From NCBI RefSeq assembly GCF_032854445.1, contig NW_027017953.1, forward strand, positions 1,336,444 to 1,400,443: a stretch of DNA of 64,000 nt, given 5' to 3'. Origin of the DNA: Liolophura sinensis (taxonomy: Eukaryota > Mollusca > Polyplacophora > Chitonida > Chitonidae). Shown here piece by piece: positions 1 through 64,000 of the stretch. A program made the position numbers and the translations under genes. Numbering within the stretch: position 1 is the stretch's first letter; each line of letters opens with the position of its first letter. The notes beneath the pieces were generated by a model. The model was not told where the DNA came from. It did not search any database and saw nothing but the letters and a program-made list of their open reading frames with translations.

Positions 1-429
1 GAAGATCAACATTTACCAGGGACTTGTCTGGCGGGCAATCCATCTCAGTCAGTCACTCTCCTTAATCAGTAGGAAATACATGTGTGAAACACACTGGTTC
101 ACAGCAAATAGATGGTACATGTATTCACAATTCGAATTTGGTTTTCATTTTCACGTGAGAGAAAAGATAAAAAGCTGTAGCATCAAAATGTGAATAAAAA
201 GTAGCAAAATTTCAGGGTGGAATAATTCTGGTATTCCTAACATCATTACGGGCCATTACGGGCCATTACTATGACCCGAATGCATAAAGGCAGAATAACG
301 TATGGCTCCCAAAGGGGTCGAAGCATTTCTGTTACAATGAAACATGGAAGCTTTTCCGCTGCCTCACTATGTCCGTTGTGCATTCAACGCTAAGGTTTTT
401 ACCTCCAGACGGATACGCTGTGTATCTGG

Positions 430-590
430 TATTCGGGGCAAGTCCACGACCATCGGCAAGTAGCTATCAGATCTTTCCACGTACATTTACGACAGGAGCG
501 GAAGTCATCGTGAGCTGGACTTGAACTCATAGCGATAACATTAATTTTATTCCGCTGAGCTAGCAAGCTAACCACGGCGCCACGGAGGCC
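430..590 (-). mobile_element. SINE head fragment
   Basis: On the minus strand GGCGCCGTGGTTAGCTTGCT (A-box region) is followed by GAGTTCAAGTCCAGCTCACG (B-box region), then GGTCGTGGACTTGCC. The 3' tail is absent or diverged. Confidence 0.55.
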
Positions 591-1324
591 ATCAACAGCA
601 TTAGCAACAGAAGCTTACTTTCCCACGTGGAATGAGATACAATAATAAAACCCTGCAAAGAAATGCAATTAAATGCACACAAATAGATTTATTATAAAAG
701 AACTCTCAAATTAAAAAAATACAGCTCCCAGAACATTGCTAGCACTCTCCTTAGCACATGGTGTGAAAGCATACATTGACAGTATATTAATTTCGACCTA
801 TATATATTCTGGGAGGATGTTCCAGGAAAATATATCCTTTGGGAATACGTGCATTCTTGGAACGTGTGTCCTGGGAAGATATTCACGCGGTAACAAATAT
901 AATGAGCATTTACTTGAAAGGCAACGGTGCCGGTAACTCAGGTTCCCACCAAAACTGGAACATGTAACGAATAGCATAAGGCGGTTAATGGGTAAGGAAA
1001 AGGTGGCAAAGTAACGCAGCAGACGTGAGGATTCTCTGTGGTGTCCATACGAATAGTAGTCCTTTGCTGAATGCCAAATGAAACATCGACAATTGGCTAG
1101 GTACGTGTTAGTTCGTCATGGAAATCCTGGAGACCCCAAATGTCAGTCAGTTTGTCGTCAGATTGCTTACTACATGTTAACTGAAATTCGCGTAGGTTTG
1201 GTAACTCTCCACATAGCTGAGCGCGACTTGGTGGAGAAATCTATACTGCTCCTGAAAGAAAATATAAATCATCTACATTTATGACGAAAAAATTAAGATA
1301 ACAGCAAAAAAAATGTTGTTTACA
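591..1324. other. Nothing recognised
   Basis: AT-rich sequence with only short ORFs of 60-70 codons that resemble nothing known to me. Confidence 0.5.
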
Positions 1325-1975
1325 CAGTCCTAGGGCGGTAGGTAAACAATTAGAACGCCTTGTCAACAGTTAGAATGCCACATAAACAGTCAGAACGCCA
1401 TGTAAACAGTTAAAACACCATGTAAACAGTTAGGACGCCATGTCAACAGATAGAACGTCATGTCAACAGTTAGAAGGCCATGTCAACAGTTAGAACGTCA
1501 TGTCCACAATTAGAACGCCATGTCAACAGTTAGAACGTCATGTCCACAGTTAGAGCGTCATGTCCACAGTTAGAACGCCATGTCAACAGTTAGAACGCCA
1601 TGTCCACAATTAGAACGCCATGTCAACAGTTAGAACTCCATGTCAACAGTTAGAAGGTCATGTCCACAGTTAGAGCGCCAAGTCAGCAGTTAGAACGTCA
1701 TGTCCACAGTTAGAGCGTCAAGTCAGCAGTTAGAACGTCATGTCCGCAGTTAGAACGCCATGTCAACATTTAGAACGCCATGTCAATAGTTAGAACGTCA
1801 TGTCCACAGTTAGAACGTCAAGTCAGCAGTTAGAACGTCATGTCCACAGTTAGAGCGTCAAATCAGCAGTTAGAACGCCACGTCAACGGTTAGAACGTCA
1901 TGTCCACAGTCAGAATGCCATGTCAACGGTTAGAACGTCATTCCAACAGTTAGAGCGTCAAGTCAGCAGTTAGAA
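1325..1975. repeat. 20-bp minisatellite, about 32 copies
   Basis: Unit CAGTTAGAACGTCATGTCCA, with AACGCCATGTCAA variants. Probably within the intron after exon 29. Confidence 0.94.
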
Positions 1976-2735
1976 CTTGCTCACTAAGCTAGAGCCCTGT
2001 CTCGCAGCTACTGTCAAGTCCTCGACTAACGAAGTGTTGTGTTCTAGTTAAGGTTAGGCTGCGGCTCTAAGCAAGGAGGGTTAACCCCAAGAGGTGGTGG
2101 CCCACTCAAGGTACTATGATTTCCTCCTCCCATAACCGTACAAAACTCTGATCAACATTTATGACTGACCCTAAAAGAAGGTAGTTGTTAGGAAATAACA
2201 CACTGATTATCGATGACAGCATCTAGGTTTTCAGATGATAATGTTTTCATTTCGACTCTAAAACTGTTATGAGACCACTGACTGCGGGAAATCAGAAATC
2301 ACAGAAGTGTCTTCAATTCACCAGCCGGATCACTGTCATATATGTCGAAAATTGAACACCATTGATATAATTAGAACTTGAACTAAAACTCTTTGTTTCC
2401 TTGAGAGGTGTAATATTAGCTTAATCCGTTATTTTTTTTAAAGAAAGACACAACGGTAGGTAAATGTCTTGTTTGTCATACTGCATAACCTAATGTGACT
2501 GGCCCATGTGTCCAATGACTCAACTGCGGCTTTACAACTGCGGCTTTACGACTTATCCAGGGCCTGGAGAGGCGTGGTGATTTCCAGCAGGCTTTACTGG
2601 CTCTTCTTCCTTCGATCACAAACTTGACTTGTGACGGATATGTGGAATGTTACCCATTGAGGCGTACACACTCAAAAGATAAATAAATAAAAAATAAATA
2701 AATAGCTAAAACAAAATTACACGATCCGCACATAC
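1976..2735. other. Intron 29 portion, no exon found
   Basis: I searched both strands for the D2 C-terminus (E-Q-Y/F-x-F pattern) and a stop and found none. At 2520-2705 there is sequence ending in an A-rich AATAAATAAA tail (2680-2702), possibly a SINE-like 3' end. Confidence 0.4.
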
Positions 2736-2871
2736 CAGATCAGTAATAATCTCCGGCCTGTTGTTCCTCATCTGTCTGACAGTCTGTAAGATATTGACGT
2801 TCTGGTCAACCTTCAGCCTCTCTAGTATGGACCAAGCCACACAGAACAACCCACTCTTCGTCACCCCGTCC
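2736..2871 (-). CDS. Exon 29: D2 degenerate signature loop
   Basis: 136 nt, acceptor cttgttctcag, donor gtatgt, phase 2 in and phase 0 out. It completes HCRDGVTKSGLF, in which the CX5R arginine is Lys, then CVAWSILERLKVDQNVNILQ and a QMRNNRPEIITDL end. This matches the D2 C-terminal helix pattern. At least one more coding exon (the family's EQY.F... end) should follow but was not found. Confidence 0.92.
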
Positions 2872-5800
2872 CTGAGAACAAGAGCTTGCACCACTTATCA
2901 TTTCTCAACAGAGAAAAGCAACAGAAATCGGATATTAAATATTTTGTATTTCTTTAAACTTTACATCTATCATTTATAAGCAATTGAATCAAATGTCTTC
3001 ACTTGTGAAATTAAGTTACAGTGAAATTAAATTACACATGTGCTTCACATGTGGAATAAGCAATTCAATTTTTCTGTAAAGACTGCGAATACACACTTTA
3101 CCTAGATAAGAAGAGGGCTGTAGAACTTTGTTCTTGAATTAACATGCTTTGGTAATCATCAGTTGATGGTAAATGTACCAGTCACACCACATGTTTGTAG
3201 AGAAAGGTTGTTCAGTGCACCTCGCATTTGTGACGTAGCTGGTCATTCAGCTTAAGGTAAAAGTACTAATCAGTCTACCATGTACAAAGTGCAAGCGCCG
3301 TGATTTCTGAATCATTCTCCCTAGAAGTGAACTCACCTGCAGTGTACCAAAATAGGCGCATTTTCAGATTCCTTTTGCCAGATTTGTACGCTTTGCAGAA
3401 GTGTCAAAAATGACGGAATATATTGCTGGGAAGGTTTCTTCTGCCATTTCTGATAGCGGAACTGTTTGATGGCTTGTTGTGACTTCTGGAAAGACAGATA
3501 GCGAAAAAGTCTATTGCTTAAAGTTCTTCGGCAACGACGCAGCCCCAGTTCTTCAACAAAGACGCAAAGTTAGTGCTTCAGCAAAGACGCAAAGTTAGTG
3601 CTTCGGTAACGAAAATGCTTAGTGTCTAGGGCAGTGACACAAAGCCCGCGCCTTCCTAGTGACACAAAGTCTGTGCTTCGGCGATGATAGAAGCCTGTGC
3701 TTCGGCAGTGACACAAGTCCGCGCTTGAGCACTGATACAAATTCTGTGCTTCGGCAGTGACACGAATCCGCGCTTGGGCAGTGACACAAAGCCGGTGCTT
3801 CGACAGTGACACAAGTCCACGCTTGAGCAGTGACACAAAGCCCGTGCTTGGGAAGTGACACAAATCCGCGCTTGGGCATTGACAAAAAGGCAGTGCTTCG
3901 GCAGTGACACAAAGTCTGTGCTTCGGCAGTGACACAAGTCCGCGTTTGAGCAGTGACACAAAGCCTGTGCTTCGGCAGTAACACAAGTCCACGCTTGGGC
4001 AGTGACACAAAGCACGTGCTTCGGCAGTGACAAAATCCACGCTTGGGCAGTGACACAAAGCCCGCGCTTCGACAGAGACAAAAGTCCGCGCTAGGGCAGT
4101 GACACAAAGTCTGTGCTTTGGCAGTGACACAGGTCCGCGCTTGAGCAGTGACACAAAGCCCGTGCTTCGGCAGTGACACAAAGCCCGTGCTTCGGCAGAG
4201 ACAAAAGTCCGCACTTGGGCAGTGACACAAAGTCTATGCTTCGGCAGTGACACAAAGTCTGTGTTTCGGCAGTGACACAAGTCCACGCTTGAGCAATGAT
4301 ACAAAGCCCGTGCTTCGGCAGTGACAAAAGTCCGCGCTTGAGCAGTGACACAAAGCCCGTGCTTCGGCACTGACACAAAGCCCGTGCTTCGGCAGAGACA
4401 AAAGTCCGCACTTGGGCAGTGACACAAAGTCTATGCTTCGGCAGTGACACAAAGTCGGTGCTGCGGAAGTGAAACAAAGCACGTACTTGGGCAGTGACAT
4501 AAGTCCATACTCGGGCAGTGACACAAGGTATGTGCCTCGACAGTAACACACTGCCCATGGCACAGCAAAGGCAAAGAATCACTAATAAATTCTTTTAAGA
4601 ATAATCCAATTAGCATTTTTATATTACCGGCACATTATTGTCATAATTTTTTAACAACACTAAAACTGCCTAAAATCTCATGTCTTTCAAGCAGCCCTCG
4701 CGAATGATTTCAGTTTCTGTTCAGTGCAGAACAGTATGCGACATGACTACAGAACAGTATGCGACATGACTACAGAACAATAAGCGACATGACTGCAGAA
4801 CAGTATGTGACATGACTGCAAAACAGTATGCGACATGACTGCAGAACAGTATGCGACATGACTGCAGAACAGTATGTGACATGACTGCAGAACAATAAGC
4901 GACATGACTGCAGAACAGTATGCGACATGACTGCAAAACAGTAAGCGACATGACTGCAGAACAGCATGCGACATAACTGCAGAACAATATGCAACATGAC
5001 TGCAGAAAAGTATACAACATGACTGCAGAACAATTAGCGACATGACTGCAGAACAGTATGCGACATGACAATGGCACATAAACGCCAATCAGCAACACAG
5101 GAATGCTGGTATATTAGGATATACAGCCCGCTTGGGAAAATTTTGGGCAGTCAGCTTGGCAGTTGAAAAGCATAATATTGTCTAATTACTCTAAGTGTAG
5201 GTTAAATGGATTGGCTTAAATTTGTATTTATGAAGCGAACTTCAAAACCGTACAAGATAAAAATTTGCTTTTTTTCTAGGAAAACGACGAAAAGCATTGT
5301 CCGAAAAGATCTTTATTAATCGTCCGAGTTAAAACGACAGGCTTCCAGACTTCGGCTTGGAGACCAGCAAATCATGGTTATGAATTATATCTATGACAAA
5401 GTTATCGGTATGCGCCAAGAAATGAATCCACAGTCTTAGGCTTTGTTTTTGTGTTTTTTTTTAAATAACGGGATTCCACTCCCCCCCCTACAAATACAAT
5501 AACAATACCTTGATTACAAACTTGATTGTTGACCAGGTGTTGTATAATCTCCCAGAATGCCAAGTCGGCAGTCTTAGGACTGAATGAATGGCCCATATCT
5601 CAAAGCCCACCGATGAAGTCATGTAACTTCCATGGCAATGTAACATCTAGTGCATTAGCTCAGATGGTAGTTGAGCGTATGTAACGCTACGCGAATGTCA
5701 GAACTGATCTCGTAGGAACAGGTACAAATATGGGTCAATGTTCTAAACGTGATAACCGATATTGGGAAGGAATAAAGTTGCATTTAGAGCAAAATTTTTG

Positions 5801-8800
5801 GTTCAGACTACCTCGTCTTTGAAGGTCAGTTGAAAAGTCCAGGCAGAGAAGCCCTCTCTCTGATCCACGTCAGTTACTTCCGTCTCAAATGGACCAAACG
5901 TCCCCTTCTGGTCTGTCCAATATATACCCACATTCTGTTGGACAGAAAGTATATACATGAGCTTTGAAGGAGGTGGATATTTCTTGTTGTACCGATGGGT
6001 GTGTAAAAACGATCGGTATGTCTACTCTGTCTATATCTATACACTCCCCAATGTTACATTCAACTACTGTTCAGTTAGCTGTTAACCTGAAAGTAAAAAT
6101 ATCAGGTACCGATAAGGTTAATCTGGGTCATACGAATGTTTTGGAAGTATACAGCAGTAGACAAAGCAATTACCTTTGTCACGCTCAGGAACATAATTTC
6201 TCGATATCGCATTGTATATTTTGGTAATATTGCTGCAGTAGCCGTTAAGATCGAAGGTAGTGCAGGAACTATTATAGAGAACACTGACACACATGTCTAT
6301 CCAACAAGATGCGCAAGATGAATTCAGTCAAAATGTCAATGAATCTGAAAAATACATCAGTGTGGATCCGTTTCTGTTCTGTGCTGATATCCCAAATCAC
6401 TACACAACATTAGCAATCCACAATACGTTAATCCAAGTATTCCATATACGTTGAAAATACAATATAATCAACTGGCAATATACATAACCACAGCCCTGGC
6501 GCGGCTAACCTTATCCCTTGGATAGGCGTGGTCAAACATGACGATGGTACGGACGCCGTGGTCGTACACCAGGCGCCAAAAGTCCACCACCGTGATCGGG
6601 AGAGGCGTCTGGGTGAGGATAAAGCCTCTCTTCTTTCTGTATCCCTACAACAGACAAGATATGTGTGACCGAATGGATGGCAGCAGATAGTTAACAAAAT
6701 TACAAATGTTTGATAATGAAAAGAGCGCAGCTTACTGGAAGAAAGACGGCGTTGATGTAATCATTACAGCCACTCACTGGCGTCGATAGATACGGTCTGT
6801 ACCTGTCCACTGAAAGAAAAGATTTGATACGTTGTGAGATCATTGAACATCCCACATGTGGAGAATACTGCACATTCTGAAAAGTGGCGAGTCTACTTGA
6901 TAGTGCTACAAAAACATCGTCAAGTTGGGTATATTCAAAGTTACAGCCAAAACTCAAATGAGATCTATATTTTCATTACTAACAGCTTTTAGACTAGCAT
7001 AGTACTCGATCTGGATACTGATTTAGGCTCTTTCATTCGCGCCGAACATTCCTTGCGTCTTTCCGTCGGCATTTTAACCGGTTCTCTTTGCAACACTCCG
7101 TTTTAATTGCTTTGGTGGTTTGTGTTGAACTTTTTTATGGGGGAGCGAAGATTAATCCACATAGTCCATTATGGTTGACGGCTGGTATATGAATAACTCG
7201 TTAGATGCCTAGATTTAAATAGTGTTTTTACTTATTTGTGGCTTTATCACTGTTATACCCGTAGTGCTCAGGAAAAGATTGCATATCTGTGGAACACCGC
7301 AAAGACTGAAAACTGAAGAGTAGGCCTGTAAGAATGTCTACGCTTTATTACATTTATCTGAGGGATAAATAGAGTTTGAATGTTATTTTTACTTATTGGT
7401 AACAAAATTAATATGTGGCCTAAAGCACTCGTCAAAACTGAAAAAGAGTGTTGGTAACACTTTGTGACCAAACCTGCTAAGATCTGGTTTCTGTTCTTGG
7501 GCAAGTTTTCTTCCAACCTAGCAGTTTTCTGGCTGGCTTTGTCAAGCGTGGGTGTCACTTCCTCCAGAATCTGCACAATGTAAGGTACAGCTGTCAAGTC
7601 ATTATTGTAATCATCAAATCACATTAACGTTTATCAGTTTCTTACTCTAAAATTATTAATTTTCAGGGGGTTTGAACATCAACACCTCTAAGAGTGTTGT
7701 CGTTATTTGGGATTTAGACTTGCTGGGTTTAGCACACATTCTAGGAATGAAAATTGGCTGATAAAAAAGCATTAAGGGTTTCGAACAAATGACCTCAGAG
7801 TCATCCATCTAAACCATTCGACCAGCAAACCTTTCACAAAAATGGTGAATGAAGTTGGTCGCTAGAGTCTATAGCCAACACGCATTACCACTCTAACGCT
7901 CGGAAACCACAGAGCATCCACAATAATGTTACTTGAACACTTTCTAAACAGAATAATAAGTCGCACCAGCTAATCTTTGAAAAATGACTTTTATGAACTA
8001 TTGTTTATATAACAAAACTATACAGGCCAAAAGCAAATTATCGCCTTAAACCGATAAATATAGTGTATGTAAAATGTTTAATAACCTTGAACTGTGCGGC
8101 CAACTTGGGTTGTCCAGTAATGGGGTCGAGAATGCAAAGGTCAGAGTACACGGCGGAAAAGCTCATAGACGGGATGGACCTGTGGCTTAGTTTCAAGGCT
8201 TCTGCTAAGGCCTCGTGTAGAAACTCGTACTGTTCCTGTTTATGACAAAAATCATTGAAGTACAACACAAAACGTGTACATTTAATGTATTGGCGAAAAG
8301 ACGTGTTGTATTCAGTAGTCCTGATCTTATATTCAGGGTCAGGAATTTCTTTTGACCCTAACTTTAAAACTCTCCTGGGTTAGCGGTTTAGCACTTGCTC
8401 TAGGACGGAAAATTCAGAAAAACCATACTGTTCACCTCATCAAGGCAGCTTCCATATAGAGGGCTCTGCATTCTAACGCCATTTCTCATTTTCATGCGAC
8501 AAACTATTCCAACCACTCAAACATAGTGGGTCCCTCTTAAACTGAAATCGGTTCCTCGCTCTGACATTCTGAAATATTCAATTGGCGGAACTGTGCACCT
8601 CCAAAAGCGAAATATATTACAGTTGTGACTCACAGTTGCTGACAAACTAGTAAGGCCACAACTTTTCTCCGTTCCGTTGTGACAACGTGCCACTGAGAGC
8701 CGTTAAAATTCACTGAAACAAGTTTAGATTCGTGTTAAAGCGAAAAGAGTATTGTAGTCTTACACAAATATTGAAATACGCAAATATATGCTTTAGCACA

Positions 8801-11800
8801 AATGTAATTTCCTGCCATATAATTCCGTTACTTGTTTAGATATATAGCATGACATGTTGGTGGTAGACTGGTGTTCTCAAGCTGGATTCAAGTATTTTAC
8901 GCAAAACCATACCTTAATAATTACCGATTCCAATTAAAGAAAACTTATTACTTTGCTGATGCTAACTTATGTTAAGAATGAAGAAAAATGTACTTTGCTA
9001 CCTCAATGTACTATGAAGGATCTACTTCGACAGAAATACGTGCTTTGAATTTGAGCAAAAGCAAGAAAATTGGTTTCACATATGAAGACAAAAGTTAACC
9101 AAACCAAAACGTTCAAAAATAAGTAAAGTGTGTTGATGAAAATATATTTTTTTTCTGATATAAGTCGACCTTCATATCATAACCTAAAAACACAGGGCCT
9201 TCTTCTGACCAAATATTCCCTCTTTTGATCAGAAGTGCCTTTTTAAGCGAGTTGTTACTTACCAGCAGTTCTTCTATGGCCATATAATGATTATCTATGG
9301 GATTCTGAAATTTGCACCTTAAGGTCCTGAAATTTGCGTTTTCTAACCACACGTCTCTCTGTCATGCGATATAACGTCTAAATATGATGTTCGTTAGCTC
9401 CGTGTAATGGTAAATGTATTTAATTTACCTGTGTCTGCACCATATTAACTCGCTGTTGTCTGAGAAGCTCCACACAGGCCGGCACATCTACCATTCCCTC
9501 CGCCTTAGCCTGATTGACCAGGTAGTCCAGAGCGATGAACGTCCCCGTCCGTCCGATTCCGGCACTGTTATAAGACAAAAGCTTACATGATACTGAAATG
9601 GGAAAACAATACATTGTAGGCATGACAGTGTAAGGTTAGCGCTAACAGGACAACAACACTGATTACAGACATATGAAGCTATGGTACATTCAACCTAGTC
9701 CAGGACAGCTTCGTGGAACGTATCGCCGTGGCGACCGTGCGTGAAGAACTCTTAGTCTACAGCTGTACTATAAGCATATGCATAACTGACAAATTTAAGA
9801 AACAAAACGAAACAATTAAAGAACAAAACTGACCAATAACGCAAATACCCATGCATTCTGTGAATACTATATATATATCCGTTGTAAGAAAGATAAAAAA
9901 GGCCTTGAATGCACTCACCTAGTCTGAACCTTATAAACTCTATAACGGAAACCACGCCAATGAAATTGACTTCATTGTTCACACCGTGTAAGCTATACAA
10001 CTGTATACCTGCAATGGACGACAATTGGTCCAGGCAAGTTCGAGCTGTGCTCCACAACCTTCTCCCGGAAGTCGAGAAGCACGGAGGCGCCGGAGGGAGT
10101 GCCGTGGTCTGGCCAGGCCGTGAAGTGAAACTGTTTGAGGATCTTGGGCTTGTTCTGTAAAGACCAGACAGGAAAGGACATGAGAGAAGTGCACAGATGG
10201 ACAGGGTACAACAAGAGTGGTGATCTCTGCCTCCCTTCGGACAACTAGCTCTTGTTTGGAGGCCCGGAGACTACAGGCAGGTGAAAACAGAAATGATGTA
10301 TAGCAGTGTTAATTATTACACAAATAAATGAATATTCTGTGTGTAGCCAATAGAAAACTTTCTACTTTAGCCATGAATAACTGACAGCATTGCTCTTGCA
10401 TGGAAACTACATCTATTTGTAAATCTTACGCTTGTTTTAGCACAGTTCGCCCTGGTCCATCTGATTAGTTTGGGCTGTTTTACAATTAGGAACGCAACGG
10501 CCAATAAGTTACAAAGTCAATAGTTAAACCCAAGACTGGATGAGACACCGGTTGTGAGACTTACCATGCCGGCGCTCAGCTGCAGAGTCCTTATATTGTA
10601 GTTTGCGTAAATCAGCTCATCCAGTAATGTCACTTCTATTACACCAAACTTTGTGGAGCCCTCGGTCGGCCAGTATTGGTTACACTTTTTCTATAGGATG
10701 GTGAAGTATAAAAAATAGTCAAATAAGAATTACACATTTAAATGTGCACCGACTTCTTTCCACTACAAGGCCATGTGTATAATCTAAATGGATGGGGAAG
10801 AATATAACAGTCAGCAATGGAAAGTGTTCATTGCATAGCACTAAATATATGTTGTGCGCTTGCACAGTTGAACTTCCCCTGCTATTATAACTTACTATGG
10901 TTATACTGGGAATATAGGACATACCTTGGTGTTCTCGACCAAGTTTGTCACCATGACAACTATACCAACGTTCTGTTCCCAGAGCATGCGCATAAAGTCA
11001 TTTATGATGAGGTCAGTGGGCCCTTTTACAAATATAAAAATAGACAAAACCATCAATCCAAGGTTAATTAACGTGGAGAATATAGATACCCAAAGGAAGC
11101 CACAATAACTACAGATCGCTCACTAATATAATGGCAACATATGCCTAATCTTTAAAATAAAATACATTACTGCATATTTGAATTAAATACGCCAATATTC
11201 AACCTTCTCAAATTTCGACCTTTTTTGCCATTCCCCAATCAGAATAAGTAATTAAAGTAATAATCACAACATTCATGTAAAAATTTCTCAGGCGCCCTGA
11301 CGGAATTCAACAAAACTGACAAATGTGAAGTGCCCGTGGGGAGCTGTCAATAACAACAGTACAAATCGTAATAGAACATTGAGGACTCAGCTGAGGGTTG
11401 AGTCGTAAAGAGAAACCGATCAGAAGAAAACCAGTTCTGATTTTCGGCCAATTGTCAAACCTCCTCACTTAAGGCCCCAGTCGATCTGACATGAAATAAC
11501 GAGGATTTGACCTCGCCGGTAAATTTCCAGTGGTGTTAACTCACACATTCTAGCCCGGATAAACCCCGGAAAGGTTATACTGGGTATTTACTTCCATCAA
11601 AGGAACTTGGATCAACAGATATCAGGTGAATTGAAGATTGCTTTCGTGATTCGCTGTTTACCCTTAATTTATTCATCTGATTTTAATAGTCCCATTACGT
11701 AATGTGTTGAGGCCCGAGGCTGACTCCATTAAGCCAGTTTTTACGTGAATCTAAATCTGTAACGCCATCTTAATGCCTGTTTATGAACAGACAAACACAA

Positions 11801-14800
11801 AATGGCAACACGTGACAAGTTGTACTTAAGACAAATTTGAAACCCTGAAGCCCTGTACCTACTATCTACAACATAAAAATAAAACATTCCTTCTATGAAA
11901 TCTTTCCCTGACCTTGATTTGAGCGCAATGCATTTACCTTGAGAAGCGATGAACGTCTTTGGTTTCTCGAACCCCTGTGTTGAAAATATCACAACAGTGA
12001 AACTATTACATTCATAAGTATAGAAACAGAGGAGACGTGATTTATAAATCACACAGCTTCACCTTAAATGTGTCGTGGGAAAATGCTGTGTTTAAGTTAA
12101 GTTGTGATCAATATCCCATGTTGAAGACAGAGATTATCTTCCTGAAATTATTTTTGAACATAAGTATAATGTTCAAGTTCAAGGTCAAGTTCAAGTTCAA
12201 GGTCAAGTTCAATTTATAATCATCTGAGCAAAAGGAATTGCCAAAAACAGAAAACAGTGGACGAGAGTGTGATGATCGCGTATGCATGTAGGGCTAGCTA
12301 ATACTCTGCGGGATTCGGTATCATAAGGCATATATGTTACCCTTACTAAGAAGGTTGACGGGGACATTGTTACTGTTTGGGCCGTATAACGTTTTGTTGA
12401 AAACCAGTTGTCTACTCGCACTGATATACAGGGCGTTGATAGAATACGACTGTTTTAAAAAGCTTGGTAAAGATCGCATTAATATACGAGGCGTCGATTG
12501 AATCCGAGTCTCCGTTTGTGTTTTACTCACACTAATATACACGGCGTTGATAGAATCCGAGTGTCCGTTTGTGTTTTACTCACACTAATATACAAGGCGT
12601 TGATAGAATCCGAGTGTCCGTTTGCGTTTTACTCACATTATTATACGAGGCATCGATAGAATCCAACTCTCCGTTTGTGTTTTACTCGCAATAATGAACA
12701 AGGTCGAAAGAGTCCAACTCTGCGTTTGTGTTTTACTCACAATAATATATACGAGGCGTCGATAGAATCCGACTCTACGTTTCTGTTTTACTCACGTTAA
12801 TATACGAGGTGTTGATAGAATCCGTCTGTCCGTTTGTGTTCTACTCACAATAATATACAAAACCTTTATAGAATCCAACTAACGATTTAAGTTGCTCGCA
12901 TTAATATACAATAGCAACCGACTCTCCGTTTGTGTTCTATTCGCATTAACATACGAGGCGTCGATAGACTCTCCGTTTGTGTTTTACTTACATTAATATA
13001 CGAGGCGTTGATAGAATCCGAGTGTCCGTTTGTGTTTTACTTACATTAATATAAGAGGCGTTGATAGAATCCGAGTGTCCGTTTGTGTTTTACTTACATT
13101 AACATACGAGGCGTTGATAGAATCCGAGTGTCCGTTTGTGTTTTACTTACATTAATATACGAGGCGTTGATAGAATCCGAGTGTCCGTTTGTGTTTTACT
13201 CACAATAATATACGAAGCGTCGATAGAATTCGTTTGTCTGTTTTCTATTCACATTAATATACGAAGCGTTGATAGAATCCGACTGTCCGTTTGTGTTTTA
13301 CTCACATTAATATACAAGGTATCGATAGAATCCGTCTGCCCCTTTGTGTTCTATTCACAATAACAAACGAGGCGTCTATAGTATCTGACTGTCCGTTGGT
13401 GTTCTACGCACAATAATATTTGAAGCCTCGATAGAATCTGAATGACGGTTTGAGTTCTATTCGCATTAATATACGAGGCGTTGATAGAAACTGACTGCCC
13501 GTTTGTGTTTTACTCACATTAATATACAAAGTGTTGATAGAACCCGTCTGCCCCTTTGTGTTTTACTCACATTAATATACAAAGTGTTGATAGAGTCCGT
13601 CTGCCCCTTTGTGTTTTACTCACATTAATATACAAAGTGTTGATAGAATCCGTCTGCCCGTTTGTGTTTTACTCACATTAATATACGAGGCGTTAATATA
13701 ATCCGACTCTCCTTTTGTGTCCGACGGTTTCAGAATCACGCGCGAATGGTCGTCTGAAAATTGAAATGAGAGATGTATAATGGTACCAGACTTAATGTCG
13801 AAGACAAGGACATCAAACCAACAAACTGTTATTGTCGCTGTAAGTGTGTGTACAGACCGTTGCTGAATTTTATTCATCACAATGACCAGAGCCCTGAGCA
13901 GCAAAGCTACTTGTACGTTAACTTCATTGAAATTGTTATATATATATATATACGGTTAACTTGCGTTCAGTCGGCCTGTCGAGTGTTTTACAATTTGGTC
14001 TGCTAGACAGAAAGGCTTTTAGTTAGTTGCTTTGAGTGCTTCCGGAATGACAGCTGCTAATAACAGGGCAGAACAGGAAATACTCACAAGCTACCAGATT
14101 TTTGTACCGACTCTTATTTCTGTTGCATGGCAGATCTGCCACATCGTGCTTTGTGTGTAACCCCACGGGAAATTTCTGTAACATTGGAATTATGATTTAA
14201 TAAAAGCATGCACACTGTGCATATTTAGGGACACGCCTTCATACAAACTAGAAAAAGCAGAATGATAGGTTGACAACACTATATATATAAAATAATATGA
14301 CCTTTGAATAAAATTATTATCTACTCATTCACACAGAATGGCCGTAAACGGGACATTTATCATATGGATAAGCGCAATCCATGGTTTTAGTCGCCGTGTT
14401 TATTCCATTGGTTGTTATTTTAAACCATAACCAAGAGGATTCATCTTTTGTAACTGCGATCAGGTTTATTGGTGGCCCGTCGCTTCAAATCTGACAAAAC
14501 CCTAAATTAAAACAAATCATGCGAAAGCAGTATTCAAACTCGCATCGTTGTAGATTTGGGGTTATTCAATACTCTGGGAATTTAACAGTTGTAATATTTC
14601 TGCAGTTCTAATTCCGGTAAATCGGGGACCAAATGGCTGTACAAGTATTTACATTGACAAGATGTTTTTGTCAATTGTTGCAATCGAAGCTTAAATGAGA
14701 CACCCAAGCTTCAGTTTTATATTCTGTATGTTCTGTTCGACCTAGGAATGATTCACGGGCTGAAATATGAATTAGATTTTGTCTACAGAATATCGACTGA

Positions 14801-17800
14801 CTTCCGTGCATTATTGAAAAGTGTCAGCTGCTTCTCTCTTACAAGTGACTAGCTTAATTTATTATTTATACATTATTTATTAGATATTTCTTTGTGAATT
14901 GGTGCTAAAAGTTGTTCTGGAAATGGCTCTGGTGATTATCGACTTGGAAGTCCGTTTTACGGTACACGTGTGGTCTACAGTTATCGGAGCTGACGCTCAA
15001 ATGTACGTTTAGGAAAACACTTTTAGCCCATACGATAAGTAAGATTGGTTCGACACCCAATCCATGTAACCTTATATACGCTGCAGGTTAGGGCAAGGCG
15101 GTATTGTCACGTTTATTCATTTTTTGTTTTCCTCAGTATTCAGAATTTAAAATCGGAATGGAATAACAACGAGGGCTACTCTGTAGAGTTACTCCGATAC
15201 AAGCCATCTGATACAAAGTTTTGTTTCAGATGAAAACTATGTTCGTTTGCGGACATACAAATAACGTCACAGACACTACGGCGCCGTGGTTGAACTAGTG
15301 TGTTTGCCATTTCATTCTCGTTTATTTCGTTGGATAAAGAGGTATATGATAAATATATCACCAAGACTGTGCGTGTTCCAAGAAGTGCTATCGACTTCTG
15401 ATACAACCGGCCAACCACAGACAACCACAGATCACGCACTGTCATAATAATCTCTATGTTTCGGTTTTGTTCTATGTAAAATTATTTCACGAACTGTTTG
15501 AACCTAAACTAGGCCGGATCTGATTCTGCTGATTCACTATACATCCCCTCAAATTCATCAAATTAAAATGTTCCATATTAACTAACATCAAACTTTAACT
15601 TTAACGGTAAGCTAAAATTTTAAAATTTAAAGTTGTTTTGAGTGGAGTCTTCTATCCTTTACATTGTCATAAAATAAACCACTAGAAGATTCATCAGTTT
15701 ATACAGCCTCATCCCCTCCAGCTTACATCGTATTCGGCGCTGAATCCATCAGAGGTTTTTTTCCTGTGATAATATTCCCAAAACTCGTCCGCAGACACGA
15801 CAGTCGTGAATGGATTCTCACAGGGCAGAGCGTCATCTGCTTCATTCATCTGAACTGGTACATTATCTACGCCGAGCCCTGGCAATGAAAAGGTCAAGGG
15901 TCAAGTTCAGCAACAATACGCAACAACCTTTGAACACACGAACAATACATTTTGTCAACAATCTATGTATTTCCAGCACACCATGATAAGTACTTCGTGT
16001 ACCTGCCTTTAAAATATTTCCATAAAAGTAACATGTGACTCTGGTGAACATTAATTTGGCTTATCCAGTTGATTGAGATTAAGATTGAATCTTACTGACC
16101 ATGAACAAATACGCCACGAAAACTTCTTTATTGTAAGCTGCATTATAAATATTTAAAAAATATACTTCTGTTTCCTAGTGTATCAACATGCGCAAACTGG
16201 TCTTCCGGTCTTCCCACAGGGTTCCTGGAAAAGCTAATCTTCCGGTCATTGCTGGCAGACGAGCTGCGCCTCCTTTTAGGAAAATCAAAAATAACATGCT
16301 GTGTACAAGAAATAAACAAACACAGGAAAGGGTCATCACACATTAGCCGACCAAGGGCTTTCATGTGTCGTCAGACGTAGAGCTGTCTTCTTCGGATTCT
16401 TGTGAGACATATATCTATGACCGCTTAGCTTGTTCTTAAACGGGGTTGGATGCCTGTGTATTGATATTTCTGTATTTAATTCATGAAATTACTACTTGTT
16501 TATCTCCTCTGTCAGTTGGTCCCTTAGATTAGCCTACTAACGTATTACCAAAGCTGTGTAGTCTGTAAAAAGCTGTGTAAAGAAACAAAGGAATCCGAAC
16601 ATACCCCAAAGGAAACCGGAAAGAGGTCGGGGAAACCGGAAAGAGGTCCGGGAAAACCGGGCAATAGTTTTAGTGAATGTGCAAAAACCTCTACCGTGGC
16701 AAATGTACTAAATAACTACCTGTACATGATGACGAAAACAACAACAGCTACTAGGAAAAGGGCCCCGACAATGCCTCCTGCTATTTTGCCCGTCGATGAG
16801 TCTTGGCTGACCGTGATTTCCATAGCTGTAACTGTAATATATTCAACATATAATTAACGCTTGAGTTCAGTCAAATTACATTTGAAATTTATTTCATTTT
16901 TTTTTACAGTGGTAAACGTATTAGATAGGGTGTAGATAGGTTCTGGCCGCTATACTTAGTAATAATTGTGGTTTCTTGCTTTAGTCCATCTGTCATAATA
17001 AAGTGTGTCAGGTAAAGTCCCCAGTGGGGTGGTTTTGTAAATATGACCGCCTTCCCGATCCATCTCATAACACTAAATCTTCTTCAATGAGTAGTAAAGT
17101 ACTATTCAAATAAATGATCAATTGATTATGGGATGGGGTGGTGGTGGGGTGGGCGTTGGGTGTTGGAGGCGGCCAGTTGAAAAGTCCTCAGATAGTTTCA
17201 AATGTTGCGGAGAAATTCCGTAATTCCCGCTAAGACATTACAAATCAATTTTTGTTCGCAATGCCGAGTGACCGCTTGTCTTCCTCAGATTCAGCATCAT
17301 TAATTAAACTCTGTAAAAAGTTCAAAGTCTTGAATGACAGCCTCTTCACGTAATGGTGGGTAATGGTCCATAGTCTAACTCTTTGATCGCATTTATCTCG
17401 CTTGTACTATGTCTATAGTTTGTAAAGAGTATCCCTTCCCACAAATGAGCACTTTGTCACAAGATTACATTAGCCTATTGTCCGTTGTTGTATGTTCGAC
17501 AGATGAAGACGGATATAAGGTGAATATGTAATTATGTATACCTGTCTGATATCGCTGTCTGGTGTGTTACCTGTCTGACATCGCTGTACGGTGTTATGTG
17601 TGTTACCTTTCTGACATCACTGTCCAGTGTTTAATGTGTTACCTGTCTCACATCGCTGTCCTGTGTTATCTGTGTTATCTGTCTGACATCGCTGTCTAGT
17701 GTTACCCGTGTTACCTATCTGATATCGTTGTCCCGGGTTACATGTGTTACCTGTCTGACATCGCTGTCCAGCGTTATATGTGTTACCTGTTTGACTTCAC

Positions 17801-20800
17801 CGTCCCGTCTTACATGTGTCACTTGTTTGCCATCGCTGTCCCGCGTTACATGTGTTACCTGTCTGACATCGCTGTCCCGTGTTACATGTGTTACCTGTCT
17901 GACATCGCTGTCCCGCGTTACATGTGTTACCTGTCTGACATCGCTGTCCCGCGTTATATGTGTTACCTGTTTGACTTCACCGTCCCGTCTTACATGTGTC
18001 ACTTGTTTGCCATCGCTGTCCCGCGTTACATGTGTTACCTGTCTGACATCGATGTCCCGCGTTACATGTGTTACCTGTCTGACATCGCTGTCCCGCGTTA
18101 CATGTGTTACCTGTCTGACATCGCTGTCCAGCGTTATATGTGTTACCTGTTTGACTTCACCGTCCCGCCTTACATGTGTCACTTGTTTGCCATCGCTGTC
18201 CCGCGTTACATGTGTTACCTGTCTGACATCGCTGTCCCGTGTTACATGTGTTACCTGCCTGACATCGCTGTCCCGCGTTACATATGTTACCTGTCTGACA
18301 TCGCTGTCCCGCGTTACATGTGTTACCTGTCTGCTATCACTGTCCCGCGTTATATGTGTTACCTGTTTGACTTCACCGTCCCGTCTTACATGTGGCACTT
18401 GTTTGCCATCGCTGTCCCGCGTTACATGTGTTACCTGTCTGACATCGCTGTCCCGCGTTACATGTGTTACCTGTCTGACATCGCTGTCCCGCGTTACATG
18501 TGTTACCTGTCTGACCTCACTGTCCCGTCTTACATGTGTCACTTGTTTGCCATCGCTGTCCCGCGTTACATGTGTTACCTGTCTGACATCGTTGTCCCGT
18601 GTTACATGTGTTACCTGTACCACAATGCGGCTGAATTCGTAAGTCTTTATGCTCCACATGGAAATGATCTGTATATTACTTCTATATATATTTCAACAGT
18701 ATTCCACTAACTGATAGTGGAGACAACCGTAGTGCCCCAAATAATCCACCTCTCTTCGCCAGGTACCTGACACATCTCCTGATGAAAAGCCGCAGCTGAT
18801 ACAACAACGCAGAATTGAAGTTTGCGACTTTAGCGTTTACAGGTCGACCGGTTGCGGGGGGACCAAGAGTTTCACCCATACATGGATATAATCCTGGCCT
18901 ACCTGTTGCATTACAAAGTAAAGAAATCCGAAAGCCTCTTTACTCTTTAAAACGCACATGTAGAAATCAAATATTACAGGATTACTTTAAATGTAGAGTT
19001 TGTGTCGAATATCCGTTACGGAAGTAACATATGCTGATTCTTTGTCATACAATGTATGTGCAAACTCTTCAGTATTTAGTTACAATCTGTTATCCATACT
19101 CCAGTATTCGTGACAAAGAAACAGATGACATTCCCAGTATCCCCGTAAAGTCTAAAGTCGCAAGCTTGCTAATACTCACGTGTACGACACGTTGTGTCTG
19201 TGTTTCCGTAACCAGCTGAACACCGAGGATTCCCCTCAGTAACGGGACATTCCCCTGACGTCTTGTCACACACAGTCCCGTTGTAGCAGCCACCACATGG
19301 CGTTTTGCAGTCCGGGCCCCACATTCCGTCGGTACATGCTGAAATGACAAACAGACTGTGAAGCAAGTCTGATCCTAGCTCAGATGTTTGTTTCAGTTAA
19401 GATACCAAAAAGCTTATTTTTCTCTGAATCTCGTCATATGTACTTATGTTGTTTTTTTTTTTACGTCACCAGTATCGTTTTTGAACATCATCAGTAACGT
19501 TTTGGAAAGGTCAGCCGTAAGGTTTTTGAATATCATGAGTAGGCCCTATCGTTTTTGAAGGTCATCAGTAAGGTATTTAGTAAATCACGTTGTCTTTTGG
19601 TCTATTTATGTCTTGAATTTTCGGGAAAAATATTGACGAATTGAATTAAATGCTGTAGTGCCGCTCTACTACATCGCTCTACTTACGTGTACGGCACGTT
19701 GTGTCTGTGTACCCGTAACCAGCTGAACACCGGGAATTCCCCTCAATAACGGGACATACCCCTGACGTCTTGTCACACACAGTCCCGTTGTAACAGCCAC
19801 CACATGGCGTTTTGCAGTCCGGGCCCCACATTCCGTCGGTACATGCTGAAATGGCAAACAGACTGTGAAGCAAGTCTGATCCTAGCTCAGATGTTTGTTT
19901 CAGTTAAGATGCCAAAAAGCTTATTTTTCTCTGAATCTCGTCATATGTACTTACGATTTTTTTACGTCACCAGTATCGTTTTTGAACATCATCAGTAACG
20001 TTTTGGAAAGGTCAGCCGTAAGGTTTTTGAATATCATGAGTAGGCCCTATCGTTTTTGAAGGCCATCAGTAAGGTATTTAGTAAATCACGTTGTCTTTTG
20101 GTCTATTTATGTCCTGAATTTTCGGGAAAAATATTGACGAATTGAATTAAATGCTGTAGTGCCGCTCTACTACATCGCTCTACTTACGTGTACGGCACGT
20201 TGTGTCTGTGTACCCGTAACCAGCTGAACACCGGGGATTCCCCTCAATAACGGGACATACCCCTGACGTCTTGTCACACACAGTCCCGTTGTTACAGTTA
20301 CCACATGGCGTTTTGCAGTCCGCGCCCCACATTCCGTCGGTACATGCTGAAACATTGCAAACGGTATTCAAGAGACGCTGATAAAAACGGGTTATTGCAC
20401 AAGATCTTTTATGATACAACGAAATCGGATAATAATGAGAAGAACGAGGATAATAATGAGAAGAGCGAGGATAATAATGAGAAGAACATGTGCAAATGTG
20501 TGTGTGTGTTATTATCATACCACGATAGGCCTGTGGTATTTGTTCTACACGCTGTTCTACGATTGGTGTAACTTAGACATGCGATGTGGTTAGTGACAGC
20601 AGATCCCCTAATCTGCTAAAGCACGCTAGTCATATAAGAATTTGCCAACAATAATGTTTCAGCTGAATGGTTTTAAGGTTTTAACCTAATTCGATCATTA
20701 GAGAAACTAGTCTGCCCAGAAGGAAGTCAGTATCATTGTATCCCTATTAAGTTGATAACTGGCATCCTTGATTGTACCAACAGGTGAACGTTACTGAACA

Positions 20801-23800
20801 CAAACTCCCAAGCTCAGACGCAGTGACTTACGTTGAACACAGAGTGAGCCTTTATACCCAGCTGCACAGCGGGGGTTTCCAGCCGACAAAGTACACTCCC
20901 CTGATGTCCTATCACACACAGTATCGTTATAACACTGGCCGCAGCTGGATGCACAGTTAGTACCCCATTTACCCGCTAGGCACTCTGGAAATAATGAGAG
21001 AACATTAGCCACTCCCAAAATTTAATACACTCACCTAGATATAAACAGATATTGTAAACCATCTGGTCTTGTTGAATGTGACGTTACTTTTTTTTGTGTG
21101 TTTTTATTTTCGATGTTATAACAATTGCTGGGTTTGTAGGTAACCCAAGTCACATCAGCTGGTCAATAAACCTTACTACAACGTGCAGCCGTAATTTGCT
21201 TTCACTCAGTTGTTTTCTTGACATCTGAAATTGAAGTCGAAACACTGGTAACAACAGTACAAATTGAGGTAACAATAGTACAGGTGAGGTAACAATTGTA
21301 CAAGTGAGGTAACAATAATACAGATGAGGGAACAATAAAACAGATGAGGTAACAATTGTACAAGCGAGTTTACAATAGTACAGATGAGGTAACAATAGTA
21401 TAGATGAGGTAACAATAGTACAGATGAGGTAACAACTGTACAGGTGAGGTAACACTAGTACAGGAGAGGTAACAATAGTACAAATGAGGTAACAACTGTA
21501 CAAGTAAGGTAACAATAGTACAGGTGAGGTAACAATACTACAGGGGAGGCATCAATACTACAGCTGAGGCAACAATATAACAAGTAAGGTAACAATAGTA
21601 CAGGTGAGGTAACAATAGTAAATATGGGGTAACAATAGTATAGGTGAGGTAGCAATAACACAGGTGAGGTAACAACAGTACAGGTGAGGTAGCAATAGAA
21701 CAGGTAACAATAGTCCAGATGAGGTAACAATAGTACAGATAAGGTAACAATAGTACAGGTAAGGTAACAATAGTCCAGATGAGGTACCAATAGTACAGAG
21801 AAGGTAACAATAGTACAGGTGGAGTAAGAATGGTACAGGTGGGGTAAGAATAGTGTAGCTAACAACAGAACAGATAACAATAGTACATTTATTTATTTCA
21901 TTGGTGTTTTACGCCTTACTCAAGAATATTTCACTCATACGACGGCGGCAAGCATTATGGTGGGAGGAAACGAAAACATACGACCGGAGATGAAGCCAGC
22001 ATGAGCGATCGCATTGGTGAGAGACTCCTGGGTCAAACAACAGTACAGATGAGGTAACAATAGTAAAGGCGAGGTAACAATAGTACAGATGGGGTAAGAA
22101 TAGTGTACACATTACAAGGAGTAAAACAGGAACATAATAATGCATATTTCACTTCGAATGTTAGGTTCAAAAGGTAAGCATGTAGGGTTCACCCCCTTTT
22201 CACCATTCTTCCACCCCCCGCTCCTTAGTGGGCCTGTTGAACATCATATGAAGTACACTGTACGTAAATGGGGCTGCTGTGGTCAATATTGGAATCTAGA
22301 AACTATAAGACTCGTCCATGTTGAGTTTGATTGTTGCATAAAGAAGAGTAATATGTTATTTGATTGTCCCGAACACTGTACGAATCGATTGACGCTCCTA
22401 AAATTTATCAGTAATGTAAGCAGTAGACCTACTGAGCAAAACTTACCTGTGTCACATTTGATCCCCGTGTATCCCGGTATGCATCTTGGTAAGTTAAATC
22501 TGTTCGGACAGTGCCCGGATGTTGTGTCACAAAACGTCTTCCCCTGAGCACAGAACCCACAGCTCCTCCCACAGTCAGGTCCGTAGGTACCTCTTGTACA
22601 ACCTAGGAGTTTAAAACGACAATATATATGTATTTACGTCTAAGCGCATGGTTTTAATTTGGCTTCTCTTTTCGTCGTACTTAAAGTTGGTTTAGTAAAT
22701 AAAAATACTGATGGCTGAGAGAAACTGGTAACGTCTTGACGAAAAAAAATAGTTGTTTATAGGAAGAAATTTACAATTAGCCAGAGCTGGGTTTGAACGC
22801 TTGGCGCGATTGCACCAAGACATGCAGAACTATGCCAGGTTTCATGAACCATACTAAGTTAAGTAAATGGCTTAAGTGACATCTATCTGATCACACACGT
22901 GAGAGAAAAAAAAATGTATAAGGGAAAATAGTCTTCATAATATTTTAAGGTATAGATCCTGATCTTCTAACACTTTTTCTAGAATAGTTCTTACGGTTTA
23001 AACAGGGAAGTCCCGTGTATCCGGCCTGGCATCGCAGTCCGTCAGTTACTGGACACTCTCCTGTTAATTTATCACAGCCTCTGTTGTTGTAACACTTTCC
23101 ACACAGGGACAGACAATGTTCACCATGACGACCTAGGACACATCCTGCAAACAAACAATGTTCACCATGACGACCTAGGACACATCCTGCAAACAAACAA
23201 TGTTCACCATGACGATTTAAGACACATCCTGCAAACAAACAATGTTCACCATAACGATCTAGGACACACCCTATAAACAAACAGTGTTCACCATAACGAC
23301 CTAGGACACATCTTGCAAACAAACAATGTCACCATGACAACCTAGGACACATCCTGCAAACAGACAGTGTTCACCATAACGATCTAGGACACATCCTGCA
23401 AACAGATAGTGTTCACCATAACGAGCTAGGACACATCCTGCAAACAAACAATATTCCCCATAAAGACCTAGGACACATCCAGCAAACAAACAGTGTTCAC
23501 TATAACGATCTAGGACACATCCTGCAAACAATGTTCACCATAACGATCTAGGACACACCCTGTAAACAAACAGTGTTCACCATAACAACCTAGGACACAT
23601 CCTGTAAACAGATAGTGTTCACCATAACGAGCTAGGACACATCTTGCAAACAAACAATGTTCACCATAACGAGTTAGGACACATCCTGCAAACCCACAGT
23701 GTTCACCATGACGACCTAGGACATATCCTGCAAACAGACAGTGTTCACCATAACGATCTAGGACACACCCTATAAACAAACAGTGTTCACCATAACGACC

Positions 23801-26800
23801 TAGGACACATCTTGCAAACAAACAATGTCACCATGACGACCTAGGACACATCCTGCAAACAGACAGTGTTCACCATAACGATCTAGGACACATCCTGCAA
23901 ACAGATAGTGTTCACCATAACGAGCTAGGACACATCCTGCAAACAAACAATATTCCCCATAAAGACCTAGGACACATCCAGCAAACAAACAGTGTTCACT
24001 ATAACGATCTAGGACACATCCTGCAAACAATGTTCACCATAACGATCTAGGACACACCCTGTAAACAAACAGTGTTCACCATAACAACCTAGGACACATC
24101 CTGTAAACAGATAGTGTTCACCATAACGAGCTAGGACACATCTTGCAAACAAACAATGTTCACCATAACGAGTTAGGACACATCCTGCAAACAGACAGTG
24201 TTCACCATGACGACCTAGGACATATCCTGCAAACAGACAGTGTTCACCATAACGATCTAGGACACATCCTGCAAACAGACAGTGTTCATTATAACGAGCT
24301 AGGACACATCTTGCAAACAAACAATGTTCACCATGACGAGCTAGGACACATCCTGCAAACAAACAGTGTTCACCATAACGATCTAGGACACATCCTGCAA
24401 ACAGATAGTGTTCACCATAACGAGCTAGGACACATCCTGCAAACAAACAATGTTCACCATGACGACCTAGGACACATCTTGCAAACAAACAATGTTCACC
24501 ATAACGAGCTAGGACACATCTTGCAAACAGACAGTGTTCACCATAACGACCTGGGACACATCCTGCAAACAAACAATGTTCACCATAACGAGCTAGGACA
24601 CATCCTGCAAACAAACAATGTTCACGATAAAGAGTTAGGACACATCCTGCAAACAGACAGTGTTCACCATAACGAGCTAGGACACATCTTGCAAGCAAAC
24701 AATTTCACCATAACGAGCTAGGACACATCTTGCAAACAGACAGTGTTCACCATAACGACCTGGGACACATCCTGCAAACAAACAATGTTCACCGTAACGA
24801 GTTAGGATACATCCTACAAACAAACAATGTTCACCATGACGACCTAGGACACATCCTGCAAACAGACAGTGTTCACCATGACGACCTAGGACACATCCTG
24901 CAAACAGACAGTGTTCACCATGACGACCTAGGACACATCTTGCAAACAGACAGTGTTCACCATGACGACCTAGGACACATCCTGCAAACAGACAGTGTTC
25001 ACCATGACGACCTAGGACACATCCAGCAAACGAACAATGTTCACCATAACGAGCTGGGACACATCTTGCAAAACAGACAGTGTTCACCATAACGATCTAG
25101 AACAAATCCTGCAAACAGATAGTGTTCACCATAACGAGCTAGGACACATCCTGCAAACAGATAGTGTTCACCATAACGATCTAGGACACATCCTGCAAAC
25201 AGATAGTGTTCACCATAACGAGCTAGGACACATCTTGCAAACAAACAATGTTCACAATGACGACCTAGGACACATCCTGCAACCAAACAATGTTCACCAT
25301 AACGAGCTAGGGCACATCTTCCAAACAGACAGTGTTCACCATAACGACCTGGGACACATCCTGCGAACAAACAATGTTCACCATAACGACCTAAGACACA
25401 TCCTGCAAACAAACAATGTTCACGTTAAAGAGTTAAGACACATCCTGCAAACAGACAGTGTTCACCATAACGAGCTAGGGCACATCTTCCAAACAGACAA
25501 TGTTCACCATAACGACCTGGGACACATCCAGCTAACAAACAATGTTCACCATAACGAGTTAGGACACATCCTGCAAACAAACAATGTTCACCATGACGAG
25601 CTAGGACACATCCTGCAAACAGACAGTGTTCACCATGACGACCTATGACATATCCTGCAAACAGACAGTGTTCACCATGACGACCTAGGACACATCTTGC
25701 AAACAGACAGTGTTCACCATGACGACGTAGGACACATCCAGCAAACGAACAATGTTCACCATAACGAGCTAGGACACATCCCGCAAACAGACAGTGTTTA
25801 CCATAACGAGCTAAGACACATCCTGCAAACAAACAATGTTCACCATAACGACCTGGGACACATCCTGCAAACAGACAGTGTTCACCATGACGAGCTAGGA
25901 CACATCCAGCAAACAGACAATGTTCACCATAACGAGTTAGGACACATCCTGCAAACAAACAGTGTTCACCATTAAGACCTAGGACACATCTGCAAACAAA
26001 CAATGTTCACCATAACGACCTAGGACACATCTTGCAAACAAACAATGTTCACCATAACGATCTAGGACACATCCTGCAAACAAACAATGTTTCACCATGA
26101 CGACCTAGGACGTATCCTGAAAACAAGCAATGTTCACCATACCGAGCTAGGACACATCCTGCAAACAGACAGTGTTCACCATGACGACCTAGGACATATC
26201 CTGCAAACAGACAGTGTTCACCATAACGATCTAGGACACATCCTGCAAACAGATAGTGTTCACCATAACGAGCTAGGACACATCTTGCAAACAAACAATG
26301 TTCACAATGACGACCTAGGACATATCCTGCAAACAAACAGTGTTCACCATGACGACCTAGGACACATCTTGCAAACAGACAGTGTTCACCATGACGACCT
26401 AGGACACATCCTGCAAACAGATAGTGTTCACCATGACGACCTAGGACACATCCTGCAAACAGACAGTGTTCACCATGACGACCTAGGACACATCCAGCAA
26501 ACGAACAATGTTCACCATAACGAGCTAGGACACATCCCGCAAACAGACAGTGTTTACCATAACGAGCTAAGACACATCCTGCAAACAAACAATTTCACCA
26601 TAACGACCTGGGACACATCCTGCAAACAGACAGTGTTCACCATGACGAGCTGGGACACATCTTGCAAACAGACAATGTTCACCATAACGAGTTAGGACAC
26701 ATCCCGCAAACAAACAGTGTTCACCATGAAGACCTAGGACACATCCTGCAAACAAACAATGTTCACCATAACGACCTAAGACACATCCTGCAAACAAACA

Positions 26801-29800
26801 ATGTTCACCATAACGACCTAGGACACATCCTGCAAACAAACAATGTTCACCATGACGACCTGGGACGCATCCTGCAAACAAGCAATGTTCACCATAACGA
26901 GCTAGGACACATCCTGCAAACAGACAATGTTCACCATAACGAGCTAGGACACATCCTACAAACAAACAATGTTCACCATAACGAGCTAGGACACATCTTG
27001 CAAACAAACAATGTTTGTAATCATGTTTTATTCAGTTTTGTGGTTATGGACCTGTGGATACAGGCATAAAAGGAATCCACGAAATTCCCTGTCCACGACC
27101 GGCTCTCAGAAATAGTGGGAAAACTTTTTTTATACGCAAAGGCTGCCCTGTATATTCTACTCTATGATTTGTTCAAGTCAATCGCGAGACTATCAGAATT
27201 TGCTGTTTGTTTTTCACTTTGCTACAGTACAAGGCATGAGGGCAGCAACACAGCATTGACAAATGAAGAGAACAGATGAGTACAACAAATCAGCCCTTTG
27301 AAGCTGTCAATACCTACGTTTATAGGCTCTGAAGAGTAACATTGACCTTAGACATCGACACTCACCTCTGACTTCAGGTCAGTAAATCTCCGTATCAACT
27401 TTATCATAGGCCATAACTGCACATTCTTACACAAACAAAATGCGTGCACTGCTACTGACATAACGACCTCTCGTAGTTGACCTACATTTAAAGTGTGTGC
27501 TTGCGGGGGTATAAATCTAACAACGTCTTACATTTAAAGGGTGTGCCTGCGGGGGTATGAATCCAAAAACGTCTTACATTTAAAGTGTGTGCCTGCAGGG
27601 GTATGGATCCACCAACGTCTTACATTTAAAGTGTGTGCCTGCGGGGGTATGGATCCACCAACGTCTTACATTTAAAGTGTGTGCCTGCGGGTGTATGGAT
27701 CCACCAACGTCTTACATTTAAAGTGTGTGCCTCCAGGGGTATGAATCCACCAACATCTTACATTTAAAGTGTGTGCCTGCGGGTGTATGGATCCACCAAC
27801 GTCTTACATTTAAAGTGTGTGCCTGCGGGTGTATGGATCCACCAACGTGTTACATTTAAAGTGTGTGCCTGCGGGGGTGTGGATCCACCAACGTGTTACA
27901 TTTAAAGTGTGTGCCTGCGGGGGTATAAATCTAACAACGTCTTACATTTAAAGGGTGTGCCTGCAGGGGTATGAATCCAAAAACGTCTTACATTTAAAGT
28001 GTGTGCCTCCAGGGGTATGGATCCACCAACATCTTACATTTAAAGTGTGTGCCTGCGGGGGTATGGATCCACCAACATCTTACATTTAAAGTGTGTGCCT
28101 GCAGGGGTATGGATCCACCAACGTCTTACATTTAAAGTGTGTGCCTGCGGGGGTGTGGATCCACCAACGTGTTACATTTAAAGTGTGTGCCTGCGGGTGT
28201 ATGGATCCACCAACGTCTTACATTTAAAGTGTGTGCCTGCGGGGTGTGGATCCACCAACGTGTTACATTTAAAGTGTGTGCTTGCGGGGGTATAAATCTA
28301 ACAACGTCTTACATTTAAAGTGTGTGCCTGCGGGGGTATGGCCCCACCAACGTGTTACATTTAAAGTGTGGTCTTGTTGGTGTATTAATCCACCAACGTC
28401 TTACATTTAAAGTGGGTGCCTGCAGGAGTATGGATCCACCAACGTGTTACATTTAAAGTGTGTGCTTGCGGGGGTATAAATCTAACAACGTCTTACATTT
28501 AAAGTGTGTGCCTGCGGGGGTATGGATCCACCAACGTCTTACATTTAAAGTGTGGTCTTGTTGGTGTATTAATCCACCAACGTCTTACATTTAAAGTGGG
28601 TGCCTGCAGGAGTATGGATCCACCAACGTGTTACATTTAAAGTGTGTGCTTGCGGGGGTATAAATCTAACAACGTCTTACATTTAAAGTGTGTGCTTGCG
28701 GGGGTATAAATCTAACAACGTCTTACATTGAAAGTGTGTGCCTGCAGGGGTATGGATCCACCAACGTCTTACATTTAAAGTGGGTGCCTGCAGGAGTATG
28801 GATCCACCAACGTCTTACATTTAAAGTGTGGTCTTGTTGGTGTATTAATCCACCAACGTCTTACATTTAAAGTGGGTGCCTGCGGGGGTATGGATCCACC
28901 AACGTCTTACATTTAAAGTGGGTGCCTGCAGGAGTATGGATCCACCAACGTGTTACATTTAAAGTGGGTGCCTGCGGGAGTATGGATCCACCAACGTCTT
29001 ACATTTAAAGTGGGTGCCTGCGGGGGTATGGATCCACCAACGTCTTACATTTAAAGTGTGGTCTTGTTGGTGTATTAATCCACCAACGTCTTACATTTAA
29101 AGTGGGTGCCTGCAGGAGTATGGATCCACCAACGTGTTACATTTAAAGTGTGGTCTTGTTGGTGTATTAATCCACCAACGTCTTACATTTAAAGTGGGTG
29201 CCTGCGGGGGTATGGATCCACCAACGTCTTACATTTAAAGTGGGTGCCTGCGGGAGTATGGATCCACCAACGTCTTACATTTAAAGTGTGGGCTTGTGGG
29301 GGTATGGCCCCACCAACGTTTATATGTGTGCGTCCCAGGCCTGTGTCATTCAAATGGACTGCACAGGAATATGCCAGTTTATCCTACCTTCACATCTTGT
29401 CCCCATGGGGTCACACCTCCGGCATGATGTAGTCGTCACACATCTCCTGTTACACTTCTCACCGTACCAGCCACCTGTGCACCCTAGGGTAATCAGAGAA
29501 AGAAATAATGCAGACGTAATGTATTCTTAGAAAAGAAAAATATATATTATTGATAATAAATAATAACGGTGTTATTGTATTTATTTTTTTATTTGAAACT
29601 AGAGTATTTTCACTGATGCAATGGTGGTCAGTTTTATGGGTGGAGGAAACCGGAGTGATTGGGGTAAAACAACCCAAGCTGTGGTTAGTTACACTGAGTA
29701 ACTTTCCTTCGTGTTACGTTACCCTCACACGCCATACTTGTCGACCCCAACGACCGGAGACTCTGCTGATCGGGTTTGAATCCACACGTGCCCTGTGGTC

Positions 29801-32800
29801 AGGGATTGCTAGGAACTTACTCAGTAAGCTCCCGTTCTTGTTTTAGATTTTCTCGTAGATAACAGTTATGTGACGTATCTAGATTCCACGGCTGGCATCG
29901 ACCAATTAGTACACGCCGGTAACTTACCTTCACATCGTGACCCAGTGGGGTCGCATCTGCGGCATGCTGAAGTCGGAAGACAGGGTCTGTCACACATCTC
30001 ACCGTACCAGCCGTTTTCACACACTGGTTGTAATCCAGAAACAAAGATGCAATGGTGCAAACACAGCGATGCAATATTGCAAACATAGCGATGCAATAGT
30101 GCAAACATAACAATGAAAAGCAATACTTAGTTCTAGGATTGTATAAAGGCTAAACGAAGACAAATCGCAAATGAGGTACATCGCAAATCTTACAGTGAAG
30201 TGAACATGTTGATCGTGTTTGTATATTAAAATTATACCTACATTTTTTATAGAGAAATATTTTTCGAGAACGGCGTGAAACTCCAGCCAAACAAATATAT
30301 ACATGTGCTAAACAAACACTCTGTTACAGTACCTATCTTCCCTACAATTGCTTTCTGGTCCGCCTGGGTACAACTGTAATTTGCATTAAATATTAATAGT
30401 GCTTAACTGGAATTCCGGCCCGACAACTAGAAAATACCTCCAACTCATCTTTGCTATGCTTTGCTAGCGGGATTTTCCGTGTATGAATCACATGCTAATG
30501 GTTGTGTTGGACATTGATATCGCGACTTTTCCGACTGACGTATTTCTTGCGAATGTTTTATTCGACTTTTATTTTGTGTTGTAATGTCATCACACACCCG
30601 ATATGACGCTTAAGTTTTGTCATCAGACACCCGATCTGAGGCTTGGGTTGTGTTGTCTAAAGTCATCACACACCCGATCTGAAGCTTAAATTTTGTAATC
30701 AGACACCCGATCTGACGCTTAAGTTGTGTTGTCTAAAGTCATCACACACCCGATCTGAAGCTTAAATTTTGTAATCAGACACCCGATCTGACGCTTAAGT
30801 TGTGTTGTCTAAAGTCATCACACACCCGATCTGAAGCTTAAATTTTGTAATCAGACACCCGATCTGACGCTTAAGTTGTGTTGTCTAAAGTCATCACTCA
30901 CCCGATCTGACGCTTAAGTTGTATTGCATAATGTTATCAGACAATCGGTTTGATGCTTAGGTTGTATTCTCAGACATTCAAAATACTCTGTTATTAAGTA
31001 ATTGGTTTGAGTCTTTAGAGTCGTACTCAGGAATTCGTTATATGCATGAGCGTTCTCAGGCTTCTGCTTTGGGGGAAGATCATGACTAAATCAGACGAAA
31101 ACCCTTGACCTAAAGATTTCAGAATACAAAATGTTAGGTTCATTTTGGCCACAGATTTTTTTCTCTCTAGAACACCATCGCTCGACAGGATTCGATATTG
31201 TTGTCATTTTTACATTTCAAGTATCACCCGCCACCACCTTCAACGAATGTCCTTGTTTGTAATAGGCAAGAGAAGAAGTAACGGATAAGTTTTGTTACTG
31301 TAGTCGATCTTATAGCAATTTCCCTTTGAAGCAAGTGGCCTATCTGTTTGAAATAACGAGTTATTTGCATTTATTATATAAAAACCCAGTGCAACCGTTT
31401 TTTTTTAAAAATTAATTTGATTAATTTACTTGAACCACAATGGATTTGACGTGGTGAGATCAATGGTACTACCGGATGAAGTTAGTTTGCTTTGCCAAGG
31501 CAGATACTTACCATAAAGAAGGACCTCACAAAGTGTAAGTGGTAATTGATTTGACAAGGAAATCTTGACCCTATTTCCTAGAACTGGACTGGTACACTGA
31601 TTAGTAATGACGTTGCCGGGACCCCAAGGTACGTTAGCCCTATCCTGATAGCATGCAGTGTAAATCCCCGGAGAGGTTTCCACAGACACAGTGAATCCGT
31701 TCAGCCTGGCACCGCCTGAAATATTGAAAGAGTGCAAATGTGACGAGGGGAACAGACGCTGGACATCGCAGAATCGTTTGTTTTATTGGTATTTCGTGTT
31801 TCTTTTTTTTTAAAACTGGTTGCCTTTATGTAAAATCCGTCATATTTCCTACCAATATTGCCCTTCGCTAGTGACACGTTACACCACAAGCTCTACACAC
31901 TGATATATAGGACGTCCATAGTATTGTAAAGATAGTAAAGATAGAATAATTTTTCTAACTCATAATGTTAAAAACTCCATAAGCTTGATTTCAACACCAA
32001 CAGCTTATTGCCTCAGGTTTAGTTGTAATTATCTAAAAAATATGCATGTGGCATGCCAGACAATGGGCGTTGAGAGTAATTCGTTTTACTATAGCTACAC
32101 CAACATGCGGTTAGAACAAACTCCACACAGTAACACAGTCTACACTACAGTCTCTGCGAAAAATCCACATTCTTTTTTTTCATATAACAGAATATCCTCA
32201 CATCCAACTCTAAAACCATTCTGAAGTGAGAACATACACTACCAGAGATAAAATAAAATTCATTTATTAAGGTTTTATTATATTAAAACCTGTAAACAAT
32301 TTAAAATATAGTAGTGTGAGAATAAAGGTTCAGGGTAAACTGGGTAGCAGTTTAGGTTACTGGTGTCGCTTTCCGTCAAAACATAGTGGACACCTGCCCA
32401 GTTTAGGTTACTGGTGTCGCTTTCCGTCAAAACATAGTGGACACCTGCCCAGTTTAGGTTACTGGTGTCGCTTTCCGTCAAAACATAGTGGACACCTGCC
32501 CAGTTTAGGTTACTGGTGTCGCTTTCCCTCAAAACTCGATAGCAGTTTAAGTTAATGGTGTCGCTTTCCGTCAAAACATAGTGGACACCTGCCCAGTTTA
32601 TGCTTCTAGTGTCGCTTTTCGTCGAAACATAGTGGACACCTGCCCAGTTTATGCTCCTAGTGTCGCTTTCCGTCAAAACATAGTGAACACCTGCCCAGTT
32701 TAGGTTACTGGTATCGCTTTCCGTCAAAACATAGTGGACACCTGCCCAGTTTAGGTTACTGGTGTCGCTTTCCCTCAAAACTCGATAGCAGTTTAAGTTA

Positions 32801-35800
32801 ATGGTGTCGCTTTCAGTCAAAACATAGTGGACACCTGCCCAGTTTATGCTTCTAGTGTCGCTTTTCGTCAAAACATAGTGGACACCTGCCAACTTATGCT
32901 TCTAGTGTCGCTTTTCGTCAAAATATAGTGAACACCTGCCCAGTTTAGGTAACTGGTATGGCTTTCGTTTAAAACATAGTATACACCTGTCCAGTTTAGG
33001 TTACTGGTGTCGCTTTCCCTCAAAACTCGATAGCAGTTTAAGTTAATGGTGTCGCTTTCCGTCAAAACATAGTGGACACCTGCCCAGTTTATGCTCCTAG
33101 TGTCGCTTTCCGTCAAAACATAGTGAACACCTGCCCAGTTTAGGTTACTGGTATCGCTTTCCGTCAAAACATAGTGGACACCTGCCCAGTTTAGGTTACT
33201 GGTGTCGCTTTCCCTCAAAACTCGATAGCAGTTTAAGTTAATGGTGTCGCTTTCCGTCAAAACATAGTGGACACCTGCCCAGTTTATGCTCCTAGTGTCG
33301 CTTTCCGTCAAAACATAGTGAACACCTGCCCAGTTTAGGTTACTGGTATCGCTTTCCGTCAAAACATAGTGGACACCTGCCCAGTTTAGGTTACTGGTGT
33401 CGCTTTCCCTCAAAACTCGATAGCAGTTTAAGTTAATGGTGTCGCTTTCCGTCAAAACATAGTGGACACCTGCCCAGTTTATGCTTCTAGTGTCGCTTTT
33501 CGTCAAAACATAGTGGACACCTGCCAACTTATGCTTCTAGTGTCGCTTTTCGTCAAAATATAGTGAACACCTGCCCAGTTTAGGTAAATGGTATGGCTTT
33601 CGTTTAAAACATAGTACACCTGTCCAGTTTAGGTTACTGGTGTCGCTTTCCCTCAAAACTCGATAGCAGTTTAAGTTAATGGTGTCGCTTTCCGTCAAAA
33701 CATAGTGAACACCTGCCCAGTTTAGGTAACTGGTATGACTTTCGTTTAAAACATAGTATACACCTGTCCAGTTTAGGTTACTGGTGTCGCTTTCGTTCAG
33801 AACATAGTGAACACCTGCCCAGTTTAGGTTACTGGTGTCGCTTTCCATCAAAACATACAGGACACCTGCCCAGGTTAGGTTAGTGGTTTCGCTTTCCGTC
33901 AAAACTCGATAGCAGTTTAGGTTACTGGTGTCACTTTGCCACAAAACTCGATAGCAGTTTAGATTACTGGTGTCGCTCGCCGTCAAAACATAGTGGACAC
34001 CTGCCCAGTTTATGTTACTGGTGTCGCTTTCCTTCAAATCTCAATAGCAGTTTAGGTTACTGGTCTCGCTTCCACTCGAAACATAATGGACACCTGCCCA
34101 CTTTAGGTTACTGGTGTCGCTTTCCGTCAAAACATAGTGGACACCTGCCCAGTTTAGGTTACTGGTGTCGCTTTTCGTCAAAACATAGTGGACACCTGCC
34201 CAGTTTAGGTAACTGGTGTCGCTTTTCGTCAAAACATAGTGGACACGTGCCCAGTTTAGGTAACTGGTGTCGCTTTCCGTCAAAACTCGATAGCAGTTTA
34301 GGTTCCTGGTGTGGCTTTCTCTCAAAACATAGTGGACACCTGCCTAGTTTAGGTTACTGGTGTCGTTCGCCGTCAAGAAATAGTGGACACCTGTCCAGTT
34401 TATGTTACTGGTGTCGTTCGCCGTCAAGACATAGTGGACACCTGTCCAGTTTATGTTACTGGTGTCGTTCGCCGTCAAGACATAGTGGACACCTGCCCAG
34501 TTTAGGTTACTGGTGTCGTTCGCCGTCAAGACATAGTGGACACCTGTCCAGTTTATGTTACTGGTGTCGTTCGCCGTCAAGACATAGTGGACACCTGCCC
34601 AGTTTAGGTTACTGGTGTCGTTCGCCGTCAAGACATAGTGGACACCTGCCCAATTTAGGTTACTGGTGTCGCTTTCCGTCAAAACTCGATAGCAGTTTAG
34701 GTTACTGGTGCGGCTTTCCCTCAAAACTCGATAGCAATTTAAGTTACTGTTGTCGCTTTATGTCAAATCATAGTGGACACCTGCCCAGTTTAGACTACTA
34801 GTGTGGCTTTCTATCAGAACATAGTGGACACCTGCCCAGTTTCCAACATGCCTCTGGCTTTTGAATACTTTGAATTAAATTTAATTTGAATTAAAAAAGA
34901 CGAAGTATGGAGGACAGCGCACTTTACATTTCCCAAACAATTTACAAGTCTACGATTGACAACAATGGGCTTTGTATTACGTCAACATGAAGCGCTTGGA
35001 AGATACCGTGAATTTTAACTATTGCCTGTATTACACATGTATCTTGCTTCGACAAATGTAAATACCGACCTGAGTTAACAATACAAAAACCGACTCACAT
35101 AATCCTTCTCGACATGCACCTACTCTGTTGTAAATGGTGAACCTATAGATCCAGTATGACTTATCCAGTGTGACGGTCCAGGACTGACCGGTGCCTGGTT
35201 TCGTGTGAGAGCAGGGAGTGTTGTATAGATCATGGCCTGTCTTCCCATTCACAGCATTGCCAGAAACATATGTAAGGAAGTTTGAAGATTGAGTTGTCGG
35301 CCTGTTCAATGCCACATTTCCTGAAATATGAGAATGTAGAAAAATTAAACGAATTCTAAAGACTAATGTAACTTTAGAGCGAGATACAAGGTTTTGTTTT
35401 ACTACCATAAAAAATAGTAGGCCTACTTTCATCGGAATAACACGCTCGCGTCAGCGTTAAATCTAAAATCTTTCCAAATGTTTTCAGTGAAAGCAGTTCT
35501 TATAGTTACCAGATCACATTTCCTTCAAAGCCAGACATATAGTGAGTGGCATTCATATGTAAAGTATGAGCTCCAGCCTGCCTATCAGTCCATCCCGTCA
35601 AGGTAATTCTGAACGGACACTAACGGCATGAAAGATTTGAACACAATAACGAGACAAGCTTCAAAGCGCATGCTCGAAATTTCTGGACACAAGTCCAGGG
35701 GCAATGCAATTGACTTGTGCCTTTTCCGTGCTAATCTTATCATCTTAGCCGAGGCTTTTGTTTTACAGTCATTTCAAACTCTCACATCCAGAACTTTGTA

Positions 35801-38216
35801 TGAGTCATATCGCGCATGTTTTCCATGCGAATTTCTATTGTGTGTTCCATTTTCTGCCAGGGAGTACATTATTTACGTTGCCGTAAACAACGGATTGATG
35901 TTGTAGGCTACCTGCATTTGTGTGTAATGTATAAACCCAATTTAAAACTCAACAAAATGCTCAAGCTTCACATTTTGGAATAAAGAAAATCGTGATGATA
36001 CGGTACACAATTCCCGATTTTCTGGTTCTAACAATTAATACAAAAGTCAGCAATGGCGTGAATCAACGAGATTATCTATAACGGCCATACTGTCTAAATC
36101 TGATAATCCTTTCCGGTACAAAACGTATTGTCTAGTATTGCAGAATAATTGAATATTTGACGCAATCAAAATATTTGAACATCTTCTATTGCGTCTCCGG
36201 GCTTCCGTCCCACAAAAGAAACAGATTATTTGACGATAAGACTACATAACTTACGTCTCCGACACGAGGGTCCGTCCCAGCCAGCAGGGCATTGTCCGGA
36301 ACAAACTGTTGGAGATGAAAGGATTAACAGGAAGTGAAGGCGTTTGACGTGTTTTATAAGCAGTAACGTGTGAACTGTTTGTTTATTTGATTGATTTTAC
36401 TATTGTTTTATGTATTTCACTTGTATGACCGAGGCCAGCATTTTTAGTGGGAGCTAGGCGGGCCGTCGGCAGGTTGCCGACAGACCTTCCCACGTGCTCT
36501 TGAAGAGGACTGAAAAATGAAAAATGAATAAAAAATGAAAAGTTAAATGAAAAACCTGTCACAATGAATGAATGGTAATGGCCTAACACCACGTGGGCAA
36601 TAATCCAGCCCTATCGTGTTGTGAACATGTTTAAACCAGGAAATAGAATGCTTTTAAAAGAAAACAGCTTCAGAAAAGGAATACTAATGTCTTTTCCCAT
36701 AATTGCTTAATGAAGAGCCAAACTTTCAGGGATTTAAGAACTTTTAAATTTATTATTCTATACTGACACAAAACAGAAAAGCCAGCTCTTGTATTTGACT
36801 GTCATCTTACCTTATAGTGACGTATAATTACTTGGTCATATATTCATGTAAAAATTCTCTCTGGTAAATGTCCGTAACTCCCTCACAAAACGCCCCCCCC
36901 CCCCCTCCCCACCGCCACAATCCAATGTCCAACCCAAACTCTTTACACAGATCAATATGTGTCATATTTGTAGATTTATTCAACTCATGTACAGTAGCAC
37001 AGGATAGTAGCAGATTATCATTCTAATGTCATGCAGGCATTTATTTCTCACCTTCTCCGGCCGTGGAAAGGTCTGCAGCTACCTGCGGATGGTCTTCTCA
37101 CCATAATGCTTGTTGTCGTCGTATAAGTGAAATATTCCTGAGTACGGCGTAAAACATCAATCAAATAAAATAAAATAAATTTCTCACCTTAAATCAGACT
37201 GTATATTTTTTCTGCACCTACACATGTAATTTATAACTGTAGGGGTGCGTAGTTTTATTTTCTGTTTTACTTTTATTCTAAAACAACACAGATTACAAGT
37301 ATTTATATGTGTTGCTATACAGCACAATCGCTGTATGTATGTCCATAGCCAAACAGAAGTGTTAATGTAGGCAGTCAGTGTAACACATACATGTACCTGT
37401 GTATAGGCAGTCAGTGTAACACATACATGTACCTGTGTATAGGCAGTCAGTGTAACACATACATGTATCTGTGTATATGCAGTCAGTGTAACACATACAT
37501 GTACCTGTGTATAGGCAGTCAGTGTAACACATACATGTACCTGTGTATAGGCAGTCAGTGTAACACATACATGTACCTGTGTATAGGCAGTCAGTGTAAC
37601 ACATACATGTACCTGTGTAGAGGCAGTCAGTGTAACACATACATGTACCTGTATATAGCAGTTCGTGCACGCTATTTACCCTGTGTTGTCCATATCCACA
37701 TTCAGGGGATCTACACACAGGTGATCTTTCTGGCGCCGAGGGAATGAACTAATTGTAGATGGTACAATCATCAAACTAAAGTTTTACATTTAATGGTGTA
37801 AGGATTAGGAGGAGTGACTACACTCTATATAGTCTCAATGTTTCAACACTCACCAAAGTGTTCACATTCCATCAAGATCTTAAACGAACACTTGGAACAG
37901 AGTTAAAACATTATAGCTTAATGGAGTTGGAATATGACCACCTTTGAAGAGTGTTGAAGCATTAACACTTATAAAAAAAATTGGTTAGATACATGTGAAT
38001 CTTATAGGGTAGCAGTTTAGTTTAGGAGAGTAATAGGAGTGTTGTTGGCTCTTACTTCCGGGAAGGCAAAGTTGTTTTGCGGCCACGTAATGATTACTAC
38101 CAATTACATATGCAGTGTCACAGAGTGAAGACGTCACACTTTCTTGAAAAACATTTAGATAGCCCACCTGGTATAATGCTAGTAATCATAAGAATCCATC
38201 CGATGATGGTAGTCAT
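2736..38216 (-). CDS. Lectin/EGF receptor-type protein tyrosine phosphatase (29 exons seen, 3' end missing)
   Basis: A multi-exon gene read by eye from GT-AG junctions; the 29 exons are listed separately. All phases are continuous, giving 1199 codons. Order: signal peptide (aa 1-17), Cys-rich stub (18-33), FTP-type lectin domain (about 34-175), eight EGF or laminin-EGF-like modules (about 176-551), transmembrane helix (about 567-588), juxtamembrane region, phosphatase D1 (about 655-935), phosphatase D2 (about 960 to the edge). D1 has KSRYKN, WPDHG and HCSAGIGRTG, so it should dephosphorylate phosphotyrosine at the inner face of the plasma membrane. D2 lacks the WPD aspartate and the signature arginine and is probably a regulatory pseudophosphatase. 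Vertebrate receptor phosphatases usually carry MAM, Ig and FN3 modules outside, so the lectin plus EGF ectodomain differs; I infer carbohydrate or surface recognition. Family assignment is confident; the physiological role and ligand are unknown. The C-terminal tail of D2 and the stop codon were not found in 1-2735. Confidence 0.93.
2872..3336 (-). other. Intron 28, nothing recognised
   Basis: 465 bp, AT-rich, no repeat seen. Confidence 0.6.
3337..3485 (-). CDS. Exon 28: D2 degenerate WPD loop and Cys
   Basis: 149 nt, acceptor ctgtctttccag, donor gtgagt, phase 0 in and phase 2 out. No ORF call covers it, so it was found by eye. It encodes KSQQAIKQFRYQKWQKKPSQ, QYIPSFLTLLQSVQIW, ESENAPILVHC. 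The WPD is WQK (general acid lost), while the His-Cys remains (Cys about residue 1153). Confidence 0.88.
3540..4565. repeat. 25-bp minisatellite, about 40 copies (intron 27)
   Basis: Unit AGTGACACAAAGCCCGTGCT then TCGGC, with AAGTCCGCGCTTGGGCAG variants alternating. It begins about 55 bp upstream of the exon 28 acceptor. Translated ORFs show a 25-residue period because all three frames are visited. Confidence 0.95.
4725..5075. repeat. 23-bp minisatellite, about 15 copies (intron 27)
   Basis: Unit GCAGAACAGTATGCGACATG then ACT. Frames stay open because the unit contains no stop in the minus frames; ORFs here are artefacts. Confidence 0.95.
5645..5730 (+). mobile_element. tRNA-like scrap in intron 27
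   Basis: TTAGCTCAGATGGTAGTTGA resembles the A-box and D-arm of a tRNA. The downstream B-box is poor. Probably a decayed SINE or tRNA pseudogene. Confidence 0.3.
5812..5934 (-). CDS. Exon 27: D2, divergent YW block
   Basis: 123 nt, acceptor ctgtccaacag, donor gtagtc, phase 0 on both sides. It encodes NVGIYWTDQKGTFGPFETEV, TDVDQREGFSAWTFQLTFKD, E. It replaces the KC.QYWP block with a diverged YWTDQ.GTFG. Confidence 0.88.
6510..6644 (-). CDS. Exon 26: D2 core
   Basis: 135 nt, acceptor gtctgttgtag, donor gttagc, phase 0 on both sides. It encodes GYRKKRGFILTQTPLPITVV, DFWRLVYDHGVRTIVMFDHA and YPRDK. DFWRLVYDH...IVM is the D2 counterpart of exon 19. Confidence 0.91.
6736..6809 (-). CDS. Exon 25: D2 strand
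   Basis: 74 nt, acceptor tttctttcag, donor gtaagc, phase 1 in and phase 0 out. It encodes VDRYRPYLSTPVSGCNDYIN, AVFLP. NDYINAVFLP parallels DYINASYIN of D1. Confidence 0.9.
7474..7570 (-). CDS. Exon 24: start of D2
   Basis: 97 nt, acceptor tacattgtgcag, donor gtttgg (non-consensus after +2), phase 0 in and phase 1 out. It encodes ILEEVTPTLDKASQKTARLE, ENLPKNRNQILA. KNRNQILA replaces the KNRYKNI loop: the phosphotyrosine-binding Tyr is Asn, an early sign that D2 is not catalytic. Confidence 0.87.
7770..7835 (-). mobile_element. tRNA-like scrap (probable SINE head)
   Basis: On the minus strand GCTGGTCGAATGGTTTAGAT is A-box-like and TTTGTTCGAAACCC is B-box-like at suitable spacing. No clean cloverleaf was seen, so I call it a SINE remnant and not a tRNA gene. 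Confidence 0.35.
8086..8235 (-). CDS. Exon 23: D1 C-terminus and linker
   Basis: 150 nt, acceptor gtcataaacag, donor gttatt, phase 0 on both sides. It encodes EQYEFLHEALAEALKLSHRS, then MSFSAVYSDLCILDPITGQP and KLAAQFK. EQYEFLHEAL closes D1; the rest is the D1-D2 linker. Confidence 0.92.
9429..9564 (-). CDS. Exon 22: D1 signature loop and Q-loop
   Basis: 136 nt, acceptor cttataacag, donor gtaaat, phase 2 in and phase 0 out. Joined to exon 21 it completes HCSAGIGRTGTF, the HCX5R active-site loop with Arg at about residue 871. It ends QQRVNMVQTQ, the start of the Q-loop. All catalytic residues are present, so D1 should be active. Confidence 0.95.
10009..10154 (-). CDS. Exon 21: D1 WPD loop and catalytic His-Cys
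   Basis: 146 nt, acceptor ctttacag, donor gtatac, phase 0 in and phase 2 out. It encodes NKPKILKQFHFTAWPDHGTP, SGASVLLDFREKVVEH, NLPGPIVVHC. WPD supplies the general acid (Asp about residue 833) and the terminal Cys (about 865) is the nucleophile. Confidence 0.95.
10565..10690 (-). CDS. Exon 20: D1 KC.QYWP block
   Basis: 126 nt, acceptor catcctatag, donor gtaagt, phase 0 on both sides. It encodes KKCNQYWPTEGSTKFGVIEV and continues to NYNIRTLQLSAGM. KCxQYWP is a canonical motif. It is a symmetric exon. Confidence 0.91.
10925..11022 (-). CDS. Exon 19: D1 hydrophobic core
   Basis: 98 nt, acceptor tttgtaaaag, donor gtatgt, phase 1 in and phase 0 out. It encodes GPTDLIINDFMRMLWEQNVG, then IVVMVTNLVENTK. 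It corresponds to the DFWRM.WE....IVM.T.L.E..K block; the usual Trp after DF is Met here. Confidence 0.9.
11938..11974 (-). CDS. Exon 18: 37-nt microexon of D1
   Basis: Acceptor ttttcaacacag, donor gtaaat, phase 0 in and phase 1 out. It encodes GFEKPKTFIASQG, matching the G(Y/F)..P..FIA(T/S)QG element of phosphatase domains. It follows DYINASYIN exactly as in the family. Confidence 0.9.
12175..12218. repeat. Short TTCAAGGTCAAG tandem repeat
   Basis: Six- to twelve-base motif CAAGTTCAAGGT repeated over about 40 bp in intron 17. Simple repeat. Confidence 0.8.
12345..13676. repeat. 53-bp minisatellite built from the 5' splice junction of exon 17, about 25 copies
   Basis: On the gene strand each unit reads GATTCTATCAACGCCTCG, TATATTAAT, then GTGAGTAAAACACAAACGGA and a short linker. 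The first ~27 nt copy the 3' end of exon 17 (D-[Y/S]-INASYIN) and the next ~26 nt copy the start of intron 17. Most units keep a GTGAGT donor; a block at about 12980-13150 has GTAAGT; a few (about 12416, 12473, 12682, 12896, 12942, 13452) have GC in place of GT. 53 is not a multiple of 3, so read-through would shift frame. Confidence 0.94.
13677..13753 (-). CDS. Exon 17: D1 core strand, next to the donor array
   Basis: 77 nt, acceptor caattttcag, donor gtgagt, phase 1 in and phase 0 out. It encodes YDHSRVILKPSD, TKGESDYINASYIN, the strongly conserved DHSRV.L and DYINASYI motifs of class I phosphatases. Its last ~27 nt and donor are the seed of the 53-bp array that follows. Confidence 0.92.
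14088..14175 (-). CDS. Exon 16: phosphotyrosine recognition loop of D1
   Basis: 88 nt, too short for an ORF scan. Acceptor ccaatgttacag, donor gtgagt, phase 0 in and phase 1 out. It encodes KFPVGLHTKHDVADLPC, NRNKSRYKNLVA. KSRYKN corresponds to the conserved KNRYKN loop that stacks the phosphotyrosine ring (Tyr at about residue 699). It bridges exons 15 and 17 in frame. Confidence 0.85.
14176..15726 (-). other. Intron 15, nothing recognised
   Basis: 1.55 kb of AT-rich sequence. I looked for phosphatase exons on the minus strand and found none. Small ORFs (15045-15233 plus, 15176-15445 minus) match nothing. Confidence 0.6.
15727..15878 (-). CDS. Exon 15: juxtamembrane region and start of D1
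   Basis: 152 nt, acceptor ttttcattgccag, donor gtaagc, phase 1 in and phase 0 out. It encodes RLGVDNVPVQMNEADD, ENPFTTVVSADEFWEYYHRK, KTSDGFSAEYD. The EF..Y...KTSDGF..EYD stretch matches the first helices (wedge region) of receptor phosphatase D1 domains. Confidence 0.87.
16166..16272 (-). CDS. Exon 14: juxtamembrane basic/serine segment
   Basis: 107 nt, acceptor tttcctaaaag, donor gtatat, phase 2 in and phase 1 out. The junction peptide is YRRRRSSSASNDRKISFS, then RNPVGRPEDQFAHVDTLGNR. The stop-transfer arginines and a serine cluster suggest a cytoplasmic phosphorylation region. The donor is weak; it was chosen because it alone restores phase with exon 15. Confidence 0.78.
16273..16719 (-). 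other. Intron 13, nothing recognised
   Basis: 447 bp. A short direct repeat (GGAAACCGGAAAGAGGTC, twice) lies near 16610-16650. Nothing else is seen. Confidence 0.6.
16720..16831 (-). CDS. Exon 13: transmembrane segment
   Basis: 112 nt, acceptor atatattacag, donor gtagtt, phase 1 in and phase 2 out. After TAMEITVSQDSSTGK comes the hydrophobic IAGGIVGALFLVAVVVFVIM, then YR. This is the only membrane span after the signal peptide, so the protein is type I. Confidence 0.9.
16832..19179 (-). other. Intron 12
   Basis: About 2.3 kb. It holds the 36-bp array at 17560-18625. A G-rich run (GGGGTGGTGGTGGGGTGGGC) lies near 17135. The rest, including 18626-19179, shows no exon I can support. Confidence 0.6.
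17560..18625. repeat. 36-bp minisatellite with 180-bp higher-order structure
   Basis: Unit GCGTTACATGTGTTACCTGT then CTGACATCGCTGTCCC, about 29 copies. A variant pair (TTGACTTCACC followed by TTGCCATCGC) recurs at 17791, 17971, 18151, about 18367 and about 18511, i.e. every 5, 5, 6 and 4 units. Because 36 is divisible by 3, several frames are open for 300 codons or more; these ORFs are low-complexity by-products. Confidence 0.95.
19180..19338 (-). CDS. Exon 12: laminin-EGF-like module 8 (recent duplicate)
   Basis: 159 nt, acceptor tgtcatttcag, donor gtgagt, phase 1 on both sides. It encodes PCTDGMWGPDCKTPCGGC, CDKTSGECPVTEGNPRC, SAGYGNTDTTCRT. It is the last ectodomain module before the transmembrane exon. 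Confidence 0.9.
19687..19845 (-). CDS. Exon 11: laminin-EGF-like module 7 (recent duplicate)
   Basis: 159 nt, acceptor tgccatttcag, donor gtaagt, phase 1 on both sides. It encodes PCTDGMWGPDCKTPCGGC, CDKTSGVCPVIEGNSRC, SAGYGYTDTTCRT. Only a few residues differ from exons 10 and 12, and the intron on its 5' side closely matches the intron on its 3' side. Confidence 0.9.
20188..20346 (-). CDS. Exon 10: laminin-EGF-like module 6
   Basis: 159 nt, acceptor gcaatgtttcag, donor gtaagt, phase 1 on both sides. It encodes PCTDGMWGADCKTPCGNC, CDKTSGVCPVIEGNPRC, SAGYGYTDTTCRT. It is nearly identical to exons 11 and 12. Confidence 0.9.
20347..20831 (-). other. Intron 9
   Basis: 485 bp. A short tandem repeat (about 17 bp, AATAATGAGAAGAACGAGG-like, four copies) lies at about 20425-20490, followed by a GT run. 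Nothing else is seen. It is unrelated to introns 10 and 11. Confidence 0.6.
20832..20984 (-). CDS. Exon 9: laminin-EGF-like module 5
   Basis: 153 nt, acceptor attatttccag, donor gtaagt, phase 1 on both sides. It encodes ECLAGKWGTNCASSCGQC, CDRTSGECTLSAGNPRC, AAGYKGSLCVQR. It has the same cysteine frame as exons 7-12. Confidence 0.88.
21240..22115. repeat. 20-bp minisatellite, interrupted by a SINE
   Basis: Unit AGGTAACAATAGTACAGGTG, imperfect, about 35 copies. It stops at about 21885, resumes at about 22037 for four copies, and is split by a SINE fragment. Confidence 0.93.
21886..22036 (-). mobile_element. tRNA-derived SINE fragment inside the 20-bp array
   Basis: Read on the minus strand it has ACCATAATGCTTGCCGCCGT, CGTATGAGTGAAATATTCTT, GAGTAAGGCGTAAAACACCA and an AATAAATAAA tail, the shared 3' region of the SINE family seen at 39127 and 48840. 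The 5' tRNA-like head is missing. Confidence 0.75.
22447..22602 (-). CDS. Exon 8: laminin-EGF-like module 4
   Basis: 156 nt, acceptor aactcctag, donor gtaagt, phase 1 on both sides. It encodes RCTRGTYGPDCGRSCGFC, CDTTSGHCPN, then RCIPGYTGIKCDT. Eight cysteines follow the laminin-EGF/MEGF spacing (C.G.YG..C...C..C...C....G.C......C..GY.G..C). Confidence 0.87.
22603..22994 (-). other. Intron 7, nothing certain
   Basis: A stretch near 22780-22835 carries CTGGGTTTGAACGC, a B-box-like motif, possibly a SINE scrap. Otherwise AT-rich with no recognised feature. Confidence 0.4.
22995..23144 (-). CDS. Exon 7: EGF-like module 3, next to the splice-junction array
   Basis: 150 nt if the acceptor nearest the body is used (tgtttgcag before 23144), donor gtaaga, phase 1 on both sides. 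It encodes GCVLGRHGEHCLSLCGKC, then CDKLTGECPVTDGLRCQAGY and a C-terminal CLNR. The frame remains open into about four upstream array units (to about 23322), so use of upstream acceptors could add 14-residue blocks without a frameshift. The standard EGF length argues for the nearest acceptor as the main one. Confidence 0.83.
23105..27015. repeat. 42-bp minisatellite built from the 3' splice junction of exon 7, about 93 copies
   Basis: On the gene strand each unit is a polypyrimidine-like ctgtttgcag followed by GATGTGTCCTAGGTCGTCAT and GGTGAACATTGT, then the next ctgtttgcag. This is the last 10 nt of intron 6 plus the first ~32 nt of EGF exon 7. The real exon is the last copy (start 23144), so the whole array sits in intron 6 and offers an AG acceptor in nearly every unit. 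42 bp is 14 codons (GCVLGRHGEHCLFA), so frames stay open on both strands between indels. A block of about 499 bp is duplicated inside the array (indel-marked unit near 23322 recurs at 23821). Confidence 0.95.
27490..29320. repeat. 46-bp minisatellite, about 40 copies (intron 6)
   Basis: Unit CATTTAAAGTGTGTGCCTGC then GGGGGTATGGATCCACCAAC then GTCTTA. Two unit families alternate: a GGATCC type and a type with GTCTTGTTGGTGTATTAATC in the middle, concentrated from about 28370 on. It starts about 70 bp inside intron 6 from the exon 6 donor. No coding exon is embedded that I can see. Confidence 0.95.
29388..29483 (-). CDS. Exon 6: EGF-like module 2
   Basis: 96 nt, acceptor gattaccctag, donor gtagga, phase 1 on both sides. 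It encodes GCTGGWYGEKCNRRC, then CRRCDPMGTRCEG. It is very similar to exon 5 (GWYGE.C, CRRCDP.G.RCEG). The donor opens onto the 46-bp minisatellite after about 70 bp. Confidence 0.85.
29575..29815. mobile_element. Possible SINE-like element in intron 5
   Basis: Contains a Pol III B-box-like GGGTTTGAATCC near 29775 and a GGTGGAGGAAACCGG segment near 29638 shared with the SINE family elsewhere in the window. Ends and orientation are unclear, so this is only a tentative call. Confidence 0.3.
29928..30023 (-). CDS. Exon 5: EGF-like module 1
   Basis: 96 nt, acceptor ttacaaccag, donor gtaagt, phase 1 on both sides. It encodes VCENGWYGEMCDRPC, then a C-x2-C pair and DPTGSRCEG, six to seven cysteines in an EGF pattern. 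Exon 6 has the same length and pattern, so the two modules are tandem duplicates. Confidence 0.85.
30024..31511 (-). other. Intron 4
   Basis: About 1.5 kb. A 76-bp repeat occurs about five times at 30590-30960; elsewhere I see nothing recognisable. The sequence near 30045-30115 has four short 'gcaatagtgcaaacat'-like repeats. Confidence 0.6.
30590..30960. repeat. 76-bp repeat, about 5 copies (intron 4)
   Basis: Each unit has two CACCCGATCTGA halves (one followed by CGCTTAAGTTGTGTTG, one by AGCTTAAATTTTGTAA), so it is a dimer of a diverged ~38-bp element. Confidence 0.9.
31512..31715 (-). CDS. Exon 4: second half of FTP-type lectin domain
   Basis: 204 nt, acceptor atatttcag, donor gtaagt, phase 1 on both sides. 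It encodes GARLNGFTVSVE, a central TACYQD, NQCTSPVLGNRVKISL and finally LPLTLCEVLLYG. The RLNGF.V.V strand, the G-N-R-V-K-I-x-L strand and the LTLCEV.LYG end are hallmarks of the FTP fold. With exon 3 this makes a complete domain of about 142 residues. Confidence 0.88.
31716..35098 (-). other. Intron 3, splitting the lectin domain, mostly minisatellite
   Basis: About 3.4 kb between the two halves of the lectin domain. The 51/42-bp array at 32335-34845 fills three quarters of it. The flanks 31716-32334 and 34846-35098 are AT-rich and I see nothing in them. Confidence 0.7.
32335..34845. repeat. 51/42-bp compound minisatellite (intron 3)
   Basis: Unit CAGTTTAGGTTACTGGTGTC, GCTTTCCGTCAAAACATAGT, GGACACCTGCC (51 bp), interspersed with 42-bp units in which ACTCGATAG replaces the last 18 bp. 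Blocks of about 635 bp are themselves duplicated (compare 32278-32892 with 32868-33527). Both unit lengths are multiples of 3, hence several ORFs of 94-219 codons on both strands; I do not regard them as genes. Confidence 0.95.
35099..35320 (-). CDS. Exon 3: first half of FTP-type (fucolectin) lectin domain
   Basis: 222 nt, acceptor catatttcag, donor gtgagt, phase 1 on both sides. The peptide starts RNVALNRPTTQSS and continues with GNAVNG, a PCSHTKPG segment, WTVTLD and IYNRVG. This order matches the eel-fucolectin/tachylectin-4/pentraxin-1 domain (N-A-x...QSS, C-x-HT, W-x-V-x-L, I-x-NR). The His after the first Cys and the Arg in NRVG sit where sugar-contacting residues occur in that family. 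The domain is completed by exon 4. Confidence 0.88.
35321..36254 (-). other. Intron 2, nothing recognised
   Basis: About 930 bp of AT-rich sequence. A 92-codon plus-strand ORF (35628-35906) is open but resembles nothing I know and has no splice context. I see no repeat or RNA. Confidence 0.6.
36255..36305 (-). CDS. Exon 2: Cys-rich stub resembling the tail of an EGF module
   Basis: Acceptor tttcatctccaacag, donor gtaagt, 51 nt, phase 1 on both sides. It encodes VCSGQCPAGWDGPSCRR, which has the C-x(8)-C spacing and GW..PSC ending of an EGF module's C-terminal half. It lies directly after the signal peptide, so it probably forms a mini-module at the N-terminus of the mature protein. Confidence 0.8.
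36380..36500 (-). mobile_element. SINE 3' fragment (intron 1)
   Basis: Minus-strand sense: GGAAGGTCTGTCGGCAACCT, CCACTAAAAATGCTGGCCTC and a degraded tail ending in CAAATAAAC. Diverged copy of the family at 48840. Confidence 0.6.
37036..37178 (+). mobile_element. SINE 3' portion (intron 1)
   Basis: TCCGGCCGTGGAAAGGTCTG, ACCTGCGGATGGTCTTCTCA, ACCATAATGCTTGTTGTCGT, then GAGTACGGCGTAAAACATCA and a CAAATAAAATAAAATAAA tail. The 5' tRNA-like part is missing. Confidence 0.75.
37370..37665. repeat. 36-bp minisatellite, about 8 copies (intron 1)
   Basis: Unit GCAGTCAGTGTAACACATAC then ATGTACCTGTGTATAG, nearly perfect. Confidence 0.95.
38168..38216 (-). CDS. Exon 1: start codon and signal peptide
   Basis: The ATG at 38216 opens MTTIIGWILMITSIIPG, a short hydrophobic leader typical of a signal peptide. 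The exon ends CCA G followed by gtgggc, phase 1. The coding part is 49 nt. The start was chosen because the reading frame is open only briefly upstream and because a paralogous exon of identical length and phase occurs at 63164. The 5' UTR length is unknown. Confidence 0.82.
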
Positions 38217-38756
38217 TTTCTGAGAGTTCCTCAGGGGTCGTATCCGTAAACACGTTAGTATACGTGCAAGACGGTAAAAGTGTTTATATGTATATTCCAT
38301 GAGAAGATCTGCTGCTCGACACCTCGTAGTCACTCAATACAGCCTGTCTTGTGCATAAATGTACCCGTGAATGGAGTCAGTGACTGTGTCTGAATTTAGA
38401 CCTCTTTCACCCTAACGGGGACGTAGAGTTAGTTGTTAGTTCGCGCTATTCAGGGTATTCAACGACTTGTCTCACAGTGTAACAAGAGAGGTGAGCGCAG
38501 CACCAATGACCAGGCGGAATCTCCTGGATACTCAGGTCACGACAAGCTCATTAACATTATACTCGGGCAATATACAAATACAAAGTGTGGGCCTTCCCTT
38601 TAGTATGGGCACAATCGCTTAATGTTTACCAATGTACTCAGGTCTTTGTCCCAAACACTTCGAGGAACAGTTCTCTGGGTAGATGTTAATAAGGGAAAAC
38701 CCGGGAAAATCGTCCTTTTTCGGGGAGAGAACTTCCTGGTCTTCCGTTTACGTGTC
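38217..38756. promoter_or_regulatory. Probable promoter and 5' UTR region of the minus-strand gene
   Basis: By position this must contain the 5' UTR and probably the promoter, unless a non-coding first exon lies further up. I see no convincing TATA or initiator; a TATACATATAAACA stretch on the minus strand lies about 65-80 bp upstream of the ATG. Confidence 0.3.
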
Positions 38757-39008
38757 TTTCTGTCTGTTTGTCTGTCTATCTACCTCTCTGTCTGTTTGTC
38801 TTTCTCTCTACCTCTCTGCCTGTTTGTCTGTCTATCTACCTCTCTGTCTGTTTGTCTGTCTATCTACATCTCTGTCTGTTTGTCTGTCTATCTACCTCTC
38901 TGTCTGTTTGTCTTTCTCTCTACCTCTCTGCCTGTTTGTCTATCTATCTACCTCTCTGTCTGTTTGTCTGTCTATCTACCTCTCTGTCTGTTTGTCTGTA
39001 TCTCTGTT
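38757..39008. repeat. 28-bp TCTG/TCTA-rich minisatellite, about 9 copies
   Basis: Unit TCTGTCTGTTTGTCTGTCTA then TCTACCTC. A strong purine/pyrimidine strand asymmetry. The 196-codon ORF over it is low-complexity. Confidence 0.93.
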
Positions 39009-39126
39009 AGTCGTTTACGAACTTTACGAAAAAAGCATTGTACGCATCAATCTATTACATTTTGGTACAAATCCAGTAAGTTGTTAATCAGGGCCCTGGG
39101 ACTTTTAAAACGCTTCTTCAATATTA

Positions 39127-39325
39127 GGGGACTTCCTTGGCCGAGGTGGTTAGCACACCAGCACGCCGCAGTGACCCATGAGCCTACCACCAATGCCGGA
39201 GCTGTGAGTTAAAGTCCAGCTCATGCCGGACACCATAATGCTGTCCGCCGTCGGATAACTGAAATATTCTTGAGTACGGCGTAAAACATCAATCAAGTAA
39301 ATAAATCAATAAATTCAATAATAAG
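39127..39325 (+). mobile_element. Near full-length tRNA-derived SINE
   Basis: Starts with CTTGGCCGAGGTGGTTAGCA (Pol III A-box, Ser/Leu-tRNA-like), then GAGTTAAAGTCCAGCTCATG (B-box), CCATAATGCTGTCCGCCGTC, GAAATATTCTTGAGTACGGC, GTAAAACATCAATCAAG and an AATAAAT tail. Flanked by similar TTCAATATTA (39117-39126) and TTCAATAATA (39314-39323), a possible target-site duplication. Confidence 0.75.
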
Positions 39326-39714
39326 AGATAGAATAAAAATGCATAGCATTGCCCCTTTATTTGTAATGGTCGAGGTATGCATCCCAGAAGTGTCTCAATC
39401 ATAGTCTGAGTTGTGCTTACCGCCGCAATCAATGACTTTTGACCTAAGTACGACGGCGGTCAACTTTATGGGCGGGGATAATTAAATCGATCACTTTCTA
39501 AAAATGACTTTGCGAAAAGGGCCTTTAATCTGTTTGTTTTAACCAGTAGGTGATGAGTTTAAAAAAAAGATTATAGTATCATAAGAGGTGGAATTAGGGT
39601 CCAGAGACGTACGACCAAAGTAAAACCCAAAAAACAAAAGGCAAATTCCAAAGTTTCCTCTGAAGCACTGTATTTTTTAAGTTACGTTAACCAGTTTCAA
39701 ATATGTATGTCCTC

Positions 39715-40075
39715 GTGCTGTCAAAGTTTCACATATATATGTCCGCGTGCTGTCAAAGTTCCACATGTGTATGTCTGAGTGCTGTTTAAGTGTCACATGT
39801 GTATGTCTGTGTGCTGTCAAAGTTTCACATATGTATGTCTGCTTGCTGTCAAAGTTTCACATATGTATGTCTGCTTGCTGTCAAAGTTTCACATATGTAT
39901 GTCTGCGTGCGGTCAAAGTTTTACATATGTATGTCTGCGTGCTGTCAAAGTTTTACATATGTATGTCTTAGTGCTGTTTAAGTGTCACATGTGTATGTCT
40001 GTGTGCTGTCAAAGTTTTACATGGGTATGCCTGCGTGGTGTCAAAGTTTTACAGATGTATGTCTGCGTGCTTTTG
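39715..40075. repeat. 32-bp minisatellite, about 11 copies
   Basis: Unit GTATGTCTGCGTGCTGTCAA then AGTTTCACATAT. Three frames are open over part of it; artefact. Confidence 0.93.
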
Positions 40076-40324
40076 TTTAATACTTGTCTTCATATTTAAA
40101 ATATAAACCCTGTAACTCTATAATGTGATCAGTCTTCTCATATTCTGTTCATCTGCTGTAATCGGGAAAGCATCCTCATAATACTGAGTTAACAAAGGTG
40201 CTGTGGAGAATAGGTAGAGTTTTCAGGAGATTAATCATGGTTCTTTTTTTAGCATTTTGAACACACTTTTATGTGGGTAAAGATAAAGGTACCGAGCAGT
40301 AAACAAAAAACGGTTTAAAAATTT

Positions 40325-40835
40325 TTGGACGAGAAAAAAAATGACATAAGTTTTGTTTCGAGGAGAAAAAAAGTAAGACAGAAAATTTTATTTTTTTACC
40401 CAGCGACTTTTAAAACCGGGTCCCCTGACTTAACCGACCAGTAACAGGTGACGTCATATATATTCAAGAACAAGTGGCATCCTTGGCAATGGGCGTGTTG
40501 TGATATTTGTTTTTCAATAGCTTTAAACCGAGGACGTAGTAACAAAGCCTATAGATCTCTGAATATATACAGCCTTCACACCGATCATACAGCTACAAGA
40601 GATAAAAGTAACGATGGTACTTTCTCCTGATCGGGACATACTTCTGTGTGAGTAATATTATAGGTTCGTAGCCGTAAATGTGGCATGGTGAAAAAAAAAA
40701 CATTTGGAAGGGAAAAAATTTAATGGCGAAAAATTTGGCTTCGAGCAGAAAAAAGAATGAGAAAATTATTTTTTCCGTCAACTTTTAAAGTTGAGTAACT
40801 GACTTAATTGACAAGTGGGCCTAACAGGTGGCTTG
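40325..40835. repeat. Diverged direct repeat pair
   Basis: About 110-130 bp at 40325-40450 recurs in diverged form at 40700-40833 (shared order: A-rich, TTCGAG.AGAAAAAA, AGAAAATTATTTTTT, ACTTTTAAA, CTGACTTAA, TAACAGGTG). Unknown origin. Confidence 0.5.
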
Positions 40836-41214
40836 CCGTGAAACAGCCATGCAGTACACGGCAGCCATAGACAAACATTTCTCAGTGATCACAGAAATAA
40901 CTGATAAATCCAGAACATGGATTATAGTGGACCTGATCGCCAACACAAGTCCACTGAGAACTGTTTTAAACACATCATTCTCGGCTGCTACACTGCGGGG
41001 TCTTTGCTTAACGGGCACAACCAGAGACAAAGTGACAAAGGAAGGAGTAGAAAGCTTACAACGATTTGGTTTAGGCACGCAATGCACATTTCTAATTATC
41101 AACGACATAGCTTATAAATATATGGATTTCAATGAGATATGGATTGGCAACAGTCACGACAACTGCACAGCTACCATAAACATCTCCAGAATGAAGATCG
41201 AAATCTCAAGTTAA
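40828..41214 (+). CDS. Hypothetical 128-codon ORF, doubtful
   Basis: A non-repetitive ORF starting MACRETAMQYTAAIDKHFSV and ending MKIEISS. I do not recognise it. No signal peptide or membrane helix is evident, and several NXT/NXS sites occur near the end. It begins in the second copy of a diverged direct repeat. The opposite strand is also open for 95 codons (40821-41108), which lowers confidence. It could be an exon or chance. Confidence 0.15.
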   Translation: MACRETAMQYTAAIDKHFSVITEITDKSRTWIIVDLIANTSPLRTVLNTSFSAATLRGLCLTGTTRDKVTKEGVESLQRFGLGTQCTFLIINDIAYKYMDFNEIWIGNSHDNCTATINISRMKIEISS

Positions 41215-41399
41215 ATAGGTAAGACATTAAAATACGTAATCCAGTCCAGGTGGAAATGACACAAGCTATGTAAAGAGAACTTTAGAACACCAAGCTCACG
41301 TTGACACAGGCTGTATAACTGTGCATGACAAATGTAGGCATAGACGTCTACAATGATTTACTGTTTGTGTATACATCCAGTGACGTACTGTTTGGTTAA

Positions 41400-41725
41400 A
41401 GCATGTCTCACTGGGGCTTTATCCGTGCACCTAGCGATAGTTAACCACTGTACACCAAACACCGGGACGTTATCCTTGCACCTGGTGATAGTGAAGTACT
41501 TTACACCAAATACTGGGGCGCTAATTTTGCGCCTGGTGATAGTGAACTACAGTACACCAAACACTGGGACATTAACCGCACACCTGTTGATAGTGAACTA
41601 CAGTACGCCAAACACTGGAACGTTAACCGTGCACCTGGTGATAGTGAACTGGTGTACACCAAACACTGGGCCGCTAAGCGTACACCTAGAGATAGTGAAC
41701 TACTGTACACCCAAGCACTGGGTAT
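41400..41725. repeat. About 51-bp minisatellite, 6 copies
   Basis: Unit contains GATAGTGAACTACAGTACAC, CAAACACTGGGACGTTAACC, GTGCACCTGGT. Degenerate copies. Confidence 0.9.
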
Positions 41726-41749
41726 TCGTATAGAGGGTTTATTAACCGT

Positions 41750-42750
41750 GACGTTTGATGTACAGAGCGTATGTTAACTGTGAAGTTTTGAGGTACAGCA
41801 GGTGTCTTAACTGTGACGTATTGATGTGCAGAGGGTATGTTAACTATGACTTATTGACGTACAGAGTGTATGTTAACTGTGACGTTTTAACGTAGAGAGG
41901 GTATGTTAACTGTGACGTATTGACATGCTTAGGGTATGGTAACTGTGGCGTATTGAATTACAGAGGGTATGTTAACTGAGACATACTGACGTATTGAGTG
42001 TATGTTAACTGTGACGTATTGACGTGCAGAGGATATGTTAACTGAGACGTATTGATGTTCAGAGGATATGTTAACTGTGACGGATTAACGTACAGAGGGT
42101 ATGCTAACTGTGATGTATTGACATGCTTAGGGTATGTTAACTGTGTCGTTTTAACGTACAAAATGTGTCTGAACTGTGACGTACTGACGTACAGAGGGTA
42201 TGTTATCTATGACGTATTGACGTACCAAGTATATGTGAGCTGTGACGGATTAACGTACAGAGGGTATGCTAACTGTGACGTATTGACATGCTTAGGGTAT
42301 GTTAACTGTGTCGTTTTAACGTACAAAATGTGTCTGAACTGTGATGTATTGACGTACAGCGGGTATGTTAACTGTGACGTATTGACGTACAGAGGGTATG
42401 TTAACTGAGACGTTTTGATGTGCAGAGGGTATGTTAACTGTGGCGTATTGGTGTGCAGAGACTATGTTAACTGTGAAATATTGACGTACAGCCGGTGTCT
42501 CAACTGTGACGTATTGACGTACAGCTGGTGTCTTAACTGTAACGTATTCACGTACAGCTAGTGTCTCAACTGTGACGTACTGACGTACAGTCGGTGTCTC
42601 AACTGTGACGTATTGACGTACAGAGGGTTTGTTAGCTAAGACGTACTGACATGCAGAGTGGGGTATGTTGACCGTGACGAATTGACTTGCAGAGGGTATG
42701 TTAACTGTGACGTATTGAAGTGCAGAGGGTATGTTAACTGTGATGTACTG
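41750..42750. repeat. 33-bp minisatellite, about 30 copies
   Basis: Unit CAGAGGGTATGTTAACTGTG then ACGTATTGACGTA. A block of about 180-190 bp recurs (near 42060-42190 and 42240-42350). HpaI-like GTTAAC in most units. Confidence 0.94.
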
Positions 42751-42759
42751 GGTATTGAC

Positions 42760-43094
42760 AAAGAGTTGGTCCTACTCCCGGCTCAACTTAAACACATAAA
42801 CAGCTCTCATTCCTTAAATTCATCTACCTGGAACTCGGTCGTGTCATCCACAATGCCATCTGACTGACAACGCTGTACATGTTCACCACAACCGCAAGCT
42901 TCCCCAACAACAGGTATCACCATTGTGAGATAATCCACGGCAGCTATCCTCACAGCCACACAATCTACAGCTTTAACAGCTTCAATCCTTACTGTAACAT
43001 ATTTTTGATGAATATCTCCACTGTGACCTATTTTATAGCGGCTACTTTCACTGTGAAATGCACAGCAGGTTTCTTTAATTTGACATTTTTTGCA
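42760..43094. other. Between two arrays, nothing recognised
   Basis: Short overlapping ORFs on both strands (42807-43100 minus, 42879-43118 plus), none recognised. Confidence 0.4.
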
Positions 43095-43325
43095 GCTCAT
43101 CCGTTAGAACATATTTAAGTCTCATCCGCTAGAACATACGAAAGTCTCGTCCGTTAGGGCACACGGAAGTTTCATCAGTTAGGACATACGGAAGTCTCAT
43201 CCGTTAGGACGGACTGAAGTTTCATCTGTTAGACATACGGAAGCCTCATCCGTTAGGACATACGGAAGCCTCATCCGTTAGAACATACGGAAGCCTCATC
43301 CGTTAGAACATACGGAAGCTGCAAC
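43095..43325. repeat. 25-bp minisatellite, about 9 copies
   Basis: Unit CTCATCCGTTAGAACATACG then GAAGC. Confidence 0.93.
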
Positions 43326-43639
43326 GATCAGAACACACGAAAGTATGATAAAATGAGAGCTGCACGACCTTGTGATGGCTGGCAAATGGTCAACGTGTTT
43401 CAGTAAATGTTTAAATTGCAGCAATGACACGCTCCCTTGCACTATGACATCAACAGAATAAGGTAAAATCAATTCACTTATATTACTTGCAATTTATTAA
43501 CGCCACTGGTCTAAACTGGCATCAAAATGATGTTTTGTCATTACAAATAATAAACAATTACATGGACATAACGTGCAAGGACAGGCCTCGGGGACCGCAT
43601 ACAGAATCCTGGTTTGTACAGAATAGGTCATGTAAAAGG

Positions 43640-44155
43640 CTATATCGCAGACTTATTCGTTAGAACACACATACAGGGCTCTACAGGGGAAACTTATTCG
43701 TTAGAACAGACATACGCGACTCTACAGCGCAGACTTATTCGTTAGAACACACATACACGGCTCTACATCGCAGACTTATTCGTTAGAACACACATACACG
43801 GCTCTACAGCACAGACTTATTCGTTAGAACACACATACAGGCCCTACAGGGGGAACTTATTCGTTAGAACAGACATACGCGAGCAGACTTTTTCGTTAGA
43901 ACACACATACGCGAGTCTACAGGGGAAACTTATTCGTTAGAACACACATACACGGCTCTACAGCGCAGCTTATTCGTTAGAACACACATACACGGCTCTA
44001 CAGCGCAGACTTATTCGTTAGAACACACATACACGGCTCTACAGCGCAGACTTATTCGTTAGAACACACATACGCGACTCTACAGGGGAAACTCATTTGT
44101 TAGAACACACATACAGGGCTCTACAGCGCAGACTTATTCCTTAGAACACACATAC
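43640..44155. repeat. 41-bp minisatellite, about 12 copies
   Basis: Unit ACTTATTCGTTAGAACACAC, ATACACGGCTCTACAGCGCA, G, with a variant ending AGGGGAA. The CGTTAGAACA core is shared with the 25-bp array 300 bp upstream, so the two arrays may share an origin. Confidence 0.94.
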
Positions 44156-46204
44156 ACGAAAGCTATGCTATTTGTATATGAACACTCATATAAAACAAAT
44201 TCAGAATTAAACATTCTGGAAATGTCATTCATTCAACAGAGCTACCTAAAATACAAGCACAAAGGTGGAATTGTCTTTCTATTGCATTTAGAATATAAAG
44301 TTAAAAGTGCAGGTTTTCCACTGGTACAAAATTTGAGTAACAGGCTAAGTGTGATTGCAATAAAGTTGACCAATATATTAATGTTACAGTTTGTAAAGCA
44401 CTAAAGTATGAATGAACCCACCCGCGGCCAGTCAGCCTTTGATGTCCAATGTATGCCTTTTTTTAAAACATCCAAAATTGATTATGTTTGAGTTACATAA
44501 ACTAACATTTCCGTACAACTAACAATCTATAGCTTAGAAAAATAAGTTCGGGGAAATACTTTACTGAATGTGCACATGTTGCAATTTACGGCTCCTTAAA
44601 CATTTTGAGTTTGATTTTCGTGGACACTACATTCCTTTATTTCTCGAAAAGCACTGATGGTCGACATAGGTGAGCATGCGCAGTCCCCACTGATTTTAAA
44701 ATTATAACTCACTGAAGACGATTACCTGCTGTGAATACACGTCTATGCCGAACATTTGTTAACTTCTTGCTCATGTTTGTCTATATAACCCGTGAACCAC
44801 TGCCTATGGAGACATTCGCAAGGACACCATTCTATAGTGTACCATCATGGCAGGGGTTAATAAACTTTGGTGCACTGAAATGGAATATGGGCAAATCCAA
44901 CTCCCATCGGACGGGAATGCTCTCAAAAGTAATAAAATATATATTTACGACAAGTTGTTATTATTATTTTTTAAAAATGGCCCTTTATGGTGAAATCTAA
45001 TAAACTGAAATTCAAATAAACGACATAAAGTTAAGTATTCTGTGGATGAATAACTGTATCGGCTGATAGGCGTATTTTATCCAGATTTTATGAAATGAGT
45101 TTCCAGGTGAAATGATCCAAGACCAAAATACGTATTCCAAATTTATCGTCAGGGGTACAGAAAAAATGGGACAAAAACTGACATATTTTTGTCGAAAATA
45201 AAGACGAAACGGGCGAAAATTCGAACGTGATTTGTATGTCATGGTGAAACAATGCATTACATTTCAATTCACTGCACTGAAGCACTGTGAAAAAAATGTG
45301 CGGAAACTTATTCGTGTTCGTTACCGGAAGGGAACTAATGAGTCGATAAAAAGTTATTAATTCAATGAAAAAGTCTATATATTAGAACTGTTTGTAAATA
45401 TACTTGAAAACAACATTTCTAGTGTTTGGACAAAAATAAGCAAAGTGCCTCTTGCAGTGATGATAGGCTTGTATGTATAAATATATGTAGTATCATTTGC
45501 TTGGCAAGGATGCTAAAATGTAACTAATCAGAAATTGTTGTCTTAATAAGGCATACAAACCATGCACGTGAGGTCATTACTATTCAGCTACCAGAAGCAT
45601 GTTTTTGTTTATAATGTTATTTACTTTTGAACATGATACTCCCAAGGAAATTGGCAAAGTGGTTTAACACCCACTCGGTTGTTCTGTATTCATTATTCGC
45701 CGCCTGAACAGGGCGTCTCTGTTGTAAGTAAGCGACGCGCGACTGGGTGCAGTTCTGATTACCTTCTAACCAAAGCTGCTATAGTCTCGAGAGAGCGTAC
45801 ACGAAGACCTGCCACATGGCATACAGGCTAATCCCTTGTTAGAACAAATCCCTAGTCCTACTGTGTCGGTATCGGGCATTGCGCACTTTGAAGAGCCCGA
45901 GTTGTTCCTCCTTCTTGGCACACCTCCATGGTCGTACTTAACAAATTTTCAGACCTATGAGGACGGAGGAGACCTTAGAGTGCATGTTACGTGCCTCCTT
46001 GTTTCCACCTCTCTGTTATCTATTGCTACTTCACTGAGACGAATTACCGAAGGCAAGTAAGCTGCCCCGCCCAAGCCATTATACTGATACCGGTCAACCA
46101 GTTGTTGCACCATCCCTCAATGCTGAGCGAGGAAGTTACAACTTCCTCTTTTAAGATCTTTGGTGCGATCCGACCCAGGAATGACGTTCACAGTTGACAT
46201 AAGC
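44156..46204. other. About 2 kb without a recognised feature
   Basis: AT-rich, with short ORFs of up to 89 codons that match nothing I know. No repeats seen. Confidence 0.5.
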
Positions 46205-47610
46205 TGTGCAAATTTTCTGTTGTTTTACATACAACAATCTATGACCATTATCAGCCGTACTTATCAGGATAACACTCCGTGTAAATTGTTCTGTTGTTTT
46301 AAATACCATAATCTGTGGCCATTATTAGCCGTACTTGTCAGATTAACACCCTGTGTAAATCGTTCTGTTGTTTTACATAGCATAATCTATGGCCATTATC
46401 AGCCGTACTTGTCAGAATAACACCCGTGTAAATTGTTCTGTTGTTTTACATACCACAATCTATAACTATTATCAGCCGTACTTATCAGAATAACACCCCG
46501 TGTAAATCGTTCTGTTGTTTTACATACCACAATCCATGGCCATTATCAGCCGTACTTGTCAGAATAACACCCTGTGTAAATTGTTCTGTTGTTTTACATA
46601 CCACAATCTATGGCTATTATCAGCCGTACTTGTCAGAATAACACCCTATGTAAATTGTTCTGTTGTTTTCCGTACCACAATCTATGACCAGTATCAGCCG
46701 TACTTGTCAAAATAACACCCTGTGTAAATTGTTCTGTTGTTTTGCATAACATAATCTGTGACCATTTTCAACCGTACTTGTCAGAATAACACCCTATGTA
46801 AATTGTTCTGTTGTTTTACATACCATAATCCATGGCTATTATCAGCCGTACTTATCAGAATTACACCCTGTGTAAATTGTTCTGTTGTTTTACATACCAT
46901 TATCTATGGCTATTATCAACCTTACTTATTAGAATAACACCCTGTGTAAATTGTTCTGTTGTTTTCCGTACCACAATCTATGACCAGTATCAGCCGTACT
47001 TGTCAGAATAACACCCCGTGTAAATCGTTCTGTTGTTTTACATACCATAATCTATGGTCATTATCAGCTGTACTTGTCAGAATAACACCCCGTGTAAATT
47101 GTTCTGTTGTTTTGCATAACATAATCTATGACCATTTTCAACCGTACTTGTCAGAATAACACCCCGTGTAAATTGTTCTGTTGTTTTCCGTACCACAATC
47201 TATGACCAGTATCAGCCGTACTTGTCAGAATAACACCCTGTGTAAATTGTTCTGTTGTTTTACATACCATATTCTATGGCTATTATCAACCATACTTGTC
47301 AGAATAACACCCTGTGTAAATTGTTCTGTTGTTTTCCGTACCACAATCTATGACCAGTATCAGCCGTACTTGTCAAAATAACACCCTGTGTAAATTGTTC
47401 TGTTGTTTTGCATAACATAATCTATGACCATTTTCAACCGTACTTATCAGAATAACACCCCGTGTAAATTGTTCTGTTGTTTTGCATACCATAATCTATG
47501 GCTATTATCAGCCGTACTTGTCAGAATAACACCCCGTGTAAATTGTTCTGTTGTTTTACATACCATAATCTATGGCTATTATTAGCCGTACTTGTCAGAA
47601 TAACACCCAT
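46205..47610. repeat. 74-bp minisatellite, about 19 copies
   Basis: Unit begins AGAATAACACCCTGTGTAAA, then TTGTTCTGTTGTTTTACATA, CCACAATCTATGGCCATTAT, CAGCCGTACTTGTC. Variants with TTTTCCGTACC or TTTTGCATAAC recur at regular places, suggesting higher-order duplication. 66-codon ORFs repeat every 222 bp; artefacts. Confidence 0.95.
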
Positions 47611-48839
47611 GTTGCCCATTTCCCTACATGTATACCCTCCCATGTAACCCTTTACTTCAATGCCTGGTTGCCACTGGCCAGGTGCGAGTGAAGTGCCCGG
47701 ATGTCCGAGGTCTCGAATAAAATGTATTATACTAGGGCAGTATAATTAAGGGATGGGGGCTATAATACTTTCTATCAGGTCCGCTATCGTCAGTCGAAAA
47801 CGAAAGCCACCGGTTTATACTTAGATTTTGTCAGCGTACATGACTGACAGTAAGGAATATACAATATTGAAAGTAGTATGCGTGGTTCTAAGGTCGTTTC
47901 CGGTGTTGTTTAAAGGCCTTCCGTCAAATAACTCATTCCTATCATTACTATGATCATACATACACATGTGAGTAATATATCGTCTACTGTGCTCGCTTAG
48001 CTCGGGCAAAATCTATCAAAAACTCCGCCTTATTCTGATGTCTGGGCCTTGTTTGAAAGGGATAACCGGTGTAGGTAACACATTTCCGAAGCACTGGTCT
48101 TAACTTTCAAACATTTCTTCACTCTGTCGTTTTTTTTGTTTTTTTTTTGAAACTAGGTTTCTACGGTGGATATTTGGGACCGCCTTTCGGTACATGTGGT
48201 TAAGGCAATATTCCCCTACCACTTAAGTTAACCTATACCAATTACATAGTTTTCAGCAATGATTGAATCAAGGCACTGTGGTGTAGTTACATTTAAACTT
48301 TCGTCTAAGGCGATCTCAAACTGCGTGAAATTGCTACATCTGCATTTATCTATACAATCACCACGATTTCTCGTACTCCGTTCTATACATATATACAACC
48401 CCTACCCTCACATCCTTTTAGTGCTATACCGTGTATTTCCCTTGGTTATTAGTAGGCAGTACTAAAACGTACAGGAGACGTTACAACTCTGCTGGCCATG
48501 TAACTGGAATGCACTGATCTCACAATTCACACCTGAGGACTTGCTGGCAAAACATTCTGCATATACAGTGCAATACGTACGTAGTGTTAACGTATAGAAC
48601 GGTATCTAATTCAAGGGCGGATAACTCTCCTTAAATGCGGTTGTCCTAACCATACGCGTATTGCCGAACCACATGTACAAGAATTCCTCTTGACATTAAC
48701 TTAATAGGTGCAGTTGGATGGCGGAAACTTGTTTAGAATTTAAAAGAATACTTCTAAAACAAAACGCTTCAACTCGACGTCGTTCAATAAAGAAATCTGT
48801 CTCTGTGTACCTTAGGGGCACATGGAAGAGCAGGTTAAT
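47611..48839. other. Nothing recognised
   Basis: About 1.2 kb of AT-rich sequence with no repeat or gene that I can support. A T-run occurs at 48129-48150. Confidence 0.5.
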
Positions 48840-49038
48840 TTTTTTTTTTTTTTTTTTTTTGATTGGTGTTTTACGCCGTGCTCAAGAATATTTCACTTAT
48901 ACGACGGCGGCCAGTATTATGGTGGGTGGAAACCGGGCACAGCCCGGGGGAAAGCCACGACCATCGCAGGTTGCCGACAGACCTTCCCACTTACGGACGG
49001 AGAGGAAGGCCAGCATGAGCTGGACTTGAACTTACAGC
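48840..49038 (-). mobile_element. SINE with perfect 15-bp target-site duplication
   Basis: Minus-strand sense: B-box region AAGTTCAAGTCCAGCTCATG, GTGGGAAGGTCTGTCGGCAA, GGATGGTCGTGGC, ACCATAATACTGGCCGCCGT, GAGCACGGCGTAAAACACCA, then an A-tract of about 20. GAAGAGCAGGTTAAT flanks it at 48825-48839 and 49039-49053, a clean duplication. The 5' head is truncated. Probably a young insertion. Confidence 0.88.
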
Positions 49039-49204
49039 GAAGAGCAGGTTAATGGGAAAAATAAACGGAAGAAATCGTATACCTATTAAAAGGAGAATCA
49101 GATTCAGTTTAGTGCTAGTCCATAAGATAAATACACTTTTGATGATAATATTTTCCCCTGTACCATTTATTTCAATGCGCGTTTCTATGGCCAACAGACA
49201 TTAA

Positions 49205-50375
49205 TGCTCCAGTTATTATCTGTAGCCTATGTTGATTTTCTGTTACACAGTACAGCCACTGTATCATAAAGATTAACGCCGGCTATACGTGACTTCCACG
49301 TCCCCAGTGTGTAGCCTATGTTGACTTTCTGTTACACAGTACACCTACTGTATCATAAAGATTAACGCCGGCTATACGTGACTTCCACGTCCCCAGTGTG
49401 TAGCCTATGTTGACTTTCTGTTACACTGTACAACCACTGTATCATAAAGATTAACGTCGGCTATACGTGACCTCCACGTCCCCAGTGTGTAGCCTATGTT
49501 GACTTTCTGTTACACAGTACAGCCACTGTATCATAAAGATTAACGCCGGCTATATGTGACTTCCACGTCCCCAGTGTGTAGCTTATGTTGACTTTCTGTT
49601 ACACAGTACAGCCACTGTAATCATAAAGATTGACGCCGGCTATACGTGACTTCCACGTCCTCAGTGTGTAGCCTATGTTGACTTTCTGTTACACAGTACA
49701 GCCACTATATCATAAAGATTAACGCCGGCTATACGTGACCTCCACGTCCCAAGTGTGTAGCCTATGTTGACTTTCTGTTACACAGTACAGCCACTATATC
49801 ATAAAGATTAACGCCGGCTATACGTGACTTTCACATCCTCAGTGTGTAGCCTACGTTGACTTTCTGTTACACAGTACAGCCACTGTATCATAAAGATTAA
49901 CGCCGGCTATACGCGACTTCCACGTCCTCAATGTGTAGCCTATGTTGACTTTCTGTTACACAATACAGCCACTGTATCATAAAGATTAACGCCGGCTATA
50001 TGTGACTTCCACGTCTCAATGTGTAGCCTATGTTGACTTTCTGTTACACAGTACAACCACTGTATCATAAAGATTAACGCCGGCTATACGCGACTTCCAC
50101 GTCCTCAATGTGTAGCCTATGTTGACTTTCTGTTACACAGTACAGCCACTGTATCATAAAGACTAACGCCGGCTATATGTGACTTTCACATCCTCAGTGT
50201 GTAGCCTATGATGAGTTTCTGTTACACAGTACAGCCATTGTATCATAAAGATTAACGCCGGCTATACGCGACTTCCACGTCCTCAATGTGTAGCCTATGT
50301 TGACTTTCTGTTACACAGTACAACCACTGTATCATAAAGATTAACGCCTTTCACATCCTCAATGTGTAGCCTACA
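49205..50375. repeat. 89-bp minisatellite, about 13 copies
   Basis: Unit GTGTAGCCTATGTTGACTTT, CTGTTACACAGTACAGCCAC, TGTATCATAAAGATTAACGC, CGGCTATACGTGACTTCCAC, GTCCCCAGT. Copies differ by a few bases; the last is truncated. Confidence 0.95.
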
Positions 50376-51964
50376 CGTTCATGGTGGGACTTTTTCACCT
50401 ACTGAAGAAAATGTCAACATGAAAGGTTCCTGGCTAGGCCTATATCTGCCATAACACTTTACGTATGCTATTGTCATAAGATCGTTGCTACCTGATCTAA
50501 AGACCCACTCTAATCCGCACGTGAGCACCCACATGTAGCTGATCCGTTATGCCCACTATATCGTCATGTAAAATCGTATTTTGGGCCTTGTGTGAAAGAC
50601 GCACGACGTACGCCTTAGTGTGTGACCTGCGCCTACGTCTACGTTCACAAACGTTCACGATCACAAACGTCGAGGCGATATAATACGCCCATCTCTCTTC
50701 AGTGTTCATTCAGTACCAGAAGTCGCTCCATTCATGTGCAAGACATTTTGTTGTCGTTATGGTGGGGTGAGTGAGTTGATGCTTGGGGTTTAACGTGGTA
50801 CTTAACAATTTTTCAGTTTTATGACAACGAAGGAGTCCTTTGTTATGGTGGAAGTTATGAACGAAAACGTGACTGTATTAGTATGGCTATGAAGGCCCCA
50901 CGTGTACTATTAGGCTATGTCGCCTGTTGCATAACTGGCTAACACGGTGTGCCTCATTAAATCTGCGACTGTGTGAACAGTTCACCGGAGAAACAGGATG
51001 GAGTCAGTGACGGCGTCTAGGGAAACCTTAATCTTAAGAAGACAGGATTTCTCAAGAAAAGGACGAGAGGATAAATGAAGGCGATAAGCATAAACTCAAG
51101 GAAACGTTCCAATCACAAAGTGGTGATATATAACGATATAGGCTCAAGGAAGCTTAATGATAAAAACGATATGTGTTTAAAGGAGAAAAAGTACTGAATC
51201 CAATCCATTTGACTTTTCGGGAAAGTAGTAAGGAAATGAATGCAGCAAAAGACGTGAAACGACAATTGCTGACTGGCATCTCGCCGTACTTACACCAAAT
51301 TGTAAAACAGGTCCCCGAGAAATAGAAGAACTAAGCTTATATAACGAGGAGATATAAACAGATAATGGCTACAAGCAACAGCCTGCACGGGTGAATATTT
51401 TGTGGTTAAATTGCCCTACAGGCCTATGCCGTCTGTTAAAGGACAAAACAGCATTGGCTAAAACATATTGCAATCGAAAGCAGGACACTAAACTTTTACT
51501 GGGTTGAAAAAAATCTATAAAAAGTATTTAATACCTGTTTTAGATAATTTGAATGGTAGTCTTTCAGTGGACACAAACACTAGTCAGATGCTGTTTTCCC
51601 ACATTAAACGTTATTAGTGCAATTGTTCGCCAGGGGAAACACCTATTCTCCGGTGGAGAGCCATCTCCCCTGATATTTGTTTGTATTCTTGATCACTTTT
51701 AAACCAAGACAGATAATTTGACGTCCTGTGTCGGCTCAAAATACTCACCAAAATAACTACAACGTACAACATGGTTAGACAGGCGCTAAATATGTTTGTT
51801 ATTCTTCCAAACGTATGAAAGTAGTAGGGGTCGATCAGACACTGTTTTACTTCATGTATAATGCATCTGTTATTTATTTATTAGACTTTTGGGACATTTT
51901 CAAGAATAACAGGTGAAAGACGGCGCTCAACTTAATTCGTGTGTGGAGTATAGGCATTCTAATC
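50376..51964. other. Nothing recognised
   Basis: About 1.6 kb. No repeat, gene or RNA that I can support. Confidence 0.5.
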
Positions 51965-52235
51965 CTTGGTGCATGGGGACCGCCACATGGGGACCGCCAC
52001 ACCTTGATGCATGGGCACCGCCACACCTTGGTGCATGGGCACCGCCACATGGGGACCGCCACACCTTGGTGCATGGGCACCGCCACATGGGGACCGCCAC
52101 ACCTTGGTGCATGGGTACCGCCACATGGGGACCGCCATACCTTGGTGCATGGGCACCGCTTCATGTGGACCGCCACACCTTGGTGCATGGGCACCGTCAC
52201 ATGGGGACCGCCACACCTTGCTAGATGTTGACCGC
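51965..52235. repeat. GC-rich 38-bp minisatellite, about 7 copies
   Basis: Unit CTTGGTGCATGGGCACCGCC then ACATGGGGACCGCCACAC. Five frames are open for 65-126 codons across it; low-complexity artefacts. The GC content contrasts with the flanks. Confidence 0.94.
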
Positions 52236-52876
52236 CACAAATCGCCATGTACATGTGATGCTTACCAGGGCTGACTTAACGAAAGCCTACTTCATCAGGC
52301 ACTACGAAATTATAGAGCAGAGCGTTTGTTGTTGTTGAAATACCGGTTTGGGACCGCTTCGTGACGTGCCCCGTCAAATCAAAGCTTTTATTAATGCATT
52401 AATCATGCATATAATTTGTTTTTGGTTTACAATGCGTATTATCCGTTTACACATGTAGATTAGTTTCATGTTTTCGTTTTTACAACAATATATACTTCGA
52501 TGACTGGGACAGATTCCAGACATTTGTGATTCGATTTAGGTGCACAGGGGATCGGCCCGCAGAATCATGGTATCGCCGATGAATATAAGTTCTGTCACGA
52601 GGAACCTGTCCTTATTTAGACGGTAGCCTAATAATGTAGCACAGCAACAAATAGTCCTCAGTTTCAACCTATCGTTGTTGTTGATGTAGATTTTTTCTTT
52701 AAGATCTGATATTTGTACCTTGTTATTTTTATGAATTTATATAGTCAGGTGAATATTTGTCCTCTAAGATGCAATTCAGGTATACACGTTACGTTCCCTC
52801 AGAATCATGGTTCCGCTGATGTGGATGTATTTTCATTTTTTTTTCAGTTGACGACATGAATTCCTTTAATATTTGT

Positions 52877-53180
52877 TTAGAATAGCCTGGGGTTTACACC
52901 CTTAAATGTTTTGACTTCCTGCAAGTAGTTTGGCTCTTTGTCATATTCAATGTATTTAAGGAGATAGTGCTCTATTGTTTCTTCGTATTCCTGACAGGCC
53001 CCACAAGGAGGTGAAGTGTTTTGAATCCCAGTTGAAAGACGCACTTGCAAGCCTGTATTTCCTAGTCTCATGCGTATTATATTTATGTCATCTTCCTTAT
53101 TTGGCAGTTGGAACACGTTTGATTTGGTTATCACTTCGTCTAATACTTTATAAAGCCATTTATTTTGTGCTTAAATGGAA
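52877..53180 (-). pseudogene. Non-LTR retrotransposon remnant (3' end of pol-like ORF)
   Basis: The minus frame encodes NIIRMRLGNTGLQVRL, PPCGACQEYEETIEHYLL, ending within 60 codons. The R.R.G.TGL..RL then C..C...EETIEHYL pattern is the Cys/His tail found after reverse transcriptase or RNase H in LINE ORF2 proteins. An in-frame stop lies just upstream (near 53180) and no reverse transcriptase motifs precede it, so this is a dead fragment. Confidence 0.7.
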
Positions 53181-53794
53181 TGATACACGTGATCCACACG
53201 TTTCGATTACGTTGAGCTCTGGACGTCAGTGCGAAGAATCGCACCAGATGATGACGGCCTTAGGGGCTAGTTTAGTCAGCATCTATTGCTATAAGCTAAA
53301 GTTACTCTAAATCAGTGAGCACCTGTGGCACGAGCGATGTATTTGTTACAGTGAGATCTAAAGCAGAACATAATCCATTACCTTGACGTATTTTAACAAT
53401 CAAAGACAAAACATACTTTATCAAGACGAAGTGGACAAAAACCGAAACACAGAACCTCCTCGTCTGTGACAGATGAGTAAGATGAGTGTCTGGTGGATAT
53501 TATTGGTTTTCCTTCATGTTCATAAACTGTTTAATAAAAAAAGCTTAACTTACCGGATGACTTGTGAGCTTAGTTGGGATCAAACTAGAGAATAAAACTA
53601 GACCTCGATCTATGTACCACTGTTTAGAATGTGATGTGTAATGTAGCAGATTTACACTGGAGAATCTTTACATTTTTGGTAATTCTCGCTAGATTAGCGA
53701 CATTATGACCTTATGTTGTCTTAAATACTTGGTCATATCCTCATTTGTAGTTTTTCCACACTTTTGATTGTCCCCTTTAATTCCTGCTGGGAAG

Positions 53795-53985
53795 GACGAG
53801 AGCATCAGGGAAAGACGAGAGCATCAGGGAAAGACGAGAGCATCAGAGCAAGTCGAGAGCATCAGGGAAGGTCGAGAGCATCAGGAAAAGACGAGATCAT
53901 TAGGAAAAGACGAGATCATTAGGGAAAGACGAGAGCATCAGGAAAAGACGAGAGCATCAGGGAAAGACGAGAGCCACGGGTGTAA
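53795..53985. repeat. 19-bp purine-rich minisatellite, about 10 copies
   Basis: Unit GACGAGAGCATCAGGGAAA. The 92-codon ORF across it is an artefact. Confidence 0.92.
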
Positions 53986-54844
53986 AGTAGATCTTTTCCT
54001 TCACTCTATGAACGATTTTCCTTATTTGTGTATGGACAAATACTAGTTATTGTGTGGTAGGAACCTGCAGAGACCTGACGATAATACTGGGCTGTTTTAC
54101 CCCGCACAATAGTGGAGTTGAGAATTTAAAGTCGAGTTTCACCTGTATTTAGAACAGATTGCCTGGCAATAATATTGACTATACTGTTCATAGTCAAACT
54201 TTGGAAAAGTTACCGTTGCAGGGTGTCCCGCATATGATGTATCAACAGGGGATGTGGTTCCAGACATTCAAGCAGTATAAACACATTCGTATCGCGGTAA
54301 GGTATGGACCTGTGGAACAATTAAACTAACTGATTATCTTGTGTTAACGTGTTTCTAGAAATACTGACTACTGCCAAAAGCTGTCTAATTGTATTTCACG
54401 GGCGAGTCTGAGTCCTCTTGACCCCATAGTTAATTTCACACAATAGTTATAACCTTAAAACGAACGTCCTTGGCTTATTTGCTATTTTGATCATATTCAG
54501 AATTGAATTAAAAGTGAATTTTTTTTTCACCAGTCCTTGAGTCACATGAACTTTACGTCGTGACATTGGCAAGTGATTTGCCCGGATAAAGCGAATTGGA
54601 CACCTGGGAAACATGAGAGTTTTTGGAGGAACACTATGAAAGCTACCGAATTGTCGGGTGTGTGTGCATCGATGTCGTACTGGAGGATCTTGTCATCGCT
54701 CCGTAACATATAGTCCCGATGCCCTCTACGTTCTGCGATGTGAACAGATATGACTGCCACATGTGGAAACTAGTCGTGTGGGATTGATCTTGCAATGACC
54801 TTTGCTGGTTCAATATGTTGCCAGCCAAGAAATGAATGATTCAT
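53986..54844. other. Nothing recognised
   Basis: Two overlapping minus-strand ORFs of 61-72 codons (54542-54828) match nothing I know. Confidence 0.45.
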
Positions 54845-54984
54845 CGATGGATGGGCGCTTCGCGTCAAACTTTAAGAATTTTTCACTTAGATGACGGCAG
54901 TTGGGTTTATGTTAAGTGGGAGAAATTGCCGAGTCCAGGTATGACAAGTCTCTGGACCAGAGGACGAGCCAGCGAGCGCAGGAT
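54845..54984 (-). mobile_element. Diverged SINE fragment
   Basis: CAAACTTTAAGAATTTTTCA and CTTAGATGACGGCAGTTGGG are diverged forms of the CTCAAGAATATTTCACTTAT / ACGACGGCGGCCAG part of the SINE in reverse. No tail remains. Confidence 0.5.
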
Positions 54985-55260
54985 TAGAACACACAACTTC
55001 ACTGATAGGGGCCTGATTGACCATCTGAGCTGACAAGACCCCATAACACACAACTTCATTGATCGAGGGCCTGAGCTGACAAGGCCCTACAACACACAAC
55101 TTCACTAATCAAGGGCCTGACCAACCATCTGAGCTGACAAGGGCAGACAACACACAACTTCACTGATCAAGGGTCTGATTGACCATTTGAGCTTACAACA
55201 TACAATTTCACTGATCAAGGGCTTGATTGATCATCTGAGCTGACAAGGCCCCACGAACCA
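54985..55260. repeat. About 58-bp repeat, 4-5 degenerate copies
   Basis: Unit contains ACACACAACTTCACTGATCA, AGGGCCTGATTGACCATCTG, AGCTGACAAGGCCCC. It starts inside what reads like a SINE head (CTGATTGACCATCTGAGCTG), so a SINE part may have been tandemly amplified. Confidence 0.85.
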
Positions 55261-56104
55261 AGTAGATTAATACAGAAAAGGTATCACAACGTTGTCTTTT
55301 ATCCAAATAATGTCAGCAAGAGACTGATTCTGTTAACTACTTATGTAGTTTGGAAGATTGATACATTAGCTGAGAAAAAAAACAACATAAAATTAACCAA
55401 TGCTTATTTTTATGTGACGTGTCTTTCAGCTCGAACTCTTGCTACTGGTTCTAAAATTGATCGAACAGGAGATCTAGTAGTAAAAACAGAATTGTTTCTC
55501 GAAATTACGCGTGCAGTGCCTAACTACACCGTACAATTTATTATACACACACATATATATATCTAAACCACGAGTTACCAATACGGTGACGACGAAAGTC
55601 CAAGGGGCACGCGCAGAGTCTCGATTAACCAGGAAGTCATTGATAAGTGAGATGATTACAAGGTAGGTCAAGTGACCCGTGCTGGGTGTTTAACCAATCA
55701 GGTCACCCCAAAATACAACCTTTGATCATACGACATTCACAGTTTACAAACCCTTCAGTTACACAGTGTATAGCAGTCTTACACGAATAACATTATACAA
55801 ATAGTTAAACATCAGTGATCACAGGCTGCAAAATACTGACTCTGACTCAAGCCCAATTCACCAGTATCCCCCTGTAATGAGTGAGTAACATGTTCACAGT
55901 TTTATCACAAAACGTCATCCCAAAAGCCGGATAAACAAAAAACTACACAACCTGGGCTCGAAAACTTAATGCAACAAGAGCTCTCCTTTACTGTGTAATT
56001 TTCCATACTTTTCGGAAAGTATCACGGCTTCAGTGAGCGATGTGCACTACTCATTTTTCAAATAATGACCTTGCTGGCAACACGTGACACGTCCTGTGAT
56101 AACT
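55261..56104. other. Nothing recognised
   Basis: AT-rich, no repeat or gene that I can support. Confidence 0.5.
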
Positions 56105-56250
56105 GGTCTAGCTCTGGGTAGTTTAGGGCAGCCCCGTACAGCAATCTGCGGATGGTCTACCGGCCTCTGCCCAGTTTCCTCCCGTTTTCGCCGTTGTATA
56201 AGAGTAATATTCTTGAGTACGGCGTAAAACACCAATCAGATAAATAATTA
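56105..56250 (+). mobile_element. SINE 3' portion
   Basis: AATCTGCGGATGGTCTACCG, CTGCCCAGTTTCCTCCCG, GTATAAGAGTAATATTCTTG, AGTACGGCGTAAAACACCAA and a short AGATAAATAA tail. Same family as 39127. Confidence 0.75.
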
Positions 56251-56599
56251 GAGCGGCCACTTTGTCAGTGTAACTCTGCTTGTGGTAATAGGGCTGGTGA
56301 CAACCTGATTTCCCTTGCAATACGACATCAGTATACAATAACTTGTCTTCCTTATGAAGAAAGCATAAATATGAAATGCCTTAATGTCTTTGTAATGTTT
56401 AGATGAACAGACTTTGCCGACTTAAGCCTAGTTGCATGATCCTTTTACACCGGATAAACTTTTCCAGTTGAGTCGGATTTATTGCTGAGAATTTGTTTTG
56501 CTTTTATTTTGTTTCCTTCTCTGACCTCAACCGTTCACCTCAGCACAATTAGCGGGATATTTTTCAATGACTGTAAATTTGTTTAATAATTCTTGTTAT
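56251..56599. other. Nothing recognised
   Basis: About 350 bp between a SINE and the 51-bp array. Confidence 0.5.
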
Positions 56600-58390
56600 A
56601 CTGCATGGGGTACTTTGTTCACTGATTAGGGTAGACACGAACATTGGCATATTGCATGTGGTACTTTGTTCACTGATTAGGGTAGACACGAACATTGGCA
56701 TATTGCATGGGGTACTTTGTTCACTGATTAGGGTAGACACGAACATTGTCATATTGCATGGGGTACTTTGTTCACTGATTAGGGTAGACACGAACATTGG
56801 CATATTGCATGTGGTACTTTGTTCACTGATTAGGGTAGACACGAACATTGGCATATTGCATGTGGTACTTTGTTCACTGATTAGGGTAGACACGAACACT
56901 GGCATACTGCATGGGGTACTTTGTTCACTGATTAGGGTAGACACGAACATTGGCATATTGCATGTGGTACTTTGTTCACTGATTAGGGTAGACACGAACA
57001 TTGGCATACTGCATGGGGTACTTTGTTCACTGATTAGGGTAGACACGAACATTGGCATATTGCATGGGGTACTTTGTTCACTGATTAGGGTAGACACGAA
57101 CATTGGCATATTGCATGGGGTACTTTGTTCACTGATTAGGGTAGACACGAACATTGGCATACTGCATGGGGTACTTTGTTCACTGATTAGGGTAGACACG
57201 AACATTGTCATATTGCATGGGGTACTTTGTTCACTGATTAAGGTAGACACGAACATTGGCATATTGCATGTGGTACTTTGTTCACTGATTAGGGTAGACA
57301 CGAACATTGGCATATTGCATGTGGTACTTTGTTCACTGATTAGGGTAGACACGAACACTGGCATACTGCATGTGGTACTTTGTTCACTGATTAGGGTAGA
57401 CACGAACATTGGCATATTGCATGTGGTACTTTGTTCACTGATTAGGGTAGACACGAACATTGGCATACTGCATGGGGTACTTTGTTCACTGATTAGGGTA
57501 GACACGAACATTGGCATATTGCATGGGGTACTTTGTTCACTGATTAGGGTAGACACGAACATTGGCATATTGCATGGGGTACTTTGTTCACTGATTAGGG
57601 TAGACACGAACATTGGCATACTGCATGGCGTACTTTGTTCACTGATTAGGGTAGACACGAACATTGGCATATTGCATGTGGTACTTTGTTCACTGATTAG
57701 GGTAGACACGAACACTGGCATACTGCATGGGGTACTTTGTTCACTGATTAGGGTAGACACGAACATTGGCATATTGCATGTGGTACTTTGTTCACTGATT
57801 AGGGTAGACACGAACATTGGCATATTGCATGTGGTACTTTGTTCACTGATTAGGGTAGACACGAACATTGGCATACTGCATGTGGTACTTTGTTCACTGA
57901 TTAGGGTAGACACGAACATTGGCATATTGCATGGGGTACTTTGTTCACTGATTAGGGTAGACACGAACATTGGCATACTGCATGGGGTACTTTGTTCACT
58001 GATTAGGGTAGACACGAACATTGGCATATTGCATGTGGTACTTTGTTCACTGATTAGGGTAGACACGAACATTGGCATACTGCATGGGGTACTTTGTTCA
58101 CTGATTAGGGTAGACACGAGCATTGGCATATTGCATGTGGTACTTTGTTCACTGATTAGGGTAGACACGAACATTGGCATACTGCATGGGGTACTTTGTT
58201 CACTGATTAGGGTAGACACGAACATTGGCATACTGCATGGGGTACTTTGTTCACTGATTAGGGTAGACACGAACATTGGCATACTGCATGAGGTACTTTG
58301 TTCACTGAATAGGGTAGACACGAACACTGGCATATTGCATGTGGTACTTTGTTCACTGATTAGGGTAGACACGAACACTGGCATAATATT
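56600..58390. repeat. 51-bp minisatellite, about 35 near-identical copies with 9-unit higher-order repeat
   Basis: Unit TGCATGTGGTACTTTGTTCA, CTGATTAGGGTAGACACGAA, CATTGGCATAT. Copies differ at only a handful of positions (TG/GG after GCATG, ATAT/ATAC, CATT/CACT). Markers recur 459 bp (9 units) apart: CATTGTCAT at 56750 and 57209, CACTGG at 56897 and 57356. As 51 is divisible by 3 and the unit has no stop in two frames, ORFs of 613 (minus) and 586 (plus) codons result; neither has a leader, codon bias or flanking gene structure. Confidence 0.97.
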
Positions 58391-58819
58391 GGAATCATGC
58401 AACATCTATTAAGGGAATGACAAACTTGTATTAGTTGATCACTTCATGGAAAACTACTCTTCGTGCATCTTTCTATACACAATTCTGTGAGAACAGACTT
58501 AAATGTGTCTTCCATTATGATCGTGTCTTATAGAGACTCGGTATGTGAAAACTGAAAGCAAGTCTCTCTGTAGATCACAAGGGAGTGTACAGGAAACATT
58601 TCCACAACGGCCAATAGCAAACAAAATGATTGCATGTAAATATTTCGGACCACCTTTGGGACCTCTAGTAACCAGCGTTTCCTCGTCTGTGTTATTCATG
58701 GTATTTTGTGGCCACATTGCATCTCTGTATGCAGCAAATCTCAATCAACTTACGTGTTTGTCACAGCCGAAAATGATTTGCAGAAGTTACGAGTCAGCGA
58801 CTTGCTTATTCTAGTTCGC
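58391..58819. other. Nothing recognised
   Basis: Overlapping ORFs of 81 and 89 codons on opposite strands, not recognised. Confidence 0.45.
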
Positions 58820-59065
58820 CGCGCGGTTACTCCAGTTGGCCGCCTCTTTATAACAGTTGGCACACTCTTATTCCATTTGCCCTACTGCTTATTACAGTTG
58901 GCTGCACTCTTATCTACTTGGCCTCCTGCTTATTACAGTTGGTCGCCTGCTTATTCCAGACAGCCGCCTGCTTATTACAGTTGGCTGCATTCTTATTCGA
59001 GTTGGCTTCCTGCTTATTACAGTTGGCCGCCTTTTTATTCCAGTTGGTCACTAGCTTATCTCAGT
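58820..59065. repeat. Degenerate 19-20-bp minisatellite
   Basis: Unit about CCTGCTTATTACAGTTGGC, 11-12 imperfect copies. Confidence 0.88.
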
Positions 59066-59959
59066 TTGTGACTTGCTCACTCCAGCTGAAAAACTAAAAA
59101 TATATCTTAATAAATTCTTTTGTTTTTCATAAACCTATTACGTTTTCCTTTACTATCCAGAATTAATTGATTAATTAATTGTCTCTTGTGCATGAGGAGA
59201 TGTGTTTGATGGAATAACCAGTTTGGTATGATACTCTGACCTGCCTTGCAGTGTTTAACTTCATATTGGAGCAGCCGTAAGCACATGATTAACTTCCCAT
59301 AGATACACAATGTATTTCCACTGGTTGCTCTATGCTATTGTAACCAAATATTCAAAAACGTTAACTTATAAACACAATTTCAAAAACTATTGTCTACATG
59401 TAACTCTACCTTTTGTAACAGACAGGAGGCCATTTGCACATAGCCAGTTTTAACATGGACCCAAATTTGAAACATTGTCCAAATGAATGGTGTCCACAGC
59501 AGTGTAAATGCATCTGAACAGATTTAGCCGAGCGATATAGAGAGACATAGAATGCCATATATGAGTATTTTTTTTACTTCAGGTGTGTAATTCCTGTGTT
59601 AGGGAAATCCCGTTTGTCATGCCTTTCTACTTGTCTTAAAGGTTGTAGCGGTATATGCCGCAGCTTAGATGTCGACTTTCCTCTAGAATCGGGAACACAC
59701 TTACGGTTTATAAAATTTGAAGCTCCATGTAACCCTTCCCTGTCAAACAAGACGCATGCTAAACTTTATCTGACTTATATTTTGGAATGCCATCAAAGTG
59801 TACGATGGGATTTATGCTGTCTTACTGGTCACGTAAAATGTAATCGAATAACTTCCTGGTTAATTTGATCACATTTGAACTGACCATCTTGAGCCCGTGT
59901 GACAAAAAAAATTCACCAAGCTTAAAAGGAAAAAATGTAACCGATAATTGCCATCGGTA
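59066..59959. other. Nothing recognised
   Basis: A 90-codon plus ORF (59596-59868) with several cysteines (CLSTCLKGCSGICRS near its start) is not recognised and has no splice context. Confidence 0.4.
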
Positions 59960-60325
59960 AGACATTTACTTATTTATATGCTTGCTGTTTTACGCCGCAT
60001 TCAAGATTTTTTCTTTTATATGAAGGCGGACATTTTTATAGACTGAAAAGAACTGAGTGCTTGGGTAAAGCCACAACCCTTGGGCAAATCACTGACAGGC
60101 TTTGTCACGTGTGATGTACAGATATGGACAACATACTGGTGGAACACAAGTGCCCTGTAACGAATGTCAGACTGAGCAAATGACCGTGCAACCCTTGTCG
60201 TCAAAGCCTCACATACTCTAAGAACGAGGTGAATTCACATGGCTAAGGCCAGAACTGAACTCGTACCTTGTTTGTTCTAGCAGTTCATAGACGTGCGTCT
60301 GAACCACTCGGCCACAACAAGCTCC
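59960..60325 (-). mobile_element. Near full-length diverged SINE
   Basis: On the minus strand it starts TTGTGGCCGAGTGGTTCAGA (A-box, Ser/Leu-tRNA-like) and has GGTACGAGTTCAGTTC (B-box) about 50 nt on. It ends with AAAATGTCCGCCTTCATATA, GAATGCGGCGTAAAACAGC and a degraded AT-rich tail. The middle carries extra sequence relative to the copy at 39127. Confidence 0.65.
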
Positions 60326-60519
60326 CCTCAGTAATAACTGTATAATAACAAGGCTGGGTTATACATAAAATATAATGATATATTTACGAACGGAGCTCAC
60401 CTAATATCGACATGTGCAAAAAATACCTCGCAAAACAAAAACATTTAACTGGTTCTTGATCACGAGGTTTGTCATGTGCCTGCGTGATGACGGAGGCTGT
60501 TTGCTCTCTGTGCACCAGC

Positions 60520-60740
60520 GTTCTTTGTCCACAAACCTAGCTTCCCCTGCCCACAAACCTAGCTTCTCCTGTTCACAAAATTACCTTCCCCAGCCCACAA
60601 ACCTAGCTTCCCCAGCCCACAAACCAAGCTTCCCCTGCCCACAAACCAAGCTTCCCCTGCCCACAAACCTAGCTTTCCCTGCCTACAAACCAAGCTTCCC
60701 CTGCCCACAAACCTAACTTTCCCTGCCCACAAACTATCAG
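60520..60740. repeat. 22-bp minisatellite, about 10 copies
   Basis: Unit CCCACAAACCTAGCTTCCCC then TG. Confidence 0.93.
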
Positions 60741-60849
60741 GGACAAAACAGTTTAGAATAGTGTTAGAACACTAATCAGATAAACAGTGTAGTCAGTACA
60801 TGTGGTTTTGAGGACTCATAGTAGCTCAAAGTTTATGACATATTTGTGC

Positions 60850-62770
60850 TATTTGTTCTACAGTATTGACAGATTTGTGCTATTTGTTCTACAGTATTGA
60901 CAGATTTGTGCTATTTGTTCTACAGTATTGACAGATTTGTGCTATTTGTTCTACTGTATTGACAGATTTGTGCTATTTGTCCCACAGTAATGACAGATTT
61001 GTGCTGCTTGTCCCACAGGAATGACATATTTGTGCTATTTGTTCTACAGTATTGACAGATTTATGCTATTTGTTCTACAGAATTGACAGATTTGTGCTAT
61101 TTGTCCCACAGTAATGATAGATTTGTGGCGTTTGTCTCACAGTAATGACAGATTTGTGCTGTTTGTCCCACAGTAATGACACATTTGTGCTATTTGTTCT
61201 ACAGTAATGACAGATTTGTGCTATTTGTTCTACAGTATTGACAGATTTGTGCTATTTGTCCCACAGTAATGACAGATTTGTGCTGCTTGTCCCACAGTAT
61301 TGACAGATTTGTGCTATTTGTCCTACAGTATTGACAGATTTGTGCTGTTTGTCCCACAGTAATGACATATTTGTGCCATTTGTCCGACAGTAATGACAGA
61401 TTTGTGCTATTTATCCTACAGTATTGACAGGTTTGTGCTATTTGTCCTACCGTAATGACACATTTGTGCTGTTAGTCTCACAGTAATGACACATTTGTGG
61501 TGTTTGTCTCACAGTAATGATAGATTTGTGGTGTTTGTCTCACAGTAATGACAGATTAATGCTGTTTGTCCCACAGTAATGACATATTTGTGCTATTTGT
61601 CCTACAGTAATGACAGATTTTTGCTGTTTGTCCCACAGTAATAATAGATTTGTGCTGTTTGTCCCACAGTAATGACAGATTTGTGCTTTTTGTCCTACAG
61701 TAATGACAGATTTTTGCTGTTTGTCCCACAGTAATGATAGATTTGTGCTGTTTGTCCCACAGTAATGACATATTTGTGCTATTTGTCCCACAGTAAAACA
61801 TATTTGTACTATTTGTCATACTGTGTTGATAGATTTGTGCTATTTGTCCCACAGTAATGACAGATTTTTGCTGTTTGTCCCACAGTAATGATAGATTTGT
61901 GGTGTTTGTCGCACAGTAATGACATATTTGTGCTATTTGTCCCACAGTAATGACATATTTGTGCTGCTTGTCCCACAGTAATGACAGATTTGTGCTATTT
62001 GTCCCACAGTATTGACAGATTTGTGCTGTTTGTCCCACAGTAATGAGACATTTGTGCTATTTGTACCACGGTAATGACACATTTGTGGTGTTTGTCTGAC
62101 AGTAATGACATATTTGTGTTATTTGTCCCACAGTAAGACATATTTGTGCTAGTTGTCATACTGTGTTGACAGATTTGTGCTATTTGTCCCACAGTAATGA
62201 TAGATTTTTGGTGTTTGTCGCACAGTAATGACATATTTGTTCTATTTGTCCTACAGTAATGAAAGATTTGTGCTATTTGTCCCACAATAATGACAGATTT
62301 GTGTTGTTTGTCCTACACTATTGACAGATTTGTGCTGTTTGTCCCACAGTAATGAGATATTTGTGCTATTTGCCCCACGGCAATGACAGATTTGTGGTGT
62401 TTGTGCCACAGTAAGACATATTTGTGCTATTAGTCATACTGTGTTGATAGATTTGTGCTATTTGTCCTACAGTAATGACAGATTTTTGCTGTTTGTCGCA
62501 CAGTAATGATAGATTTGTGGTGTTTGTCGCACAGTAATGACATATTTGTGCTGTTTGTCCCACAGTAATGACATATTTGTGCTGTTTGTCCCACAGTAAT
62601 GACATATTTGTGCTATTTGTCCCACAGTAATGACAGATTTGTGCTGTTTGTCTCACAGTAATGACATATTTGTGCTATTTGTTCCACAGTATTGACAGAT
62701 TTGTGCTCTTTGTCTCACAGTAATGACAGATTTGTGCTCTTTGTCTCACAGTAATGACAGATTTGTGGTA
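60850..62770. repeat. 31-bp minisatellite, about 60 copies, upstream of the plus-strand gene
   Basis: Unit TGACAGATTTGTGCTATTTG then TCCCACAGTAA. Minus ORFs show a 31-residue period because 31 is not a multiple of 3. It ends about 390 bp before the start codon at 63164. Confidence 0.95.
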
Positions 62771-63163
62771 GACTAAAATCCTTAAGTGTAGCCTATATAA
62801 CAGTACTTCCAGGCACCAATTACGCCATGGAGTACTGATATAGCTTAAATAAGGTTAAATAAATATATACGTCAACTTGTGAAATGTTATGTCCATATTA
62901 GCTACACACTGGGTCTCTTCCCGTTAACGTGAAAGTGGCCTGTATTCAGACAAAATCAGCTTTACAGCTGAACCGATGCCTGGTCTACTCCCCGGAACAC
63001 ACAACCGATAAGCGCTATATAGAGCGTCTAAACATGTCACTCGGCCACCCTTACAACAGACAGAACGTCGTTAGTCACCAGACATATACCAACAACCCAT
63101 GTACACATGGTGATATGTTCACACGTACGACCTAGCCTTTAGTCTTACAGCAGCTCAACAAAA
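62771..63163 (+). promoter_or_regulatory. Probable promoter and 5' UTR of the plus-strand paralog
   Basis: By position this should carry the 5' UTR. A TATA-like CCTATATAACAG lies at about 62793-62804, some 360 bp upstream of the ATG. No array occurs in this interval. The assignment rests on location only. Confidence 0.35.
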
Positions 63164-63212
63164 ATGGCCGCCTTCATCGCCTGGATTCTGATAATCAGCA
63201 GCATTTTACCAG
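63164..63212 (+). CDS. Exon 1 of a second, paralogous receptor phosphatase family gene
   Basis: AAAATGG start context, then MAAFIAWILIISSILPG and a gtaggt donor in phase 1. Length (49 nt), phase and 10 of 17 residues match exon 1 of the minus-strand gene (MTTIIGWILMITSIIPG). Only this exon is inside the window; later exons are presumably beyond 64000, so the ectodomain and phosphatase content are inferred from the leader alone. Confidence 0.72.
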
Positions 63213-63619
63213 GTAGGTTATCTTTCGTTTTTCACAAAAGTTTCACACTTTCCCAGCATTTATTAATTAGATAATAATGATTGAATAACTAAACATACGA
63301 TTCATTTTGCTGCCAAGGAACTTTACCTAACAGGAAGTATATTTATTACACGGATCTTCCATTGCAAATCTACCCCCTTGATATTGCCGATGGCGTGTTG
63401 ATTTATAGGAAGCAGAAGATTTTCCGAGTGTAGATTTATTAAAGGTGGACAAAGGCAGTCGGCAAAAGAATGACCAACAGGTCGAATTAACTTGTGTTTT
63501 GATGATCTCACACACGTATCATGAGCCAAGCTTAATTTTACTGACATTGAAGTTCAAAAAGGCGTTCTAATTTTGATATAGGGTGTGCTGTTAAACAGAT
63601 AGATCTACTTACTTTGGAC
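63213..63619 (+). other. Intron 1 of the paralog, nothing recognised
   Basis: About 400 bp, AT-rich. Minus-strand ORFs (63323-63547) are not recognised. Confidence 0.45.
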
Positions 63620-64000
63620 TGTAACGCTAGTTGGGTGGGTGCAGCTTGTGCTCTCTTCTGGCAGACGTGCGGTACATGTGTGTCTGCACAATAAAGGTGC
63701 TCTAGTGGGTGCAGGTTGTGCCTCCTGCTGGCGGACGAGCGGTACATGTGTGTCTGCACAGTAAGTGTGGTCTGGTGGGTGCAGATTCCCATTCCGGGCG
63801 GTACATGTGTGTCTGCACAACAAAGGTGCTCTAGTGGGTGCAGGTTGTGCCTCCTGCTGGCGGACGTGCGGTACATGTGCGTCGACACAATAAAGGTAGT
63901 CTGGTAGGTGCAGGTTGTGCCTCCTGCTGGCGGACGAGCGGTACATGTGTGTCCGCACTGTAAGTGTGGTCTGGTGGGTGCAGATTCCCCTTCCGGGCGG
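63620..64000. repeat. Minisatellite of about 60-70 bp, running off the edge
   Basis: Unit contains GGTGCAGGTTGTGCCTCCTG, CTGGCGGACGTGCGGTACAT, GTGTGTCTGCACAATAAAGG. A variant with GCACAGTAAGTGTGG followed by GGTGCAGATTCCC recurs about 199 bp apart (GTAAGT at 63761 and 63960), so three units form a higher-order repeat. Confidence 0.88.

Follow-up and report, generated by a model that had tools for sequence, protein, structure and literature searches.

How an intron of an EGF-like gene in the chiton Liolophura sinensis came to hold some 93 copies of its own 3' splice junction, and whether the splicing machinery makes any use of them, are the questions raised by this locus. We analyzed a stretch of 64,000 nucleotides (the window, to which all coordinates refer) from one haploid assembly (PMC11068029, with the species corrected to L. 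sinensis in PMC12441733), a genome that also holds eight matches to mollusc haemocyanin in a row. Amphioxus and oyster had been considered as hosts and were given up in favor of the chiton: a GFP family search yielded no match, which is not decisive because its control genomes yielded none either, and a DM9 lectin search yielded one. All the features of the locus itself lie on the minus strand. At 23109-27015 TRF reports a repeat with a period of 42, 93.3 copies, 88% matches and a score of 5598, and a wrap-around segmentation of the same DNA gave 94 rows, 2 of them partial. Both results bear out an earlier sequence-only reading, which had noticed about 93 tandem 42-bp copies in front of exon 7. 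Out of 92 unit spacings 83 are exactly 42 nt, the others being 41 (n = 5), 43 (n = 2) or 38 nt (n = 2). Compared with the opening 36 nt of exon 7, the 85 of 94 rows that align without gaps show a mean identity of 0.909. With the boundary placed from reading frame, splice signals and a paralogue, the predicted unit is the end of intron 6 joined to the start of exon 7, and the proposal that a real 3' splice junction has been amplified is upheld by this identity and by the paralogue. In a search of the whole genome with the array DNA, all 39 matches listed fall at the array's own locus.

Exon 7 (22995-23144, 150 nt) was delimited by frame and signals, with a presumed true acceptor AG at 23146/23145 and the donor CC|GTAAGA. 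Exon 6 (29388-29483, 96 nt, acceptor ccctag, donor GAAG|GTAGGA) joins it in frame, and the predicted product of this junction contains CEGCVLGRHGEHCL. The intron between them is 6.2 kb long and carries a second minisatellite, found by TRF at 27483-29319 (46 bp x 40), which by eye has no resemblance to the junction of exon 6 or to that of exon 7. Pfam gave zero matches for exons 6-7, and for exons 5-8 DSL and EGF_laminin, both below cut-off; PDB matches were weak, the best (E 0.011) being to the angiopoietin-1 receptor. The name EGF-like therefore rests on the cysteine pattern and on paralogues.

Do the copies retain the splice signal? AG stands at the exact junction place in 62 of the 93 units, exon 7's own included, and one base later in 20 (as AAG, which alters the frame), the remaining 11 showing neither arrangement, so that the earlier statement that nearly every unit keeps the AG was too strong. 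Ranked among 47 related acceptors, that of exon 7 stands at the 36th percentile; since 18 of the 82 AGs scored, its own among them, equal or better it, competition among acceptors is plausible. The 10th percentile of the 47 real acceptors is reached or exceeded by 59 of the 82, again counting exon 7's own, as compared with 6.2% of the 3375 other minus-strand AGs in the window. A TNAY motif is found at -18 to -44 in 81/82 tested AGs and YTNAY in only 11/82. In most units the AG is accompanied by a T-rich tract and by a weak motif resembling a branch point. The suggestion that a branch point serves the last acceptor alone is turned around by this result and by the position of the putative ancestral intron end, which lies beside the most distant copy.

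These scores are what favors a model in which the array acceptors are partly used, giving isoforms longer by 14, 28 or 42 residues and still longer forms that are targeted to NMD, and in which copy number tunes protein output. Three in-frame acceptor options are indeed present, and repeats at exon boundaries of human genes are reported to alter splicing (PMC2812944), a report that also counts against a neutral account. The frame into the array is open to 23328, close to the limit of about 23322 given before, within which acceptors were said to add blocks without frameshift. Only the three most exon-proximal copies (23145-23270) qualify, however, their first exon bases being 23186, 23228 and 23270 (+14, +28 and +42 aa). 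Out of 83 AGs, four yield an open in-frame product, the normal one included, and 79 run into stops. Moreover the 20 shifted AAG sites make poor acceptors (median score -5.77), and the comparable "mirages" of amphioxus are reported to leave splicing regular (PMC3087553, PMC3902484). Conservation within the units points the same way: the two AG columns stand at 0.891 and 0.783 against a mean of 0.923, and 8 of 42 adjacent pairs are lower than this one, figures that are descriptive because the units are not independent. With no preferential retention of AG or frame, we regard partial use of the array acceptors as unlikely.

The conservation of the units also bears on a second possibility, that the array is or was an expressed, length-variable EGF stalk built of GCVLGRHGEHCLFA blocks. 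The unit does equal 14 codons, as had been noted, and stop-free stretches reach 231 codons. Against this, conservation is highest at third codon positions (0.946 vs 0.896 and 0.926), the frame is broken by units of 38, 41 and 43 nt, and the array-free paralogue has no such repeat. As judged from the alignment of the units, neither the AG nor the codon positions appear to be preferentially conserved. The stalk proposal of the sequence-only reading thus finds no support in these data or in the 4/83 AGs that are open in frame, and we consider it hardly credible. Finally, no GTRAG occurs in the 3.9-kb array, whereas the window as a whole has 2.3 per kb on that strand (this form of donor alone was scored), a lack that amounts to little more than one observation because the units are near copies of each other. 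Since none has a GTRAG donor, the units look acceptor-only and unlikely to become cassette exons.

The origin of the array is suggested by its edges. Each end is bounded by a member of a 12-bp direct repeat, AACATTGT[T/C]TGT, in which one position differs, the intron-side member at the array start (27004-27015, AACATTGTTTGT) and the exon-side member within exon 7 (23109-23120, AACATTGTCTGT). Because this repeat is present at both ends, dividing the unit into about 10 nt of intron and 32 nt of exon, as was done at first, is possible and is one of several equivalent divisions. A tandem paralogue (C14:1320400-1321500) shares exons 6 and 7 and their junction, after an intron of about 330 nt, and has no array. 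The 3' end of its intron agrees in 23 of 28 nt with the array's far edge, the two segments lying about equally far from the acceptor. With position ignored, this match is only modestly significant, being reached by 4 of 500 shuffles. The segment at 27020-27047 would be the original 3' end of intron 6, which today lies at the array's far (5') edge. By its array-free junction and by this resemblance of its intron end, the paralogue supports the view that the original junction was split and then filled with copies.

Within the array, expansion has left direct traces: a 525-bp block recurs at an offset of 499 bp with 99.4% identity, a sign of concerted evolution, and units differ by length changes of 1 and 4 bases. 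Such a block could also have been mis-assembled, and with a HiFi depth of only 14x (PMC11068029) the copy number might be inflated or collapsed. We find this very improbable, given that the mean HiFi read (8,347 bp, PMC11068029) exceeds the 3.9-kb array, that 62 of 85 ungapped units are distinct and that comparable arrays are found on several chromosomes.

In all, we think it likely that the array is a minisatellite of the mirage type, born across a splice junction, which has expanded recently, is neutral and is spliced out. The pair of 12-bp repeats in the intron 6 end and exon 7 probably allowed slippage or unequal exchange to duplicate the intervening 42 bp. Later rounds, among them the recent duplication of the roughly 500-bp block that can be seen in the sequence, would have brought the number to 93, leaving the original intron end on the far side of the array and exon 7 on the near side, as the paralogue suggests. 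Splicing most likely takes place at the copy nearest the exon 7 donor (23144), giving the 150-nt exon, as published rules of exon definition and of splice-site proximity in long introns (PMC9225289) would predict; the array would then be removed with the intron and evolve neutrally. Should splicing leak to one of the next three acceptors, the protein would gain 14, 28 or 42 residues, and leakage beyond them would shift the frame or meet stops. Out of the options first put forward for this locus, a harmless satellite seems the best fit.

Is this locus alone in its genome? We surveyed 160 hand-picked exon loci, a non-random sample with paralogues included, made up of 80 of 137 EGF matches (paralogous loci, some adjacent to each other), 40 of 138 kinase matches (open, without stops) and, for helicases, 40 of 76 matches (those standing first in the table that were stop-free and had an open frame of up to 170 aa). 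The kinase and helicase ends are domain-match ends, unproven as exon ends, so that junction arrays may be missed. A local direct repeat over the end of the coding match was found at 11/160 loci (11/320 ends), a first rough rate for such arrays, and shuffled controls gave 0/720 and 0/240. Exon ends are not enriched: control positions in introns were covered more often (47/640). For this difference Fisher tests yielded p = 0.18 with the first two sets taken together and 0.02 with all three, values that ignore clustering and on which we therefore do not lean. The lower coverage of exon ends could mean some selection against arrays and less than full neutrality. A strict test for acceptor-side arrays detected the window's own and none in the 80 related EGF-exon loci. 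Elsewhere, acceptor arrays were found in PASK-like and PKN-like kinase genes, and donor arrays in a receptor tyrosine kinase gene, in Dicer-, DDX41- and SMARCAD1-like genes and in EGF paralogues, all smaller than the 93-copy one. The strict rule missed the array at L169; those at L038 and L041 came to light through TRF and visual inspection alone, and that at L018 appeared at a looser TRF setting and not at the default threshold. Of the arrays at L137, L138 and L109, only that at L137 shows a clear seed repeat (10/10 nt). One might go further and propose that such arrays occur at thousands of exon ends, where the spliceosome routinely chooses among 2 to 93 near-identical sites, and that in some genes array members are used, their number being open to evolution as a means of setting isoform choice, NMD and intron gain; we hold this to be improbable. 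What the survey does offer is natural constructs, with a few to 93 near-identical splice sites beside conserved exons of genes such as the PASK-, PKN-, Dicer-, DDX41- and SMARCAD1-like ones, which would permit in vivo tests of the proximity rule and of exon definition without engineering.

The sequence-only reading knew of no described system in which a splice junction is amplified to this scale; amplified junctions as such have been described. The carrier of one, a human minisatellite with multiple splice donors, is reportedly the IFI6 (6-16) gene. By its title, the report of Turri et al. (1995) concerns a human minisatellite that provides multiple splice donor sites in a transcript, a tandem repeat of a splice site as in the chiton, there a donor and here an acceptor. 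That title, too, speaks against a neutral account. Internal tandem repeats of human segmental duplications (PMC2812944) are likewise minisatellite expansions across exon boundaries; on average they hold about 4 copies of 30 bp, and they are reported to affect splicing and give rise to new introns. A duplication in the potato RdRp gene (PMC4974935) spans, like the chiton unit, an acceptor and the start of an exon. It made a new intron, whereas the chiton units lack GTRAG, and with it the usable donor of intron gain by tandem duplication. In molluscs, intron 3 of an abalone TSSK1-like gene holds a similarly large minisatellite (27 bp, 62 copies shown, variable between individuals; PMC6905558), which is described as intronic, whereas the chiton array spans the splice junction. 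Simple repeats are mentioned for Conus introns (PMC3862624), and the main text of a study of chiton genomes (PMC12005716) is silent on both minisatellites and tandem repeats. In the available portions of the literature on mirages and related systems we found no junction array of 93 copies.

The closest parallel is with the amphioxus mirages, described in the Adh3, globin Gb6 and Gb9, TnC and PGBD5 genes (PMC3087553, PMC3902484). Both are minisatellite-like tandem copies of an intron-exon boundary, found on either side of it in the mirages; both keep the AG or GT in many, not all, units (62/93 in place here), and in both the units are homogenised. They differ in host and in scale, the chiton having 93 copies of 42 bp and the Gb6 mirage 6 and 3 copies of 150-160 bp. 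Under that name mirages appear to have been reported only in cephalochordates, which is a range of reporting and not a defining property, and the present locus extends them to a mollusc. The chiton array looks like a very large case of the repeat accident described in lancelets.

Between exon 6 (29388-29483) and exon 7 (22995-23144) of the EGF-like gene, all on the minus strand, lies a 42-bp array at 23109-27015 with 93.3 copies and 88% matches. A separate segmentation gave 94 unit rows, of which the two terminal ones are incomplete, and the spacing between units was exactly 42 nt in 83 of 92 cases, the others being 41 (five), 43 (two) or 38 nt (two). Mean unit identity to nucleotides 1-36 of exon 7 was 0.909 over the 85 ungapped rows of the 94. 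This copy number and exon match bear out the core observation of the sequence-only reading, namely that a splice junction is tandemly repeated at exon 7. The contig carrying the gene, C14, is a 1.46-Mb piece of a Liolophura assembly (PMC11068029) which was first assigned to L. japonica and later reassigned by its authors to L. sinensis (PMC12441733). In the same genome mollusc haemocyanin gave eight matches in a row, and contig C99 of the assembly holds a concatenated mitochondrial genome, at least seven mitochondrial COX1 copies being listed there at intervals of about 15.5 kb.

We analyzed the splice signals of the units with an acceptor matrix derived from related exons, 47 non-redundant acceptors in number. 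Counting exon 7's own, 62 of 93 units keep the junction AG in its place, 20 have an AAG instead, so that the AG comes one base further downstream, and 11 differ in other ways. On this matrix the exon 7 acceptor stands at the 36th percentile, and its score is equalled or bettered by 18 of 82 AGs, its own being counted among the 18. Of the 82, 59 lie at or above the 10th percentile of real acceptors; the corresponding share of the 3375 other AGs on the same strand is 6.2%. The 20 AAG sites are poor acceptors (median score -5.77), and the farthest of them, adjoining the ancestral intron end, scored -5.3. Between -18 and -44 of the array AGs, TNAY is present in 81 of 82 and YTNAY in just 11 of 82. 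No GTRAG motif was found in the array, which is thus a series of acceptors, most of them plausible, that lacks consensus donors. Across units the two junction AG columns are conserved at 0.891 and 0.783, below the mean of 0.923, and the third codon position is the most conserved (0.946 versus 0.896 and 0.926), a pattern that does not fit maintenance of either a coding repeat or the acceptors.

When exon 6 was joined in turn to 83 AGs, an open in-frame product was obtained for only four of the 83, the normal site and those at 23186, 23228 and 23270. Sites nearest each other across an exon are preferred, according to PMC9225289, and with a 6.2-kb intron exon 7 would on this basis be defined first. 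The exon-proximity rule thus predicts use of the copy closest to the donor of exon 7, at 23144. Leaky use of any of the next three acceptors would keep the frame and be tolerated; beyond the third extra acceptor it would cause a frame shift or a stop, and the product would probably be degraded.

The origin of the array was approached through L007, a tandem paralogue (C14:1320400-1321500) that has both exons and an intron of about 330 nt without the array. The unique DNA just past the far edge of the array matches the L007 intron near its 3' end at 23 of 28 nt, a score reached by 4 of 500 shuffles when position is ignored, and the matched stretch lies about 21 nt upstream of the acceptor in L007 and 22-23 nt upstream of the farthest array acceptor in the window. 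This match places the ancestral intron end at the array's far edge, with exon 7 at its near edge, a layout that would be expected from in-place duplication of the junction itself. A 12-bp repeat, with one base different, is found at both the start and the end of the array and is a likely seed. Within the array a 525-bp block has a 99.4% identical copy offset by 499 bp, which therefore indicates recent growth. All 39 matches listed in a DNA search of the genome with the array fall at the window locus.

Other repeats surround this array. On the donor side of the same intron a second array (27483-29319; 46 bp x 40) contains 30 GTAAG motifs and 23 motifs of the form CAG, 13-17 nt, GTAAG, which makes its units like tiny exons. 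A 36 bp x 29 array at 17563-18618, whose minus-strand unit has CAG|GTAACA and reads CQTGNTCNAGQR, had no identified parent exon. Three similar EGF-like exons at 19172-20572, about 500-510 bp apart with pairwise identities of 85%, 68% and 64%, are a tandem exon duplication. Tandem repeats of period 10 or more occupy about 39% of the window versus 9% of 90 exon-centred EGF-family loci.

Junction arrays were surveyed at a sample of exon loci (80 EGF family, 40 kinase, 40 helicase), each taken with roughly 500 bp of flanking sequence, by scoring local direct repeats of at least 30 nt and 75% identity that extend 12 nt to both sides of a coding-match end, a rule that picked up the window's own array (L001) as a positive control. 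Repeats covered 4 of 160 ends in the EGF family, 3 of 80 in kinases and 4 of 80 in helicases, in all 11 of 320 ends and 11 of 160 loci; judged by strand and side, nine are donors and two acceptors. With Markov-shuffled loci the counts were 0 of 720 and 0 of 240. In the flanks, control positions at distances of 150 and 300 nt were under a repeat in 13 of 320 (EGF), 13 of 160 (kinase) and 21 of 160 (helicase) cases. Arrays are thus common near sampled exons and at times lie on junctions, coverage being, if anything, lower at exon ends than at positions within introns (p 0.02 when clustering is ignored). Three EGF cases (L018, L025, L033), with L038 and L041 seen by TRF and eye only, are paralogues on contig C15 whose arrays are probably one event, so that the eleven cases reduce to about nine events.

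On inspection of the sequences we found that the units carry the junction, for example in acceptor arrays of a PASK-like (80 bp x 7.1) and a PKN-like gene (37 bp x 8.8), and in donor arrays of a receptor tyrosine kinase gene (67 bp, 6.5 or 7.9 copies depending on the TRF setting) and of Dicer-like (122 bp, at least 4.8 copies), DDX41-like (L146; 39 bp, at least 13.7) and SMARCAD1-like genes (69 bp, at least 7.9), the last three numbers being lower bounds as these arrays reach or nearly reach the end of the sampled stretch. Names are best PDB matches: the receptor kinase matched EGFR, then FGFR1 and RET, and SMARCAD1 is what we take a partial label to mean. The helicase L173, with a donor-spanning array, had no PDB match at the cut used, and the strict rule overlooked one more donor case, L169. 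Donor-spanning arrays occur at L146, L149, L168, L173, L169 and L138, which lie in genes for helicases and receptor tyrosine kinases, with 12 GTRAG motifs in 532 bp at L146. In other array-bearing genes the proximity rule would likewise pick the exon-proximal site, and extra copies would be hard to accommodate in a conserved kinase or helicase fold. Junction-spanning arrays seem to be common in this chiton genome.

Turri in 1995 reportedly described a human junction-spanning minisatellite with which splicing can change. No junction-spanning case in a mollusc was present among the matches listed from the open-licence PMC literature, which does not prove absence from print. An intronic 27-bp array is described in abalone (PMC6905558), the introns of Conus are reported to hold simple repeats (PMC3862624), and splicing can change in human junction-spanning examples (PMC2812944). 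Junction-spanning minisatellites of amphioxus are called 'mirages'; regular splicing is reported for them, and they resemble the chiton array in their mixture of retained and lost AG/GT signals (PMC3087553, PMC3902484). The chiton array is a very large new case of these already known mirage-type arrays.
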